From positions 930,001-994,000 of the forward strand of contig CP075895.1 of assembly GCA_018604165.1 (NCBI GenBank): a stretch of DNA of 64,000 nucleotides, given 5' to 3'. Numbering within the stretch: position 1 is the first letter of the stretch; every line of letters starts with the position of its first letter. The position numbers were made by a program, and so were the translations under genes. The DNA is from Chitinophagaceae bacterium LGM1. Lineage in GTDB: Bacteria; Bacteroidota; Bacteroidia; Chitinophagales; Chitinophagaceae. Shown piece after piece: positions 1-64,000 of the stretch. Below the pieces are notes generated by a model, which was not told where the DNA came from, searched no databases, and saw nothing but the letters and a program-made list of their open reading frames with translations.

Positions 1-471
1 ATTCTCCTCAACATTTTCTAAGTATGAACTATGACTTTTATGAAGTGTAAACAACTCATAAGTACTAGATTTCTTTGAGTTTAAGTACATTTTTATCATT
101 ACCCAGTCTTCATATAATACTACTCGTCTCTCTACTTCCTCCAAATCATCTCCAGGCATTGTGAGATAATATAGGATCAAAAATGCTTCAAGTTGTGACC
201 TTACAAGTGTTGAAGAGTTTAATCCATGACCAGTCAAACATAAGAATGTAATAGCTTCCTGATAACTCATACCCACGCTAAACACTCCAATAAGGCTTGC
301 CAAATAAAAGTCGAAGTCCTCTTCTAATAAGTCTGTACGCTCTGTCTTGTCGATATAATAAAGACACTTCTTAGCTGCGCTACTCATGTCCTTAGATAAA
401 CGGAAATCAAACCCGTACTTAAGGAAGGAGCGTTTAATAAACTGTATAATATAGTGAAGCTTAGGTTTCAA
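1..471 (-). CDS. Partial DUF5677-like hypothetical protein (3' part beyond window)
   Basis: An open frame of 157 codons runs off the left edge, so only the N-terminal part is visible. The first possible start after an in-frame TAA is a TTG at 471 (MKPKLHYIIQFIKRSF); an ATG lies 28 codons further in, at 387. A helix-rich stretch with 'LVRSQLEAFLILYYLTM' resembles the motif of DUF5677-type proteins, which often occur in defence islands. It lies 23 nt after the gene at 495-1658 on the same strand, so the two probably share a transcript. The family call is tentative. Confidence 0.5.
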   Translation of the reverse strand, partial: MKPKLHYIIQFIKRSFLKYGFDFRLSKDMSSAAKKCLYYIDKTERTDLLEEDFDFYLASLIGVFSVGMSYQEAITFLCLTGHGLNSSTLVRSQLEAFLILYYLTMPGDDLEEVERRVVLYEDWVMIKMYLNSKKSSTYELFTLHKSHSSYLENVEEN

Positions 472-494
472 TGATTATTCTATAGTTTAGTGTA

Positions 495-1658
495 CTAATC
501 GTTAAATCTATATCTTTCTAACGGCTTAAATTGTCCATCACCATAAAGATTCTCTTCCCCTGCAATTGCTTTTTCTAGTTCTTCATTGTATTCCCATTCG
601 CTTTCAATGTATGCCCAATTTTGATCGTAATAATCTTGTGCTTTGAATAAGATTACTCCTAAACACTTCTTAAGTTGTCTTTTATACTTGTACATTTCTG
701 TAAAATTGATTAAGGCATTCTCCCAATACTCAATTTTATCATGCATAAGTGGTATGAACACAAAACCACAACCAGTTCTTGATATGTTTATTCTGTAGGG
801 CAATGAGAAACTGTTTGCTTTAACGTCTTCAATTGTTTTTAGGTAGCGTTGCTTAAACTCAGCTAACTCGTATCTCTTAAGTTTAGCTATTTCCCTAATG
901 ATGGGATAATACATCAATGTATTTTTTTGTTCATCAACTCGTATCTTATCATAAAAACTATTGATTAAAAAAGCTATATCATAGTCATCTGCATCGGCAT
1001 TTAGATTCTTTAAAGTTTCTATATACTTCTCATCAATAGTGGTTTCATCATCAGTATTTAGAAAATGTGCTAAAACATACTGTTCAGGGAAGTTGTTGAT
1101 AATCGTCTTATGTTTAATGTAAATCCTTTCCCTAAACTTCAGGTATTCATTTAGCTCTGCTGGAGTAATTAAGTATCTACATACCCAATGATAATCCTCT
1201 ATATGGAACAAGTGAATGTTGCCGACTTCGCTACTCTCATAGAACTTCAAAAAATGGTTAGTCTCTGTCAATAAATCACTATTCGGGGCATAAATGATAA
1301 TCTTATTTACATTAGCAAGCGTAGCCTTAGATACATCTATAGTATGTTCGCGTCTATTAGTAATTAGAATATGAGGGTGAGAATTAAAGAAATCAATGCT
1401 GTCCTTAATCTGCTTTTTTGCTTTTTTTAAAACGACATTGTTGAACCACTTATTTTCGTCAATTGCAGTTTTTATCTCGTCCTTATTCCTTTCCTTTATT
1501 TGTATTATAAACAATAAGTCATCTAAGAGTATGATATTATCAGCAAGTTCCTTTTGTTCTCCAGGGGTTGGATAAAACTCATTTTTATCAAAGGTAAACT
1601 CCTTGTAAAATACATTTTGGTTAATACTTGTTATGGCATGTTCTGATGCTGTACTCAT
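495..1658 (-). CDS. Hypothetical protein, possible PD-(D/E)XK-type nuclease fold
   Basis: 387 residues, complete, ATG to TAG. Near the N-terminus, 'GEQKELADNIILLDDLL' followed by 'FIIQIKERN' has the layout of a PD-(D/E)XK core: an early Glu, an Asp at the end of a beta hairpin, then Q-x-K in the next strand. This is a pattern match only. The remainder is alpha/beta without a recognised domain. There is no in-frame TGA over 387 codons and its glycines are GGN, so it follows the standard code, unlike the block just to its right. It is the upstream partner of the DUF5677-like gene. Confidence 0.6.
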   Translation of the reverse strand: MSTASEHAITSINQNVFYKEFTFDKNEFYPTPGEQKELADNIILLDDLLFIIQIKERNKDEIKTAIDENKWFNNVVLKKAKKQIKDSIDFFNSHPHILITNRREHTIDVSKATLANVNKIIIYAPNSDLLTETNHFLKFYESSEVGNIHLFHIEDYHWVCRYLITPAELNEYLKFRERIYIKHKTIINNFPEQYVLAHFLNTDDETTIDEKYIETLKNLNADADDYDIAFLINSFYDKIRVDEQKNTLMYYPIIREIAKLKRYELAEFKQRYLKTIEDVKANSFSLPYRINISRTGCGFVFIPLMHDKIEYWENALINFTEMYKYKRQLKKCLGVILFKAQDYYDQNWAYIESEWEYNEELEKAIAGEENLYGDGQFKPLERYRFND

Positions 1659-1880
1659 GTTATTTCATATGACAATGCAAACTTCGTCTATTTGTAGTAA
1701 TAATGTAAAGTAATTCAACACGGCAAAGACAAGTTTTCTCTTGAAAAACTAATCTGTATTTATATACTTGTATCTAGTCAAGCTATAGTAATGTGACTTC
1801 AAACATTATTGGCTTGTTTACGGCTATCAGGCTATATGATTGTATGTACTATGAGTTTTTGAGATTTGCTTATCTATAAA

Positions 1881-1905
1881 ACGTGGTTCAATTCCCCGTG
1901 GGACC
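1881..1905 (+). repeat. tRNA 3'-end-like fragment, candidate attachment site
   Basis: The segment contains a T-loop-like GGTTCAATTCCCC, then TGGGACC, which could be the 3' half of an acceptor stem. The T-stem would have one mismatch. No matching 5' acceptor (GGTCCCA), D-arm or anticodon arm is found upstream, so it is not a whole tRNA. Integrases often leave such 3' tRNA pieces at the edge of an element, and a tyrosine recombinase gene starts 590 bp downstream. I did not find the second copy in this window. Confidence 0.3.
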
Positions 1906-1955
1906 GTATGAGAGCAATGTTATACAGAAACTAGATACTTACAATATAACGCCTG

Positions 1956-1979
1956 ACACCAATGGTCTGGGTGTTTTTT
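1956..1979 (+). terminator. Weak terminator-like hairpin
   Basis: ACACC and GGTGT form a 5-bp stem around a 9-nt loop and are followed by a run of T. It sits about 50 nt after the tRNA-3'-like fragment, where a tRNA terminator would be expected. Confidence 0.35.
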
Positions 1980-2106
1980 ATTTTATAACATATCTTTTCA
2001 AAAGTCAACATCCTTTGCCTTGGTAAAGCCTAACAACATTATTTCAATTATCACTTGCAATAAGTCAAGCTATCAGTATTGTGCTGTTATATAAATTGAT
2101 TGAGCA

Positions 2107-2517
2107 ATGGTAATTGAGTTATTGTTATTTACTCTTTACCATTTGCAGATGCCTATCATCGAAAGAGCAAAGATGAAAGTATGCACCTTTTGTTGGGAGT
2201 TTCACGACCAATATATGAAAGGTGTAGATTTTAGTTATGCAAGAAAAGAAGCAATAACAGAATGTTGGCTTTGCCAACAGTATATGTGTGCCGACTGCCA
2301 GGCAAGTTCACAAAAGGAATTAAAAGAAGATGTTTTGAGCATCTATTGATTAATGATGTGCAAGCGTTGTATAACACAAGTGCGAAGATTAACTACTTGG
2401 CACAAAGAGTATGAGCAAATAGTAGAAAAATGACTAGATAAGTTTAAGACCGCTATCCGTAAAGAGATTTATATCCTAACCCAAGCAAAACATGCCGTTA
2501 GTGATAGACACCTATAG
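2107..2517 (+). CDS. Cys-rich small protein with two in-frame UGA codons (UGA read as Gly)
   Basis: With the standard code this frame stops at TGA 2347-2349. Reading through it and a second TGA at 2431-2433 gives 136 residues ending at TAG 2515-2517. The Cys pairs then continue across the first TGA: CTFC, CWLC, CADC, then CKRC, which suggests one zinc-binding protein rather than a short one plus debris. Trp is encoded by TGG three times, so UGA is unlikely to be Trp here. The start could also be ATG 2149 or 2173 (MKVCTFC). Its end overlaps the start of the recombinase by 26 nt in another frame, as in a compact operon. Function unknown. Confidence 0.6.
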
Positions 2518-3463
2518 CGACTACTTTTTCTATCTTCAATACAGAAGACGTTCTGTTGAAACAACCGTCACGGCAAATAAACTTGCTCTTAAATACTTTT
2601 CATCCCTTTACGGAAACATGGAAACGCACAAGTTGACACCAATACACATGGTGAGATTTCATGAGAAGTTAATTCAGACCAAAAGGTTGCAAAGAAATAA
2701 TAAGGGAGAATACGAACTCCTTAGTAGATACTCAATATACAAGATAATGGTGAAGCTAAGAGCTTATATAAGACGGTTGGAAAGTGATTGATTACTTTGA
2801 GACTTGAAACCGATTGATGTTCCTATAGGTAACGTTCCACGTCCTTTGCCTAAGCACATTGAAAAGGAAGACCTAAAGAGGATTTTACTGCATTTAGAGA
2901 AAAAGGTAAAGAACCTAAAAAGTACATCGAGTAAAAATGCAAAGTATAGTGCGTACTTGAATCGTGCGATTATCCGATTTTTATATACGACTGGGCTTCG
3001 TAATGCTGAATTAAGACTAATAAAACTACATGATATAAATCTAAACACGCTAACGGGACAAGTTTTAGGAAAGTGAAATAAGTTTGCGCCGATAACTTTT
3101 AGCCAAACAGCAATGCAGCATTTGGTTGAATATCTTGATGTGAAGAAAGAGACATTTCCAGGCGAGGCTATTGATTATGTTTTTACACCATACATACGCA
3201 GAAAAAATCAGTTTTATACTGAACATGGTTTGAATTGCTTGGTAAAAACTATTGGTATTTCAGCGGGTGTATGATTTACGAATTGTCATAGTTTTCGCCA
3301 TTCATTGGCCACGCATCTTGTGCAAGATGGCGTTAATATAGTTCAGGTTAGAGATAAACTTCGCCATAGTTCGTTGACAGTAACAAATATGTACGTATGG
3401 AGTAACCCGACAGAACAGATGTCTTTAACACAGGGCATTGACGCAACGTTACTAAAAGAATAA
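2492..3463 (+). CDS. Tyrosine recombinase/integrase with four in-frame UGA codons
   Basis: One continuous frame of 323 residues from ATG 2492 to TAA 3461-3463 if TGA at 2789, 2798, 3074 and 3272 is translated. The N-terminal part (about residues 1-100) is a SAM-like core-binding domain. The catalytic domain shows Arg I in 'TTGLRNAELR', the beta-hairpin Lys in 'VLGK-UGA-NK', the box III 'HSFRHSLATHL', the second His in 'LRHSSLTVTNMY', and the nucleophilic Tyr in the same segment. The family consensus at the hairpin is GKGNK, so UGA = Gly restores it exactly. Under the standard code the protein ends after 99 residues and has no active site. TGG is used for the one clear Trp. Confidence 0.85.
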
Positions 3464-3507
3464 AGGCAAGTTAGACGGCTAAAGATCTTTCTTTATCAAC
3501 TTAAAAG

Positions 3508-3545
3508 ATTATCAATAACTGATAATTTGGGAATGATAATTATCA
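3508..3545. promoter_or_regulatory. Clustered TTATCA/TGATAA inverted repeats between integrase and toxin gene
   Basis: ATTATCA at 3508-3514 and TGATAAT at 3520-3526 form an inverted repeat with a 5-nt gap. A perfect 12-bp palindrome, TGATAATTATCA, follows at 3534-3545. A further TTATCAA lies at about 3493. The shared half-site suggests binding of one dimeric protein, either as an operator for the toxin gene or as recombinase arm sites. No binding protein is known. Confidence 0.4.
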
Positions 3546-3709
3546 ATTTAATAGATTGGCTTGCATTCACCCCAAACTATCATAGGATAAGATATACAAT
3601 GTCAATATAAAATCTTTCAAAAAGAGGAATCTGTAAAGATTCGAAAATGGCTTCGTAGGCGGTAACTATCTAGGCAAGACATTATTATTTTACCTCTTAA
3701 CGAAACGCC

Positions 3710-4255
3710 ATGACGAAAGAATACCAACTAGACATCTGCCTGAAAGAACTATCTGAATGAAAAAACACTTTTTTAGAAAGCTACAAAATTGCCTTGCGAG
3801 AGGATTTTGTGACTAACAACTCGCCTAAAGAGCACAATTTTCTAAACCATGTAACTAGTTTCTTAATGATGTTGAAAAGAAACAGTTACCCACTTGTAAA
3901 GAAGCCATTTAAGAAACGAGAAATTGTTGTTGTAAGCTTTTGATTAAATGTTGGTTCGGAAGTCTCTTTTGAAAGGCCATGTTTGATCTATAAAGATTCA
4001 AAGAGCACTCTTTGAGAGGATGTAATTGTAATCCCACTGACAACAGCAACGATTGACAAAAAGCAAGATGCATTTGATGTCTATGTGCCTAAAGACACTA
4101 AGAATTGTCTGTATGCCAACTCTTGGGCTCGTCTTCGTCAACTCCGTTCTGTATCCATTAAGAGACTAGGAAAGGTAGTGTGAATAATTGAAGATGATAA
4201 AGTGAAAGAAGCAATAAACACTAGGGTTAAAGAAATGCTTTGAACCGAAGCATAA
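3710..4255 (+). CDS. PemK/MazF-family toxin with five in-frame UGA codons
   Basis: Continuous frame of 181 residues from ATG 3710 to TAA 4253 if TGA at 3758, 3941, 4013, 4181 and 4241 is translated. After a helical N-terminal extension of about 70 residues comes the SH3-like MazF core: 'KKREIVVVSF-UGA-LNVGSE', then 'FERPCLIY', 'EDVIVIPLTT', and a C-terminal 'IKRLGKVV-UGA-IIEDDKV' ending in 'KEML-UGA-TEA'. The family has Gly before the NxGSE segment and commonly ends in LLG, so Gly suits UGA. MazF-type proteins are usually mRNA interferases. With the standard code only 16 residues would be made. No antitoxin gene is seen. A terminator follows directly. Confidence 0.8.
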
Positions 4256-4258
4256 GAA

Positions 4259-4285
4259 AACCCCTCACGAAGAGGGGTTATTCTT
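4259..4285 (+). terminator. Rho-independent terminator of the UGA-containing block
   Basis: AACCCCTC (4259-4266) pairs with GAGGGGTT (4272-4279) around a 5-nt loop, followed by ATTCTT. It begins 4 nt after the TAA of the MazF-like gene, supporting 4255 as the true gene end. Confidence 0.75.
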
Positions 4286-4429
4286 AAATGATCCTCAATG
4301 ACATTTCTGTTGAGGCAACGCTCACTAATAGGTGAAACGTTAAATGAATGTACTGGCACTATAATCACTTTTTAAAGAAATACAAGCCCAAGTGGCTCCC
4401 ATATTGTAAAACAAAAACACAATCAGATT

Positions 4430-4726
4430 ATGGGACATTGGAAAAGACAACCCCAGGAACGAGACGGTAGCTACGAGTTCTCTGGACAGTTATACGCTAC
4501 CAAAGGAGTGTCTAACGAACTATCTGCAGACGAAATCTTGTCTATCTATCAGGATGTACAAGCATTTGCAAAGAACAAACACGGCATTGATTACCTGCAA
4601 GTCTATAAAGACGAGAAAGGCAGAAAGCTGTTTTTCATAGACCAATTAAATAGGGAAATGATAAATAGTGGTGAGTATGCAGAAGAGGATAATCATTGCA
4701 CTTTGATGTTTGCAAGCGAATACTAA
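4430..4726 (+). CDS. Small acidic hypothetical protein
   Basis: 98 residues, ATG to TAA, standard code with GGN glycines and no internal TGA. It has no signal peptide or membrane segment. The C-terminal half ('FFIDQLNREMI' and 'NHCTLMFASEY') looks like a compact soluble domain. I do not recognise the family. It is the first standard-code gene right of the UGA block, which places the block's right limit between 4285 and 4430. Confidence 0.6.
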   Translation: MGHWKRQPQERDGSYEFSGQLYATKGVSNELSADEILSIYQDVQAFAKNKHGIDYLQVYKDEKGRKLFFIDQLNREMINSGEYAEEDNHCTLMFASEY

Positions 4727-4912
4727 CTAAAGATGGTAAACGGGTATACCTGGTGCAGATAGCCTTCGGCGAGTAACTTGCTCCATTTACGCAGCTTAAA
4801 GCATGAAGCGTATATAGTCAAGACTTTGGGGAAAGGGCTGCATTCCGCGTTTGTACTTCAAGCCTCCTGTTCTCAGGGGGCTATTTGTAATGCGGACTTT
4901 GTATTACAAATA
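4727..4912. repeat. Intergenic region with nested inverted repeats
   Basis: A strong hairpin (AGCCTCCTG, 4-nt loop, CAGGGGGCT) spans 4861-4882. A second inverted repeat, TTTGTAAT and ATTACAAA, spans about 4884-4910. On the minus strand, about 40 codons (4723-4850) are open and read plausibly ('KWSKLLAEGYLHQVYP'), but no start or family is apparent. It may be a dispersed repeat, a remnant gene end or a structured RNA. Confidence 0.35.
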
Positions 4913-4923
4913 TGCTATTTTTG
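4898..4923 (+). promoter_or_regulatory. Candidate promoter of the CBASS operon, possibly leaderless
   Basis: TATTTTTG at 4916-4923 fits the Bacteroidota -7 consensus TAnnTTTG. A TTTG lies upstream at 4898-4901, closer than usual. The GTG start at 4928 is only 4 nt after the box, so transcription would begin at or next to the start codon. Confidence 0.45.
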
Positions 4924-4927
4924 AGTT

Positions 4928-5704
4928 GTGACAGACATTAATACATATCTCACATCTCTTGCTGAAAAACTTGTTCTTGATGATCCTCTTAAGGAGAAAA
5001 TTGAGACTTCCATTGGACATCTACGTTCAAAAATATGGGGTCTGTTTCAAGAAAAGCTACTCAATATAACCGTTTTTGGTTCATATGACCGTGGGACGAT
5101 TATTCCGATTGGAGCAGATATCGATGTTGATATACTTGTTGTGTTTAAGCAGAATGAACTTCAGCCAGATACTTATTTGAAACATATACGTGACTTCTGT
5201 GAAAAAAACTATCCTAAATCCGAAATATACCAAGATCATCCAACCATTGTCATAGAGTTGAATCATATAAAGTTTGAGATTGCACCCTCTTTTAGCCACT
5301 CAAATGGTAGCGTAAAAATACCTGCATCCAGAAGTGAGAAAGTATCTTGGATATCTACTTCACCAGCAGACTTTAAAAGTAAGCTACTGGCAAAAGATAA
5401 AGGCAATAAGGGATTGATAATACCGCTAGTAAAGTTATTTAAATATTGGAACAACCTGAATGGCAAACCTTTTACTTCTTATGAGTTAGAACGGTTTATT
5501 ATAGGCAAAGAATATTTCTCATCAACATTACGTGAATATTATTTTGCTGTTTCAACTGGCTTAGATTCGTTAGCTAATACAGAGAAGCAAAAGGCAGCAG
5601 TTGCTAAATTGAAAGAATGTAACAGAAGAATAAAAGGCCTTGAGCAAATAAAGGTATTCGAGTATATAGAAAATGAATTGCAAACATTCCTGCCTCCAAT
5701 ATAG
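4928..5704 (+). CDS. CBASS cyclic-oligonucleotide synthase 1 (SMODS-type CD-NTase)
   Basis: 258 residues, GTG start, TAG stop. The nucleotidyltransferase signature 'FGSYDRGTIIP' begins at residue 50 and is followed by the metal-binding acidic cluster 'ADIDVDILVVF' (Asp 64, 66, 68). The third acidic position is in 'IKFEIAPSF', where Glu117 replaces the more usual Asp. CD-NTases make cyclic di- or trinucleotides in response to phage infection, and these activate a nearby effector. The next gene encodes a membrane effector and the third gene a second CD-NTase, so this is a type I-like CBASS without the Cap2/Cap3 ancillary genes. The product cannot be predicted from sequence. Confidence 0.85.
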   Translation: MTDINTYLTSLAEKLVLDDPLKEKIETSIGHLRSKIWGLFQEKLLNITVFGSYDRGTIIPIGADIDVDILVVFKQNELQPDTYLKHIRDFCEKNYPKSEIYQDHPTIVIELNHIKFEIAPSFSHSNGSVKIPASRSEKVSWISTSPADFKSKLLAKDKGNKGLIIPLVKLFKYWNNLNGKPFTSYELERFIIGKEYFSSTLREYYFAVSTGLDSLANTEKQKAAVAKLKECNRRIKGLEQIKVFEYIENELQTFLPPI

Positions 5705-5760
5705 TCTATACATCTTATACACTGTAAACTTTATGTATCTTCAGTTTTCGAACAATAAGT

Positions 5761-6543
5761 ATGGCAGCACTATATGCACCTCAATACAATCTTTATAAAA
5801 TCATAGGCAAGATAAAACTAGCTTCAAATCTCGCTTTCTGGTTGATTTTTATACTGTCTATCATCCCAACGGGATTGAAGTTACTTAATTTCACTTGGGC
5901 TATCGATGATTTGCTGAATATTTTGAATATAATACTGATACTAGTTTACTTTGTTCTTGACGTAATAACTGATCAAATATTAATTCCACAAGCAGAACAA
6001 AAAAGGAGAGACGATTTTATTGACAATTCGTTCGATTCAAAGTTTTCAGTAAATAATTCAGTTCAGTATTATGATAATGAAGAAGTAAACTATGGACTTT
6101 ATAAAGCAGCCACAAATCAATTTCAAAATTGTTTTACCACTTATTCTCTCATTAAATTAATAACTCCTCAAAAAATTGTAATTCCGTCTGTTATTGTAAT
6201 TGTAATTTGGATAGTTGCTTATTTTGGCTTTAAAGAAGTGCCATTTTTCTTATCGTTACTACAAGTGTTATTTTCAGCAAGCATACTTGGAGGTTTAATA
6301 AAACATTTAATTCTGTTCAATAGGCTGTCAGTTATTTACGATGATTGGGTTAAGCTTTTCCAATATGAAGATTTTGACGATGCAAGCATCAAGTATAATA
6401 GCTCGATAATTAGGAATTGGTTACGCTATGAAACTTTGGTAGCTAAAATATCGGCGGATATTCCTGATACTTTTTTCAATAAACATAATTCACGTCTTAC
6501 CCAGGACTGGATGGCTTTAAAAGTTAAGTATAATATACATTAA
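5761..6543 (+). CDS. S-4TM family CBASS membrane effector
   Basis: 260 residues with four hydrophobic segments in two pairs (about residues 22-42, 51-69, 139-157 and 160-180). Between the pairs is a soluble part with 'QKRRDDFIDNSF', typical of the SMODS-associated four-TM (S-4TM) family. Such effectors are thought to disrupt the inner membrane when the cyclic nucleotide binds. The gene lies 56 nt after the first CD-NTase and 2 nt before the second, in the same direction, so co-transcription is very likely. Confidence 0.8.
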   Translation: MAALYAPQYNLYKIIGKIKLASNLAFWLIFILSIIPTGLKLLNFTWAIDDLLNILNIILILVYFVLDVITDQILIPQAEQKRRDDFIDNSFDSKFSVNNSVQYYDNEEVNYGLYKAATNQFQNCFTTYSLIKLITPQKIVIPSVIVIVIWIVAYFGFKEVPFFLSLLQVLFSASILGGLIKHLILFNRLSVIYDDWVKLFQYEDFDDASIKYNSSIIRNWLRYETLVAKISADIPDTFFNKHNSRLTQDWMALKVKYNIH

Positions 6544-6545
6544 TC

Positions 6546-7352
6546 ATGGCTGTATCGATTGATAACTATTTAAGAACACTAGCATCCAGTTATTATTTGA
6601 AGAATGACTCAACTGAGGTTGAGAAAATAAGTAAATCTCTTGCAAATCTATTGTCCAATTTAGATAAGGAGTTAGGTGTACTTATTAAACGTAGATTTGT
6701 CTTTGGATCGTATGACCGTGATACCATTTTACCACGTTCTATTGATAGTAGATCTGATGTGGACATAATGGTAGTATTCAATCATACTGAATACGAACGT
6801 ACTCCAGAAACATATCGTGCTTGGCTGAAGAACTTTGCAGACAAATATTACAAAGACAGATACGATTCTGAGGTTGTAAAATCTTTCCCGACTGTTACAA
6901 TTAAGCTAAATCATATAAGGTATGACTTAGTTCCTGCGAAAGAAACGGAGTATCAGTATGTAACTAACACGCTATATATTCCCGATGGTGGTAGTAATTG
7001 GAGGACTACAGACCCTAATGATGTTAAAAAGAAATTGACAGAAGCGAATACACGCTACAACAATGTAGTGAGACCGATTATTAGACTTATGAAAGGTTGG
7101 AATAGTACCAATAGCTATCCATTTGATTCGTATGATTTAGAGATGAACATTATTGGCATGAACTTTCATGGTGACAATGTGCAATCAGGATTAATTTGGG
7201 CTGCAAGATATCTATCCATAGCTAATACACAGACACAAAATGATAAATTAGCTAGTTTGCAATACAATATTGGTAAAATGGAAGAATCGTTAAACGATAA
7301 CGATTTGGAAAATGCGAAACGATGGCTTCATAGGGTATTTCCAAATGCTTAA
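6546..7352 (+). CDS. CBASS cyclic-oligonucleotide synthase 2 (SMODS-type CD-NTase)
   Basis: 268 residues, ATG to TAA. 'FGSYDRDTILP' starts near residue 53, followed by 'SDVDIMVVF' (Asp 71 and 73) and the third acidic residue in 'IRYDLVPAK' (Asp127), so all three metal ligands have the usual identity. It is clearly paralogous to the CD-NTase at 4928-5704 but much diverged. Two synthases around one effector are unusual: one may be regulatory, or they may respond to different triggers or make different signals. It is the last gene of the operon; the next gene is convergent. Confidence 0.85.
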   Translation: MAVSIDNYLRTLASSYYLKNDSTEVEKISKSLANLLSNLDKELGVLIKRRFVFGSYDRDTILPRSIDSRSDVDIMVVFNHTEYERTPETYRAWLKNFADKYYKDRYDSEVVKSFPTVTIKLNHIRYDLVPAKETEYQYVTNTLYIPDGGSNWRTTDPNDVKKKLTEANTRYNNVVRPIIRLMKGWNSTNSYPFDSYDLEMNIIGMNFHGDNVQSGLIWAARYLSIANTQTQNDKLASLQYNIGKMEESLNDNDLENAKRWLHRVFPNA

Positions 7353-7427
7353 AATCGACAAAAATGACTTCTGTTCCAAACGAGCTTTCATTATGGCTTA
7401 AGCATATATAGTTCCTGGCTACAGTTA

Positions 7428-9908
7428 CTAACTAGTCCCTCCTCCAATTGCAGGTGGCAGCACCACAGATGGCAATATCACAGGAGTTCTAATAGAGTCT
7501 ATAATGACCAAATAGTTCCCTATATGTGCTAATAGCTCATTTAGAGCAGAACTTGCTTCTTTATCTGCATGTAAAAAGTTTGCGTAATTACAGTACTTAA
7601 ACACTTTTTCTATATTATCTAAATCCGAGTCTGAGAGCCTTCTAATCTTACTTTGAGTATCCTTAAGGTTAGTAGTTATAACAGAAAAGTTATCATCCTT
7701 ATTCCACATTAAAAGTTCATTTTTTATAAATCTTTCTACAGACAATCTTAAAAGATGCCCATAGCGTAAGGCACATTCTTCAAGGTTTAACGTCCCAGCC
7801 ATAGCAGAAGCCATTAAACCAGTATGGCAATTTTTTAGATCATTGTGTAAATCATAATCTCTAGCAGCATCAAAAAATATAAATGATCCCCCAAATGCAG
7901 GCACATTCTTTAATATTCCAAACTTATTAGGATTTGGATTTTCTTTTTTAGATAAATATTTAGAAAAAAGGGGATGGTGTGTAAACACAAAAACTTGCGA
8001 ATAGGCTGGAACTTGCTCGAAAATTACATCTGACAGTATTTTTAGATTTGCGGCATCCAAGCTAGTTATTGGATCATCAAATAATAATACTTTATTTGCT
8101 TTATCTGCAACATTCTCGTTTATGGCAAAGAAAAAAGCCAACGAAATTAATTGTCTCTCTCCTTCTGAAAGACCAGCCTTAATATTTCTTTCTTGACCAT
8201 TTGCATCCATAATCTTAAATGCAAAAGGTATATCAACAGTGGCATTAGTGACCCTATGAGGTTGAAGGGTAAACGAAAGATTAAATCTTCCAAGAAAGTG
8301 CATCATTTTATCCAACACAAGCGTTGGAGCATGAGTGTTAATATATGTTTCTAAATCTCTTTTGGCACTTGAATGTTCTTCTTTTAATGCTGCTTTCCTA
8401 GTTGCCAGATCGTTATATTCCGCTATTTTATTAAAAAGATCCTTTTCAAAGAATTGATAAGTAAAGTGTAAGTCAGATAATTGGGTTTGTTTTACTTCTA
8501 TTTCCTGAACAATTGTCTCAATGTTTGAATATTTGGCTTTAAATAATTCAAACTTTTCTGCAAATGATTGAATATACCTATTAGCCTCATTTAAAGCACT
8601 AGTCATATTCACAAAATGCTCTTCAATTGCTTTATGCAATTGCATATAACTTGGAGTAGAATTATCAAGTTTTTTTAGCTCTTCCAATGCTAATTCTAGG
8701 GTTACAAGTTCTTCAGGATAAAGTGAGATTTGAACTAACTTATCATTAATATTTTTACGTTCCGTAAAAAATGTGAGGTTTTCATTTTCTGACTTTTCTT
8801 CTGAACCTGGTACTTTTTCAAAAAATACTTTAGAAAACTCATAATCGATCCACACTTTTTGAATGCTGTCCATTGTCTGATTGAAAACAATAGGTAGGTT
8901 GCGCGCTTCATCAACTAATGACTTTAATTGAGCTTTTAGAGCGTTGATATCATCAATAAATCTTTCCTTTTGCTGTTTATACTCTTGATTAAAGAAACTA
9001 TTATAAGCAGCTATTACGTCATCCTGACCTTGTAGCGACTGTAAGCAGAATGGACAATTATCTTTTTGATCTGCATCTAATATTTGTAGCCCTTTCTCAA
9101 TGAAATCTTTGTGCTTTTGTATATGTAGTGTAATTTGTTCAGAAGCTTTTAGAACTGTTTCATTTTCTATTTTCCTTTTGAAGATTTCCTCCAGGCTACT
9201 AATAGCGGGAACGCTGACATTTAAAGAAATACTGCTTGGTGTAGTTATTGTTGATACAGCAACAGTTTGTGTCCTACGAACTTTTAGCTCCTCAATTGTA
9301 TCATTTGTGTTTTTATAATTGTCAACATTAGTTCTTCTAAACTGATTTCTTTGCTCATCATTCTGACCCTTTATTTGCGCGTATATTTCTAAGTCCTGAG
9401 GAAGAAATGATTGGTTTAATTTAGTATAGTTTGCTGTTTCAAAATCATCAAGTGCTTGTTTCTTAATTTCTTCAGTGCCTTTCTTTGTGATTGCTTCAGC
9501 ATCTAATTCGACCAAAAGTTTACCAGCATTCTGGCTATGCTTATTTCTCTCGTTACTTCTTTCTCCATTAGTATGGACATTATCATCTATGAAGTTTTGG
9601 TCGAAAAAAAGAATAGAGTTTTGAGGGAGATAGTTATTCCAACTCGTACCATTATAAGTATGTATATTACTGTCGATCTTTAACTCAACGGAGGTAGGCT
9701 TACTACATAAATCACTAAATGGAGTATGCTTAGTTATGTCTTTTAAGATTTCTGATATCGAACTCTTACCGCATCCGTTTTCGCCAAATAACAAATTGAA
9801 GGGATTAAAAGACTGCTCACTTCCGTCGGCAGCCTTGCAGAAATCAGACCATTTGAAGTCATGAAAAGACTTATAACCTACAATTTTACTTATCTTCTTG
9901 ATTTTCAT
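7428..9908 (-). CDS. RloC/AAA_13-like zinc-hook ATPase, probable defence protein
   Basis: 826 residues. Walker A 'GENGCGKSS' at about residues 42-50; long coiled coils interrupted by the zinc-hook motif 'CPFC' near residue 288; ABC-type signature 'GLSEGERQLISLAFFF' near 580; Walker B 'LLFDDPITSLD' near 608; switch His in 'FTHH' near 640. This SMC/Rad50-like architecture is typical of RloC and related AAA_13 proteins, several of which are anticodon nucleases or DNA-damage-sensing defence factors. The last 180 residues are helical, with 'ANFLHADKE', but I cannot identify the RloC nuclease motif, so nuclease activity is unproven. It is divergent from the HEPN gene at 10027. Confidence 0.7.
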   Translation of the reverse strand: MKIKKISKIVGYKSFHDFKWSDFCKAADGSEQSFNPFNLLFGENGCGKSSISEILKDITKHTPFSDLCSKPTSVELKIDSNIHTYNGTSWNNYLPQNSILFFDQNFIDDNVHTNGERSNERNKHSQNAGKLLVELDAEAITKKGTEEIKKQALDDFETANYTKLNQSFLPQDLEIYAQIKGQNDEQRNQFRRTNVDNYKNTNDTIEELKVRRTQTVAVSTITTPSSISLNVSVPAISSLEEIFKRKIENETVLKASEQITLHIQKHKDFIEKGLQILDADQKDNCPFCLQSLQGQDDVIAAYNSFFNQEYKQQKERFIDDINALKAQLKSLVDEARNLPIVFNQTMDSIQKVWIDYEFSKVFFEKVPGSEEKSENENLTFFTERKNINDKLVQISLYPEELVTLELALEELKKLDNSTPSYMQLHKAIEEHFVNMTSALNEANRYIQSFAEKFELFKAKYSNIETIVQEIEVKQTQLSDLHFTYQFFEKDLFNKIAEYNDLATRKAALKEEHSSAKRDLETYINTHAPTLVLDKMMHFLGRFNLSFTLQPHRVTNATVDIPFAFKIMDANGQERNIKAGLSEGERQLISLAFFFAINENVADKANKVLLFDDPITSLDAANLKILSDVIFEQVPAYSQVFVFTHHPLFSKYLSKKENPNPNKFGILKNVPAFGGSFIFFDAARDYDLHNDLKNCHTGLMASAMAGTLNLEECALRYGHLLRLSVERFIKNELLMWNKDDNFSVITTNLKDTQSKIRRLSDSDLDNIEKVFKYCNYANFLHADKEASSALNELLAHIGNYLVIIDSIRTPVILPSVVLPPAIGGGTS

Positions 9909-9976
9909 AGGGATAAATTGACAATATTGCTAACTAAAACAAGATACGCTTTCGCATTAATAATTTCAATATTTCA

Positions 9977-10005
9977 TTGTGGAAATGCAATGCATTATAT
10001 ATTTG
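9977..10005 (+). promoter_or_regulatory. Promoter of the HEPN gene
   Basis: TATATTTG (9998-10005) matches the Bacteroidota -7 consensus TAnnTTTG. TTG at 9977-9979 lies 18 nt upstream, a suitable -33 position. The ATG follows 21 nt after the box. Confidence 0.55.
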
Positions 10006-10026
10006 TTTAGTATTTAAAGCAATAAC

Positions 10027-10809
10027 ATGAGTTTTACTAATGATCAAGTAGAGGCAGAAAGACTTAAAAACTTAATGACAAGTGCGGCTACCGATTTGGC
10101 AATATCAGAAAGCCACGATGCTGAGTATACACAATTAAGAAAATCATTACTAAGCAATGCCAAGACAAAAGCATTGCTGCCCAAATCTGTACTTACTTGT
10201 ACTACACTCAAGGAGTTTAAAAGAGAAATGCAATCGATATCAGGGACGTACCAAGGAAGACGCACATATATTAGGGAGGCATTTTCACCTTTACTAGTGT
10301 CATTCTTTAGTGAGGGGAGTATGACGGATGCTATTGCTGATATTGTTCAACAAGTAGATTATGGCGAGCTAAACTTGTTGCCGCAAGATATTCAGGATAA
10401 GGGGAGAGAAATGTCAGAAGTATATCTGTATTTGTATTGCATTGAAAACTCATTAAGAATCTTTATTGCTGAAATAATGTCCCGTGATAATGTTGTTATC
10501 CCTACTAAAGTGAAAGAAACAATCGCAAGGCTAAAAAACAATGAAGCTGAAAGTAAATATTTGCCAGTTCGTGGTGATAATGACCTATTCTATTGTGATT
10601 TTATCCAGTTGGCTTATATAATGGTTGCGAATTGGGGTGTTTTTGGACAGTATTTTCCCGAAAAAAATGAACACTGGTTGAAAGTAATGGTAAATGAGTT
10701 GTATAAAATAAGATGTTTAGTAGCTCATAACAGCTATGTCAGTGATCATGAAAGACAAAGCTTAAAAGTGTATTATAAGAATATTACGCTCCAACTAAAA
10801 ATAAAGTAA
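10027..10809 (+). CDS. HEPN domain protein, Swt1-like, probable defence RNase
   Basis: 260 residues. The C-terminal half (about 140-260) has 'YLYLYCIENSLRIFI' and ends with 'RCLVAHNSY'; Arg229-x4-His234 is the R-x4-6-H active-site motif of HEPN RNases, and the context fits the Swt1-type HEPN family. The N-terminal half contains 'YQGRRTYIREAFSPLL', also seen in abortive-infection-type proteins, of unknown role. It stands divergent to the zinc-hook ATPase with 118 nt between them, so a sensor/effector pairing is possible but not shown. Confidence 0.7.
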   Translation: MSFTNDQVEAERLKNLMTSAATDLAISESHDAEYTQLRKSLLSNAKTKALLPKSVLTCTTLKEFKREMQSISGTYQGRRTYIREAFSPLLVSFFSEGSMTDAIADIVQQVDYGELNLLPQDIQDKGREMSEVYLYLYCIENSLRIFIAEIMSRDNVVIPTKVKETIARLKNNEAESKYLPVRGDNDLFYCDFIQLAYIMVANWGVFGQYFPEKNEHWLKVMVNELYKIRCLVAHNSYVSDHERQSLKVYYKNITLQLKIK

Positions 10810-10831
10810 TGCTACGAAGGAGAAGTACCAA

Positions 10832-11467
10832 CTATATAGTAGTTCTTCTTTTCTTAAGCTTATCATATTGATCAACTAAGTGGTACAAGTAAGTTGTTAG
10901 CGCATCAAAAAAATCAATTGAATCTTTAGCATCTTGTTGAGTTACTATCTGCACATGAGAGTGCGCCCCATCATTTCCAATTAATCTAAGTTCGTTAGCC
11001 CAAGAATAAAAAGTGTCTTCCAATATTTTATTGTCATTGAGTTTTTTTAATTTTTCAGCAAGGTTTCCTTTAGCCTCTCCTTTGTCGACGCAAATTGCTT
11101 CGATACCCTTTCTACACATAATGACACAAGCATCATAAGCTTGAGCACGATAACATTTTATAGCTTCCTTATATGGATTAATAACTATTGCAGGGGCGTT
11201 TTTTAAAGCTACATTATCAGAGATGGGATAAAGTTGTATTTTATCGTTGGACCATGAATGTTCTTCAATATTTTGAAATTGCTCTTCCGTTAGTATCGGC
11301 CTTTCACAATTAAGACATTTACTTAAAATAATTGCTGTCCCTTCATTTTGTAATTCATCAGTATAAGTTACATTGTATGTATATGTAAATATCACACCAG
11401 TCTCTACGATTGAATTACATGTCGGACAATAGTTTGGTGTTTTATATTGTATCTTACTATCTGTCAT
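10832..11467 (-). CDS. DUF4145 domain protein with zinc ribbon
   Basis: The ATG at 11467 (MTDSKIQYKTPNYCPTCNS) is preferred over an upstream ATG at 11506, because the intervening residues are hydrophobic and not conserved-looking. CPTC and CLNC pairs near the N-terminus form a zinc ribbon. The C-terminal part 'YDACVIMCRKGIEAIC' followed by 'LRLIGNDGAHSH' is characteristic of DUF4145, a HEPN-like helical domain common in defence and restriction loci. It ends 23 bp from the convergent HEPN gene. Its molecular role is unknown. Confidence 0.7.
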   Translation of the reverse strand: MTDSKIQYKTPNYCPTCNSIVETGVIFTYTYNVTYTDELQNEGTAIILSKCLNCERPILTEEQFQNIEEHSWSNDKIQLYPISDNVALKNAPAIVINPYKEAIKCYRAQAYDACVIMCRKGIEAICVDKGEAKGNLAEKLKKLNDNKILEDTFYSWANELRLIGNDGAHSHVQIVTQQDAKDSIDFFDALTTYLYHLVDQYDKLKKRRTTI

Positions 11468-11552
11468 CTCAGAAGTTAATAGATAGAACAAAAGTACCCA
11501 ATACATTACTACATATTGGTCCTCTTAAATCCATACATAGTTTAAAAAATAG

Positions 11553-12485
11553 TTAAAGAGATTCTATTGCTGCAACCATATCTATCAAGTCCCAACTTCT
11601 TGGACCAACATTTGTATAAGCTTGTAAAACTTCACAAAGGTGACTAATGCCACCACCATATTGTTTCAAAGTTTCAGTACTTGTCCGTTCTGCTAGGTGT
11701 TCAGTAAAGCTGGTTCTCCAAATATGATTAAATGCTTTCGCTTTTTCTTTAAAAGCACCTACAGTTTCTGTTTGTAGCGTACCTTTTTTTATTTGTCTTG
11801 GCTGTAAAACTAGCCATGGAATATCAATTACTCCATCATGTGAAAATAGTTTGTTTTCTATGTCATTTCTCCATTTCTTATATAAGCCGTTTGTCTTAGT
11901 TTTACTATCTCCTGAGCTTGGTTTTTTAAAATCCTGAATGTAATTCTTGTCAACTGAAACCAATCCACCAGTTGTCTTCTTTTCTAAATAGTAAGCTTTA
12001 ACTATGCCCTCGCCAGCGAGTAGTTCTTTGGGAGAAATCCCTGCAATTTTCTTTATTGAGGTAATATCAGACGCTGTTTTGAGCGTAAGTACATTACCCT
12101 TGGAGATTACAACTTTTGGCACAATCATTTGGTAAAACATCACATGTGGCAATTTCATCTGCTTGTAATTGTGTAATAAGCACTCGTTTTGGATGTTAGT
12201 CGCTACTATCAGGGCTGTTTTAGGATCCTTTGCTAAAATATAGCAAGCGTCCGTAAACTGATATTTAATAATGTCATCAATACCATTAACGGACTCGTTG
12301 ATTGCACGGTGAAAACGAACGATATTGTTTAAAGTAATACCTGGACTTATCATACATCTTTGCGCAAATGCAATGAGGTCTGCGAAAATGACATAATATT
12401 CCTCCCAATTATCATTCCATTCAGTAGAGTTAACTGATAAGACATCTTTGTCCATTTGAGTGTTCGCTATTTCGATGAAATCCAT
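11553..12485 (-). CDS. Hypothetical protein, unknown family
   Basis: 310 residues, ATG to TAA, soluble, no signal peptide or membrane segment. The N-terminal 100 residues are helical; the middle is basic ('YLEKKTTGG' and 'SGDSKTKTNGLYKKWR'); the C-terminus is helical with 'EHLAERTSTETLKQYGGG'. I recognise no catalytic motif. It lies 86 nt upstream of the DUF4145 gene on the same strand, so the two may form a unit. Confidence 0.55.
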   Translation of the reverse strand: MDFIEIANTQMDKDVLSVNSTEWNDNWEEYYVIFADLIAFAQRCMISPGITLNNIVRFHRAINESVNGIDDIIKYQFTDACYILAKDPKTALIVATNIQNECLLHNYKQMKLPHVMFYQMIVPKVVISKGNVLTLKTASDITSIKKIAGISPKELLAGEGIVKAYYLEKKTTGGLVSVDKNYIQDFKKPSSGDSKTKTNGLYKKWRNDIENKLFSHDGVIDIPWLVLQPRQIKKGTLQTETVGAFKEKAKAFNHIWRTSFTEHLAERTSTETLKQYGGGISHLCEVLQAYTNVGPRSWDLIDMVAAIESL

Positions 12486-12658
12486 ATTATTATGCTTATC
12501 GCCTTTACACAGCTATATTTATTAATGATGAATATATATGTTTTTGCTTTGTAAGCCTACTATAGGGCAATTTTTTTCAAATCATCCACCTTATCGACTA
12601 TTTTACACGTCTTATTTCACAGTCTAAACACAACGGAGTTTGGCTTTAAAGATAAATT

Positions 12659-13240
12659 ATGGTAGCCAAGATAAACTACAACGATATTAAAGACTTAAAG
12701 CCAGAAGCAGCCTACTATTATATTAAAGGGATAAAGAAGGGACTGGTGACAGAGGTTGTGTTAAGGGACATTCTACATGAATGTGCACTTGACAAACAGG
12801 TTGCTGGCATGTCCTGGTGGGAGCTTTCGCCTCGTGGTGTTTATATGTTCTTTGATTCAGAAGACATTTGTAAGTATGTAGGGCAAACCCATAGGAGTTT
12901 TTATGACAGACTACTTACCCAATTTGACACTACGCATTATCCTGGCTTCGGGTGGAACTCCTTGTTAAGCATTTTAAGTTGTAAAAGGCTGAATAAGCCT
13001 CATGCGGAGATATGCGAAGAAGACCATGAGATAGACTTTGAAACGGTAGGTAACTACAAACTCTTATTGATCGAGGTTGATAGAATTGAGGAAATCACGC
13101 CTAAAAACATAGTGTGGATTGAAAAAGTGTTACTTAAGACTTATAGAGAAATGGAGGATGAGCAGTTGCTGAATGGCAATATCGGTTGGCTGGAAAGAGA
13201 CTGGTGGGGAATGACAATAAACGAAATCGTATACTCCTGA
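12659..13240 (+). CDS. GIY-YIG nuclease-like protein
   Basis: 193 residues. 'RGVYMFF' (Gly60-Val-Tyr62) and 'CKYVGQTHRSFYDRL' (Tyr73-Val-Gly75, Arg84) reproduce the GIY...YVG core with the catalytic Tyr and Arg. A Glu in 'IVWIEKVLLKTY' near residue 158 is placed like the family's metal-binding Glu. GIY-YIG domains cut DNA in repair, homing and restriction enzymes. The gene stops with TGA at 13238-13240, 10 nt before the TIR gene, so the two are almost certainly one operon. The first 50 residues are a helical extension of unknown role. Confidence 0.65.
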   Translation: MVAKINYNDIKDLKPEAAYYYIKGIKKGLVTEVVLRDILHECALDKQVAGMSWWELSPRGVYMFFDSEDICKYVGQTHRSFYDRLLTQFDTTHYPGFGWNSLLSILSCKRLNKPHAEICEEDHEIDFETVGNYKLLLIEVDRIEEITPKNIVWIEKVLLKTYREMEDEQLLNGNIGWLERDWWGMTINEIVYS

Positions 13241-13250
13241 TATAGCTTTT

Positions 13251-14324
13251 ATGGATAACCAAACAGAGACATACAAATACGAGATAGCATTCTCCCTATG
13301 CAAACAGGACGTACCGTTTGCAAGAGATCTGATTGCTCAATTAAACCCGAGCATCAATGTGTTCTTCTATGAGAATAATCAGGAGGAACTGATTGCTAAG
13401 TCGGGGCCTGAGGTCTTTGGACGGGTATTCAATAAGGAGGCAAGAATTGTAGTTATTCTATCTAGAAAGGAGTGGAGCGAGACCTACTACACGGACATTG
13501 AACGCAATGCCATCATAGACAGAACCTCGATACGAAATGAAGGTTATGACTTCCTTATGGTCATACCTATGGCACCAGGAGAAGTTCCCTCTTGGTACCC
13601 GAAAACTAAGATATATGCAGACCCTCAACACTGGTCTATAGATCGACTCGCCTCATTCGTAGAGTTTAAGTTAGCAGATGAAGGCGGCTTAATAAAAAAG
13701 CTGACGCTTGAAGACAGGTACAACAACCTGCAGCAGAGAGTTGCCGCAAAGAAATTACTGGTGCAAAGGCAATCATCTACAGAAGCCCTTCAAGCGGTAA
13801 GGAATGAGATAGATACCATAGATAAGATAGTCCAAAGCAAAATGGACGTATTCAATGACAATTTGCTTGGGTTAACAAGGAAGCAGTCATGGCCTCATCC
13901 ATTGCCAGGGGCTTACTTTAGTATAAGGGGCATTATACTCGAAGTGAAGGTAATTGCTCCTGATGAAACGTATCAAAAAATCGTCTTGTGCCAAGATTAC
14001 CTTTTGAGGGTAGCATTATATATATCGATGGGAGCACATAACGACCTCTGGAAGGAAATAGAGTCTAATCAGCCGTTCAAGGTAACTGAATATAGATTCC
14101 TGTATAACGGTGAGCAATTAGGATGGGCAGTTCCATTCATTTACGATAAACGCATACCCCAGCTCGACACGCAGGTACTATTTCGCCATAAAGAACCGAA
14201 CGTAATGCAAAATCCAATGAGGTATTATGACCTCAAAGACCCTGTAAGCAGCACAGAAATAATTGACGAGTGGTTCCAGCATTTACTGGGTTTTGGCACA
14301 GAAACCATTGAAAACTATATCTAA
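13251..14324 (+). CDS. TIR domain protein, probable defence NADase or signalling protein
   Basis: 357 residues. The first 140 form a TIR-like domain: 'YEIAFSLCKQDVPFARDL' as strand A and helix A, 'NVFFYE' as strand B, 'ARIVVILSRKEWSETYYT' as strand C, and 'TDIERNAI' with Glu84 where catalytic TIR NADases have Glu. A short coiled coil (about 150-205) links to a C-terminal beta-rich domain with no recognised family. TIR proteins in bacterial defence deplete NAD+ or make signal nucleotides. Pairing with the GIY-YIG gene 10 nt upstream suggests a two-gene system. Confidence 0.65.
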   Translation: MDNQTETYKYEIAFSLCKQDVPFARDLIAQLNPSINVFFYENNQEELIAKSGPEVFGRVFNKEARIVVILSRKEWSETYYTDIERNAIIDRTSIRNEGYDFLMVIPMAPGEVPSWYPKTKIYADPQHWSIDRLASFVEFKLADEGGLIKKLTLEDRYNNLQQRVAAKKLLVQRQSSTEALQAVRNEIDTIDKIVQSKMDVFNDNLLGLTRKQSWPHPLPGAYFSIRGIILEVKVIAPDETYQKIVLCQDYLLRVALYISMGAHNDLWKEIESNQPFKVTEYRFLYNGEQLGWAVPFIYDKRIPQLDTQVLFRHKEPNVMQNPMRYYDLKDPVSSTEIIDEWFQHLLGFGTETIENYI

Positions 14325-14643
14325 CAATGTGCACTACGAACATAATCCAGCATTTTAAATGAGAATTATGCAAGTGGGTAAAAAATGAATTACGTTTATA
14401 ATCAATGAGTTAAGCAGCTAATAGCCTCAAATCCTCCAAAATCTGGTTCGAAAAAAGTCCAATAGGGATCACAGAAATAAACGCCACTCAATTTTGAGTG
14501 GCGTTTGTTGTTGGATTGTAAATAAAAGCTAGCGGAATAACCAGACAAAAGCACTAAACAGCTATCATAAACTATGTCTTTAGGATGCTGAATTACATTC
14601 GTGTTAGTTTTATCAAATGACTGAAACTATTTTATACAATTCC
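14325..14643. other. Intergenic stretch at the right edge of the defence island
   Basis: About 320 nt without a convincing gene. It contains a GGTTCGAA sequence followed by TCCAATAGGGATCAC (about 14442-14472), vaguely like a tRNA 3' end but without a pairable stem, and the palindromic hairpin at 14479-14506. Core-like genes begin to its right, so this may be the island boundary. Confidence 0.35.
14479..14506. terminator. Perfect 12-bp-stem hairpin, copy 1
   Basis: AAACGCCACTCA and TGAGTGGCGTTT pair around ATTT. The hairpin and its flanks (14471-14508) match 17101-17138 at all but one of 38 positions. The T-rich tail on the plus strand suits a terminator for the TIR operon, although it lies 150 nt past its stop. 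Confidence 0.65.
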
Positions 14644-15048
14644 TCACATTATATCCTTAATACTCCTTTTTTCAAGAACTTTCAATGTGGCATCTCTAAC
14701 TTCTGAAAAGACTCTATTCAGATTACAACTCACCTCATCACAATCATCACATTGCTTGTAGAAATACAGGCTTACACACGGCAACATGGAAATAGGCCCG
14801 TCTATTATCCGTATAATTTTTGCGATACTTACGTTTTTTGGGTCTTGTGCAAAGTAATATCCACCGCCTTTACCTTTTTTACTATCCAATACCTCGTTCT
14901 TCCTTAGTTCTAATAGTATATTCTCCAAAAATTTCAGCGGTATATTTTTCTCTTCTGCTATTTCGGCTATTTGTACAGGACCTTCTTTGTACTTACTGCC
15001 TAAATAGCTTAATGCCTTTAATGCATATTTAGCTTTATTTGATAGCAT
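14644..15048 (-). CDS. Rrf2 family transcriptional regulator
   Basis: 134 residues. An N-terminal winged helix ('SNKAKYALKALSYLG', 'LKFLENILLELRKN' and the wing 'KGKGGGYYFA') is followed by a Cys-rich loop with 'PCVSLYFYKQCDDCDEVSC' and the usual 'EVRDATLKVLEKRSI' C-terminus. The Cys residues could bind an Fe-S cluster as in IscR/NsrR, or act as thiol sensors. It is divergent from the hydroxylase at 15128, with palindromes in the 79-nt gap, suggesting it controls both. Confidence 0.9.
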   Translation of the reverse strand: MLSNKAKYALKALSYLGSKYKEGPVQIAEIAEEKNIPLKFLENILLELRKNEVLDSKKGKGGGYYFAQDPKNVSIAKIIRIIDGPISMLPCVSLYFYKQCDDCDEVSCNLNRVFSEVRDATLKVLEKRSIKDIM

Positions 15049-15051
15049 AAT

Positions 15052-15066
15052 TTAGTAGTCTACTAA
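15052..15066. promoter_or_regulatory. Perfect palindrome, candidate Rrf2 operator
   Basis: TTAGTAG and CTACTAA flank one central T. It lies 4 nt upstream of the Rrf2 start codon in the divergent promoter region, as expected for autoregulation. Confidence 0.5.
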
Positions 15067-15078
15067 TTTGGTAGGATA

Positions 15079-15099
15079 AAATGTCCGATATATCTTTGG
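15079..15099. promoter_or_regulatory. Second inverted repeat in the Rrf2/hydroxylase gap
   Basis: TGTCC and GGACA flank an 11-nt centre containing the palindrome GATATATC. It lies about 30 nt before the hydroxylase start and may be a second operator. Confidence 0.35.
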
Positions 15100-15127
15100 A
15101 CAAATTAACGTTATAATAGCCAAAAGT

Positions 15128-16348
15128 ATGCACCTTAATATTATAGCCTTTGCCATACCGTTATTTGTAACGCTCATGTTAGTGGAGTATTTTCTTAGTA
15201 TATACTTTAAGAAGCCAGTATTTACATTTGCTGAGGCAATAGCCAATATTAATGTGGGTATTGCAGAACGCCTGTCTGATGTTTTTACAACAGGAATATT
15301 TTATTTTATATTCTCTTACATATATGAGCATTATAGGCTTTTTACACTGACTGGTGGTTGGTGGCAGTGGCTATGTCTCTTTATTTTTACCGACTTTATA
15401 TGGTATTGGTATCACCGGCTTGGTCATGAAGTGAATATACTATGGGCAGCGCACGTAGTTCATCATCAAAGCGATGATTTTAATTATACTGTTTCTGCAC
15501 GCATTACTGTTTTTCAATCGCTTGCCCGTGGTATATTCTGGTGTTTGCTGCCTTTGATTGGGTTTTCACCTTCTGCCACATATATCATGTTATTGGTGCA
15601 TGGTGCATACCCATTTTTTACACATACACAAATGATAGGCAAATTGGGCATACTTGAATATTTTTTTGTAACTCCATCGCATCATAGAGTTCATCATAGC
15701 AGTAACCCGGAATACCTTGATAAAAATTATGGTGATGTACTCATTATTTGGGATAAGCTATTCGGTACTTTTAGGGAAGAAAAAGCAATACCTGTTTATG
15801 GACTTACAAAGCCTTTGGAAAGCCATAGCTTTTTGTGGCAGCATTTTCATTTCCCGATGGAGATGTGGGTAGCTTTACGACGCAGTAATTCATTGGCTCA
15901 AAAACTAAGAATATTATTCGGAAAACCAGATGACATTGATCCTGCAATACGGCCATTTTTAGAAAAGAAACTGCTACGCAGGAACAGAAACATCAATTTA
16001 AACTCTTCACTTTCCCGTTATGTGATGCTTCAAACTATCATCATACTCATAGGATTATTCACTATTTTGTTATTTGAAAAATATATCAAACCAGAACATT
16101 TATTTGTCAGTTCTCTTTTTATCATTATTAGTTTAATATCATCTGGAGCCATGCTCGAACAGAAAAGGTGGATTTTCGAGTTGGATATTTTCCGCATCAT
16201 TTTCCTAATGTCTTATTGCTGGATGTTTTTAGGGAATGTACAATGGTTGTTAATTTTTGTACCCTTAGTTGGCGTTATATCTGTCTATTACAAAGTAATA
16301 AAAGCTTCTTATCACTCACTCTTTTTAAGTAGCTATGAACAAAACTAA
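15128..16348 (+). CDS. Sterol desaturase/fatty acid hydroxylase family membrane protein
   Basis: 406 residues with several transmembrane segments. Three His boxes, 'HRLGHE' near residue 95, 'HVVHHQS' near 111 and 'HHRVHHSS' near 185, bind the di-iron centre of the fatty acid hydroxylase superfamily. The 'EYLDKNYGDVLIIWDKLFGTF' type of segment (residues near 195-215) is typical of alkylglycerol-monooxygenase-like members. A C-terminal membrane domain of about 120 residues follows. The likely role is oxidation of membrane lipids. Regulation by the divergent Rrf2 gene is likely. Confidence 0.85.
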   Translation: MHLNIIAFAIPLFVTLMLVEYFLSIYFKKPVFTFAEAIANINVGIAERLSDVFTTGIFYFIFSYIYEHYRLFTLTGGWWQWLCLFIFTDFIWYWYHRLGHEVNILWAAHVVHHQSDDFNYTVSARITVFQSLARGIFWCLLPLIGFSPSATYIMLLVHGAYPFFTHTQMIGKLGILEYFFVTPSHHRVHHSSNPEYLDKNYGDVLIIWDKLFGTFREEKAIPVYGLTKPLESHSFLWQHFHFPMEMWVALRRSNSLAQKLRILFGKPDDIDPAIRPFLEKKLLRRNRNINLNSSLSRYVMLQTIIILIGLFTILLFEKYIKPEHLFVSSLFIIISLISSGAMLEQKRWIFELDIFRIIFLMSYCWMFLGNVQWLLIFVPLVGVISVYYKVIKASYHSLFLSSYEQN

Positions 16349-16444
16349 TGTGCCTTTGTTTAAAGATATATTGTATTTGAATAAGCGATATGAAACATTA
16401 AATATTAAATAATTGTCATTTTGTAAAATTGTAGAAAACAAGTT

Positions 16445-16990
16445 ATGCGCTTAACCTTAATTCCAATTTTAGTAATTCTCTTGTTAGCTTCCGCGTGTAA
16501 AAAAGAGAAAGTTGTTACCAATACTTATGTAACAAATAACGAAGTTACACCGCCGCAACAGGCAACTAAGTTTTATGCTAAAATAAACAACTTGCCTTGG
16601 GCTTCTGTCAGGTCAATTGTAGATACCGGTAAATATTTGGCAGCGCGAGTTGCAGATATGCAAAATGGTATTATGATTAAAGGCTTCGGTAAGTTTTTAA
16701 ACAGTAGTAGTCAATTACAAGACGATGCTATTTTTATCAATTTAGAAAATGTTACTGATACCGGAGTATATAACTTATCATTCAATAGTTATATAGCATA
16801 TAGTTTAGAAGATAGCACGGGTAAAGAATATTATTCTTCTCAATTAAACAATATTGGATTTGTACACATCACATATCTGGATGCTGATAAAATATCAGGC
16901 ACTTTTGAATTTGAAGGGAATTCAACCAATGGTCGTAGTTCGATTATTGTAAAAGAAGGGCAGTTTAATAATATCTATTTTGAAAAATGA
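16445..16990 (+). CDS. Small lipoprotein, unknown function
   Basis: 181 residues. Signal peptide II with lipobox 'LLASAC' (Cys18) followed by 'KKEK'. The mature part is predicted beta-rich, with no catalytic motif. It lies 96 nt after the hydroxylase, in the same direction, and is followed by the second copy of the long hairpin. Stop TGA. Confidence 0.7.
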   Translation: MRLTLIPILVILLLASACKKEKVVTNTYVTNNEVTPPQQATKFYAKINNLPWASVRSIVDTGKYLAARVADMQNGIMIKGFGKFLNSSSQLQDDAIFINLENVTDTGVYNLSFNSYIAYSLEDSTGKEYYSSQLNNIGFVHITYLDADKISGTFEFEGNSTNGRSSIIVKEGQFNNIYFEK

Positions 16991-17108
16991 TGATTCCCAT
17001 TTACATACTACCAAGTTAAAATAATATCATGGTTATAACTGAGCAACATGATTATCTTATGACTAAATACGATATTGTTCGGTAATTTCTGATAAAGTTT
17101 ACAGAAAC

Positions 17109-17136
17109 AAACGCCACTCAATTTTGAGTGGCGTTT
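17109..17136. terminator. Perfect 12-bp-stem hairpin, copy 2
   Basis: Same hairpin as at 14479-14506, identical through stem and loop. It lies between the lipoprotein gene and the convergent pirin gene and probably terminates transcription from both sides. Confidence 0.7.
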
Positions 17137-17168
17137 GTATTTTAAACATAATTCAGGTAACTAAATAC

Positions 17169-17999
17169 TCATTTTACATAATGTTTAAGCCTGCCCATTT
17201 CGCCATTTGCTAATCGTTGTTGCGTATCCCGCATTTGCTCGTTAGTTGTCATCACAAACGGGCCGCCATATACAATGGGTTCGTTAATGGGCTTTCCTGT
17301 GGCGTACATAAACTCAAACCCTGTTGCATCTGCATTTACCTGCACCATGTTGCCTCCTTTGTTGAAATTAACAAGTGTTTGTGCTGTTACATCCGTTGAT
17401 TCAATTTTCCCGTTTCCCTTCAGGCCATATACAAATGCCATTTCATCCGCATTTAACTCAATGGATGTGTGTGGATTCAGAAAGATGTGAAACAGGTGAA
17501 CATCTGTTACTAATTTGTATGGAGAGTGTTTACCATTAAATGCCCCGTGTATTATTCTGAGTTTATAGTTGTCTGTTAGTACTTCAATAATTTCATCAGT
17601 ATTAGCATGCATGGATTTCGGTGTTACATACCTATCCTCATTTTTGTGGTTTATCCAAATCTGAAAACCGTGCGTTTCAATTCCTGTTTCTTTCGGAAAC
17701 TCATCATGAAACATGCCAGTACCCGTTTGTGAAATATGCAAGCCGCCCGGTTCAATGTGACTAAAGTCGCCAAGGCTATCGCGGTTAATGAAGCCTTGCT
17801 TGCTTTCAGGCAGCATATAGGTCATAACGGAAACACCAGCATGTGGGTGCGGCCCGAAAACAGGCCTATCCATCAAGAACTCTGTAAACACCAAAAAAGG
17901 TTCTATTGGGTAGTTGCGCTCCATGATATTAACACCACGTAAGCCGGGGAAATCATTCGTAAATGCCAGGTTCGATTTCTTTGAGATAGATTTGTTCAT
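17169..17999 (-). CDS. Pirin family protein
   Basis: The ATG at 17999 (MNKSISKKSNLAF) is preferred; the upstream ATG at 18047 adds residues unlike pirin N-termini. 'GPHPHAGVSVMTYML', 'GGLHISQTGTGMFHDEF' and a Glu/His-bearing 'THGFQIWINH' give the bicupin metal-binding site of the pirin N-terminal domain; a second cupin-like half follows. Some pirins have quercetinase-like activity and others act as regulators; the substrate here is unknown. Stop TGA. Confidence 0.9.
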   Translation of the reverse strand: MNKSISKKSNLAFTNDFPGLRGVNIMERNYPIEPFLVFTEFLMDRPVFGPHPHAGVSVMTYMLPESKQGFINRDSLGDFSHIEPGGLHISQTGTGMFHDEFPKETGIETHGFQIWINHKNEDRYVTPKSMHANTDEIIEVLTDNYKLRIIHGAFNGKHSPYKLVTDVHLFHIFLNPHTSIELNADEMAFVYGLKGNGKIESTDVTAQTLVNFNKGGNMVQVNADATGFEFMYATGKPINEPIVYGGPFVMTTNEQMRDTQQRLANGEMGRLKHYVK

Positions 18000-18124
18000 T
18001 GAGCCGTATGTTGAATAACTCAAAGTTATGCTGTTTGCACCGGGCATTTACAAAGACATTTTCTATTGCGTTATAAATGCTTTGCTTTTTTATACTGTAC
18101 AGGAAGAGAATCTTATTTCCCAAC

Positions 18125-18817
18125 CTATTTAGTCAATAGCAACTGTGCCTTTACTTTGGCATAGTAAGGGCGTACCCTGGAAGGGGCATAGTAGAGCAGG
18201 GTAGTAAAGAACAGCGCGCCATATACATCGTACGTGTAGTGTATGCGCATACTCAATACCATAAAGCCCATCAGTAGCGTAGCTATGCACATGTACGCTT
18301 TCAGGTATTTGTGCCTTGCACACAGGAAGTATATCCATATACTGGCTACATGCCCGCTGAAGAACAGGTCTTTGGTAAGAGGGGCGTTGTGTGGGTAAAC
18401 GGTGTTTTCTAAAAACACATCGCGCAACACGATGATGCCTGTAGGCGGTTCTAAAGCTATGAGCAATATACATATCTGCCTTACAACGGCTACCATAAAG
18501 TGCATCTCTATTAGCCTGAAGATGGCTTTGGGCTTGTGTAAGTGAGTAAGTATCAGCGCGAATAAAGAAGTATATAGCAGTATGAAAATAAGGGTAGAAA
18601 AATCGTAACTGGGAAAGAAAGACAACATTTTATCTTCCAGCCTTACGCCTTTGCGGGCTTCAATATATGCGCCAAGTTTTTGAGTAATGGCCGAATATAT
18701 GATGAACAAAGCAGGCATTACCAGCAGCTTCCATCTGAATGATTTATCCAGCAGTTCTGTACGCCAAGCCTGTATTAGTTGTATGAAATATATTTGTAAG
18801 CCCTGACTTTGTTGCAT
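18125..18817 (-). CDS. PAP2-like phosphatase (sphingomyelin synthase-like C-terminal family)
   Basis: 230 residues with about six membrane segments. 'FFSGHVASIWIY' supplies the SGH motif and 'MRIHYTYDVYGAL' the HxxxD catalytic pair of lipid phosphatases in the PAP2_C family. The likely role is dephosphorylation or head-group exchange of a membrane lipid. Confidence 0.75.
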   Translation of the reverse strand: MQQSQGLQIYFIQLIQAWRTELLDKSFRWKLLVMPALFIIYSAITQKLGAYIEARKGVRLEDKMLSFFPSYDFSTLIFILLYTSLFALILTHLHKPKAIFRLIEMHFMVAVVRQICILLIALEPPTGIIVLRDVFLENTVYPHNAPLTKDLFFSGHVASIWIYFLCARHKYLKAYMCIATLLMGFMVLSMRIHYTYDVYGALFFTTLLYYAPSRVRPYYAKVKAQLLLTK

Positions 18818-18937
18818 ATAGGTTTTTAAAAAACAATCCGCTAAGATAATGCAAATTTAACATTGAAGTAATAAATATTTAATGATAATAAAATCAGTTG
18901 TATGTATTGCTACGGACTGTAGCGTATAGCAAAGTAA

Positions 18938-18963
18938 AAAAGCTGCCGATTAGGGCAGCTTTT
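18938..18963 (-). terminator. Terminator of the OmpA gene
   Basis: AGCTGCC and GGCAGCT pair around a 6-nt loop, extended by A-T pairs; on the minus strand the hairpin is followed by TTTTTAC. It lies 22 nt after the OmpA stop codon. Confidence 0.8.
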
Positions 18964-18984
18964 ACTTAGCAGTATTCTGTTATG

Positions 18985-19836
18985 CTATTTCTTTTCAGGA
19001 GCCTTCTCTATCAAATCCATAAACTGGTCGAGTTTAGGGGTGATGATGATTTCGGTACGGCGGTTGCGGGTTTTGCCTGCTTCTGTTGCGTTGTCGGCTA
19101 AGGGGTTAAATTCGCCACGTCCGCCTGCTGTCAGGCGTTTGGGGTCTACACCATAGTTATATTGCAGCGCCTGTACAACCGAAGATGCACGCAGTGCGCT
19201 CAGGTCCCAGTTGTTGCGGATGTTTGGGCGAGATATGGGTACATCGTCAGTATTGCCTTCTACCAATACTTCATACTCATTATAGTCTTTTATGATTTTG
19301 GCAATCTTAGCGAGTGTTTCGCCTGCACGTTCAGATATCTGATAGTCGCCTGTTTTATAAAGCATGTTATCTGCCAGAGATATATACACAACGCCTTTCA
19401 GCACCTTTACATCTACATCTTTCAACTCGTCACGGCTCAGCGATCGTGTCAGGTTATTGGTCAGCACCATGTTCAGCGAGTCGCTTTTGTTCTTCATGTT
19501 TACTAAGTGCTGTATATATTTGTTAGAAGCATTGATTTCATCAACCAACTTCGATATGTTGACATTGCCCTGTCCGCTTGCCGTAAGGCATTTGTCTAAT
19601 GCGGCTTGCAAAGATGCAAGGTTCGCACGTTCTGCCAGTAGTTGATCGCTGAGCAATGTAGCGCGTGCCTGCATAGATGCCAGATTAGTTTGGCATTCCT
19701 GATTGGTTCCGTTCAGTTGGCTGTTTTTAGTTTGCAGCGCATTGTAATTAGCTTCCAGCGTTTTATATTTTTTACTGCTTACGCAACCGGTACTTAGTAT
19801 TGTGAACGCAAGGGTTACTGCGAATATACTTTTCAT
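18985..19836 (-). CDS. OmpA-family peptidoglycan-binding lipoprotein
   Basis: 283 residues. Lipobox 'LSTGC' (Cys18), a coiled coil from about residue 25 to 115, then an OmpA C-terminal domain with 'VLVEGNTDDVPI', 'NWDLSALRASSVVQAL' and 'GGRGEFNPLADN...RNRRTEI', the classical peptidoglycan-binding motifs. It probably links the outer membrane to the cell wall. Standalone gene with its own terminator. Confidence 0.9.
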   Translation of the reverse strand: MKSIFAVTLAFTILSTGCVSSKKYKTLEANYNALQTKNSQLNGTNQECQTNLASMQARATLLSDQLLAERANLASLQAALDKCLTASGQGNVNISKLVDEINASNKYIQHLVNMKNKSDSLNMVLTNNLTRSLSRDELKDVDVKVLKGVVYISLADNMLYKTGDYQISERAGETLAKIAKIIKDYNEYEVLVEGNTDDVPISRPNIRNNWDLSALRASSVVQALQYNYGVDPKRLTAGGRGEFNPLADNATEAGKTRNRRTEIIITPKLDQFMDLIEKAPEKK

Positions 19837-19937
19837 GCTTTATACTTTTATATTGATGCTAAAATAAGAGTAATAATGATTGCTGTTTGTATGATTATTG
19901 TTAAAACACTATGCAGCTTTTTAATGTTTGTAATTGC

Positions 19938-20618
19938 TTAAAAACTCGTAGCTAGCATTAGTCCGTATTGGAATCCTGGCCCTGCTTGTCGTATGTTTGC
20001 GATTTTGCCTTCATACCAATATGCGCCTATCTCCGGCAAAACAGATATGTTTTGACGTATGTTCCACTTCCAGCCAGCTGATATACCTGAAATCATGACG
20101 AAATTGCCAACAGAACCTTCTTTGGCAGACGGTATGGATAGATATACGTATCTGCCCATCAGTGTCAGGTAGTTTTTTTGCTTGATTTTGAAGGATGTAA
20201 GTAGTGCCGCGTTCGGACTCCATGCAAGGCGAGTATTGCCTTGTATCAATACGTGTGCGCCGCCTAAGCCACCTACTAGGGCAAATTGTGTTTTGTCACT
20301 AGCGTTTGTTATGTGGTATTTAGCATCAATATTCATACCAAATCCCGGTCCTACGGTAGCAAATGGCAGTGGTACAGGTGCTAATCTTAAACCCGCATCC
20401 AGCTTTGGGGTAATTCCGTATCTGAATCCTGCATGTGGTATCATAAAGAAAGCATTCGTAGTGCGGGGGCTGCCTGTAAAAACCATTTGGCCACCCATAC
20501 CTGCAGCAAAGCCAAATTTTTTATGTTGCAGTGTAGATGCTGTACCGAAATTGACAACCCAGAACGCAAAAGAATGTATTGGTATTAATAAAAGGCAACT
20601 GAATAATAATTTCTTCAT
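19938..20618 (-). CDS. Putative outer membrane beta-barrel protein
   Basis: 226 residues with an N-terminal signal peptide (MKKLLFSCLLLIPIHSFAF). The mature part alternates short amphipathic strands rich in Gly and aromatic residues and ends in Phe, as expected of a small outer membrane barrel. No family recognised. Confidence 0.55.
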   Translation of the reverse strand: MKKLLFSCLLLIPIHSFAFWVVNFGTASTLQHKKFGFAAGMGGQMVFTGSPRTTNAFFMIPHAGFRYGITPKLDAGLRLAPVPLPFATVGPGFGMNIDAKYHITNASDKTQFALVGGLGGAHVLIQGNTRLAWSPNAALLTSFKIKQKNYLTLMGRYVYLSIPSAKEGSVGNFVMISGISAGWKWNIRQNISVLPEIGAYWYEGKIANIRQAGPGFQYGLMLATSF

Positions 20619-20749
20619 AATAGTTGTAAAAATAGTATAACGTACTGATGGTGGATTATTTTGTTAGTTATCTTTTTGTTGTTAGTACCTTGTCGCATAC
20701 AGCCTGTTTTCTGTCGCAAGTGTACCTCATGGCTTACAAAGTACTGTTG

Positions 20750-20757
20750 TAGGTTTG
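20750..20757 (+). promoter_or_regulatory. Candidate -7 element of the VOC gene
   Basis: TAGGTTTG fits TAnnTTTG and lies 28 nt before the ATG at 20786. No clear -33 element. Confidence 0.4.
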
Positions 20758-20785
20758 CAGTATCAATTACTAAAAAACAATTATT

Positions 20786-21259
20786 ATGCAAAAGATAACA
20801 CCATTTCTGTGGTTTAATGACAATGCAGAAGAAGCGGTCAACTTCTACACATCGGTATTTAAAGATGCCAAAATCAATAGTAAGAGCTACTACAGCGAAG
20901 GAATGCATATGCCAGCAGGTACTGCCTTTGTCATTGACTTTGAACTATTTGGCCAACGATTTACGGCTATGAATTCGGGGCCTGTATTTAAGTTTACGGA
21001 AGCCATATCGTTTGTTGTACGTTGTAAAGACCAGGAAGAAGTGGATTATTACTGGGATAAACTGACTGCTGATGGCGGCATGGAGCAGCCGTGCTCTTGG
21101 CTCAAAGACAAGTATGGCCTTTCTTGGCAAATAGTACCTGATGTTTTAATAGAACGCATGAACGATAAAGACCCAGTAAAAGCACAACGTGTAGCAATGG
21201 CGATGATGAAGATGACAAAAATAATAATAGCCGATATAGAAGCTGCCTATAACGGTTAG
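20786..21259 (+). CDS. VOC family protein (PhnB-like)
   Basis: 157 residues. 'MQKITPFLWFNDNAEEAVNF' and 'GMEQPCSWLKDKYGLSWQIV' are hallmarks of the PhnB/3-demethylubiquinone methyltransferase-like branch of the vicinal oxygen chelate superfamily. It is a one-domain protein, probably a homodimeric metal-dependent enzyme or binding protein; the substrate is unknown. Confidence 0.85.
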   Translation: MQKITPFLWFNDNAEEAVNFYTSVFKDAKINSKSYYSEGMHMPAGTAFVIDFELFGQRFTAMNSGPVFKFTEAISFVVRCKDQEEVDYYWDKLTADGGMEQPCSWLKDKYGLSWQIVPDVLIERMNDKDPVKAQRVAMAMMKMTKIIIADIEAAYNG

Positions 21260-21265
21260 TATTGC

Positions 21266-21676
21266 TTATGCTTTTTTAGAGCGCATGCCTTTGGTGTGCG
21301 CTATTTTTTTGTCTGCCAGCAGCTTCTTGTACTCAGGGCTGTTGACAGCATAGATAGCTACTTTACCTTCGGCATTGCTATGTACGCCCCAACCATAGCG
21401 TTTGGTAAGTGGCGATGATCGTAAACATGGCTGACCCTTACTGAAGAACTTTTCACGCTCGGCTTTCTGCGCTGCTGTGCCTATGCCATTTCGCAGTGCG
21501 TGCACTTTAAATATCACATCGTCTGACGTGTACATGTACGGGTTGTCCATTATCATATCAAACTGCAGGTTGGCAACGGTTTTGTTGTCGCCTTTCAGTG
21601 GTGGTATCTCTGCTTTGGTTGCAGGGCAGTCTTCTGCTACGGCTATAAAACTGTTTGTGTAGTTAGTGGTATGCAT
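21266..21676 (-). CDS. DUF6157 family protein
   Basis: 136 residues. 'NSFIAVAEDCPATKAEIPP' at the N-terminus and 'YMYTSDDVIFKVHALR' match the DUF6157 pattern of small cytosolic proteins of unknown role. It is convergent with the VOC gene, 6 nt apart. Confidence 0.7.
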   Translation of the reverse strand: MHTTNYTNSFIAVAEDCPATKAEIPPLKGDNKTVANLQFDMIMDNPYMYTSDDVIFKVHALRNGIGTAAQKAEREKFFSKGQPCLRSSPLTKRYGWGVHSNAEGKVAIYAVNSPEYKKLLADKKIAHTKGMRSKKA

Positions 21677-21916
21677 AGAGCAAGTTAAGGATTTTCATAT
21701 TTGTTGATAGTTTTTGATAGTAGTTGTTGTGTTTATCTTTTGTTGTAGTACTAAAGCATTGAAGATCAATATTGATGTTTAATGGTCTGTTGCTTTTTGT
21801 TGCTGTTGTGTTGTTGCATATTATTTTGTTGTCAAGGTAATATTGTCATATTTACTATTGCAAATATACGCTTTTTAATTGCAAATTATTAATATGCTTA
21901 TATCTCTTCATCCTGT

Positions 21917-22585
21917 TTACGAATCAAACTTTGATGCATCCCATTCAACACCTTCGGGGAATAAGGCGGCTTTTCTTTTTTTCATCTCATCTGCTATCAA
22001 TGCGCTGTTGCCGCCTTGCTCTTCCAGTTTCGATATGATGTTGAGGTAGCTTTTTTCATCCCTGTTCTGGCTTAGCTTAAAGACATTGTCTATTTTTTCG
22101 GCTTTTATTTCAAAGCCTACTATGGCAGGCATCATCTTGCTTAAAAACGTATCAGGCAGATTATCGTATATGGTCAGCGAGTCGGTATTCCCTTTTTCAA
22201 ATTTCAGGGTAAAGGCACGCATAAACTGTGTCAATTCGTCGGGTGTCATAAAGTTGACGTGTCCGCTTATGTGTACGCTCATATAGTTCCATGTAGAGCC
22301 TATTTGCGGGTTGGTGTACCACGATGCACTAACATAAGTACTGGGCCCTGTAAATACTACCAATGCGTTGGGGTTTTCTATGAGTGCTTTGTGATGGTCT
22401 GTATTGCGCATGATGTGCCCTTGCAGGTATAGCTCACCATCTCTTTCCTCGAACAATACAGGAATTTGTGTAGCCACTTGCTTACCAGACGCGAAACTGC
22501 CTGTTAGGAAAGCAAAGGGATTGGCTTCCATAAAATCGCGTATCGTCTGCTTGTCCTGTTCTTTGAAGTAAGAGAAATGGTACAT
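21917..22585 (-). CDS. FMN-binding PaiB-like regulator
   Basis: 222 residues. The N-terminal 'MYHFSYFKEQDKQTIRDFME' and 'GSTWNYMSVHISGHV' are typical of the FMN-binding split-barrel PaiB family (negative transcriptional regulator in Bacillus). Complete length. The regulatory target is unknown. Confidence 0.8.
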   Translation of the reverse strand: MYHFSYFKEQDKQTIRDFMEANPFAFLTGSFASGKQVATQIPVLFEERDGELYLQGHIMRNTDHHKALIENPNALVVFTGPSTYVSASWYTNPQIGSTWNYMSVHISGHVNFMTPDELTQFMRAFTLKFEKGNTDSLTIYDNLPDTFLSKMMPAIVGFEIKAEKIDNVFKLSQNRDEKSYLNIISKLEEQGGNSALIADEMKKRKAALFPEGVEWDASKFDS

Positions 22586-22671
22586 GGTTGTATTCTTTGC
22601 TGTAAAGGTATATTATGGATTTGTCTTTTATGGCGTTATAAACTTATTACTATGCTCTTTTGTAAGAATAG

Positions 22672-23736
22672 CTATCTAAAATTCACCCTTGAAAACTTCT
22701 CACCATCAAAGCGGTTTATGGCATCTCCGTTTGAAACGAACCATAGCTCACCTTTTTTATCCTTGTAAATTACATATACCGCATTGCCGGCAAGGCCATT
22801 TCGGGTGGTGTAATTGGTTAGTGTTGTGCCGTGAAATTTCCATACGCCTGCATCAACAGTACCAGCCCATATATTTCCATGCTTGTCTTCGTTGATTGCA
22901 AATACCCGAGCCAATGAACCTGCTTTGTCAACAGGCATTTTATGTTTTAAGAATTTGTCATTACCTAAGTTTCTTTCTTCTGTTATGTTACGGAGTGTTT
23001 TACCATCATAGCTATACAAGCCGCCACCATTGTTGCCAAACCATAGCATGCCTTTTTTATCCTGATATATACTTCTTACCGCAGGACCATCTAAATCTTT
23101 ACCATCAATATATTTGAATGATTCTCCATCATAACAACACACGCCTTTTTCCTGTGTGCCGAACCATACCTTACCACTATTGTCAACAAGTGTACAGTAC
23201 ACCGAATATTCGCGATAGGCACTACTTATCTTTGGTTTGTATGTTGGTGGATGAATGGTGAAATTTGTGAATGTAGTGCCATCATAAAAGCACATTCCGT
23301 CTGCATGACCGAAGAAGAGCCCGCCTTTTTTGTAGGTTAGTTTGCCGAACGCAGCATTTTTAATGGTACTTGTATAGTCTGTAAACGTGTTTTCATCAAA
23401 ACTACATATACCATCGCGGGTTGTAAACCATAGTTTGCCATTTACGTCTTGCTGTATTGCCCAAACATAGTCGCTGCATAAGCCGTGTTTAGTGGTATAG
23501 TGCAATATCTTTTTACCATCGTAACGGTAAGCACCTTCTCCGTTGCTGGCAAACCAATAATTGTTGTCCTTGTCTTGAAAAATGCAGTCAATGTTTTTGC
23601 CAATGTCAGCAGCCGTATCACCTAAAACAAAGGTGAAGAATGGGCTAAAGTTTGTTTTGGCAAAGTTATCATTTTGCCCGTTACAAGAACTAAGCATTAT
23701 TAAATGACACCAAAGCAGAAAGGAGAATAGCTTCAT
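22672..23736 (-). CDS. Lipoprotein with two-component-regulator-type beta-propeller repeats
   Basis: The start ATG at 23736 (MKLFSFLLWCHLIMLSSC) gives a lipoprotein signal with Cys18. The mature protein is a run of repeats of the type 'GKLWFTTRDGICSFD', 'GMLWFGNNGGGLYSYDG' and 'GNIWAGTVDAGVWKF', i.e. Reg_prop propeller blades. No kinase domain follows, so it is a freestanding propeller, perhaps a surface binding protein. Confidence 0.8.
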   Translation of the reverse strand: MKLFSFLLWCHLIMLSSCNGQNDNFAKTNFSPFFTFVLGDTAADIGKNIDCIFQDKDNNYWFASNGEGAYRYDGKKILHYTTKHGLCSDYVWAIQQDVNGKLWFTTRDGICSFDENTFTDYTSTIKNAAFGKLTYKKGGLFFGHADGMCFYDGTTFTNFTIHPPTYKPKISSAYREYSVYCTLVDNSGKVWFGTQEKGVCCYDGESFKYIDGKDLDGPAVRSIYQDKKGMLWFGNNGGGLYSYDGKTLRNITEERNLGNDKFLKHKMPVDKAGSLARVFAINEDKHGNIWAGTVDAGVWKFHGTTLTNYTTRNGLAGNAVYVIYKDKKGELWFVSNGDAINRFDGEKFSRVNFR

Positions 23737-23933
23737 GTAGTAGAACAACTATATGAGTATTGAAGTTAGTCTATTTTCAACGCAAATATTGTGATATGCT
23801 GGTGAATGGTTCGTTGATGAAGAATATTAACAAAGGCGAAACTTTCATTCAGCTTTAGAATAACGAATGACGTTCAGAGAACGGAGTGTTATTTATAATT
23901 CAATATGCCTTGCGGAACATTTTGAACAGCAAG

Positions 23934-24587
23934 TTATTCATTAAGTATTTTAGAGGTATATTCTGTTATATAATCGCGTAAAAACGAGTCAATATTTTCA
24001 TCAGAACGTCCAACTTTTTGAATGTCAGTTTTTACTTTTTTGTACTCATCTGTTTTTTTAAATGCTTGAAACTGCCTGTCCTTGAATTTTTCGTATTCTT
24101 TGTGTGTATAATTAATTTCTTTTTTTAAATCTCCTTTGTTAATCTCCAATAAAATATACTCTGTATAAGTTAAGCTATACACCATTTCATCATTACCCAA
24201 TGGCTCTCCTTGTGGCAATACTAAAAGTGCAGAAAACCAATCAATTTTTAGTGCTTTATCTTTTGGAAACACTTTGTCAATAACACTTCTCCATTTCAAA
24301 TTATCTGCTTTTTTAGAAGTAGTGTCTTCATACAATATTTCGATATCATCTAAATACAATTGATTGTCAATTACTTCATATGTCGCAACGTACCCTCGTC
24401 ACAATGCAGTAGTCATCATTCCATCTTGAGGTCTATTGCTAGGATTTTTTTCAAAGTAAGTTTCCATAGGATTACTATGTAAGCTATACTTTTTCCCTTT
24501 GTATATTATTACATCTGAAATCTGTGTTGTAGCAAAGACATTTAGTCCGAGAGATAATGTAAATATTACAGCAAATACTATTCTCAT
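23934..24587 (-). pseudogene. Secreted hypothetical protein broken by one in-frame TGA
   Basis: Two pieces in the same frame: 24399-24587 (signal peptide plus 'GMMTTAL') and downstream 'RGYVATYEVIDNQLYLDDI' onward to 23934. They are separated only by the TGA at 24399-24401, with no frameshift. In similar proteins the segment reads 'ALWRGYVATWEI', so the TGA most likely replaces TGG (Trp). Rejoined, it makes 216 residues plus the interrupted codon. It may be a true nonsense mutation or a base error. Function unknown. Confidence 0.65.
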
Positions 24588-24615
24588 AACTTACAACATT
24601 TAGATAAAGGCTTTC

Positions 24616-26283
24616 CTAACTCAACCCATCTATCTCACCATTCACCAATTTAATGCGGAATGCTTGCGGGTCTTCGGGTAGGCCGGGCATACGCATGATG
24701 TCGCCTACTACGGCTACAATGAAGCCTGCCCCTGCATTGATTACCAAATCGCGGATGTTGATGGTAAAACCTTCGGGTGCGTTGATGCGGCTCTGGTCGT
24801 CTGTAAACGAATATTGTGTTTTGGCAATGCAGATAGGTAGTTTGTCCCACCCACGTTTGGCAAACGATTTCATTTTTGTTTCGGCAGCACCGCTGAAGGT
24901 TACATAAGCAGCACGGTACACTTTAGTAGCTATCTTCTCTATTTTTATTTTGATGCTATCGTCCAGTTCGTATGTAAAGTTGATGTCTTTAGACGGGTTG
25001 TTCTCGATGATGTCAACTAATTTCTGTGCCAGTTCAGCAGCACCCTCACCACCTTTGGTAAATGCATTGTTGATGGCAAATGCCACACCCTCGTGTATAC
25101 ACCAATCGCGCAGGTGGCTGATTTCTTCTTCCGTATCAAAATGGAATTTGTTGAAAGATACCACCACACTCTGCCCGAAGTTTTTCATGTTTTGTATATG
25201 GCGTTGCAGGTTGGGCAGCCCTGCTATCATGGCTTGCAAGTTTGGCTTTGAAATATCGGCAGCAGGTACGCCACCGTGCAGCTTCAAGGCTGCTGTGGTA
25301 ACAACTATAATGGTTGCTTTCGGTCGCAAGCCACTGTATCGGCATTTGATGTCGAGAAATTTCTCTGCTCCCAAATCGCTACCAAAGCCCGATTCTGTAA
25401 CCACGTAGTCGTTGCAACTCATCGCCATTTTGGTAGCCAGTATAGAGTTGCAGCCATGCGCTATATTGGCAAACGGCCCGCCGTGTATAAAGGCAGGTGT
25501 GTTTTCGGTTGTCTGCACCAAATTTGGCAGTATGGCGTCTTTCAGCAATACGGTAATGGCTTCTGCCACACCCAGGTCTTTTACCGTGAAAGGTGTTTTA
25601 TCGTATTTGTAACCAAGTACGATGCGTTCTATCCGTGCCTGCAAATCTTCAAGGCTTGTAGCAAGGCATAACAGTGCCATGATTTCGGATGCGGGCGTAA
25701 TATCGAAACCTGCTTCCTGCGGTATGCCATTGGCGTTACCACCCAGCCCGCTAACAATGTTGCGCAGTGAACGGTCGTTAACGTCCAACACACGCCGCCA
25801 TACAATACGGTCGAGTACTTTATCCGTACCGCTATTTTGAAATTGATAATTATCGAGCAGTGCGCTTATCATGTTATTGGCGCAAGTAATGGCATGGAAA
25901 TCGCCTGTAAAGTGCAGGTTGATATCTTCCATCGGCAACACTTGTGCATAGCCACCACCAGCTGCTCCACCCTTCATGCCGAAGCAGGGGCCGAGGCTCG
26001 GTTCGCGTAGGGCAACGGCTGCCTTCTTGCCAATGTAATTAAGCCCCAGTGAGGCAGATACACTTGTTACTGTTTTACCCACACCTGCTTTGTTGGGTGT
26101 GATGGCGGTAACCAATATCAAGTTGCTTTTTTTGATTTTTTCTTCATCAAGGTAGGTGAGGGGTACTTTGGCTTTGGTACGCCCGTAGGGTATAATATCA
26201 TCCGGATTGATGCCGAGGTTGTTGGCAATTTCGCTGATGGGTTTTAGTTTGGCAGCCCTTGAGATTTCAATATCAGAAAGCAT
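24616..26283 (-). CDS. fhs: Formate--tetrahydrofolate ligase
   Basis: 555 residues, full length for the family. The P-loop '[14 protein letters not shown]' lies near residue 68, followed by '[20 protein letters not shown]' and the substrate segment '[12 protein letters not shown]'. It makes 10-formyltetrahydrofolate from formate, ATP and THF in one-carbon metabolism. Standalone gene here; no folD or other folate gene adjoins. Confidence 0.97.
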
Positions 26284-26348
26284 AAACGTTTCGTTTTTAG
26301 ATAATTGAAGATAAAAAATCTTTTCAGAGTATTTTTCAGCATATCAAT

Positions 26349-26378
26349 AAAAAAAGCCGCCCTGTTGTGCAGGGCGGC
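26349..26378 (-). terminator. Terminator of the large T9SS gene
   Basis: GCCGCCCTG and CAGGGCGGC pair around a 5-nt loop; the minus-strand tail is a run of T. It lies 25 nt past the stop at 26403. Confidence 0.85.
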
Positions 26379-26402
26379 CATGTATTGTAACGGGATATTA
26401 TC

Positions 26403-29400
26403 TTATTGTATAGATACCGATGTGGTGTAGAACTTACCTGAAATCTGCACCTTCACCCTGTACACACCAGACGATAGTTTGTTGCCGAGGTCTATAACGT
26501 GTTCCAGTTTTTTGTTGGTGGGTTTAGCGCTCTCTGTATCTACCAACTTACCATCTGAGCCAAAGATGTAGATAGGTACGTCCATATCATCGTCTGTACC
26601 TGCTATTAAAGTAAACTTGCCTTTGTTGGGGTTGGGGTAGGTGTACACCGTTTTGCCTACCTGTTCAGGCTTTTCTTTTACGTCTATTTTTATGCTGCTG
26701 GTTGCTTTACAATCTGCAATGCTGGCTGTAACGGTATAGATGCCTGCCATATTCAGTACCGTACTGGTAAGTATGGGCGATAAGAAGTCTGACTGATAAT
26801 TATTAGGGCCAGTCCATAGGTATGCTACACCTGTTTGCGGATTGGTAATTTGCAGCTTCAATGTTTCGCCTATAAATAGCGGTGTGTTGGCAGTGAGTAC
26901 TGGTGTGTCTGGGCTTTGGTTGACGGTAACATTGGTAGTGCTTTCTTTAGTACAACCATTTAGCGACACAGTGACTTTATACATGCCAGATGCTTGTGCA
27001 GTAGTGTTTGTAAGTAACGGATTTTGTAATGTGCTGCTAAAGCCTGCGGGCCCCGCCCAGCTATATGTTGTACCGCTAATATTATTGGTAGCAGATAATT
27101 GCAGTTCAGTTTTGCTGCATTTAGGACCATTGTTAGATGCAAAAACAGAGTCTGGAGATTGTTTTACAACAACTGTGATACTGGTATCTTCTTTACAGCC
27201 AAATACGTTTGTATTGGTTACAGTGTATACTCCATTCTGCACAAGTGTTATTTTGCTCATAACAGGAGATTTTACAGTGCTTGTAAAGCCTGTAGGCCCT
27301 ACCCAGCTATAAGCTGTAACGGTAGCCGTATCGGTTACATCAAGCTTCAATGAGTCGCCACTGCACAGTTCTGGTACAGGGGCGATAACAGGACGTGGTA
27401 ATGGCCTGATACGAACATTGACAGTGTCCTCTTCGCCCGGGCAATTGGCCATATTAGTTATTGCAGTTACCCGATACCTTCCTCTGTAAGAGGTATCAAC
27501 AGGAGCTGCGAAGAAGGTGTCGTTTTGCGGTACAGTCAGTTTGGGGTCTACCCATTGGAAGTAGATATCGGGTGTAGGGCAGGATACGGTTAGTAAGAGT
27601 GTATCGCCTGTACATACAGACGTGTCGCCAGTAATGGTAGATTTGGCAGGGCTCTGCACTACACGCACATTCACGGTGTCTTTTGCTTTGCAACCATAAT
27701 TATCGCATAGTAGTATATAATCGCCTGCTTTTGCCAGCGTGGCAGTAGGGACGAATGTATTGGCGAGATTGCTGGTAAAACCAGCTGGACCTGTCCAGCT
27801 AAAATTGCCAACTAATGGTAAATTACCATCGCCTATTGTAATGTTTGTATTCTCGCAAACAGGTTCTATGGCGTAGGCTTGTGGTTTGCGGTATTGAGAT
27901 ATACGGATTGGGATATCGTAATTATAGAACGTATCTGCAGGGGCAGAGCTTATAATACGTATTTTATATCCTCTGCCGTCAACAGTTGTCAGTGGCAAGT
28001 AACAAGCTATTGTGCCTTCTTGTGCAGCAGTAATACTGGCAATATTGACTGGTGTAGCAAAACTGCCAGCAATATTTGAAAGCTGTACTGTAAATGTATT
28101 GGTAGATCTGAACCTATTGGTTGTGTTGTATTTTACATATAGTGTATCTCCCGCACATAGCATCGTATCTGCAAACGGGTATTTGATAAAAACATTCGTA
28201 TCCGCCTGAAACTGTGCAACAAATCCGCGTGGGCCAGGCAAGCCGGCGTGTTGTGGTTGGAAACCACCTGATGTAGCAACACCACCGCCATTTGTGGCAC
28301 CACCAATATATATTTTACCAAACGAATAAGCACCTTCGCAATAGAATTCACTTCCGGTATCGCCATAGTAGGTTCCCCATTTGCGTTGCCCTTCAGGGGT
28401 AAAGCGCATCATAAAGGGGTCACATTCCGGTATGAAATAAGGGCTGGGTGCAGGGTTGGGTAATGGGCCGGAATTTACTACATCATAGTTGCCGGGTGTT
28501 GCTATGTTTGTGTAACTACCAGTGCGACCAAAGCAATATAATGCACTATTTGGCGCTATAGATAGTTCTGTAATACGGTCGTTGCCAAGAGAGTCGCCCA
28601 CATAAGTACCCCATTGACGAACACCGTCTTTATTTAACTTAGCCAGAAATGCATCTGTAGCAACTGCCGGGTTAGGACCACTATAGCTTGGGCGAAAAGC
28701 ACCTGTAGTGCCAATACCCGACTGGCTGAGTGTACTACCAGATATATATAAGTTGCGGAAGGAGTCAGTTACCATTGAAAGAATCTCATCGTAATCTAAA
28801 CCACCATAGTAAGTACCCCATATGCGCGTGTTGCCGGTAGAGTCGAATTTGGCAATGTAGCCATCGCATGCACCACCGGCAAAACTGCCAAGATGTGCGG
28901 TACTGCTTGCAATATCTGCAGTAGCTGTAGTAAAGCCGCCGAAATACACATTCTTGTCACCATCGCAAGTGATTGTATTAACAGTACCCCTGTAGTATGT
29001 AGCCCATAATCTGCTACCATTAGGTGAGAATTTAGCCAAAAAGCCTGTAGACGGTGTAGTACGCCATGCACCGGAAGTGCTGATATTGTTGCTGCTGTTT
29101 GAGTTGCCACCAAAGTATATATTGTTGCTGGCATCGCAGGCTACAGCAAATCCCTCATCATAATAGCTGCCACCGTAAAATGTGCTCCACGCTAACGTGC
29201 CTGTATTGGTAAACTTTGCCAGAAATGCATCATAATCATAACCACCGGGTAATAGAAAGCTACCGTTGTATTGTTGGTGCATCCCGACAGCACTAATTTC
29301 CCAATAACTGGTACTATGGCCTGTAATGATAAGGTTGCCAAGCCTGTCGCAAGTAGCTGCGTTTATTTGTTCGGTGCCCATACCACCAAAAAAAGTTGCC

Positions 29401-30389
29401 CAGTCGCGCGTGCCGTCAGGCAGAAATCGTACGATAAACCCATCAAAATTTCCGCCACCATATAATGGCTGATGAACGCCAGCTGTTGATGCAATAGATG
29501 TAGAATACTGTGTGTGGCCGCAAAGAAACACGTTGCCGATGCTGTCTGCAGCAACACTGGTGCCCAAGCTAAACTCTATGTTGCCGTAATAACTGCCCCA
29601 ATTGAGTATCGGGTCTATGATAATGGTTCCATCAGTGTTTGCAACATCGAATGATACTACATTGTTATTGAGTTTGTAAGAAGATGCAATCTCTTGTTTT
29701 GTTTCTTTGTTGTACGTATATGGTTTTTGCTCGGTAATGCTACCGTAAGGTGTGTTGATAGTTAATGAGCCATTTTGAAATCTGATATTGTCGGCTCCAT
29801 CGTACTGTAATTTTATGTCGGCGGGGTTTCCACCAGGATGTACAACAAAGTCGTATTTCATGCCCAAATAGTCGTTGCCAGATGTATATAGTACCCAATC
29901 TATATCCGGGTATATGTCTTTATACACAATTTTTTTGCAACTCTTTGCTGATATGCCTTTGGGGTTGATAGAGGCATTGTAATAATTTTCTGTATAGTGT
30001 TCAATATCTTCCATCTCAACAACTGCGGCAGTATTTGCACCCACCAAGCGCATGTTGAGTATGTAATATGTGACATCTTTAGGTTTTGCGGGTTTGTCTG
30101 TGTTTGCATTGTTTTTAGTATTGTCTGCATCAGTTTGTTTTGCCCACATATACTGTAGCAAGCCGCTGCCCACATATACATTCACCATATTTGCACGAAG
30201 GCTGAAATCAAGGTCTTTTCTTGCTTTGCCGAACTCATCGAGCAACTGGCCATTATTTTGAATAAATAATGCTGATGCAGTTGATTGACTTAGTGTTTTC
30301 GAGTCGTTTTTTGCAAATAATATGACCTGCTGCATTAACAGCACAAAACAGCATACTATTACCCTGAGCCTGGTATTAAGCGATATCAC
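26403..30389 (-). CDS. Very large secreted T9SS protein, DUF7948 plus SBBP repeats plus Ig-like domains
   Basis: 1328 residues. Signal peptide at the N-terminus; 'FIQNNGQLLDEFGKARKDL' starts the DUF7948-type domain (to about residue 260); a run of SBBP beta-propeller repeats ('YGGSYYDEGFAVACDASNNIYF' type, about 265-720); several Ig/PKD-like domains with 'YSWAGPAGFSSTLQNP' repeats (about 830-1240); and a C-terminal T9SS type A sorting domain ('YPNPNKGKFTLIAG' to the end). Probably an adhesin or surface protein exported by the Por/type IX system and attached or released outside. Confidence 0.88.
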   Translation of the reverse strand: MISLNTRLRVIVCCFVLLMQQVILFAKNDSKTLSQSTASALFIQNNGQLLDEFGKARKDLDFSLRANMVNVYVGSGLLQYMWAKQTDADNTKNNANTDKPAKPKDVTYYILNMRLVGANTAAVVEMEDIEHYTENYYNASINPKGISAKSCKKIVYKDIYPDIDWVLYTSGNDYLGMKYDFVVHPGGNPADIKLQYDGADNIRFQNGSLTINTPYGSITEQKPYTYNKETKQEIASSYKLNNNVVSFDVANTDGTIIIDPILNWGSYYGNIEFSLGTSVAADSIGNVFLCGHTQYSTSIASTAGVHQPLYGGGNFDGFIVRFLPDGTRDWATFFGGMGTEQINAATCDRLGNLIITGHSTSYWEISAVGMHQQYNGSFLLPGGYDYDAFLAKFTNTGTLAWSTFYGGSYYDEGFAVACDASNNIYFGGNSNSSNNISTSGAWRTTPSTGFLAKFSPNGSRLWATYYRGTVNTITCDGDKNVYFGGFTTATADIASSTAHLGSFAGGACDGYIAKFDSTGNTRIWGTYYGGLDYDEILSMVTDSFRNLYISGSTLSQSGIGTTGAFRPSYSGPNPAVATDAFLAKLNKDGVRQWGTYVGDSLGNDRITELSIAPNSALYCFGRTGSYTNIATPGNYDVVNSGPLPNPAPSPYFIPECDPFMMRFTPEGQRKWGTYYGDTGSEFYCEGAYSFGKIYIGGATNGGGVATSGGFQPQHAGLPGPRGFVAQFQADTNVFIKYPFADTMLCAGDTLYVKYNTTNRFRSTNTFTVQLSNIAGSFATPVNIASITAAQEGTIACYLPLTTVDGRGYKIRIISSAPADTFYNYDIPIRISQYRKPQAYAIEPVCENTNITIGDGNLPLVGNFSWTGPAGFTSNLANTFVPTATLAKAGDYILLCDNYGCKAKDTVNVRVVQSPAKSTITGDTSVCTGDTLLLTVSCPTPDIYFQWVDPKLTVPQNDTFFAAPVDTSYRGRYRVTAITNMANCPGEEDTVNVRIRPLPRPVIAPVPELCSGDSLKLDVTDTATVTAYSWVGPTGFTSTVKSPVMSKITLVQNGVYTVTNTNVFGCKEDTSITVVVKQSPDSVFASNNGPKCSKTELQLSATNNISGTTYSWAGPAGFSSTLQNPLLTNTTAQASGMYKVTVSLNGCTKESTTNVTVNQSPDTPVLTANTPLFIGETLKLQITNPQTGVAYLWTGPNNYQSDFLSPILTSTVLNMAGIYTVTASIADCKATSSIKIDVKEKPEQVGKTVYTYPNPNKGKFTLIAGTDDDMDVPIYIFGSDGKLVDTESAKPTNKKLEHVIDLGNKLSSGVYRVKVQISGKFYTTSVSIQ

Positions 30390-30519
30390 AGATAAATACA
30401 GTTAGTTTGAATACTAAATTTAACAATTCCTATCGATAAATCAGGATTTGATGCAGTATGATTGAATTAAAATTGAATTAAACAGCTATGTTTTCATTTT
30501 TCCAAGATGTTATGTGCTT

Positions 30520-30603
30520 GTTAACAGGTTGTAAAACTGAAGTTAACCAGGTGCTATAATTTTAATATGCTATGCTGCTATGACGATATTTACATCATCA
30601 AAC
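30520..30603 (+). promoter_or_regulatory. Promoter region A with phased GTTAA boxes
   Basis: GTTAA at 30520-30524 and 30542-30546, exactly 22 bp apart, lie 66 and 44 bp upstream of the box ATATTTACATCATCAAAC (30586-30603). Nearly the same box and the same two distances occur at two other loci in this window (35721 and 38799). An A-rich leader then runs to the ATG at 30620. Confidence 0.6.
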
Positions 30604-30619
30604 AAACAAACACAACAAA

Positions 30620-31162
30620 ATGAAAAAGTACTTATTGCTGACCTTAATGATTGTAGCTGCGCAAAAGCTAGTAGCACAAACACCAACAGGTGACGCAACA
30701 CAAACTACCAATCTTAACCTTACCAATGCAATAGACATTACTTTTACAGCAAATGCAAGTGCTACAGGTGCTACCCTCAATTTCAACTTCAATACTGTAA
30801 ATGATTACGCAAATGGCTTGGAAAGTGCCCCTGTACAAATGAAAGTAAGGTCTAACAGGCGTTTTAACATTTCTGTAAAATCAAGCAGTGCCTATTTTAC
30901 TTATGCAGGTTCTGCAAGTCCTGCACCACAAATGTATGTAGGTAATGTATTGTACTTTAAAATGACACAAAACAATACAGGTGGCTGGTCTTTGGTAAAT
31001 AACAGGTATGATTATATTGATCATTACAACTGGAATTTTTTAATGAATGGTATAAACGGTGGTAATCAAAACTTTACAATTGTGTACAGGGTTACACCCG
31101 GGTTTGCTTATCCCGCGGGTACTTATACCACAGATGTAGTATACACAGCAACGCAACAATAA
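30620..31162 (+). CDS. Small secreted protein, paralogue of 38865-39419
   Basis: 180 residues with signal peptide ending 'KLVAQ'. The mature part begins 'TPTGDATQTTNLNLTNAIDI' and ends 'PGFAYPAGTYTTDVVYTATQ', shared with the paralogue at 38865. The layout (a donor-like N-terminal strand rich in Thr/Asn, an Ig-like beta fold, no sorting domain) recalls surface fibre subunits or DUF4402-type proteins, but I cannot assign a family. It has its own promoter of the phased GTTAA type and its own terminator. Confidence 0.75.
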   Translation: MKKYLLLTLMIVAAQKLVAQTPTGDATQTTNLNLTNAIDITFTANASATGATLNFNFNTVNDYANGLESAPVQMKVRSNRRFNISVKSSSAYFTYAGSASPAPQMYVGNVLYFKMTQNNTGGWSLVNNRYDYIDHYNWNFLMNGINGGNQNFTIVYRVTPGFAYPAGTYTTDVVYTATQQ

Positions 31163-31181
31163 TTGAAAGGCATATTTGTAT

Positions 31182-31210
31182 AAATAAGGGAAGCAAGGCT
31201 TCCCTTATTT
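31182..31210 (+). terminator. Perfect hairpin terminator
   Basis: A 13-bp stem (AAATAAGGGAAGC with its complement) around a 3-nt loop, then GATTTTT. It lies 20 nt after the secreted protein gene. Confidence 0.85.
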
Positions 31211-31299
31211 GATTTTTAACATTTTATAGTGTGAATACCGGCCTAAGATATCATGGGTAACAAGCAGGATTACTTATATTCGTACCCAAACATTGACAT

Positions 31300-32805
31300 A
31301 TGATAAAAAAAATAGCGTTGTGTCTGGCTTACTGTATCAGTACTACAATTCTACAAGCCCAAATACTGTCAATAGACTCCATAGAACTGAAGCAGTTTGA
31401 AGTAAAATCTTCTCCAAACAATGGTGGTGTACTAATCCATAACATTGTATCCGGAAAGAATACAGTACTGGAAATACTGTATGCCAAAAATGGCTATGCT
31501 ACTTTGTCAAAAATAGAAACCCCGGTAAGTAAAACGGCTATAGTAGCTGACGCCTCTATTATGGACGAGGGTATATTGGTCTTAACCATTGACGCTGCAC
31601 AGAAAAACAGTGTACTTACCTTATTTGGTTTTGAAGGAAAAATACTACAACAAAAGACTGAGCAGATTGCTGTATTGCCACCGGGCAATACAATGAAGCA
31701 ATACTACACGGGCATCATGATGGGAACATACTACACCATAATGCCTGAGGCAGATAAAAGCGGTGGGTATAAGATAACAACCTATGATAATGAGTTGAAG
31801 GAGTTGTCAAAGCAATCGTATACTGGCAGGAAAGGTATGCTTGAGTTGATAACAGTGAAAAAGGAAATGGATAAATTATATCTATTAAGGAAAGAGGTGC
31901 TGGATGCTAAACAACAAAAGTATGCATACAGTATACATACATTCTCTCCCCACATGCCAGACGCTGCGGGTACTGTAAGTTTGGAAGATAATGAAGGTGA
32001 TTATAGTATGCCTCTAAACATAAATGCCCGACATGGTATGTTGTTTGTTGCGGGAGCATACTATAAAAACGGCAAATACGAAGATGGTAAAGCGGCAGGT
32101 ATCATGATACAACAAATGGCACCGGACGGCCAGGTGATACGTAAAGCAAAAATACCTGCTGACAGGCTCAATCAATTTTTGCCGGACACGTGGATAGCAT
32201 CACTATCTAAAGATGCTTATTTGAGTGTGTTGGATGTGTATGACAACATGGGCAAAATAGTAGTAGTTGGCGAAATGTTGAAAAAAGAGGTAAAAGGAAA
32301 GGATACGCGATTGCAGATTTCTGATATGATTGTAATGCACATTAATCAGGAGAATGATATTGAAAAACTGCAGTTTGTTGAAAAAAGCCCTGCTATGAAT
32401 ATTAACCTTTCTGGTATTGCATCAACGTACAACCTGCATAATACCGCGGAATGGTTATGTTATAATAAGCTATATAATTATCAGTTTTCATTGAATATTA
32501 ACGGGAAACAACACTTGTGCTATATGAATGCAGACACTGCACAGATTGCAGCTACAATGTCTGTAACTGATGCAGATAGTGTAGTTGGTGAAAATAGCGG
32601 TATTATACTTTTAAGCAGATTGCCAGACCCTAATAGGCACATGAGCAGAAAACTGAAGCTGTCATTGAATGCAGACAAACCTGAAACTACTATGAGGGCC
32701 GCAAGCAGGTACACATACGTGTTGCCGCTTGACGAAATAAGAATTTTAATTTGCAACTATAGCAGACCAAGACTACAGTTGATAGTAGACACTGCAAGAA
32801 AATAA
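31300..32805 (+). CDS. Secreted hypothetical protein
   Basis: 501 residues with N-terminal signal peptide (MIKKIALCLAYCISTTILQA). The rest is predicted beta-rich, consistent with a propeller-like protein, but no repeat or family is recognised. It lacks a T9SS sorting domain, so it is probably periplasmic or outer-membrane-associated. Followed by a terminator. Confidence 0.65.
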   Translation: MIKKIALCLAYCISTTILQAQILSIDSIELKQFEVKSSPNNGGVLIHNIVSGKNTVLEILYAKNGYATLSKIETPVSKTAIVADASIMDEGILVLTIDAAQKNSVLTLFGFEGKILQQKTEQIAVLPPGNTMKQYYTGIMMGTYYTIMPEADKSGGYKITTYDNELKELSKQSYTGRKGMLELITVKKEMDKLYLLRKEVLDAKQQKYAYSIHTFSPHMPDAAGTVSLEDNEGDYSMPLNINARHGMLFVAGAYYKNGKYEDGKAAGIMIQQMAPDGQVIRKAKIPADRLNQFLPDTWIASLSKDAYLSVLDVYDNMGKIVVVGEMLKKEVKGKDTRLQISDMIVMHINQENDIEKLQFVEKSPAMNINLSGIASTYNLHNTAEWLCYNKLYNYQFSLNINGKQHLCYMNADTAQIAATMSVTDADSVVGENSGIILLSRLPDPNRHMSRKLKLSLNADKPETTMRAASRYTYVLPLDEIRILICNYSRPRLQLIVDTARK

Positions 32806-32815
32806 AAAGCAAGAA

Positions 32816-32845
32816 GCCACCAGGAATGGTGGCATTCTTTTTTAT
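32816..32845 (+). terminator. Terminator after 31300-32805
   Basis: GCCACC and GGTGGC pair around AGGAAT, followed by ATTCTTTTTT. It lies 11 nt after the stop codon. Confidence 0.8.
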
Positions 32846-32999
32846 CAAACAAAACAAACGAGGTATATGCCCGTAGGTCTAAATATTCTGATACTTCAAA
32901 ACTTAACAAAAGTAATTATGAATATGACAATTAGTACAGTTTTAGACTAATTATTTATAAACGATATTACTGTATATACAACTTATAATAATAGCAATA

Positions 33000-33506
33000 T
33001 TATCTTCTGAATGTCAGTACCCAATACCCGGGTTCATAATCGTCTGGCAATAAAGTATATTCATAATTTCTGCCATTGAATATTATTGGGGTGCCTGTAG
33101 TACTGCTGGTCATAACCCTATCTGCAGATAAATTTGCACTGAACAAGAAGTTGTAAATATTGGTAATGATTTGCAACTCACCACTTATGCTCTGATAATC
33201 TACTACAGCTTTTTTAGGTGTTTTATTTTCTTCATCCGGGCTTTGTATATCAAATGCATAATCTACCCGCAATGTTTCATTTTTCTCATTTTTATACACA
33301 TAGCGCACATAATGCCTTTTTTCATTATCAATGAAGGCAAGTTTGTAACCCGGTGCAAATTCTACCATTTTTTCGCTAAAACGCTTAGCAATAATTACAC
33401 TGGTATCTAATGCTAATACTCTTACTGCCAATGGTTCATAACCATCGGTTTGGGCATTTGCTTTAATGCCCAAACATACCAGCAAACAAGTAATAATCAG
33501 CTTCAA
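33000..33506 (-). CDS. Secreted hypothetical protein
   Basis: 168 residues. Signal peptide 'MKLIITCLLVCLGIKANAQ'; the mature part is beta-rich and ends 'DYEPGYWVLTFRR'. No known domain or sorting signal. Confidence 0.65.
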   Translation of the reverse strand: MKLIITCLLVCLGIKANAQTDGYEPLAVRVLALDTSVIIAKRFSEKMVEFAPGYKLAFIDNEKRHYVRYVYKNEKNETLRVDYAFDIQSPDEENKTPKKAVVDYQSISGELQIITNIYNFLFSANLSADRVMTSSTTGTPIIFNGRNYEYTLLPDDYEPGYWVLTFRR

Positions 33507-33558
33507 CAGGTATATAAATTATTACTTACTAAAATAAACAAAACAATCAAAAATAGAT

Positions 33559-33588
33559 AATGGGTTATAGAATTCTCTATAACCCATT
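33559..33588 (-). terminator. Hairpin after the T9SS gene 33612-34976
   Basis: Perfect 13-bp stem (AATGGGTTATAGA and complement) with loop ATTC; the minus-strand tail TATCTATTTTT suits termination of the gene ending at 33612. Confidence 0.7.
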
Positions 33589-33611
33589 GTTAATATTTAC
33601 TGAGTTAATCT

Positions 33612-34976
33612 CTATTTTATGATGTTAAAAGGCTTGCTCAAAGTAATATCTCTGGAAGATACAGATAACAAATAAGTGCCTGCAGGCAAGTTGCTTACGT
33701 CTATTGGGTTACTATTTCCTGTTGAAAACCTATCATTCCACTGACGAATTACTGCACCGTTAGCATTGTATATAGAGAAAGTAGCGGCTGTAGATATATT
33801 TTGAGATAATTGGATATGCAGTTTATCTACCGCAGGCACTGGGTATAAAATAGCTTCAGTTGTATTAGAGGTAATACTCTCCAGGCCAGTCGGGGCATAA
33901 TATTCATAGTAGTAAGATAGTTGTGTATTTCCAGACATCGGCTTCCAAGCACCTATTGCGGCATCCCAGCTATTTAATGTTATTGTTTCAATAAGATTGG
34001 TAGCATTATATATGTATACTTCTCTGGTGTGATTGATATAGGTGCTGCCATTCCAAAGCATAATTATTTCAGATGTAATGTCATTTAATGTATTATACGT
34101 TAAAAGGTGCTTGCTGTGCAAAGCCCAATTGCTGCCATCCCACCTGTATTCTTTACTCTCGCTGATGTTGCTTTGGGTGTATGTATATTCATAATATTTA
34201 GTCTTGGTCCATATACTGCTTGCTTTATCCCATAGTTCGAGTGTGTAGGTTTGCACCATGTTACTGTTATTGTAACTGTATGTTTTTCGTTCGTTATTCT
34301 CGAGCTGACCTGTTCCGTGTTCAGAAACTTTGTCTATTATAGATATTACGTTGTTATTAGCATCGTAATTGTAAGATGCGCTGTATGCTACGGAATTGAT
34401 ACTTGTAACAAAATTGCCGCTGTATGTGAGTGTAGAAGGTACATTATGTGCCCATGTACCACCTACCCATAGTTGAAAGAGAGATTCATCTATTTTGTTG
34501 GTTCCGCTAATGTATTTGTATAAATACCTTGCAGAGTCTTTCCATGCAATTGTATTGAAATTCCAGTATGAATATTTAAGGGATGCAATTTTATTATCTG
34601 TATCAAATACTTGTTTTCTGTTCAATCTGTTTTCGTATGTATTGGTAAAATTGTTGTAGAGGTATGTTGTTGCATCGTCAAACAATAATGTTTCGTCAAA
34701 ATTCGGACGATCAATATCTATCAGGCTACCCCTGCCATTGTTATATTGATACCTGACAGAGTCTGATGCTTTGAAGTAATAACCATCATAACGAGCAAAA
34801 ACTTTAGCCACTACCCTATAGTTTAAAGTACTGCCAGCCTTGCCGCTGTTATGACTAAAATGCGGGAATCCCCCACCGCCTATCACTACACCTGTTGTAA
34901 GGCTTTGTGAACCAGCAGCACTATAAGATATATATGCTGTGCATAATGCTATTATGAAGAGTAATGCTTTTTTCAT
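33612..34976 (-). CDS. Secreted protein with repeats and T9SS sorting domain
   Basis: 454 residues. Signal peptide, then repeated segments of the type 'YSYNNSNMVQTYTLELWD' and 'WTKTKYYEYTYTQ', resembling YD/RHS-like beta repeats, and a C-terminal T9SS type A domain starting 'LYPVPAVDKLHIQLSQN'. Probably displayed on or released from the cell surface. Confidence 0.75.
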   Translation of the reverse strand: MKKALLFIIALCTAYISYSAAGSQSLTTGVVIGGGGFPHFSHNSGKAGSTLNYRVVAKVFARYDGYYFKASDSVRYQYNNGRGSLIDIDRPNFDETLLFDDATTYLYNNFTNTYENRLNRKQVFDTDNKIASLKYSYWNFNTIAWKDSARYLYKYISGTNKIDESLFQLWVGGTWAHNVPSTLTYSGNFVTSINSVAYSASYNYDANNNVISIIDKVSEHGTGQLENNERKTYSYNNSNMVQTYTLELWDKASSIWTKTKYYEYTYTQSNISESKEYRWDGSNWALHSKHLLTYNTLNDITSEIIMLWNGSTYINHTREVYIYNATNLIETITLNSWDAAIGAWKPMSGNTQLSYYYEYYAPTGLESITSNTTEAILYPVPAVDKLHIQLSQNISTAATFSIYNANGAVIRQWNDRFSTGNSNPIDVSNLPAGTYLLSVSSRDITLSKPFNIIK

Positions 34977-35144
34977 ATCACATAGCTTTATGAATGAATA
35001 ATGTTTTTAATGTAGCCTCAACTTCTACAATAAATCTACACATATTATTTAATACGAATTGTCATATTTCACCGGTATGACAGAATTTTGACATATCCGT
35101 TACAATTACCACCAATTGTATGACAAATATTTACCTGAAGTAGC

Positions 35145-35501
35145 CTACCGGCTGACGGTTAATATTTCTTCGAGTGTGCTGCTCCCTTTTATGGTTATTT
35201 TATACTTACCATTTGGCAGTTGGGTAACATCCAACGCGTACTGATAGCTTTTGCGTGTACCTACTTTTATTTCGGTGAGTTGGCTGTTGTATTGCATATC
35301 ATATACAACGATGCTGAATGGTTGTGCCTGTACCCAGTCTACATATATGTTGGTATATGTTTTGGCAGGGTTGGGGTATAGTTTCAGTTTGTCTGTAGTA
35401 GTTTCCTTTGTTGCTTTAGTATTTTCTTTTGTCGCAGACTGTGCTATAGCTGACGAAGCGGTAAGCAAACAGAAACAACAAGCAATAATATAGCTGCGCA
35501 T
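35145..35501 (-). CDS. Minimal secreted protein consisting mainly of a T9SS sorting domain
   Basis: The ATG at 35501 (MRSYIIACCFCLLTASSAIA) gives a clean signal peptide. Only about 25 linker residues precede the sorting domain 'KLKLYPNPAKTYTNIYVDW' that runs to the C-terminus. With almost no cargo, it may be a short surface peptide or a truncated derivative of a larger protein. It is divergent from the phased GTTAA region at 35606. Confidence 0.7.
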   Translation of the reverse strand: MRSYIIACCFCLLTASSAIAQSATKENTKATKETTTDKLKLYPNPAKTYTNIYVDWVQAQPFSIVVYDMQYNSQLTEIKVGTRKSYQYALDVTQLPNGKYKITIKGSSTLEEILTVSR

Positions 35502-35605
35502 AGTTTTTTTAGTATTTAGATATATAAATATACTAAGAAATGCGTGCAAATATTATTCTTTGATTATTGGCTGAAACTCTTTCCTGTAAATGGTTTCACA
35601 TGTCG

Positions 35606-35738
35606 GTTAACAAATGCTTTGTAAACTGGTGGTTAATCGTTTGCAATGTTTTTGGTTAACTGATTTTAAAGCCATCGTTAACTGAGCTTTATTATTTGGC
35701 AAAGGGGGTGTGCGCGATGCATCTTTGTGTCATCAAAG
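35606..35738 (+). promoter_or_regulatory. Promoter region B with phased GTTAA boxes
   Basis: GTTAA at 35606, 35632, 35655 and 35677, followed by the box ATCTTTGTGTCATCAAAG at 35721-35738. The last two are 22 bp apart and lie 66 and 44 bp upstream of the box, the same distances as in regions A and C. A long A/C-rich leader runs to the ATG at 35786. Confidence 0.6.
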
Positions 35739-35785
35739 CAAGAAATAAAAACACAAAACAAAAACACAAAATAAAACACACACAA

Positions 35786-35884
35786 ATGAAAAACACTGCA
35801 CACATCCACCAAGCTGAAGTTTCAAAGAAAATTATGTTGTTTGTATCTATCATCACATGCGTGGTGCTGGCAGTGAATTTCTAA
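35786..35884 (+). CDS. 32-residue single-span membrane peptide
   Basis: The frame encodes MKNTAHIHQAEVSKKIMLFV and so on to TAA 35882-35884: a polar N-terminus with two Lys before a single hydrophobic helix of about 16 residues. The A-rich leader without Shine-Dalgarno and the regulated promoter 50 nt upstream support a real small gene. A hairpin with a T tail follows at 35973. Function unknown. Confidence 0.55.
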   Translation: MKNTAHIHQAEVSKKIMLFVSIITCVVLAVNF

Positions 35885-35972
35885 AAAAGAAAACAGAAAG
35901 TGCCGCCTATGCGATTACAGGTTAGGTATTTTCTGTTTTTCAATTACGTTCTCTCTTATCCTCTATATGTAG

Positions 35973-36000
35973 AAAGCCCCTTTCCAGGGGCTTTGTTTTT
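35973..36000 (+). terminator. Terminator between the small peptide gene and terC
   Basis: AAAGCCCC and GGGGCTTT pair around 6 nt, followed by GTTTTT on the plus strand; it may also stop the convergent terC-type gene. Confidence 0.75.
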
Positions 36001-36019
36001 ATGTTGCAGGCGGCAGTTA

Positions 36020-36817
36020 TTAGTTGATGCCGTCTTTGTAGTCGAGCTTGTCAGGGTCTGGCTCGTGCAGTTTTACAGGTGTTGCTTTTGCTTTGCGGCG
36101 CATACGCATATTCAGCAATTCTACTGTAAAGGAGAACGCCATAGCGAAGTACACATAGTTTTTCAGGTGCATTTCGTGGGCACGTTCGCTATCCCATCCT
36201 TCTATTATCAATACCACGCCTACCAATACAAGGAATGACAGTGCCAGCATTTTGAGGGTGGGGTGTTTGTGTATAAATGCCGCAATCTTATGACTGAAGA
36301 GGAACATGATAATCATGGCTATGATAACTGCTACAATCATTACCTCTACATGCTTAGCAATACCAACCGCAGTTATCATGCTATCGAAAGAGAATATCAT
36401 GTCTACTAGTATCATTTCGCCAATAGCTGTAGCAAAGCCAATGGATTTACCGGATTTATTGCCGTTTAATTCTTCTTCCTCACCTTCCAGTTTGGCATGT
36501 ATTTCTTTTACTGTTTTATAGAGCAGGAACAGACCACCACCTAACATTACCAGGCTGGCAAGGTCAAAGCCTTTATCGAATAATGTAAACAACGGTTTGC
36601 CTTTTTGTTGTACCAGCCAGCTAAGTGCCATCAATAGTATCACGCGTACAGATATGCCAGTCAGCATCCATATACGGCGTGCTGCCAGTTGCTTTTCTTT
36701 GGGCAGCCTGCCCATGATGATAGATACAAAGATAACATTGTCTATACCCAGTATTACTTCCAGTAGGGTTAGCGTTAGCAGGCTTATAAGGCCATCAATG
36801 GTTAATAGTTCTTGCAT
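36020..36817 (-). CDS. TerC family integral membrane protein
   Basis: 265 residues and about seven membrane segments. 'LLEVILGIDNVIFVSIIMGR' and 'VDMIFSFDSMITAVGIA' are the two acidic membrane motifs of TerC proteins, linked to metal-ion (Mn2+) efflux or tellurite resistance. Full length for the YkoY/TerC type. It ends 4 nt downstream of the pyrD gene start region, in the same direction. Confidence 0.9.
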   Translation of the reverse strand: MQELLTIDGLISLLTLTLLEVILGIDNVIFVSIIMGRLPKEKQLAARRIWMLTGISVRVILLMALSWLVQQKGKPLFTLFDKGFDLASLVMLGGGLFLLYKTVKEIHAKLEGEEEELNGNKSGKSIGFATAIGEMILVDMIFSFDSMITAVGIAKHVEVMIVAVIIAMIIMFLFSHKIAAFIHKHPTLKMLALSFLVLVGVVLIIEGWDSERAHEMHLKNYVYFAMAFSFTVELLNMRMRRKAKATPVKLHEPDPDKLDYKDGIN

Positions 36818-36821
36818 TATA

Positions 36822-37847
36822 TTATGAGATTAATCCTTTACAAATATTTGTGGCAGTAGCAGGGCCTTCATAAACGAAGCCTGTATATACCTGCACCAAC
36901 GATGCACCGGCATCTAATTTTTCTTTTGCATCGGCGGCAGTAAAAATACCACCTACTGCTATAACGGGTATGCTACCCTTGCTGTTGGTGTGTATATAAC
37001 GTATCACTTCGGTAGCTCTGTTACGTACAGGTGCCCCACTAAGCCCACCTGCCCCAATAGCTTCTACTTCATTAGCAGGGGTGGTAAGTTGGCTGCGGTC
37101 TATAGTAGTATTGGTGGCTACAAGCCCTTGTATGCCTGTTTGCTGTACGATGCTGATGATGTCATCGAGTTGTTCATTGCTAAGGTCTGGAGCTATTTTT
37201 AAGAGCAATGGTTTAGGTGCACCGAGTGATTGGTTGAGTTGCATCAATGTGTTGAGTATGTGCATCAGCGGTTCTTTGTCTTGCAGGGCACGTAAGCCAG
37301 GCGTATTAGGGCTGCTTACATTCACTACAAAATAATCTACCACGTCATACAAGTCTCTAAAACAAGCCTCATAGTCTTTGATAGCATCTTCGTTTGGTGT
37401 GTCTTTGTTTTTACCGATGTTGCCGCCAATAACCAATTTTTCTTTGCGGAATTTCAGTCTTTCAGCTGCCGCGCCTGAGCCTTGATTGTTAAAGCCCATA
37501 CGGTTGATGAGGGCTTTATCTGCAGGCAGGCGGAAAAGTCGTGGCTTAGGGTTGCCCTGTTGTGGGCGTGGCGTTACAGTGCCAATTTCTATAAAGCCAA
37601 AGCCGAGAGCAGCCAATGAATCCGTATAGCGGGCATCTTTATCGAAGCCGGCAGCAAGCCCTACAGGGTTTGGGAAATGGATACCCCATAATGTTTTGTG
37701 TAATGATGGGTGCTGTACTGTATATAGTTTTTTTAACAGGAAGCGGAGCGGGGCTATTGTGTACGCCCAATGCAGGCGTTTCATAACCATATAATGCACT
37801 TTTTCGGGGTCTATACCGAACAAAATCTTGCGAATGATACCGTACAT
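36822..37847 (-). CDS. pyrD: Dihydroorotate dehydrogenase (quinone), class 2
   Basis: The ATG at 37847 (MYGIIRKILFGIDPEKVHYM) matches usual PyrD starts; another ATG lies 3 codons upstream. The N-terminal helical membrane-association region, 'NPVGLAAGFDKDARY', catalytic Ser in 'VVNVSSPNTPGLR', and 'GGLSGAPVRNRATEVI' give the class 2 enzyme. It oxidises dihydroorotate to orotate in pyrimidine synthesis, passing electrons to quinone. It lies 4 nt upstream of the terC-type gene. Confidence 0.96.
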   Translation of the reverse strand: MYGIIRKILFGIDPEKVHYMVMKRLHWAYTIAPLRFLLKKLYTVQHPSLHKTLWGIHFPNPVGLAAGFDKDARYTDSLAALGFGFIEIGTVTPRPQQGNPKPRLFRLPADKALINRMGFNNQGSGAAAERLKFRKEKLVIGGNIGKNKDTPNEDAIKDYEACFRDLYDVVDYFVVNVSSPNTPGLRALQDKEPLMHILNTLMQLNQSLGAPKPLLLKIAPDLSNEQLDDIISIVQQTGIQGLVATNTTIDRSQLTTPANEVEAIGAGGLSGAPVRNRATEVIRYIHTNSKGSIPVIAVGGIFTAADAKEKLDAGASLVQVYTGFVYEGPATATNICKGLIS

Positions 37848-37936
37848 GGGGTGCAAAGATACAATATGCCATTTGTATGTTTTTTAACATTTTGTAACGG
37901 TTCTGCCATCGCACCGTTATGTATCTTTAGCCAGTA

Positions 37937-38668
37937 ATGGGCCGTATTTTTACTCAACTAAGTATGGCAGGCATATTAATTGTCTGGATAGCCAGTGGTG
38001 TGGCATATGGGCAAACTATGCAGGGACAGTTGACCGATTATGAAGAAAATAAGGCTGTATCAGAAGTCATAATCACCAATATACATACCAATGAAGTAAC
38101 CACCAGCGACAAGGATGGCAAGTTTTCGATAGCTGTAACGGGCGGGCAACTGCTGGAGTTTAAGAAAGATGGCTATAAAGTAGTACGCTTCCGCCTGCCG
38201 CAGGGGCGCACAGTATCTTTTTACAAAGTGGGTATGCAACGCTATAACCCGTCTATACCACAATTTGAAAACATGGCTGCGCCCGATTATAAAACTGATA
38301 GCCTGAAGTATGCGCTGCTGTATAAGAAAGAATTGGAGTTTCAGCAAATGAGTACTATCCAGTCTATCCAGCACCCGTTCTCTGCCCTCAGCAAGAAAAA
38401 CAGGCAGGTATGGGCTTTCCAGCAGGAATACGCTTGGTTTCAGGAGCAGAAGTATATAGACTACACCTTTAACGATAACCTGATAACATCACTCACAGGT
38501 CTTGCTGGTGATAGTCTGAGGGTTTATAAACAAATATTTCGCCCGTCATACGCCCAGTTACGCAATATGGATGAGTACACCTATTTCGGCTATATAAAAC
38601 GTACTGTTACTGCTTACAGAAAGCGTGGTACAAGGGCTCGTACTTCGCCCGTACGTACATCTCACTAA
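37937..38668 (+). CDS. Secreted protein with carboxypeptidase-regulatory-like domain
   Basis: 243 residues. Signal peptide ending 'GVAYGQ', then a CarboxypepD_reg-like beta domain ('GQLTDYEENKAVSEVIITN' to 'LLEFKKDGYKVVRFRLP'), then a helical C-terminal part rich in Tyr, Gln and Arg. Proteins of this type are common in Bacteroidota envelopes; specific role unknown. Confidence 0.7.
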   Translation: MGRIFTQLSMAGILIVWIASGVAYGQTMQGQLTDYEENKAVSEVIITNIHTNEVTTSDKDGKFSIAVTGGQLLEFKKDGYKVVRFRLPQGRTVSFYKVGMQRYNPSIPQFENMAAPDYKTDSLKYALLYKKELEFQQMSTIQSIQHPFSALSKKNRQVWAFQQEYAWFQEQKYIDYTFNDNLITSLTGLAGDSLRVYKQIFRPSYAQLRNMDEYTYFGYIKRTVTAYRKRGTRARTSPVRTSH

Positions 38669-38721
38669 TTGTTGATTTTCAATTAATTACAAGGTTTTTT
38701 GTTTGGCAGGCAGTTCAGCTT

Positions 38722-38816
38722 GTTAATTGCTCGTTAACCGCTTGCAAAAACAGCGTTAAGGGGAGTCGTTTTTTTCGTTAACTGCTACCAGTACCCCCAT
38801 CTTTGTATCATCAAAC
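38722..38816 (+). promoter_or_regulatory. Promoter region C with phased GTTAA boxes
   Basis: GTTAA at 38722, 38733, 38755 and 38777, spaced 11, 22 and 22 bp, then the box ATCTTTGTATCATCAAAC at 38799-38816. Boxes lie 77, 66, 44 and 22 bp upstream of it. Positions 66 and 44 are shared with regions A and B. Confidence 0.65.
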
Positions 38817-38864
38817 GAACAAGCAAACAAAAACATCAACAAACAAACATTAAAAATTAAGAAA

Positions 38865-39419
38865 ATGAAAAAGATCGTATTATTCGCCGTTATCCTTTCT
38901 TGCATCAACTTTGCAGTAAAAGCACAAGCTCCGTCTTCTACTGCTACGCAAACTGTTAACTTGAATCTAAGCAACGCAATCGAATTGACATTCTCAGGGT
39001 CTGGTACTGCAACAGGTGCAGCGGTTAACCTGGCTTTCAATACTGTAAACGATTATGCAAACGGTGTTACTTCTTCTGAACAAACATTGCGTGTACGTTC
39101 AAACCGCCGCTTCGGTGTAACTGTTCGTACCAACAACGCTAACTTTACTTATACCGGTTCTGTATCTCCTGCTCCTGTAATGCCTGTAAGTGGCGTACTT
39201 GGTCTGATGGTTTCTGCTAACACCACAGGTGGTGCTATCGCTTCACCATTCAGCAACACTGCTTATGCAGGTTTGACTTCAGCTGCACAAAACCTGATAA
39301 CAAATGCTGCAAACGGTGGTAACCAAACATTCGGTGTACGTTATGAAGCTGAACCTGGTTTCGCTTACCCTGCTGGTACTTATACGGTAGATGTAGTTTA
39401 TACTGCAACACAACTGTAA
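38865..39419 (+). CDS. Small secreted protein, paralogue of 30620-31162
   Basis: 184 residues with signal peptide (MKKIVLFAVILSCINFAVKA). It shares with the 30620 protein the N-terminal 'TATQTVNLNLSNAIELTF', the middle 'NTVNDYANG' and 'VRSNRRFGVTV', and the C-terminal 'PGFAYPAGTYTVDVVYTATQ'. Codon use here is stronger (many AAC, CGT, GGT), suggesting high expression. It could be a structural surface subunit; this is inferred from layout only. The gene at 39453 follows on the same transcript. Confidence 0.75.
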   Translation: MKKIVLFAVILSCINFAVKAQAPSSTATQTVNLNLSNAIELTFSGSGTATGAAVNLAFNTVNDYANGVTSSEQTLRVRSNRRFGVTVRTNNANFTYTGSVSPAPVMPVSGVLGLMVSANTTGGAIASPFSNTAYAGLTSAAQNLITNAANGGNQTFGVRYEAEPGFAYPAGTYTVDVVYTATQL

Positions 39420-39452
39420 GTATAGGGAATATGATTATCACCCCAAAAAACA

Positions 39453-39659
39453 ATGAATATGAAACAAGAAATAGCTAACAAACTGTACGATGCCAAGTAT
39501 AAGACGATATTGAGTAGGGAGCGTTTTGCAGAATTGTTAGAGCGCGGATTGAAATTGATAAAAGAAAAAGGACTTAATAATAAATACAAAGCAGTAGAAC
39601 AAAATGCCCTGGAAATAGGCATAGACTACATAACGGCAGAGATGCTGCAACATTCGTAA
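39453..39659 (+). CDS. Small helical hypothetical protein
   Basis: 68 residues, Lys/Glu-rich, predicted all-helical ('AELLERGLKLIKEKGLNNKY'). It begins 33 nt after the secreted paralogue and ends before a strong terminator, so it is the second gene of that operon. ATG at 39453 or 39459. No family recognised. Confidence 0.55.
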   Translation: MNMKQEIANKLYDAKYKTILSRERFAELLERGLKLIKEKGLNNKYKAVEQNALEIGIDYITAEMLQHS

Positions 39660-39692
39660 AAAAGGTATTTCATAATGTATAAATAGTCAGAG

Positions 39693-39723
39693 AGAAGCAG
39701 GTTCGCCCTGCTTCTGTTTTTTT
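39693..39723 (+). terminator. Terminator of the 38865-39659 operon
   Basis: AGAAGCAGG and CCTGCTTCT pair around a 5-nt loop, followed by GTTTTTTT. Confidence 0.9.
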
Positions 39724-39800
39724 ATAGGCATGTATTGTTTATCTTGCCCTATCTTCTATTGAACGTTATAAGGGGCGTTTAATCTTTTTTTAGTGCTACA

Positions 39801-41954
39801 ATGAATTTGCGTCAGATAATATTATCGGGCATTGTTGTGTTTGTTTGCCTGTCGGTAAGCATGGGTATTTATTTGTACAGTCATCCAGCACTTGCAGCAA
39901 ACAATACCACACTCCTTATTTCTGTAGCACTGCCTGTTGTGTTTAGTATTGGCTTGCTGTACGCGCTATATACCTTGCGCAAAATAGTATTGCGGAGATT
40001 GCGAGCAGAACAGACAGCGGCGGTATTGGAAAAGCGCTACCGCACCATGATTGAAGACTCTGGCATAACGATTATCAATACTGACGAAAAAGGTATTATT
40101 CGTTTTGTTAGTAAAAATACCATCCGCCTGTCGGGCTATACCCCGCAAGAGATGGTAGGGCTGCACGTAACACAATGTATGCCAAGAGATTTCAGAGATG
40201 AGGTAAATGAGTTGGTAGCGCGTGCAGTAAGTGGTGGCAATATTGATGAAACAATAGATATACAGATTTTTACAAAGCCCAGAATAGATATATGGATAGG
40301 CTGCAGGTTGTACGCAGTAAAAGATGAACTGGGTGAGGTAAAAGAGCTTCAGTTTATGATATGGGATAATAACAACCATAAAAAGTTGGAACTGGACCTG
40401 AGAGTGCTAGAAGAAGCAAGGCGAAAACAACAGTTGCTGTTGCAGGCTGTCGTTGACAACAATCCCAACGTTATTTACATTAAAAACATGAAGGGCGAAT
40501 ATGTACTCGTCAACCGTAGGTTGAGGGAATTGTTGCAGTTGCCTGATGATTTGAATGTAGCATCATTGAAAGAAGAAGCAGTTTTTAAAGGCAATCCCGA
40601 AAAACAAAATGCTTATAAAGAATATGACAGGCGGGTAATAGAAAAAGGCGAGATTATTTCGCTTGAAGAGTCGTTTTATCATCCTGATGGTGAGAAACAC
40701 TTGTATGTGATGAAGTTCCCGATAAGAAGTGATGAGGGAGATATTGAATACCTATGCGGTATATCTGTTGATATTACAGAACTGAAAAACGCACAGATTG
40801 AAATGCGCGACGCGCGCGAAGAAGCATTGCAGGCTAAAGAAGCACAGGAAAACTTCCTTGCCAATATGAGCCATGAAATACGCACCCCCATGAATGGTGT
40901 AATGGGCATGAGCAACCTGCTGCTGGAAAGCCCGCTAAACGAAGTACAGAAAGAATATGTCCAATCCATTAAAGAGTCGGCAGAAAACCTGCTGAATATT
41001 ATTAACGACCTGCTTGACTTCTCAAAAATAAAATCGGGCAAATTCCATATTGACGCGCAAGATTTTAACCTGGCAGATACAGTGCGCAAAGCCATTTACC
41101 CACTACAAGTAAAAGCACAGGAAAAAAACTTGTTGCTGAACTGCCTGATAGATACCAATGTGCCTGAAACCGTTACGGGCGATGCATTGCGATTGCAGCA
41201 AATGATTATCAACCTGACAGCCAACGCGGTAAAGTTTACACAGGATGGCAGCATCAGCATCAAACTATATCCTGTATCGCAAATAGGAGAAGATATGGTG
41301 TTGGGCGTTGATGTAGCAGATACAGGCATAGGCATTGCAGCAGAAAAATTGGATAAAGTTTTTGAACTCTATACCCAAAGTGATAAAAATACATCGCGTG
41401 TGTATGGTGGTACGGGTTTGGGTTTAGCAATTGTAAAACAACTGGCAGAGTTGCAACATGGTACAGTAACGGTGAAAAGTGAAGTAGGCAAAGGGTCTGT
41501 ATTCACATTGCATATACCTTATAAGGTAAAAACACAAACCGTAAAGAAAGAAGTGAAACAGGATAGTGTGCAAAGTGGTTTGCTGGCAGGATTGAAAATA
41601 TTAATTGCAGAAGATAACCTCATCAATCAGAAAGTAGTTGTGTACACGCTGAAAAATCAGGGTGCTGAAGTGTCTGTTGCTAATAATGGTAAAGAGGCGG
41701 TAGATATACTAAGCAATGACCTGCACCACCTGATATTGATGGACCTGCAAATGCCCGAAATGGACGGCTACCAAGCCACACGCCATATACGCGGCACTAT
41801 GCAAAGCACAATACCCATCATAGCCATGACGGCCGATGCTATGAAAGGTGAGGCAGATAAATGCATAGATGCAGGTATGCAGGACTATATATCCAAACCA
41901 TTTGAGCCTAAAGAACTATTTGATAAGATATTGCAATACGCATCAAAGCAGTAG
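39801..41954 (+). CDS. Hybrid sensor histidine kinase with two PAS domains and a receiver
   Basis: 717 residues. Two N-terminal membrane helices (about 6-25 and 38-58), PAS at about 85-200 and 210-330, HisKA with 'NFLANMSHEIRTPMNGV' (His about 360), HATPase with 'DTGIGI' and 'GGTGLGLAIVKQL', and a C-terminal receiver starting 'ILIAEDNLINQK' with the phospho-accepting Asp in 'LMDLQMPEMDG'. It is a membrane phosphorelay sensor with an unknown signal. There is no adjacent response regulator or Hpt gene. It overlaps the convergent mlaE-type gene by 12 bp. Confidence 0.92.
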   Translation: MNLRQIILSGIVVFVCLSVSMGIYLYSHPALAANNTTLLISVALPVVFSIGLLYALYTLRKIVLRRLRAEQTAAVLEKRYRTMIEDSGITIINTDEKGIIRFVSKNTIRLSGYTPQEMVGLHVTQCMPRDFRDEVNELVARAVSGGNIDETIDIQIFTKPRIDIWIGCRLYAVKDELGEVKELQFMIWDNNNHKKLELDLRVLEEARRKQQLLLQAVVDNNPNVIYIKNMKGEYVLVNRRLRELLQLPDDLNVASLKEEAVFKGNPEKQNAYKEYDRRVIEKGEIISLEESFYHPDGEKHLYVMKFPIRSDEGDIEYLCGISVDITELKNAQIEMRDAREEALQAKEAQENFLANMSHEIRTPMNGVMGMSNLLLESPLNEVQKEYVQSIKESAENLLNIINDLLDFSKIKSGKFHIDAQDFNLADTVRKAIYPLQVKAQEKNLLLNCLIDTNVPETVTGDALRLQQMIINLTANAVKFTQDGSISIKLYPVSQIGEDMVLGVDVADTGIGIAAEKLDKVFELYTQSDKNTSRVYGGTGLGLAIVKQLAELQHGTVTVKSEVGKGSVFTLHIPYKVKTQTVKKEVKQDSVQSGLLAGLKILIAEDNLINQKVVVYTLKNQGAEVSVANNGKEAVDILSNDLHHLILMDLQMPEMDGYQATRHIRGTMQSTIPIIAMTADAMKGEADKCIDAGMQDYISKPFEPKELFDKILQYASKQ

Positions 41955-42686
41955 TACGGACAATACATAGTCTCCCAGCAGTATCAGTATGCAGCTAACA
42001 ACAACAGATGTTGTTGAAGCACGCCCTATCTCTAATGCGCCACCTTTTACATAATAACCATAGTAAGCGGGTATGATGGATATGATGAGGGAGAAAGTAA
42101 ATGCCTTAGCCATAGCAAAGAACAGGTTGTATGGAAGAAAGCCCTGCGTGAGCCCTTGTATAAACTGTTCTTCGGTAATGATGCTGGAAAACATACCCGC
42201 TATATATCCACCCCAAATACAAATGGCGATGGACAATACAATCAAACTCGGCACCATAATCATCGCAGCAACAATTTTTGGCAATATCAGGTAGGTTTTG
42301 GTATTGATGCCCATTATCTCCAGCGCGTCTATCTGTTCGCTCACGCGCATATTACCAAGCTCTGATGCTATCTTAGAACCCACAACCCCTGCTAACACAA
42401 TGCATATAACGGTGGGTGAGAGTTCGAGTATAGTAGAGTCACGGATGATTTGTGCAATAACCGGTTTGGCTACTAATGGGCTAATAAGCTGATAAGCTGT
42501 TTGTATAGTAAGCACCGCGCCAAGGAAGAAAGAGATAACTACAACGATGGGCAAAGAACGGATGCCGATGTCGTTGCATTGCTCCATAAATTCCTTCCAA
42601 TAAACCCTTGTGTTCTCAGGCCTGCCAATGGATTCTTTCAGCATGATGGTGATACGCCCGATGTGCTCTAAAAATTCTTTCAGCAT
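41943..42686 (-). CDS. MlaE-family ABC transporter permease
   Basis: The ATG at 42686 (MLKEFLEHIGRITIML) is preferred over one three codons upstream. About five membrane segments; 'IVVVISFFLGAVLTIQTAYQL' and 'ELGNMRVSEQIDALEIMGI' are the MlaE/YrbE signatures. It is the permease of a phospholipid transporter keeping outer membrane lipid asymmetry. The ATPase and MCE partners are not in the window. Confidence 0.88.
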   Translation of the reverse strand: MLKEFLEHIGRITIMLKESIGRPENTRVYWKEFMEQCNDIGIRSLPIVVVISFFLGAVLTIQTAYQLISPLVAKPVIAQIIRDSTILELSPTVICIVLAGVVGSKIASELGNMRVSEQIDALEIMGINTKTYLILPKIVAAMIMVPSLIVLSIAICIWGGYIAGMFSSIITEEQFIQGLTQGFLPYNLFFAMAKAFTFSLIISIIPAYYGYYVKGGALEIGRASTTSVVVSCILILLGDYVLSVLLL

Positions 42687-42758
42687 ATAGTACAAATGTA
42701 TAGCAATAATAGATGAATTGCTATGTGGTGGGCTTTGGGCTGGGTAGGTTTTAACAAA

Positions 42759-42788
42759 AAAATCCCGCTCTGTAATGAGCGGGATTTT
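42759..42788 (-). terminator. Terminator of secDF
   Basis: A 12-bp stem (AAAATCCCGCTC and its complement) around a 6-nt loop with a T tail on the minus strand, 22 nt past the SecDF stop. Confidence 0.85.
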
Positions 42789-42809
42789 GTATTGCGAAAA
42801 GAAACAATT

Positions 42810-45800
42810 TTATGCCAGTTTCTTCAATTCTTCAATTTGTGCTTCACGGTCTACTTCTTGCGACAGTTTTTCGCTCTTATCCATATCTACGAGGATGGGT
42901 GCTGCCACGAAGATAGAAGAGTAGGTACCTGTGATAACGCCTATCAGCATCGCGAATGCGAAACCACGTGTTACCTCTCCACCGAATATAAAGAGTATCA
43001 GCACAGACAGGAATACGGTAAGCGATGTCATAATAGTACGGCTTAGCGTATCGTTGATGGCACGGTTTATAACGCTGTGTTTACCTTCTTTCGGATTTTT
43101 GCGGAAGTATTCACGAATACGGTCGAACACGATAACGGTATCGTTCATTGAGAAACCGATAACGGTTAGTACCGCCGCAATAAAGTGCTGGTCTATTTCC
43201 AGTGCGAAAGGTACTACGCCGCGGAAGAACGAGAATACTGCAAGTGTTACGCAAACGTCGTGCAGCAAGGCTACGATAGTACCCAAAGAATACTGCCATT
43301 TGCGGAAACGGATGAGTATATAAATGAAGATGGCAATCAGCGAGAAGATAGTTGCCTGTACCGCACCTACTTTCAAGTCGTCTGATATAGTAGGTAATAC
43401 TGTTTGAGAACTTTGTATGTATTTAGATACAAAAGTAGTTTCATCTGTAGTTGTTGGTATGAAACCTCCTGCCTTGAGCCCTTCGTACAGTTTGTTCTGC
43501 ACTTTGGCTTCTACTTCTTGTCCGGGTTCTTTGATAAGGTAAGCTGTAGTAATGTTCAATTGATTGTCTTGTCCAATTGTTTTTACTACAGGGTATTCAC
43601 CATCAAAGCTACCTTTCAGTTTTTCGCGTACTTCACTAACGGTGTATTTCTTGTCAAACTTTACTGTGTAGCTGCGTCCGCCGTCGAATTCGACACCGTA
43701 GTCGAAACCATTAACAAACGAGCCGATACCAGCCAATAAAACTACTACTGATATACCATACGCTATTTTGCGGGCACCCACAAAGTTGAAGTGTGCTTTG
43801 CGGAAGATAGCTTTTGAAAGGCCTGTGAAATATTTGAAGTGACGTTCGCGCTTGGTGTACATGTCTGTAATAAGACGAGATACCAATATGCCGCAATACA
43901 AAGAAAGCAGGATACTGATGATTTGCGTGGTAGCAAAACCAAGCACAGGGCCAAGACCAAATGCAAACAGGATGATAGATGTAATGAGGATAGTAACGTG
44001 ACCATCTAACACAGGTGCCAATGAATTGTTGTAACCCTTTTTAATGGCATCGTCGTAGCTGCTGCCACCTGCCAGTTCTTCCTTAATACGCTCAAATATG
44101 ATAACGTTGGTATCTACCGCCATACCAATACCCAACACCAAACCAGCTATACCAGGCATAGTAAGCGTAGCGCCCAATGCAGAGAGGAAGCCAATGGTAA
44201 AGAAGATATTCAGTATCAGCGATATGTTGGCAACAATACCACCCGTATTGTAGTACACCAGCATCAGCACAAATATGACAAGGAAAGAAATAATCAGCGA
44301 GTTCATACCTGCGTCTATAGATTCAGCACCCAGTGTAGGACCTACTACTTGCTCTTGTACTATACGTGCAGGTGCAGGTAGCTTACCAGATTTCAGGATG
44401 TTGGCAAGGTCGGTGGCGTCTTCAACCGTAAAGTTGCCGCTGATAGATGTATTACCATTAGGTATTTCGCCATTTACCAATGGGGCAGAATATACTTTGT
44501 CATCAAGCACTACAGCCACATACTTGCCTGCATTATCACCCGTCATTTTCTTCCATATACGTGCACCTGTAATATCCATACTCATAGATACTTCGGGCTT
44601 GCCTGTAAGTTGGTTGTAGTCCATACGGGCATCGGTAACATGGTCACCTTCCAGTTTCGATTCGCTTTCGCCAACAGCCGTTTTCAATGCATACAGCATT
44701 AATGGTGCATTGGGGTTTTTGCTTTCTTTTTTATCCTGTGCACCGTATACAAACTTCACATTGTTGGGAAACTTATTCTTCACAGCATCCAATGCCAGAT
44801 AGCGATTCAGCTTGGCTGTATCTTTTTTAGCAACTATACCAACTACAGGGCCTTGGTTGATGTTGCCTTGCTGTGTGATGTTTGGATACCAAACAGCAAA
44901 AAGCGGATTTTTCTTTTGTGCATCTTGCTGAGCTATTGCGGCAGAATCTTTGCCACCTGTAGCTTTAGTGTTGTTGTCAGTTTTAGCGCCTGCTAATAAA
45001 GATGAAAGGCTTGCAGTATCTTCTGTTTTAGCAGTAGTGGTACTGTCTTTAGCAGATGTAGCAGCAGTAGCCGTGCTGTCTGCAACAGTAGTATCTTCTT
45101 TAGAGCCAGACAGATATGCAGCCAATGCGTCGTTTGCAGGTTGTATGCTGTTGATGATTTCTTCGTTGCTGTATGTTTCAAAGAATTGCAGCTTAGCGGT
45201 AGATTGCAGATATGCACGTACACGCTCAGGGTCGCGGACACCAGCCAGTTCTACCGTGATGATACCTTTATTATCATCGAGGTTGATGTTTGGTGAAGCA
45301 ACGCCGAATTTGTCAATACGCGTCAGCAATACATTATACGTACGCTTGATGGCGTCTTTAGCCTCTTTGTTTATTTTTTTCAATACTTCTTCGTTGGTAG
45401 AAGTAATGGTAATTTCTTTTTCAGATGGTTTTGAAAACAGGTATGCCAGTTTGCCGTTGGGGTTTGCAGCAGCATATTGCTCACCGAATAGTTTTACAAA
45501 GCTTTCCTGACTGTTAGCTTTCGCTTTATTAGCATCAGCAATGGCTTTGTTCAGTGCAGGGTCTTTAGGGTTGTTCGACATAGAACGAACCAGTTCGTCA
45601 AGGCTTACTTCCAGAGTTACGTTCATACCACCTTGCAAGTCAAGCCCTAGATTCAGTTCCTGTTCTTTCGCCTCTAGCAAGGTAAATTTTTTAAGTAATG
45701 GAATGTTCATTACTGTAGTGCCCTGCATACTATCCGTCATTTCGTCGAAGCGAGCATCTACTAATTTACCTAATTCCTGCCCCGTAACTGTGGGGTTAGC

Positions 45801-45935
45801 CAGTTTCACTTGTTTTTCGGCCTTAGCCCGCGCTTTCTTCTCCACATTGCGCACCACGTATGTAAATGACAATTGGTACAGCGAGATAAGGATAAGCGCT
45901 ACGGTAAAAAATTTTACCAAACCTTTTAATTGCAT
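42810..45935 (-). CDS. secDF: Fused protein translocase subunit SecDF
   Basis: 1041 residues combining SecD (about 1-690) and SecF (about 720-1041). A large periplasmic P1 domain with Ala/Thr-rich insertion (about 280-340), 'LGLDLQGGMNVTLEV' near residue 95, SecD membrane motif 'GLVLGIGMAVDTNVIIFERI', SecF motif 'GFSMNDTVIVFDRIRE'. It uses the proton motive force to assist Sec export. SecDF fusion is usual in Bacteroidota. Confidence 0.96.
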   Translation of the reverse strand: MQLKGLVKFFTVALILISLYQLSFTYVVRNVEKKARAKAEKQVKLANPTVTGQELGKLVDARFDEMTDSMQGTTVMNIPLLKKFTLLEAKEQELNLGLDLQGGMNVTLEVSLDELVRSMSNNPKDPALNKAIADANKAKANSQESFVKLFGEQYAAANPNGKLAYLFSKPSEKEITITSTNEEVLKKINKEAKDAIKRTYNVLLTRIDKFGVASPNINLDDNKGIITVELAGVRDPERVRAYLQSTAKLQFFETYSNEEIINSIQPANDALAAYLSGSKEDTTVADSTATAATSAKDSTTTAKTEDTASLSSLLAGAKTDNNTKATGGKDSAAIAQQDAQKKNPLFAVWYPNITQQGNINQGPVVGIVAKKDTAKLNRYLALDAVKNKFPNNVKFVYGAQDKKESKNPNAPLMLYALKTAVGESESKLEGDHVTDARMDYNQLTGKPEVSMSMDITGARIWKKMTGDNAGKYVAVVLDDKVYSAPLVNGEIPNGNTSISGNFTVEDATDLANILKSGKLPAPARIVQEQVVGPTLGAESIDAGMNSLIISFLVIFVLMLVYYNTGGIVANISLILNIFFTIGFLSALGATLTMPGIAGLVLGIGMAVDTNVIIFERIKEELAGGSSYDDAIKKGYNNSLAPVLDGHVTILITSIILFAFGLGPVLGFATTQIISILLSLYCGILVSRLITDMYTKRERHFKYFTGLSKAIFRKAHFNFVGARKIAYGISVVVLLAGIGSFVNGFDYGVEFDGGRSYTVKFDKKYTVSEVREKLKGSFDGEYPVVKTIGQDNQLNITTAYLIKEPGQEVEAKVQNKLYEGLKAGGFIPTTTDETTFVSKYIQSSQTVLPTISDDLKVGAVQATIFSLIAIFIYILIRFRKWQYSLGTIVALLHDVCVTLAVFSFFRGVVPFALEIDQHFIAAVLTVIGFSMNDTVIVFDRIREYFRKNPKEGKHSVINRAINDTLSRTIMTSLTVFLSVLILFIFGGEVTRGFAFAMLIGVITGTYSSIFVAAPILVDMDKSEKLSQEVDREAQIEELKKLA

Positions 45936-46141
45936 AGGTTTTGTTGATTAATTCTTATTATAATTTTTAAAACAGAGTGGGCAAAGATAGGATTTAATAT
46001 AAATAATAAAAGTGCCATTAACTGTATGTTAAAACCTATATGTATGCGGTTAAAATATAATCTGTTATTTTTAAAATCTTTTAGTTTTTTATTAACGAAA
46101 ATGTTATTTTTACCCATACAGTAATAAAAACATTGCGACAG

Positions 46142-49100
46142 ATGATACGAAAAATTACGCTGTTATTCTTAGCGTTTCTGTTCATTAACCAATCGGCGAA
46201 GGCACAAAGGAGTTGCGGTAGCGACATAATACACCAACGCATGATGGCAACAGACCCTAATTATGCTACTGAGCAGGCTGCATTCAGGGCTAAATATCAG
46301 GCATTTCTGGCTGCAAATGCCAATTTACCACAAGCATTGAAGGTTTTAGTAGGTAGTGGCCCAGATACGGTATATGAGATACCTGTAGTGGTGCATATTA
46401 TTCATACAGGTGGTGGCTCGGGTACTCAATACAACCCAAGTGACGCGATGGTGCAAGCATATATTGACTATGCGAATCAGGCCTTTGCTGCAGCATATAC
46501 AGGTTATCCCACCCCTTCAACTGGTGGTACGCGTGTACCCTTGAAGTTTGTATTAGCTAAAAGAGATACAAACTGTAATAGTACTGGTGGTATAGTACGT
46601 GTAAATGGTTCGTCACTTGCGGGATACGCTTCTGATGGTATTAATCTGACAGGTTCGAGCGGTGCACCAGAGCTTTCTGTGAAAAACCTGAGCAGGTGGA
46701 ATACTACATTATATTATAATATATGGATTGTTAACAAGATAGATGGTACTGATGGTTATGGCAGTGGTTCATTCACAGCCGGATATGCTTATTACCCGGG
46801 TTCTTCTGCTACGCTTGACGGTACAGTTTTGTTAGCATCGCGCGTTTACACAGGTTCTGGCGCTACCGGTGGTGGCCCTGGTGATATTACACTGCCACAC
46901 GAATTAGGCCATGCGTTCAATCTTAAACACGTTTTTGACCCGTTCCCTGCTTCGTCAGGTTGCCCTTCTGCTACCAATTGTGCGTCAACAGGAGATGAAG
47001 TTTGTGATACGCAACCCATAGCATCGTCTGCATTTGGTTGTCCTGGCCCACCTACACTTACATGTAATGGTGTAGCTTATGACAATTCAACTCCCAAAAA
47101 TTTCATGGATTATTCAAACTGTCAGGATAGATTCACAGCCGGGCAGTTGGTACGAATGATGTATGCGCTGAAATCAACAGTTCAACGTTCTACATATATG
47201 ACATCATTAGGCGCTACTGCTACGAGTAGTGCGCCACCTGCTGCTTGTGCTATTAATACTGCCCCAAATTCTTTTAACCTTGGTGTGAGAGATGTTGTGG
47301 TTTCAACAAACAACGCACCAGCTCCAGGCTCAGATACTTTAATGCACGTAACCTCAGACGGTTACAATGGTGATGGTAATTTGGGGTATAGGGACCTTGC
47401 TTGTAAACACAGATTAACGCTTACAGCCGGCCAAACATACAAACTGGCAGTAAACGTAGGCCCGGGTACAACTACTTCTCGTGCCAAAGTATTCATTGAT
47501 TATAATAATAATGGTGTATTTACTTCTGCTGAAATGGTTATGCCGAGGTCTTCGGCAGGTGCAGGGTACAAACAAGTTTCTTTTACTGTACCTACAACAG
47601 GTATCAGTTTCTGTACATCATTGCGTATGCGAGTAATAGTAGACGGCGGTTCCGGTGTAAACGTAGACTCTTGCGGTACGTTGGCATTCGGACAGGCAGA
47701 AGACTACTCAGTTTATATCATAGGTAGTGGCGGTTCTTCGGGTGCTTCTGTAACTATTAGCAACCCACCAATTGGTGGCAACCCTTCTTGCTTTGGTACT
47801 ACATTGAAGTTTTATGGGGTAAAGAGTGCAGGAGCGACTGTACTGACATACCGGTGGTTGCGCAATGGTATTATTATGAGTGGTTTCAATACAGATACCA
47901 TGCAATCAAATATTTTCCTGAATGGAGATCAGGTAAAAGTGCGTATGCTGTTTACGAGCCCTTGCGGAACAGATAGTGTAGAGTCTTCAGTTGTAACGGT
48001 TAACCGCCAGGTTACTATCCCACCAACAGTAACAGTAGGGATACAAAGAGGTACAATACCTGGTTGTATTGATGATACAGTAACATTTGCAGTAACCAAT
48101 ACTGTAAATCCCGGCGGTTCGCCTACTTACAGGTGGCAACAACGTATACCGCCTGCTGTTAGTTTTTCTGACATTGCAGGACAAACAGCCACAACGTTTA
48201 ATTGTTTCAGCAAGCCTGTAAATACACAAATAAGGTGTATTATGAAATCTTCTGCTGCACCCCCATGTGCTATACCTGATTCTGCAATATCTAATGTGTT
48301 TACACTTACATACAATAATCAGGCACCAACTGTTAGCATTGCACTTACTACAGGTACCAATCCGGGTTGCGCAGGTCAAACACTTACATTTACGGCTACT
48401 CCAACTGTAGGAGGTACTGCTCCAACATATGTATGGCGCAGGAACGGTACACCGGTAGTTGGTGTTACAGGCCCTACTTACTCTGGTGTATTCGGTAATG
48501 GAGATAATATTAATTGTACATTGACTTCTAACTCTCCATGTGCTGTGCCAACCACAGCCAATTCTAATACTATTACTGTGCAGCATACACAAATAACAGC
48601 AGATGTATCTATTGCACAGGTAACACCCAGCCCATCTTGTAACGGCAGAAACGTAACATTTTCTGCAACTACCATAAACAGTGGTACAGGTCCCTTATAT
48701 CAGTGGTTTGTAAATGGTGTGGCGATTGGTACACCTACAGGTCCTAACTTTACAACACCGTTAGTAAACAATGATACTGTACATACAATATTTATTGCTA
48801 CAGACCCTTGTGTGTTGAATACTACAGATACATCAAATGAACTGGTAGTACAAACCAAGAAAAGTGATACTGCGTCAGTAACGATGAAAATTACAATAGG
48901 TAAAGACCCGGGCTGTATTGATTCATTGATTGAGTTTACAGCGGTACCGGTTAACAGCGGCACAAATCCTGAAATTACATGGTTGGTAAACGGTTTCCCT
49001 GCTGCTACAGGTCTTACTTTCAGTACTTCATCATTGCTTACTGGCGATATAGTACAGGTAAAAGACAGCCCTGCTGATGGTAGATGTTATATCCAAGACA

Positions 49101-49609
49101 TTGTATTTTCTAAACCAGATACAATGCTACGCTCTATAACATTAGACCCGCCAGTAATACACTTAATAGGTAATATGATTGTAGTAGACCGTATAGGTTC
49201 ATTTGTATGGTTTGGTCCTTCTGGGCAATTAAGCGGGGGTACAACAGGACAGTTGCATCCACAACAAATCGGTACTTACTATGCAGTGTCAGATAACAAT
49301 GGTTGTTGGTCAAAACCATCTAACAAACTGAACATTACACTGCTGGATGTAAATACGGTTGACCTGAAGGGTATGAAAGTGTATCCTAATCCTAACAACG
49401 GAAAGATAACTATTGACTGGGGTAATAAGAATGTAGATATGGAAATAAACGTCTACAATCCGTTAGGTCAGTTAGTAATAAAAGATGAAATGCGTAATGC
49501 TACACGCAAAGTTGTGAATTTGGAATCATTGTCAAACGGTATTTACTACCTGATGATGAAAGACAGCGAAGGCAACAGCGGTACAGTGAAAATACAGGTG
49601 CAGAAGTAA
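46142..49609 (+). CDS. Pappalysin-like (M43) metalloprotease with T9SS sorting domain
   Basis: The ATG at 46142 gives signal peptide 'MIRKITLLFLAFLFINQSAKA'. The M43 domain has the zinc motif 'LPHELGHAFNLKH' (HExxHxxxxxH) and downstream 'NFMDYSNC' Met-turn. A GEVED-type domain ('RAKVFIDYNNNGVF' to 'GQAEDYSVYI'), several Ig-like domains, and a T9SS type A domain ('VYPNPNNGKITIDWGN') complete 1155 residues. Probably a secreted surface protease. Confidence 0.9.
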   Translation: MIRKITLLFLAFLFINQSAKAQRSCGSDIIHQRMMATDPNYATEQAAFRAKYQAFLAANANLPQALKVLVGSGPDTVYEIPVVVHIIHTGGGSGTQYNPSDAMVQAYIDYANQAFAAAYTGYPTPSTGGTRVPLKFVLAKRDTNCNSTGGIVRVNGSSLAGYASDGINLTGSSGAPELSVKNLSRWNTTLYYNIWIVNKIDGTDGYGSGSFTAGYAYYPGSSATLDGTVLLASRVYTGSGATGGGPGDITLPHELGHAFNLKHVFDPFPASSGCPSATNCASTGDEVCDTQPIASSAFGCPGPPTLTCNGVAYDNSTPKNFMDYSNCQDRFTAGQLVRMMYALKSTVQRSTYMTSLGATATSSAPPAACAINTAPNSFNLGVRDVVVSTNNAPAPGSDTLMHVTSDGYNGDGNLGYRDLACKHRLTLTAGQTYKLAVNVGPGTTTSRAKVFIDYNNNGVFTSAEMVMPRSSAGAGYKQVSFTVPTTGISFCTSLRMRVIVDGGSGVNVDSCGTLAFGQAEDYSVYIIGSGGSSGASVTISNPPIGGNPSCFGTTLKFYGVKSAGATVLTYRWLRNGIIMSGFNTDTMQSNIFLNGDQVKVRMLFTSPCGTDSVESSVVTVNRQVTIPPTVTVGIQRGTIPGCIDDTVTFAVTNTVNPGGSPTYRWQQRIPPAVSFSDIAGQTATTFNCFSKPVNTQIRCIMKSSAAPPCAIPDSAISNVFTLTYNNQAPTVSIALTTGTNPGCAGQTLTFTATPTVGGTAPTYVWRRNGTPVVGVTGPTYSGVFGNGDNINCTLTSNSPCAVPTTANSNTITVQHTQITADVSIAQVTPSPSCNGRNVTFSATTINSGTGPLYQWFVNGVAIGTPTGPNFTTPLVNNDTVHTIFIATDPCVLNTTDTSNELVVQTKKSDTASVTMKITIGKDPGCIDSLIEFTAVPVNSGTNPEITWLVNGFPAATGLTFSTSSLLTGDIVQVKDSPADGRCYIQDIVFSKPDTMLRSITLDPPVIHLIGNMIVVDRIGSFVWFGPSGQLSGGTTGQLHPQQIGTYYAVSDNNGCWSKPSNKLNITLLDVNTVDLKGMKVYPNPNNGKITIDWGNKNVDMEINVYNPLGQLVIKDEMRNATRKVVNLESLSNGIYYLMMKDSEGNSGTVKIQVQK

Positions 49610-49629
49610 TTTTTCTGAGGATAATAATT

Positions 49630-49659
49630 AAAAAGAGCCATCGCATGATGGCTCTTTTT
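49630..49659. terminator. Bidirectional terminator
   Basis: A 13-bp stem AAAAAGAGCCATC with complement around GCAT; T-runs on both strands. It serves the protease gene and the convergent GT39-type gene. Confidence 0.9.
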
Positions 49660-49682
49660 AATTATAAAAAAGTAAGCGTTTT

Positions 49683-51158
49683 TTAATTGCTGAATATATG
49701 TACACGGCAACCGTCTTTAGACAGGCTATTGATTTCTTTCTTGTGGTTTTGTATAGTGCTTAGCTTGTTTGCAAGGTCGTCAGGATAAATACTGGTAAAG
49801 ATAAATGCGCAGGGCGATGCTGCATATTTGGCTGTTTTGTGATAGTCTGCATCCCAGTTCAGGTGATTGGCATTTTTTATGTCTGTCCATTTGTCTTTAT
49901 GCGGATGGATAGTTGTATAGTAAATGAAAGAAGGATAAGCACCATTATGAATATACACCTGATTTCCGTTGCGGATATTATTGCTATGAATAAAATCGAG
50001 CGCGTCAGTTATTTCTTCTGTTTCATATCCTTTCCATATCATGCTAATGCTGCTTTGGTTGTATATACAAAAGACACAAAGGACGATAGTGGTATATGTA
50101 GGTATTTTGTTACGTAATGACATGATACTGTCTAGCCCTTTGGCTACCAATATCAGCAGCAATGGCATGGTGAACAATGATACACGAGGTATAAGAGAAT
50201 ATTGATTGAGTGAAGCGGCAATAAGCACAGCAACAAGTGGTACCAATAATAGTAAAAAAGAACTGTTACGGCTGCGAATAATTGCAACAATACCTGTGAT
50301 AAGGCATAATAAATTGAAGTAAGCTGCAATAAAAGTGAAGCCTACAGCTTCTTTCAGCAGGCTGGTAGTTACATCCCAATTATGTTTCCATTCTTCCATG
50401 CTGCTTGGTGTACCGAAGAGGAAAAATTTAAAATGGAAATTTTGCAGGTATTCGGAGTTAGCTTGCTCTTTGAGTATGGTTAGGTAGTAAAACACAAACT
50501 GCCCTACCCAAATTGTGCTAATCAAAACTAATGAGATAATCTTACGATAGCTTTTGGTTGCGAAAGACTGTTGCAAGTAGTATGCACCAACACCTGCCAG
50601 AATAAATACTGATGGCATTGAAAGCCATATACCGATGCTGCCTGCTACAATCCATATCAGTAGAAACTTGCTTGCAGAAGTATTGTTGATATGATACCTG
50701 AGTGCAAATAGTATGAGCGACAGGCTGACAACAACATCGGTCATGTATTGTTTTAGCTCGGTACTGTAGCGTATGAAAAGCAGGCTAATGGCTACAATAA
50801 ATAGTGCATACCATGCACTGCGTTGCAAATGCAATGCTTTGAGTAGCGCATGTAACAATAATAAAGCAAGGATGCCTGAAAGGAATACGGGTACACGCAA
50901 AGCCATTTCTCCGTAGTTGAAAAATATGGCACTCAGCTTTACAAGCCACAGCCATATTGGTGGGGCATATTGCTCATACATTAAAGGTTGGGTGAGTGCA
51001 TCAAAACCCAGCTCGTAGATGTTGCGGGCAACATTAGCCTCGTCTATCATCAGGTTGCGGTTTTGCAGGTATACCACTATGCGGATGATGATGCCGACAG
51101 CAATGGCAGTATAAGCCAACCAGATATATACTTTTTCTCCTTTGGGGGATAAACGCAT
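49683..51158 (-). CDS. GT39/PMT-like membrane glycosyltransferase
   Basis: 491 residues with about eleven membrane segments. The first loop has 'DEANVARNIYELGFDAL', the Asp-Glu motif of dolichyl- or undecaprenyl-phosphate-mannose-type (ArnT/PMT) transferases, followed by 'YEQYAPPIWLWLVKLS'. It likely transfers a sugar from a lipid carrier outside the membrane. ATG 51158 chosen. Target unknown. Confidence 0.75.
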   Translation of the reverse strand: MRLSPKGEKVYIWLAYTAIAVGIIIRIVVYLQNRNLMIDEANVARNIYELGFDALTQPLMYEQYAPPIWLWLVKLSAIFFNYGEMALRVPVFLSGILALLLLHALLKALHLQRSAWYALFIVAISLLFIRYSTELKQYMTDVVVSLSLILFALRYHINNTSASKFLLIWIVAGSIGIWLSMPSVFILAGVGAYYLQQSFATKSYRKIISLVLISTIWVGQFVFYYLTILKEQANSEYLQNFHFKFFLFGTPSSMEEWKHNWDVTTSLLKEAVGFTFIAAYFNLLCLITGIVAIIRSRNSSFLLLLVPLVAVLIAASLNQYSLIPRVSLFTMPLLLILVAKGLDSIMSLRNKIPTYTTIVLCVFCIYNQSSISMIWKGYETEEITDALDFIHSNNIRNGNQVYIHNGAYPSFIYYTTIHPHKDKWTDIKNANHLNWDADYHKTAKYAASPCAFIFTSIYPDDLANKLSTIQNHKKEINSLSKDGCRVHIFSN

Positions 51159-51258
51159 GGACTGCAAGATAATTATTGATAAACGAACCTGCGAGGGTAT
51201 TTAGTACTTGTGTGGTACTTAAATCGTAAATTGCAGCCTCAAAACACAGGATATTGAT

Positions 51259-53310
51259 ATGTCTGTAACACAACTGAAAAACTATGCCGAGGGCAAATGG
51301 GTAGCTGCCAAAGATGGCGATGCACTGCACAATGCCGTAACGGGCGAAGCAATATATACTGCAAGTAGCGAGGGGCTCGATTTTGGTGCTATGATGCACT
51401 ATGCCCGCAAAGTAGGCGGCCCTGCATTGCGCAAGCTCACTTTTCATCAGCGTGGGCGTATGCTCAAGGCATTGGCCTTTCACCTGCTCGAAAAGAAGGA
51501 ATATTTTTATAAGATAAGTGCCTATACAGGTGCTACACGGGTAGATAGCTGGGTGGATATTGAGGGTGGTATCGGTAACCTGTTTGCTAACGCAAGCCTC
51601 CGCCGCCAGTTTCCTGATGAGCGTTTTTATGTAGATGGCGATGCAGCCAAGCTGTCTAAAAACGGTACGTTTATAGGTCACCACATCATGGTGCCGCGTG
51701 AGGGTGTTGCGATACACATCAACGCGTTCAACTTCCCTGTGTGGGGTATGCTTGAAAAAATTGCAGTGAATTTGCTGGCAGGTGTACCTGCCATTGTAAA
51801 GCCTGCTACACTTACCTCATTTCTTACAGAGGCGGTGTTTGAAGAAATCATCAAATCGAACATATTGCCCGAAGGTTCGTTGCAACTGATATGCGGCAGC
51901 GCGCGTGGCATACTCGACACCATAGAAACGCAAGATGTTGTAACGTTTACGGGTAGTGCCACAACTGGTCAGCAATTGAAATCGCACCCGCGTATAGTAT
52001 CAGAAGCTGTTTCTTTTAATCTGGAAGCAGACTCGCTAAACTGTTGTGTGTTAGGGCCTGATGTTACGACTGATATGCCCGAATTTGACATCTTTATAAA
52101 AGAAGTAGTACGCGAAATAACCACCAAAGCAGGGCAGAAGTGTACGGCTGTGCGCCGCATAATGGTACCTGCCAACATGGTAGAAGATGTGCAGATAGCG
52201 TTGGGTAAACGCCTGCAAGGCACTACCATCGGCGACCCGAGTGTAGAGGGTGTGCGCATGGGGCCATTGGCAGGACAATCGCAACGCAAAGAAGTACGCG
52301 AAAAAGTGATGCAGCTTGCACAAAGCCAGCAGATAATCATTGGCGACTTGGAGAAGTTTGATGTTGTAGGGGCAGATAAAGAGAAAGGTGCATTCATCTC
52401 GCCTATCGTATTCTTTAACGATAATCCGTTTACCAAAACAGACTGTCATAATATTGAAGCATTTGGTCCCGTAAGTACCATCATGCCATACAATGGTATT
52501 GATGATGCAATAGCATTGGCTAAGATGGGTAAAGGCTCATTAGTATGCTCTGTGGTAACAGCAGATGATGATGTGGCTACAGAATTTGTACTGGGTGCTG
52601 CCAGTATGCACGGACGTATATTGGTGCTGAATGCAGACTGTGCTAAAGAAAGCACCGGGCATGGTTCACCAATGCCACTATTAGTACATGGTGGTCCGGG
52701 CCGTGCAGGTGGTGGCGAGGAGATGGGTGGTAAGCGTGGTGTACTGCACTATCTGCAACGCACAGCCATACAAGGTTCACCAACAACCATCAGCCGTATT
52801 ACGAATGTGTATCAGCAGGGTGGTAAGCAAAACGAAACAGTTGTTCATCCTTTCCGTCAACATTTTGAAGACCTGAAAGTGGGCGATACACTTATAACTG
52901 CGAAACACACAGTTAGCGAAACAGACATCACCAATTTTGCCAACGTCAGTGGCGACAACTTCTATGCACACATGGATGCTACGTCGCTGGAAGGTACCAT
53001 CTTTACAGGGCGTGTGGCACATGGATATTTTGTGCTGTCGAAAGCGGCAGGGTTGTTTGTAGATGCCAAGAAAGGCCCTGTATTGCTGAACTACGGTATT
53101 GACGAAGCCCGCTTCACCAAGCCCGTGTACCCCGGTATGACGATAGGCGTAAAACTGACTGTAAAAGAAAAAGTAGACCAGGAAAAGCGTGATGCAGAAG
53201 ATATAGCCAAAGGCATTGTAAAATGGCTGGTAGATGTGTATGACGAAACAGGCGAAACAGTAGCCATTGCAACCATTCTGACGATGGTGAAGAAAAGAAA
53301 TCAGGAATAA
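51259..53310 (+). CDS. paaZ: Bifunctional aldehyde dehydrogenase/enoyl-CoA hydratase (PaaZ)
   Basis: 683 residues. ALDH domain (about 1-520) with 'ITTKAGQKCTAVRRI' bearing the catalytic Cys; MaoC-type hydratase domain (about 535-675) with 'NFANVSGDNFYAHMD' and 'RVAHGYFVLS'. In phenylacetate breakdown PaaZ opens the oxepin-CoA ring and oxidises the aldehyde. The PaaABCDE oxygenase genes are not in the window; an enoyl-CoA hydratase gene lies 1.5 kb downstream. Confidence 0.92.
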   Translation: MSVTQLKNYAEGKWVAAKDGDALHNAVTGEAIYTASSEGLDFGAMMHYARKVGGPALRKLTFHQRGRMLKALAFHLLEKKEYFYKISAYTGATRVDSWVDIEGGIGNLFANASLRRQFPDERFYVDGDAAKLSKNGTFIGHHIMVPREGVAIHINAFNFPVWGMLEKIAVNLLAGVPAIVKPATLTSFLTEAVFEEIIKSNILPEGSLQLICGSARGILDTIETQDVVTFTGSATTGQQLKSHPRIVSEAVSFNLEADSLNCCVLGPDVTTDMPEFDIFIKEVVREITTKAGQKCTAVRRIMVPANMVEDVQIALGKRLQGTTIGDPSVEGVRMGPLAGQSQRKEVREKVMQLAQSQQIIIGDLEKFDVVGADKEKGAFISPIVFFNDNPFTKTDCHNIEAFGPVSTIMPYNGIDDAIALAKMGKGSLVCSVVTADDDVATEFVLGAASMHGRILVLNADCAKESTGHGSPMPLLVHGGPGRAGGGEEMGGKRGVLHYLQRTAIQGSPTTISRITNVYQQGGKQNETVVHPFRQHFEDLKVGDTLITAKHTVSETDITNFANVSGDNFYAHMDATSLEGTIFTGRVAHGYFVLSKAAGLFVDAKKGPVLLNYGIDEARFTKPVYPGMTIGVKLTVKEKVDQEKRDAEDIAKGIVKWLVDVYDETGETVAIATILTMVKKRNQE

Positions 53311-53329
53311 ATAGTAATTTGATATTAGT

Positions 53330-53361
53330 AGCCCGACAGTAATTCTGTTGGGCTTTTTTTA
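53330..53361 (+). terminator. Terminator of paaZ
   Basis: AGCCCGACAG and CTGTTGGGCT pair (one G-T) around a 5-nt loop, followed by a run of T. Confidence 0.85.
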
Positions 53362-53428
53362 TGACAAATATATTGTAATAATAATAGGGTGAAATGATGG
53401 TGATATTATAGTTTTACAAAAAAAACCT

Positions 53429-54775
53429 ATGTTCAAACTCTTATATTCTTTACTCTTAGTAATTGCATGTATTAATATTAGCCTTGCACAAAACAAGTGG
53501 ATGTATCTACCTAATAATGGTTTTGTCAAAGGGCCGCTTCTATCAGATACATCCAGACGTGTAGAAGATATTTATTTTTGTGATAGCAACGTAGGATATG
53601 CAGTGACAATTACTAACAGGATACTAAAAACGGTAAACGGTGGTATTACGTGGAAAATAAAGAATGATACAACAACTACACTTCAATTGCCATCTTTCAG
53701 AAGCATTGAGTTTTTGGACGATGGTAAATACGGTGTTGCAGGGTGTTTAGGTGCGTATGCTAAAATTTTCAGGACAATAGATAGTGGTGAGACTTGGAAC
53801 GATATAACATCATCAGTTAGTGACCCATCACCGAATTTTAAACATAACATTTGCGGGCTTGCGCATTATGGGAACAATTTCTATGGGGTTGGATATTGGA
53901 GCAGTGATACAGGGCGTTTATACAAGAGTGCAGATAAAGGTGCTACATGGCAGTTCAGTTATTTAGATACCTCATTAATCAGAAACTTGATAGACGTTGT
54001 TTTTACATCACTAGATACGGGATATATTGCCGGTGCTAATAAGGATAAGTCTGTAGTAATAAAAACAACTGATGGTGGTAATACATGGAAACGGGTTTTT
54101 ACAGATAGTATAATAGGTGGTAGAATATGGAAACTACAAGTGTTGGGTAGCAATATATATGGTGCTATCGAACCGAGATACTTTAAGGATACCGTTTGCA
54201 TTATACACTCTCCAGACTTGGGGAATAATTGGAAGATAATACCTGCAGGAAGTAAACCATCTCCTACATCAGGACGTATTGGTACACAAGGTGTAGGTTT
54301 TGTAACGCCTGCTAAAGGTTGGGTAGGCGGCTATTATGAAGGTGTTTTTGAAACAACCGACAGTGGCAAAACATGGAATTATTTGAATTTTGGGTATGAT
54401 TTTAATAGGATATTTGTTATAGATAGTAGCCATGTATTTGCAGGCGGACACATGCCATATAAGTATGGCAGTGGTGTTTATTCAGGCGTAAAGGAAACTA
54501 AAGGCAATAGTAAGACAAGTCATTCTGCTCTTGTATCTCCCAATCCGGCAACAAGTGTAGTAAACATTACTTTGAATATCAAATCAGGCACTAATGTATT
54601 GTTAGAGGTATTTAATATTGAGAGTAAACAGACATATAGGGTTGCAAATTGCTATCTGGAAAAAGGTAAGCACAATTTCAGGTGGGATTGTACTAATGTA
54701 CCCGCTGGTAATTATATTGTATGGTTTGATAACAATGAAATTCCTCAGGCAATCAAGTTGAGTATTATTAAATAG
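53429..54775 (+). CDS. Secreted beta-propeller protein with T9SS sorting domain
   Basis: 448 residues. Signal peptide ending 'ISLAQ'. Repeats of the type 'VIKTTDGGNTWKRVF' and 'FRTIDSGETWNDIT' are the BNR/Ycf48-like propeller motif. The T9SS type A domain starts 'VSPNPATSVVNITLN'. It is probably a surface-exposed propeller. Confidence 0.8.
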   Translation: MFKLLYSLLLVIACINISLAQNKWMYLPNNGFVKGPLLSDTSRRVEDIYFCDSNVGYAVTITNRILKTVNGGITWKIKNDTTTTLQLPSFRSIEFLDDGKYGVAGCLGAYAKIFRTIDSGETWNDITSSVSDPSPNFKHNICGLAHYGNNFYGVGYWSSDTGRLYKSADKGATWQFSYLDTSLIRNLIDVVFTSLDTGYIAGANKDKSVVIKTTDGGNTWKRVFTDSIIGGRIWKLQVLGSNIYGAIEPRYFKDTVCIIHSPDLGNNWKIIPAGSKPSPTSGRIGTQGVGFVTPAKGWVGGYYEGVFETTDSGKTWNYLNFGYDFNRIFVIDSSHVFAGGHMPYKYGSGVYSGVKETKGNSKTSHSALVSPNPATSVVNITLNIKSGTNVLLEVFNIESKQTYRVANCYLEKGKHNFRWDCTNVPAGNYIVWFDNNEIPQAIKLSIIK

Positions 54776-54816
54776 CAGTTTTTATCGCATATTTGCATTC
54801 TAAAAGTGCGATAAAT

Positions 54817-55596
54817 ATGCAACACGCAGACGGCTATGTACGCAGTGAGATAGATCACGGTATTGCTACGATAGAGTTTTTTCACCCGAGCAGCAACTCG
54901 TTACCGGGTGCAATACTGAACGATTTAGCTAAGACTATCAATGATATTGGTATAGACCATAACGTAAAAGTCATCATCCTGAAAAGTGCGGGTGATAAAG
55001 CATTTTGTGCAGGTGCATCTTTCGATGAGTTGGTTGCCATCAGCAACGAGGCACAGGGCAAAGAATTTTTCAGTGGGTTTGCCAAAGTGATAAATGCTAT
55101 GCGCAAATGCCACAAACTGATAATTGGGCGCATACACGGCAAGGCAGTTGGTGGTGGTGTGGGGCTTGCATCGGCAGTAGATTATGCCATTGCTACAGAA
55201 GAAGCATCGGTAAAACTCAGTGAACTGGCAGTAGGTATTGGCCCTTTTGTAGTAGGCCCTGCTGTAGAGCGCAAAGTTGGTTTGTCTTGCTTCAGCCAGT
55301 TGGCCATTGATGCCAGCGAATGGCGCAGCGCGGAGTGGGCTAAGAAGCATGGGCTGTATGCAGAGCTATACAGCAACACATCTGAAATGGATGATGCTAT
55401 ACAGGCATTGGCTACAAGGCTTGCCCACAGTAGCCCTGATGCAATGGCACAATTGAAGAAAATCTTCTGGCATGGCACAGAACATTGGGATACATTGCTG
55501 ATGGAGCGTGCCGGCATCAGCGGCAGGTTGGTATTGAGTGAGTTTACCCGTAACGCCATCAATAAATTTAAAGCTAAAAACGCAGCCAGTAAATAG
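54817..55596 (+). CDS. Enoyl-CoA hydratase/isomerase family protein
   Basis: ATG 54817 is chosen (MQHADGYVRSEIDHGIATIE); the earlier in-frame start is a TTG. 'AGDKAFCAGASFDEL' forms one half of the oxyanion hole and 'IIGRIHGKAVGGGVGLASAVDYAIA' the other, as in crotonase-fold enzymes of the PaaF/PaaG type. With paaZ nearby, a role in phenylacetate catabolism is plausible but not certain. Confidence 0.85.
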   Translation: MQHADGYVRSEIDHGIATIEFFHPSSNSLPGAILNDLAKTINDIGIDHNVKVIILKSAGDKAFCAGASFDELVAISNEAQGKEFFSGFAKVINAMRKCHKLIIGRIHGKAVGGGVGLASAVDYAIATEEASVKLSELAVGIGPFVVGPAVERKVGLSCFSQLAIDASEWRSAEWAKKHGLYAELYSNTSEMDDAIQALATRLAHSSPDAMAQLKKIFWHGTEHWDTLLMERAGISGRLVLSEFTRNAINKFKAKNAASK

Positions 55597-55600
55597 ACTG

Positions 55601-56704
55601 TTATTTTACTGCATCGAGCAGTACTTGCTCGTATAAATCTATAATACGCGCCCAACTATACTGGGTGCGTATTTTGTTTAGATTGTTTTGTATAAGCGTG
55701 TTGTAAGATGTTTTGTCGCTATTGTTGCGGATGATGTCGGCAACCTGTGCGGGAGTAGAGAAATAAAATGCATCTTGTTCCAATACGGTTTTATTAAACA
55801 CATTATCGTGTGCGGCTATCAAGGCATTACTGCTCATAGCTTCTAATAGCGATGGGTTAGTGCCACCAACAGAATGTCCGTGAAAGTAGATACTTGAATA
55901 ATAGCGTAAGTTGTTTACCGCTTTAATATCGTATATGCCGCCGAGGAATTTGATGCCTTTATGTTGCCCGTAGCGGTTAACCAACATGCTGCCAAACTCG
56001 TTGTTAGTTTTGCCGACTACCAATAACGGATTGTCTGCGCCGCTTTCTACGTAGCCTTGCAATATCATTTCTATATTGTTTTCAGGCTCCATACGCGCCA
56101 TCAGCATGTAGTAGTTGTATGGTTCCACATCGTATTCACTAATAACGTTTGTATCAGGTTGGTCAAAAATGTCTGCACCGTAAGCTATAAAGTGAGAGTT
56201 CTTGTTGTATGTGTCTTTCAGATGTTGCTGTATGCCCTTACTGTCTGCTATCAATACATCGCCATGTTTGGCTGCCCAACGCTCGGCATGTTTCAAAAAC
56301 CATTGTACTTTTTTGCTGTATTTACTCCGCTTCCATTCCAACCCATCCATATTTACCACATTAGGACAGTAGGCCGGCCAACGCCAAAACCACACGCTAT
56401 TACTTGTATAGCCAAGTTGCAGCAGTACATCAAAGCCACGCTTGCGTGCATCGTTTATGCAGTTGAGGTCGTAGATAAATTGCCCTGCTGTACCCAATTT
56501 ATCTTCAGGGTCGTTGCAGTGAATGATGTTTACACCATTCCATATACTTTCCTGATATTCGTGCGAATGAGAGTTGTACACCCATACCTGATGCCCGCGT
56601 TCTGTAAGCCCTGTAGCCAGGTATTCAGCACATTGTTCAAACCCACCATAGCGGTTGGGTATGCCACGTGTACCTAGTATGCCTATTTTCAGTGCTTTCT
56701 TCAT
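55601..56704 (-). CDS. Glycosyltransferase family 4 with DUF1972 N-terminal domain
   Basis: 367 residues. 'GILGTRGIPNRYGGFEQCAEYLA' starts the DUF1972 domain typical of rhamnosyltransferase-like enzymes, and 'GHSVGGTNPSLLEAMSSNALI' is the GT4 donor-binding region. It is the promoter-distal gene of the polysaccharide cluster and builds a surface sugar repeat in the cytoplasm. Confidence 0.88.
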   Translation of the reverse strand: MKKALKIGILGTRGIPNRYGGFEQCAEYLATGLTERGHQVWVYNSHSHEYQESIWNGVNIIHCNDPEDKLGTAGQFIYDLNCINDARKRGFDVLLQLGYTSNSVWFWRWPAYCPNVVNMDGLEWKRSKYSKKVQWFLKHAERWAAKHGDVLIADSKGIQQHLKDTYNKNSHFIAYGADIFDQPDTNVISEYDVEPYNYYMLMARMEPENNIEMILQGYVESGADNPLLVVGKTNNEFGSMLVNRYGQHKGIKFLGGIYDIKAVNNLRYYSSIYFHGHSVGGTNPSLLEAMSSNALIAAHDNVFNKTVLEQDAFYFSTPAQVADIIRNNSDKTSYNTLIQNNLNKIRTQYSWARIIDLYEQVLLDAVK

Positions 56705-56722
56705 TCAGTGTGCAAAAGTGCA

Positions 56723-57805
56723 TCAAAGTTTTAATACATCCATATAGGCACTGTAAGTTTCTTCTGCCGCCCGTTGCCATGTATAGCTATCAAGTATACG
56801 TTTTTTGAACGATTGGCTGTAAGGCGCATTAAAAGCCTTGTCAACAGCAGCTTTTATAGATGCTACATCATCGGGCTCGCAATACCATGCATCATCTTTA
56901 AAATAGTCGTGTGTATCGCCTCTGTCTGTTACTACTATATTGCAACCCATAACTGCGGCCTCTAAAGAAGATAATCCTGTGGTTTCAAAATAGCTGGGTA
57001 GTACGTGTACTTTGGCATTTGCGTAGGCGGTGTACAGCATATCTTCATCTAGATGTTCGCCAATGTGTACATTGCTGGCAGCCTCTTGTTTGCATTGCTC
57101 AAAGTATGCTATGTTGTTGGGCGATGGCTTGCCGTGTATATATAGTTTGTAAGTTGTGTTGTTAAGTGCACGTATCAGGTTTAGTTGATTTTTACGGCTC
57201 TCTATCCGCCCCATGCAGATGATGGCATTTTTGTAATCAGCGTTTTCGGGATATTGCCTGTCAAGGTTTTTAGTGTTGATGCCATTGGGTACTACATGGT
57301 ATGGTGTAGCAACGGGATATTTTGCCACAAATCTACGATACTCGCTTCCGGAGTTTGGTAGCAGCATCTTTGCATTACGTGCTGCATACATAGTAGATTT
57401 TGTATGCCCCCACAGCAGGTATTCTTTGCTTACAATCTGCTCGCCATTTTTTACAGCTCGTGCTATTGTTTTGATGTATTCAAAAGTACTTTCGGGTATC
57501 ATTTTTTTGATGGTACTCACAATGCCACCACGCCCTTCTTCTTTTACAGTGCCATACTCTACGAATATGGTAGATATAACACAAGGCTTGCCAGAACGCC
57601 TGATGTGCTTAATGACATCTGCCGGGCGGATGATGTTGAAAAAATGTAAGAGGTCGTATTGTGTATAGTCTATCGGTTGGTGTGTCAGATAAACATCTAC
57701 TGTAACGCCCATGGTGCGCAAGCCGGCAGCAGTTTCTTCCAGTTGCTTTGTGTCGCCACCGGGAGATATAAACAATGTTGCCCTAGATATGAAAGCTACC
57801 TTCAT
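56723..57805 (-). CDS. Glycosyltransferase family 4
   Basis: 360 residues. Rossmann start 'MKVAFISRATLFISPGGDTK'; GT-B C-terminal half with 'IICMGRIESRKNQLNLIRAL' and 'PSYFETTGLSSLEAAVMG', including the conserved Glu of GT4. It lies 18 nt upstream of the DUF1972 glycosyltransferase gene on the same strand. Confidence 0.9.
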   Translation of the reverse strand: MKVAFISRATLFISPGGDTKQLEETAAGLRTMGVTVDVYLTHQPIDYTQYDLLHFFNIIRPADVIKHIRRSGKPCVISTIFVEYGTVKEEGRGGIVSTIKKMIPESTFEYIKTIARAVKNGEQIVSKEYLLWGHTKSTMYAARNAKMLLPNSGSEYRRFVAKYPVATPYHVVPNGINTKNLDRQYPENADYKNAIICMGRIESRKNQLNLIRALNNTTYKLYIHGKPSPNNIAYFEQCKQEAASNVHIGEHLDEDMLYTAYANAKVHVLPSYFETTGLSSLEAAVMGCNIVVTDRGDTHDYFKDDAWYCEPDDVASIKAAVDKAFNAPYSQSFKKRILDSYTWQRAAEETYSAYMDVLKL

Positions 57806-57813
57806 GCAGTTGC

Positions 57814-58773
57814 CTAATGTTTTTTGAATGTATTGTATATACCTACACGTAGAGCAGCAGGTACAAAAGAAAACAAGTAAAGTATATATGGCTCTATGTG
57901 TTTGGGGTAATGCTTGATAGCTTGTGCAAAATGCCAGCGTGCCTTTGCACCATCAGGATTATTCCAAAGATATTTTTTACCTACCATAGCATAATAAGAG
58001 GCATTTTTGTAAGCACTCAAATTCTGACTGCTGATGAGTTCTTTCAGTTTTTGTGCATCTTCATCGCTCACAAAGCCCTGTTCCAGTGCTTTTTTCCTGA
58101 GTTGTATAAACAAATCACCACGCCATTTTTCATCAATAGTAACCGATTCGGGGTTGAAACGGTATTGCAGCAATACGTCCTTTAGGTTATGCACCTTTCC
58201 TATTGTTGCCATTTTTTTCCATAGCAAATGGTCTTCAAACGTCAATGCGTTTTTAGGATAATAGCCCGCTTGTATCACAGCCTCTTTACGAAACATAACG
58301 CTGGGATGGTTGAAAGGACATTTTATATCAATATTTGCAACAATGTCTTCGTGCTCATATCCCACAGGATATAACGGCATCAAAAAGTTGCCGTCTTTGT
58401 CTACAATGTCAACAACAGAGCCAACCAATACATAGTCAGGGTTACTTTCAAGAAAATCAAACTCTACCTGCAAGCGGTTTGGCAAGCAAATATCATCTGC
58501 ATCCATGCGGGCTATGTATTTGCCTTTTGCTTTGTCTATGCTTTCGTTTAGCGTGTCTATCAACCCTTTATTTGGCTGGTCTATTAACCTGATGCGTGTA
58601 TCTGTAAATGATTTGATAAGAGCTAGTGTATTGTCTTCAGAACCATCGTTTATAATCAGTAATTCAAAATCGGCATAGGTTTGTGCCAACACACTTTCGA
58701 TGGCTGTTTTTATATATGCACCGGCATTGTATGCGGGCATCAATACTGTTATCTGTGGGTTAGCTGTTGTCAT
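57814..58773 (-). CDS. Glycosyltransferase family 2
   Basis: ATG 58773 (MTTANPQITVLMPAYNAGAY) is preferred; it overlaps the end of the polymerase-like gene by 14 nt. GT-A fold with 'YAQTYADFELLIINDGSEDN', the DxD motif in 'ARMDADDICLPNR', and 'FEDHLLWKKMA' as the acceptor/base region. It lies 8 nt before the following GT4 gene. Confidence 0.92.
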   Translation of the reverse strand: MTTANPQITVLMPAYNAGAYIKTAIESVLAQTYADFELLIINDGSEDNTLALIKSFTDTRIRLIDQPNKGLIDTLNESIDKAKGKYIARMDADDICLPNRLQVEFDFLESNPDYVLVGSVVDIVDKDGNFLMPLYPVGYEHEDIVANIDIKCPFNHPSVMFRKEAVIQAGYYPKNALTFEDHLLWKKMATIGKVHNLKDVLLQYRFNPESVTIDEKWRGDLFIQLRKKALEQGFVSDEDAQKLKELISSQNLSAYKNASYYAMVGKKYLWNNPDGAKARWHFAQAIKHYPKHIEPYILYLFSFVPAALRVGIYNTFKKH

Positions 58774-60349
58774 CCGTTTTGCCGAAAAACTCAAGTAAGA
58801 TTATTAATTCAAAAAATACAGTTACAGATAGCATTTCAAACCAATAGTCGAATGCAAGAAAAGGGAAAAAGAACATACAAATATACCAACCAACTTTTAA
58901 GCGTTTGATGTACTTTAATATAAACCCTACATAGAATATCATAAAGATAACAATACCTGCCAAGCCATACTCACCTGCTATTTGGTTGTACACGCTGTTG
59001 GGCATATTGATAACAGAGTGCTCGGATATGGGTAAGGAAAAGACATACATCAATGTATATAGGTGGTATTGAAGGAAATCTTTGCCGATGTAAATGTACT
59101 TTCTGGGGTACGTTCCCTGCCACCCTAACCCTGTTGATTTAATAGCTTGTTTAGATGAAAAATTACCCATGCCGGCACCGAATACAATATTCTTTTTGGC
59201 GGATTTCCAATACCACCAGATTTGTTTCATAGAGTATAGCTTAATGAAGCTTTTATAAGATGTTAGTGGTGTTTCTTCGTATGGTGTTCCATACCAGTAA
59301 GATATTGTTTTTTGCAGTTTGGCAGGTTCCAGCTTCAGATTGCTATTGGACGTTGATTTAAGACGTTCTTCTGCATTAATATACTTCAGGTTATCCTTAT
59401 AGCTTATCAAAGCAGTATCATTAAGCATTAATTTATAGTGGCTTTCTTTTTGTACTGTATGCTTATCATTTATGGGGTATTTTTCATAGTCCAGATAATC
59501 TATATTATTTGACTTTGGCGTCAGGTTCTTTTTTTCTTTGTCCGATTCTGTAATGTTTGTACTATAGACATGCTGCACGTACTTTACATTATTAAGACTT
59601 AGGAAAGGATATACCATACCAATAGTTAACAAAACGTAGAAAGTATATCGTTTTACTAGTTTTTTGGTTGCGAACATAAGCATCGCAAGCAAGGTTAGTA
59701 TCAGGAAAATGAGAGTCAGATTGCTTGTACATAACAACAAAACAACTGTACAAAAAATGGCAGTTTTTAAATAACGATGGTATGTAAAGTACAATATACC
59801 TATTGCATTGATGCCCGCATTTGTGATAGAAATATTTCCTGTTATGCCTTTGATATGGTCTCCTGTAGAGCCACCATAGTATTCGGTAGGCTCCCAATAC
59901 CAATATGGAACTAATTGCCCGGATTCGATTATCATTATTATCAACTCTGATACACTTACAAGTGCATTAAGGAGAAAAAATAACTTTAGAGTTGTGATGA
60001 CTGTTTCTTTGGCAAGCGTACCAACTGATTGCTGAAGAAGAACGGTTGTTGCGGCAGCCAGTAGCCATAACATGCAAGACATCGAGAAACTAAACCAATA
60101 ACTGTCTTCAGCGAAAGAACCATGCCATACAGCTCCAATGCTACCTATGAGAGGCATCAGCAAGTAAAACTTTACGATGCCAGTGGTTTTTTGACGCGGG
60201 TATTGTTTATACAAAAGATAAATACTGTACAAAACAATAGCAGCCACTTTAATGTATAGCTTAACATTGGCCACACCTACGATAAAAAGCAACAGCGGGA
60301 TGTCTGCTTTTTTGTACCAAGGTAGACGATATGTATTGTTGTCAGTCAA
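58760..60349 (-). CDS. O-antigen polymerase-like membrane protein (Wzy-type)
   Basis: 529 residues with about ten membrane helices and one long periplasmic loop (about 250-400), the usual shape of Wzy polymerases and O-antigen ligases. Sequence motifs are weak, so the call rests on topology and on position between a flippase and glycosyltransferases. Confidence 0.65.
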   Translation of the reverse strand: MTDNNTYRLPWYKKADIPLLLFIVGVANVKLYIKVAAIVLYSIYLLYKQYPRQKTTGIVKFYLLMPLIGSIGAVWHGSFAEDSYWFSFSMSCMLWLLAAATTVLLQQSVGTLAKETVITTLKLFFLLNALVSVSELIIMIIESGQLVPYWYWEPTEYYGGSTGDHIKGITGNISITNAGINAIGILYFTYHRYLKTAIFCTVVLLLCTSNLTLIFLILTLLAMLMFATKKLVKRYTFYVLLTIGMVYPFLSLNNVKYVQHVYSTNITESDKEKKNLTPKSNNIDYLDYEKYPINDKHTVQKESHYKLMLNDTALISYKDNLKYINAEERLKSTSNSNLKLEPAKLQKTISYWYGTPYEETPLTSYKSFIKLYSMKQIWWYWKSAKKNIVFGAGMGNFSSKQAIKSTGLGWQGTYPRKYIYIGKDFLQYHLYTLMYVFSLPISEHSVINMPNSVYNQIAGEYGLAGIVIFMIFYVGFILKYIKRLKVGWYICMFFFPFLAFDYWFEMLSVTVFFELIILLEFFGKTDDNS

Positions 60350-60352
60350 TGT

Positions 60353-61780
60353 TTATGTAGCTTTAATAAATTGTGCAGTTGCTTTCATATTAGTGATGTT
60401 AACCTGCTTCATCAGGATGCATAATATAGAGTAGACCGCAAACGCTATGATAATCTGTAACCAAATAATTGCGGTAACATAAATTGCAATGAAATATGCT
60501 GTTAAGGCAACGATAGTGAAAATAATAATACTAGAAACCGGTACACGGGCGATATGTTTTTTAACAAGCATATAATAACCTATCAGTTGAGCAATACAGG
60601 TAATGACAAATGCAATAGCAGCACCAGTGCCAGATAGAAATGGTATAAGAGCCAGATTGAGTAGTATGTTTGCAATGGCTGTGATGCCGATGATGGCGCT
60701 AACTTGTTTGTATTTTCTGGCAGAGAAAGCTAATGTCCATAGTATATTGATGTAAAAGTGAATGGGTATGCACAAAGAAAGCAGCATGAATTCAACCGCA
60801 TTTACTGAGCCGAATTTTTTATCAAAAAGCTGGTCGAGTACTGGTGCCCATAACAGGTTAAGAATTAAGGGGATGAGCATGGAAAAATAACCTTCTACAG
60901 CCACTATGTGTTTTATATTAGATACAGTTGCCTCTTCTGCTTTTATATTCATTGCAAGCATACGAGCAAACCTTGCTAGCAGTATAGGGCTTATAACTGT
61001 CAGTGGTAGCTTGGCAATTTCATATGCCCGATATGCCAATCCATATTCAGAGGTAATGACGTTGGTGCATAAAATGCCCAGAAGTATCATGTCTGCACGT
61101 GCAAGGCTCGAGTCGAACAATACTGCAACGTATTGTGGCAATGCTTCTTTTACCAATTTGGTGTACGCTACCCAACGTACTTTGAAACTGAATTGTGATG
61201 TGAAAATAATATAACCGAGCAGTGCTATTAATTCAAACATGGCACAAGCAATCAGCACTTGCATAGCAGCCCAAGACGTAAAAGTTCCAGTCTTAATAAG
61301 CCATATACCTATACCTAGTTTAGCAAGGTTGCTAGCGATAGCTATAATTGCATATGGTCTAAACTGTTGTTTGGCATTGAAATAAAATTTAAGTGGTCCG
61401 GCAGTAAATAGCAACCCCTGCACCAAAAACATCCAGGGCAATATCCTGAAGCCAGACATAAGTTTATCACCCCAAAACCATACTACAGAACTTAATACTA
61501 ATAATGTGATGCTATTAAGTACTAACAGGTGAAAGAAATATGCAGGTGCTGCCCAGTCAGACCTGTCGGAAGCTGCAATACGGCGCACCACAACCTGGTC
61601 CATGCCAAAGCTAAGGGCCATTACTATCACTAGAGCCACAGAGTTTGCCCAAGCAATAGCCCCCGATTCTTCTTTTGAAAGAAATAGCAGTATTAATATA
61701 AAAAATACACCACCTAATACCTGTACCGCAATGGCCTGCAGGCCCGATGAAAATATTTTACTTAAGAGGCTGTTTTTCAC
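60353..61780 (-). CDS. Polysaccharide flippase, Wzx/MATE-like
   Basis: 475 residues with about twelve to fourteen membrane segments, starting 'MKNSLLSKIFSSGLQAIAVQ' and with 'EYGLAYRAYEIAKLPLTVIS' of the polysaccharide biosynthesis (Wzx) family. It would flip lipid-linked repeat units. It lies 3 nt upstream of the polymerase-like gene and is the first gene of the leftward operon. Confidence 0.85.
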   Translation of the reverse strand: MKNSLLSKIFSSGLQAIAVQVLGGVFFILILLFLSKEESGAIAWANSVALVIVMALSFGMDQVVVRRIAASDRSDWAAPAYFFHLLVLNSITLLVLSSVVWFWGDKLMSGFRILPWMFLVQGLLFTAGPLKFYFNAKQQFRPYAIIAIASNLAKLGIGIWLIKTGTFTSWAAMQVLIACAMFELIALLGYIIFTSQFSFKVRWVAYTKLVKEALPQYVAVLFDSSLARADMILLGILCTNVITSEYGLAYRAYEIAKLPLTVISPILLARFARMLAMNIKAEEATVSNIKHIVAVEGYFSMLIPLILNLLWAPVLDQLFDKKFGSVNAVEFMLLSLCIPIHFYINILWTLAFSARKYKQVSAIIGITAIANILLNLALIPFLSGTGAAIAFVITCIAQLIGYYMLVKKHIARVPVSSIIIFTIVALTAYFIAIYVTAIIWLQIIIAFAVYSILCILMKQVNITNMKATAQFIKAT

Positions 61781-61828
61781 TCAGGTGTTAAAAAATAGAT
61801 ATAGGCGTAAAAATAGTGTTTAATCAGC

Positions 61829-61836
61829 TACTTTTG
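61829..61836 (+). promoter_or_regulatory. -7 element of the rightward sugar operon
   Basis: TACTTTTG matches TAnnTTTG. The ATG at 61843 is only 6 nt further on, implying a very short or absent leader; the next in-frame Met codons (residues 7 and 10) are possible alternative starts. Confidence 0.45.
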
Positions 61837-61842
61837 TAATCT

Positions 61843-63150
61843 ATGCAATGGGCAGACAAGATGCAGACAATGCAATATTATGCATTATGTTTACTGGCTT
61901 TTTTCATACCATTTCCTTTCTTGTTTGGTTCTTACACCATTGCATTGATAGCTGTATTATGGTTGCTGAGGGGTAATTACAGGCAGGGCTTAGCTAATCT
62001 TGTATCACGAAAATGGTTGTGGGTATGGATAGGTTTTTTTTTGCTAACAGCATTCAGTTATACATATAGTAGCAATAAAGACCAGTCTTTATTTGATATT
62101 GGAGCAAAGGCAAGCATTTTGCTCCTGCCACTGATAATAGGTGCAGGCCCACAAATACCCAGAAAGTGGTTAGAGCGCATATTGGTTTCTCTGAATTACA
62201 GTATATCATTCGTTGCATTATTTTGTGTTATACATGCTGTAGTACGTTGTTATCAAGAGGGGTATGTATATGTGCCATTCTTTTTTTACCATCGTTTGGT
62301 TGAGGGTTTTGATGCAAGCGCAGTATATATGGCATTATATACCTTATTTTCTATCAGCATTATGTTGCTAACTCCCTGGCAGCATTATTATAAAGGCAAG
62401 TGGCGTGTGTTGAAGGTTGTATTTATTGTATGGCAACTGATATTTTTTATCATGTTGTCTTCGAGGTTGCTGTTACTGCTATTTTTTTTATTGTTAGTGC
62501 CTTTTTACATACGCAAGGCTTTTAAGTATAAAAAATGGGGATGGGGGCGGTTGGTAATCATAGCATTGTTATTTGTATCGGCTGGTATAGTTGTTTTTGC
62601 AACAGATAATCCTGTAAAACAGCGTTATCATGATATTTTTCAGAAAGACCTGAGCATAGCCTGGTTGCCAGATTATAAAAACGTACCGCAAGAGTCTTTT
62701 AACAATGTAACCTTACGATTGATGCTTTGGCGGTTTGGGTACGAGATAATGCAAGAAAATAACCTGTGGTTGATGGGGGCTGGCAATGGAGACGCAACAG
62801 ACCTGCAAAACCAAAAACTGGCTCAATACGGTTTTGATGTAGATGCCCAAGGAGACAACAAACGTAGCGAGTTTTATGACATCAACTTGCATAATATGTT
62901 TTTCGAGGCATTGTTAATGCTAGGTATTTTAGGCGCATTACTCTTTACTCTTATGGCATTTGTACCTGTCTTTTACCTTAGAGACATGGAGTATAGACAT
63001 ATTTTCTTTATTTTCCATGTGAGTGTGCTTTTCTTTATGTTTCAAGAAGCAATTCTACAAACACAAGCAGGAATTGTTTATTATTCATTGTTTAGTATGG
63101 TATTTTGGAATTTGATTTATAGCAATGATAAACAATTAATTAAGAAGTAA
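61843..63150 (+). CDS. O-antigen ligase/polymerase family membrane protein
   Basis: 435 residues with about eleven membrane segments and a central periplasmic loop. 'NNVTLRLMLWRFGYEIMQEN' and 'LHNMFFEALLMLGILGALLF' match the Wzy_C/WaaL-type region, with the conserved His in 'LHNMF'. It may join the finished polysaccharide to its acceptor, or be a second polymerase. Divergent from the flippase operon. Confidence 0.8.
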   Translation: MQWADKMQTMQYYALCLLAFFIPFPFLFGSYTIALIAVLWLLRGNYRQGLANLVSRKWLWVWIGFFLLTAFSYTYSSNKDQSLFDIGAKASILLLPLIIGAGPQIPRKWLERILVSLNYSISFVALFCVIHAVVRCYQEGYVYVPFFFYHRLVEGFDASAVYMALYTLFSISIMLLTPWQHYYKGKWRVLKVVFIVWQLIFFIMLSSRLLLLLFFLLLVPFYIRKAFKYKKWGWGRLVIIALLFVSAGIVVFATDNPVKQRYHDIFQKDLSIAWLPDYKNVPQESFNNVTLRLMLWRFGYEIMQENNLWLMGAGNGDATDLQNQKLAQYGFDVDAQGDNKRSEFYDINLHNMFFEALLMLGILGALLFTLMAFVPVFYLRDMEYRHIFFIFHVSVLFFMFQEAILQTQAGIVYYSLFSMVFWNLIYSNDKQLIKK

Positions 63151-63271
63151 TTTTTTATACATTTGTTAGAAATAGCAAAAAATCTTAAAAAATATTACTA
63201 AATCTTAAAGTTTGACACGATTTTTGCTGTAAAATATTAGTCATAATAGATTGATATTAGAGTAAATAGTA

Positions 63272-64000
63272 ATGGAACACCCTTTTGTAGTAAAAATACC
63301 TCAAATACAGCCAACTCGCAGGCAACCCGCCCCGCAGTCGGATGTTGCTGATATTCGCGAAATGTTTCGCGAAATAAACCATCGTTATATGGTTTATCAG
63401 CCATCTGCCTACTACGCAGCCGTAAAGCGTGGGTTGGATATATTTGTTTCAATGACATTCATCCTGTTGGTGATGTCTTGGGTGTATCCAATCGTTGCAT
63501 TGCTCATAAAACTCACCTCAAAAGGTCCTGTGTTCTTTGTGCAGAAACGCACAGGGTACAAGGGTGTAGAGTTTGATTGCTTCAAGTTCCGTACTATGTA
63601 CGTAAATGCAGACTCTGATACCAAACAAGCTACTGACGGAGATAAACGCATCACACCCATCGGTAAAATTCTTCGCAAAACGCACTTAGACGAAATACCA
63701 CAGTTTTTCAATGTATTGTTAGGTGATATGACCATTGTTGGTCCTCGCCCGCACATGTTGTATCATACAAGGTATTATTCTCAGTTTATTCCTTACTACA
63801 ACCTTCGTCACGAGGCAGTACCCGGCATTACAGGTATGGCACAGGTTAAAGGTTTTAAAGGTGAGATTACAGCCGAGCGAGAACTACGCAAGCGCATTCA
63901 GTGGGATATTTACTACTTGAAAAATCGCAGTATATGGCTTGATGTTAACATCATAGCTACCACATTTGCACAAGTAGTATCAGAAGCTTTCAGTAGCATT
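63272..64000 (+). CDS. Initiating sugar transferase (bacterial sugar transferase family), cut by right edge
   Basis: 243 codons visible, open at the right edge. One membrane helix ('LDIFVSMTFILLVMSWVYPI') precedes the catalytic domain: 'TSKGPVFFVQKRTGYKG', 'CFKFRTMYVNAD', 'LRKTHLDEIPQFFNVLLGDM', 'TIVGPRPHM' and 'EAVPGITGMAQVKGF', all classical for polyprenyl-phosphate sugar-1-phosphate transferases. It would start repeat-unit synthesis on undecaprenyl phosphate. Only the single helix precedes the enzyme, so it is the short PglC-like form or a WbaP-like end. Confidence 0.9.
   Translation, partial: MEHPFVVKIPQIQPTRRQPAPQSDVADIREMFREINHRYMVYQPSAYYAAVKRGLDIFVSMTFILLVMSWVYPIVALLIKLTSKGPVFFVQKRTGYKGVEFDCFKFRTMYVNADSDTKQATDGDKRITPIGKILRKTHLDEIPQFFNVLLGDMTIVGPRPHMLYHTRYYSQFIPYYNLRHEAVPGITGMAQVKGFKGEITAERELRKRIQWDIYYLKNRSIWLDVNIIATTFAQVVSEAFSSI

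What the first reader, a model, noticed from the sequence alone, without database searches (positions are those of the whole stretch)
2107..4285. A three-gene block using UGA as glycine (code 25) inside a Bacteroidota defence island
Seen: three adjacent same-strand genes contain 11 in-frame TGA codons (2347, 2431; 2789, 2798, 3074, 3272; 3758, 3941, 4013, 4181, 4241), all ending at TAG or TAA, with no internal TAA, TAG or frameshift. If the three stops were equally likely during random decay, 11 of 11 being TGA would have probability (1/3)^11, about 6 in a million. Known: UGA = Gly is the code of Absconditabacteria (SR1) and Gracilibacteria. Conserved positions (GKGNK in the recombinase; the Gly before NxGSE in MazF) need Gly, and TGG is used for Trp in all three genes. 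Inference: DNA from a code-25 organism, or its phage or plasmid, sits in a standard-code genome; alternatively the contig is chimeric.
Basis: partly seen in the sequence, partly recalled or inferred. Interest (0 to 1): 0.95.

Follow-up and report, generated by a model that had tools for sequence, protein, structure and literature searches.

The report
Mobile island reads UGA as glycine
Three neighbouring genes of a mobile DNA island in ordinary Bacteroidota bacteria contain many UGA codons that make sense only if this normal stop signal is read as glycine, and the same odd spelling recurs in related islands of other genera, although no molecule that could do the reading was found.

Summary
Window 2107-4255 holds three same-strand ORFs with 11 in-frame TGA codons: a small Cys-rich protein, an XerC/D-like tyrosine recombinase and a MazF/PemK-like protein. 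It is no chimera: it lies in a single-contig 3.3 Mb genome, and four further full copies occur in three other genomes of the same Bacteroidota family (three genera with the own one). The five copies hold 35 UGA codons in 20 alignment columns; the other copies have 65 sense codons there, 25 Gly and 0 Trp, and Gly scores best by far. Fourfold sites are near saturation while residues are conserved, so the frames were long selected with UGA as Gly. Hosts have RF2 (5 of 5 carriers); no UCA-anticodon tRNA was found in carriers (own list incomplete). A fourth linked gene has no UGA. Most likely: a resident island family whose recombinase and toxin are locked behind a UGA-glycine spelling; the decoder is unknown. 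An island-specific RNA unit with a tRNA T-arm-like 20-mer lies just upstream, but its core folds no better than chance.

The parts
1741..1768 (+). promoter of RNA unit 1: TTGAAA (1741-1746), 16 bases, TATACT (1763-1768)
   Evidence: same TTGAAA-N16-TAYAST in L043, L044, L053 and, by eye, in L056
1775..1985 (+). RNA unit 1 (ncRNA1): island-specific leader or small RNA with its own terminator; its 5' end (1777-1783) can pair with the 5' arm of the terminator (1951-1957)
   Evidence: 6 of 7 pairs in the window, 8-10 in L043, L044, L053 with compensatory changes; a different 11-pair version in L056 (read by eye). Fold z-scores -2.0 to -5.4 with the terminator (six sequences), but +0.3 to -1.6 for the core without it (four sequences); RNAalifold finds no shared fold of the core; no Rfam family at gathering score
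1887..1906 (+). TTCAATTCCCCGTGGGACCG, T-arm/acceptor-like 20-mer, invariant in 4 of 5 full copies
   Evidence: exact in 4 of 394 family genomes, all four carriers; the same stretch ends a tRNA-Asp in 4 closely similar IMG/VR contigs
1950..1981 (+). intrinsic terminator of RNA unit 1
   Evidence: hairpin plus T run, at the same place in L043, L044, L053
2047..2115 (+). inverted repeat with promoter-like TTGCAA, possible operator/promoter of the operon
   Evidence: ATTAYCACTTGCA..TGCAAGTGGTAAT in L043/L044, a compensatory change in L053 (read by eye)
2107..2517 (+). gene 1: Cys-rich (putative Zn-binding) protein, 2 UGA (2347, 2431); likely start 2149
   Evidence: 33-79% identity to five relatives, eight Cys invariant; no Pfam, NCBIfam, PHROG or PADLOC family; model pLDDT 67.5
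2492..3463 (+). gene 2: XerC/D-like tyrosine recombinase, 4 UGA (2789, 2798, 3074, 3272)
   Evidence: PF00589 E 2.7e-23; XerD 1a0p E 1.9e-23 with the five-copy profile; Arg170, Lys194, His266, Arg269, His292, Tyr301 invariant in five copies (catalytic roles recalled)
3710..4255 (+). gene 3: MazF/PemK-like protein with about 65 extra N-terminal residues, 5 UGA (3758, 3941, 4013, 4181, 4241)
   Evidence: PF02452 E 2.4e-16; 4mzm MazF E 9e-5 with X at every UGA
4258..4285 (+). intrinsic terminator after gene 3 (AACCCCTCACGAAGAGGGGTT)
   Evidence: sequence; similar hairpins in L043, L053, L054 (by eye)
4430..4726 (+). linked gene of the same island, 98 aa, no UGA in any of 4 copies; sub-threshold DUF960 match; absent from L054
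   Evidence: 57 and 61% identity to L043, L044, 65% to L053; 0 UGA of 25 Gly codons; PF06124 E 0.0018, below cut-off
4734..4895 (+). conserved non-coding end piece (ncRNA2) with terminator; right end of the shared island core
   Evidence: present in the window, L043 (twice), L044, L053, L054; its fold is not better than shuffles (z -0.5 to +1.0, five sequences)

Best explanation
The block is the core of a family of mobile islands resident in one Bacteroidota family. Shown by comparison: in its recombinase, its MazF-like protein and (in three of five copies) its small Cys-rich protein, UGA stands for glycine, while the carriers keep RF2 and the own genome also ends ORFs with TGA. Inferred: in a normal cell translation stops at the first UGA, before or inside the catalytic parts of the recombinase and the toxin, so both stay off. 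They are made only when a UGA-reading, glycine-charged tRNA is present, brought by a helper (phage, plasmid, or contact with a code-25 organism) or supplied by the island in a form not recognised as a tRNA. The recombinase would then move the island with its defence cargo and the MazF-like protein would cut RNA. The code difference would thus work as a tight lock on the dangerous genes of the island.
For: UGA=Gly: 35 UGA codons, 20 columns, Gly +14.96 against Trp -16.28; UGA on glycines that XerD also has (TTGLR, GKGNK). Long maintenance: 43-70% amino-acid identity with fourfold third bases only 30-44% identical; presumed catalytic residues kept; in all five copies the first UGA of the recombinase precedes them and that of the MazF-like gene precedes or lies in the MazF domain. 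Residence: host-like codon usage; shared promoter and non-coding pieces. Gene-specific: linked gene 0 of 25 Gly codons UGA against 35 of 142 (Fisher p 0.0026; copies are related, so p is optimistic); next to copy L043 a RelE-like toxin ORF (phrog_1213, E 1.7e-8, no Pfam hit) has 2 UGA while the ORF just upstream has none. UGA is a stop in the host: prfB over cut-off in 5 of 5 carriers; 5 of 43 mechanical long ORFs of the window end in TGA.
Against: No decoder was found, so translation is not shown. Up to 11 UGA codons per operon is much for any suppressor. Two columns with UGA in four copies looked like selection for UGA itself, but the Arg control (20 of 27 columns unmixed AGR/CGN) shows that such first-base exchanges are slow anyway. 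The Cys-rich gene has no UGA in L044 and L053. No close relative in IMG/VR, phage or plasmid records (one spurious hit), so no helper is in sight.
Confidence: 0.45

Rival explanations
1. Imported and silent: the three genes evolved in a code-25 bacterium (Absconditabacteria/Gracilibacteria), its phage or plasmid, and repeatedly entered this Bacteroidota family, where they cannot be translated.
For: In bacteria UGA=Gly is described for that group only (PMC8629427, passages). PMC10746230 (sections 8 and 9) reports 23 putative phages of these CPR lineages also matched by spacers of other bacteria; 5 of 9 Gracilibacteria ones by Bacteroidetes spacers (all nine workable in both codes), and 2 of 5 Absconditabacteria ones clearly use code 25. 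No decoder tRNA in carriers.
Against: Carriers only in one Bacteroidota family; the genome-contig scan, by exact peptide patterns only, gave 2 true relatives among 50 candidate stretches, both from Bacteroidetes records. Host-like codon usage, with CGN 39-46% of Arg codons in the window, L043 and L044 and 28-30% in L053 and L054. Conserved fourth gene without UGA.
Confidence: 0.28
2. The island carries its own unrecognised decoder: RNA unit 1, whose 3' part looks like a tRNA T-arm and acceptor strand, is or yields an aberrant glycine tRNA reading UGA.
For: Own promoter and terminator, invariant 20-mer, exact only in carriers; T-stem perfect in L044 and L053; weak mascRNA (tRNA-like) match in both, below cut-off. 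L054, which lacks the 20-mer, shares its genome with L053, which has it.
Against: No cloverleaf; by eye no UCA shared by the copies apart from the T-loop-like TTCAA and no full 5' acceptor strand; the T-stem is lost in L043 and has a mismatch in the window. The core folds no better than shuffles (z +0.3, -1.1, -1.3, -1.6) and RNAalifold gives no shared core fold. The base after the acceptor-like strand is G, not the U73 usual for bacterial tRNA-Gly (recalled).
Confidence: 0.15
3. UGA is decoded as Trp, Arg or another residue, or the frames are decaying pseudogenes or an assembly error.
For: Trp is the UGA reading of code-4 phages (PMC10746230); one relative, L055, is clearly dead (TAG inside, no recombinase or MazF-like gene in the 12 kb held).
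Against: Trp scores -16.28 and Arg -3.1 against Gly +14.96; TGG occurs in 13 of the 15 gene copies; independent genomes agree.
Confidence: 0.03

Closest known systems
Genetic code 25 (Absconditabacteria/SR1 and Gracilibacteria)
   Same: UGA read as glycine next to normal GGN glycine and UGG tryptophan.
   Different: Here only a few genes of an island do it, in hosts with RF2, with TGA stops in the own genome, and without a tRNA-Gly(UCA) that could be recognised.
Stop-recoded phages in standard-code hosts (Lak and crAss-like phages, TAG=Gln; code-4 phages, TGA=Trp; PMC10746230 section 9, PMC9523058 abstract in listing)
   Same: A mobile element spells part of its genes with a host stop codon, which may delay or restrict expression.
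   Different: Glycine instead of Gln/Trp; recombinase and toxins instead of late structural/lysis genes; no suppressor tRNA seen; not recognisably a phage.
XerC/XerD-like integrases and integron integrases (XerD 1a0p, XerC-like 4a8e, IntI4 2a3v)
   Same: Catalytic domain and conserved residues.
   Different: Carries 2-4 UGA codons; integron-specific features and attachment sites not established.
MazF/PemK toxins
   Same: PF02452 domain over the C-terminal part (residues 68-176 of 181).
   Different: Extra N-terminal part, no adjacent antitoxin identified, 1-5 UGA codons.

Membership tests
Genetic code 25 | UGA aligned with conserved glycine | tested here: met
   25 of 65 sense codons at UGA columns are Gly; Gly best by over 10 log units
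Genetic code 25 | RF2 (prfB) absent | tested here: not met
   present over cut-off in 5 of 5 carrier genomes (G812 holds a partial copy)
Genetic code 25 | tRNA-Gly with anticodon UCA | tested here: inconclusive
   none in 37 typed tRNAs of the own genome; but 34 of 184 candidates were not scored and Ile-GAU and Ala-UGC are also missing, so the list is incomplete; no pattern match in 5 carriers
Genetic code 25 | used genome-wide | tested here: not met
   in the 64 kb window only these three ORFs stood out in a scan read by eye; 5 of 43 mechanical long ORFs end in TGA; the rest of the genome was not scanned
Stop-recoded phage | suppressor tRNA in the element | tested here: not met
   ARAGORN: 0 tRNAs in the window and in L007, L043, L044, L053-L056, L058
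Stop-recoded phage | phage structural or lysis genes | tested here: inconclusive
   of 4 island proteins only the recombinase and the MazF-like one match PHROGs, as integrase and MazF-like; IMG/VR scans gave no true relative; other genes of the loci were not scanned against PHROGs
Tyrosine recombinase (PF00589) | R, K, HxxR, H, Y catalytic residues | tested here: met
MazF/PemK (PF02452) | family profile match | tested here: met
Mobile integron | attI site and attC cassettes recombined by IntI | not tested
   the end piece is repeated once in L043, but no attI/attC model was applied
T-box riboswitch (RF00230) | match to the family model | tested here: not met
   no match at E up to 5 (window) or 10 (L044, L053), despite a UGGNACC-like TGGGACC (motif recalled)

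The most novel reading that the evidence does not exclude
Cellular mobile islands use a private genetic-code assignment (UGA=Gly) as a lock on recombinase and toxin genes inside standard-code bacteria, opened by a decoder that is either delivered in trans or is a new, non-cloverleaf RNA made by the island (RNA unit 1).
Probability: 0.4. Interest if true: 0.95.

Novelty: new variant of a known kind. Interest (0 to 1): 0.87.

Why it matters
In the papers seen here, UGA as glycine in bacteria is described for two CPR lineages and their phages. A long-conserved, gene-restricted UGA=Gly spelling in Bacteroidota islands with RF2-containing hosts would show that a mobile element can keep a code of its own without changing the host's, and would give a testable system for how code differences regulate gene transfer and toxins. 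If the decoder is RNA unit 1, it would be a new kind of decoding RNA. It also warns that gene callers break such genes into fragments.

Tried and rejected
Chimera or contamination: rejected. Random decay: rejected. UGA=Trp: rejected. Selection for UGA itself at two columns: label shuffle 84 of 100000, but the Arg control in the same call removed the argument. Canonical suppressor tRNA: searched with the Rfam tRNA model in the own genome, ARAGORN, a short pattern in 5 carriers (100 matches, whose upstream parts were not checked one by one) and a stricter pattern in 388 family genomes (14 genomes with a match, none of them a carrier; by eye three matches have an anticodon arm around UCA: two lie on contigs with COX1 and cytochrome b, whose frames run in code 4, taken as organelle contamination; one is a fragment in which ARAGORN finds no tRNA). 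A tRNA-Gly(UCA) pattern in IMG/VR gave 4 contigs: three with the same stretch, in which ARAGORN sees no tRNA, one a GC-rich contig with a tRNA given a four-base anticodon. Relaxed intron-allowing ARAGORN gave only noise in the part of its output that was shown. RNA unit 1 as cloverleaf or T-box: not supported; as attachment site: judged unlikely by eye because both sides are conserved. IMG/VR hit L045 for the Cys-rich protein: spurious, a 64% GC contig and an unrelated frame. Plasmid records: 1914 with generic recombinases under 60% identity (20 listed), 1 MazF at 31%, 0 for the fourth gene. Papers: seven searches; their listings showed no report of UGA=Gly in Bacteroidota or their islands, but only up to 20 titles each were listed. 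Read: PMC10746230 (passages, sections 8 and 9) and PMC8629427 (passages). bioRxiv is not held.

Full report
What is there. Window 2107-4255 contains three adjacent plus-strand ORFs with 2, 4 and 5 in-frame TGA codons, ending in TAG, TAA and TAA. Read with TGA=Gly they are a Cys-rich protein without known family, a tyrosine recombinase (PF00589, 2.7e-23) and a MazF/PemK-like protein (PF02452, 2.4e-16). The window is bases 930001-994000 of a single 3.32 Mb contig, 99.99% complete.

Relatives. A search of 396 genomes of the order with the first protein gave 2 with a match, the own genome and G353, which holds the whole block. The scan of genome contigs by exact peptide patterns gave 2 relatives among 50 candidate stretches: L043 (same locus as G353, titled UBA6221) and L044 (UBA1947). 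A profile search of 394 genomes of the family found 6 with a match: own, G353, G959 (same as L044), G970 (two copies, L053 and L054), G886 (L055, dead) and G812 (L056, contig ends in the recombinase). In 395 genomes of the phylum there were 2 matches, the own one and a weak one with TAA codons, around which none of the four island genes was found in 10 kb. So there are five full copies, in four genomes and three genera. All five have UGA in the recombinase and in the MazF-like gene; the Cys-rich gene has UGA in three of five and in the partial copy L056. No full copy without UGA was found.

Meaning of UGA. Over 20 columns with a UGA in some copy, the other copies have 65 sense codons: Gly 25, Ala 6, Gln 5, Asn 5, Ser 5, Glu 4, Lys 4, Asp 4, Arg 3, Thr 2, His 1, Val 1, Trp 0. 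Summed BLOSUM-type log scores: Gly 14.96, Asn 4.12, Ser 3.18, Ala 0.67, Arg -3.1, Trp -16.28. UGA falls on glycines that XerD also has: TTGLRN (UGA in L043 and L054) and GKGNK (UGA in the window and L054). TGG occurs in 13 of the 15 gene copies, all three window genes included.

Selection. Fourfold-degenerate third bases agree in only 30-44% of shared codons between copies while 43-70% of residues agree, and the presumed catalytic residues are invariant. The reading frames have therefore been selected with UGA as sense. A tempting extra argument, that two of 16 all-Gly columns are UGA in four copies (84 of 100000 label shuffles reach this), falls with its control: 20 of 27 all-Arg columns are likewise unmixed between AGR and CGN, so first-base exchanges are simply slow.

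Host code. prfB scores over its cut-off in 5 of 5 carriers, and 5 of 43 mechanically called long window ORFs end in TGA. A scan, read by eye, for other UGA-interrupted long frames found no further convincing gene in the window or the 26 kb of flanks fetched; beside L043 it showed the RelE-like ORF and a 109-aa ORF with one UGA that has no Pfam match. Of 38 own tRNA hits over cut-off (43 listed, 150 of 184 candidates scored), 37 were typed and none has anticodon UCA; at the 38th, a tRNA-like piece, ARAGORN finds no gene. The list is incomplete, since tRNA-Ile(GAU) and Ala(UGC) are also missing. A stricter UCA-tRNA pattern gave no match in the five carriers.

Island anatomy. Upstream lies an RNA unit: a promoter (1741-1768), a 5' end that can pair with the terminator arm, with compensatory changes in four copies and as a different helix in L056, the 20-mer TTCAATTCCCCGTGGGACCG, and a terminator (pairings read by eye). 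With the terminator the unit folds better than shuffles (z -2.0 to -5.4, six sequences), without it not clearly (z +0.3, -1.1, -1.3, -1.6, four sequences), and RNAalifold sees no shared core fold. The 20-mer occurs exactly in 4 of 394 family genomes, all carriers, and equals the 3' end of a tRNA-Asp in four similar viral contigs; its T-stem is perfect in L044 and L053, has one mismatch in the window and is lost in L043. L054 lacks it. Downstream lie a 98-aa gene and a conserved non-coding end piece with a terminator, which as RNA folds no better than shuffles. The 98-aa gene has 25 GGN and 0 UGA codons in four copies against 107 GGN and 35 UGA in the block (Fisher p 0.0026; the copies are related, so this is optimistic). 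Beyond the end piece come cargo genes: two CBASS-type cyclases and a 4TM effector in the window, a viperin-like radical SAM protein in L044, and a Cas9-like gene after the second end piece in L043. Beside L043 a RelE-like toxin ORF also carries 2 UGA codons (phrog_1213, 1.7e-8; no Pfam match).

Origin. Without UGA the block's codon usage fits the host (window r 0.87; five copies against their own flanks 0.82-0.93; single window genes against the rest 0.64-0.92) and its GC3 (0.345-0.438) is near that of the flanks (0.324-0.385). Correlations with the flanks of other copies are as high, so this shows a Bacteroidota-like, not a host-specific, usage. It speaks for residence in Bacteroidota, not recent import, but does not exclude a code-25 ancestor. 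Published work reports putative Gracilibacteria phages also matched by Bacteroidetes spacers, workable in both codes, and two code-25 Absconditabacteria phages matched by spacers of standard-code bacteria (PMC10746230, sections 8 and 9).

Verdict. UGA=Gly in these genes is close to certain (about 0.95, my estimate). The best mechanism, a code-based lock opened by a missing decoder, is an inference (0.45); silent import (0.28) and an island-made unusual decoder RNA (0.15) remain open.

Noticed in passing
L043 9107-9346 and 8811-9101: RelE-like toxin ORF with 2 in-frame UGA (one at KI-UGA-PRGDIYKR) directly after an ORF without UGA, just upstream of the block.
   Followed up: partly
L043 12590-12750 and 17980-18260: The 3' end of the 98-aa gene plus the end piece is repeated (end piece 94% identical), with about 5 kb between and a Cas9-like gene after the second copy: a possible insertion or accretion site of the islands.
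   Followed up: partly
L043 13973-14302: 109-aa frame with one in-frame UGA and no Pfam match, perhaps another recoded gene.
   Followed up: partly
own genome G000:C1:1925776-1925847 (L017): A 73-base tRNA that ARAGORN types as Ser(ACT), without the long variable arm usual for tRNA-Ser (recalled); real anticodon unclear.
   Followed up: no
own genome G000:C1:3027864-3028030 (L008): Three degenerate tRNA-like pieces in tandem, one without a normal anticodon arm.
   Followed up: partly
L120 (G907:C241) and L121 (G928:C6): Organelle-like contigs (COX1, cytochrome b, code 4 frames, tRNA UCA) inside prokaryote assemblies, probably contamination.
   Followed up: yes
window 4928-7352: Two CBASS-type cyclases (PDLC00769) flanking a 4TM effector: a cyclase-effector-cyclase arrangement.
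   Followed up: no
upstream of genes 1 and 3 in several copies (e.g. window 2120-2150, 3682-3712): A shared TTATTT(T)AC motif some 20 bases before the start codon, with no obvious Shine-Dalgarno sequence (by eye).
   Followed up: no
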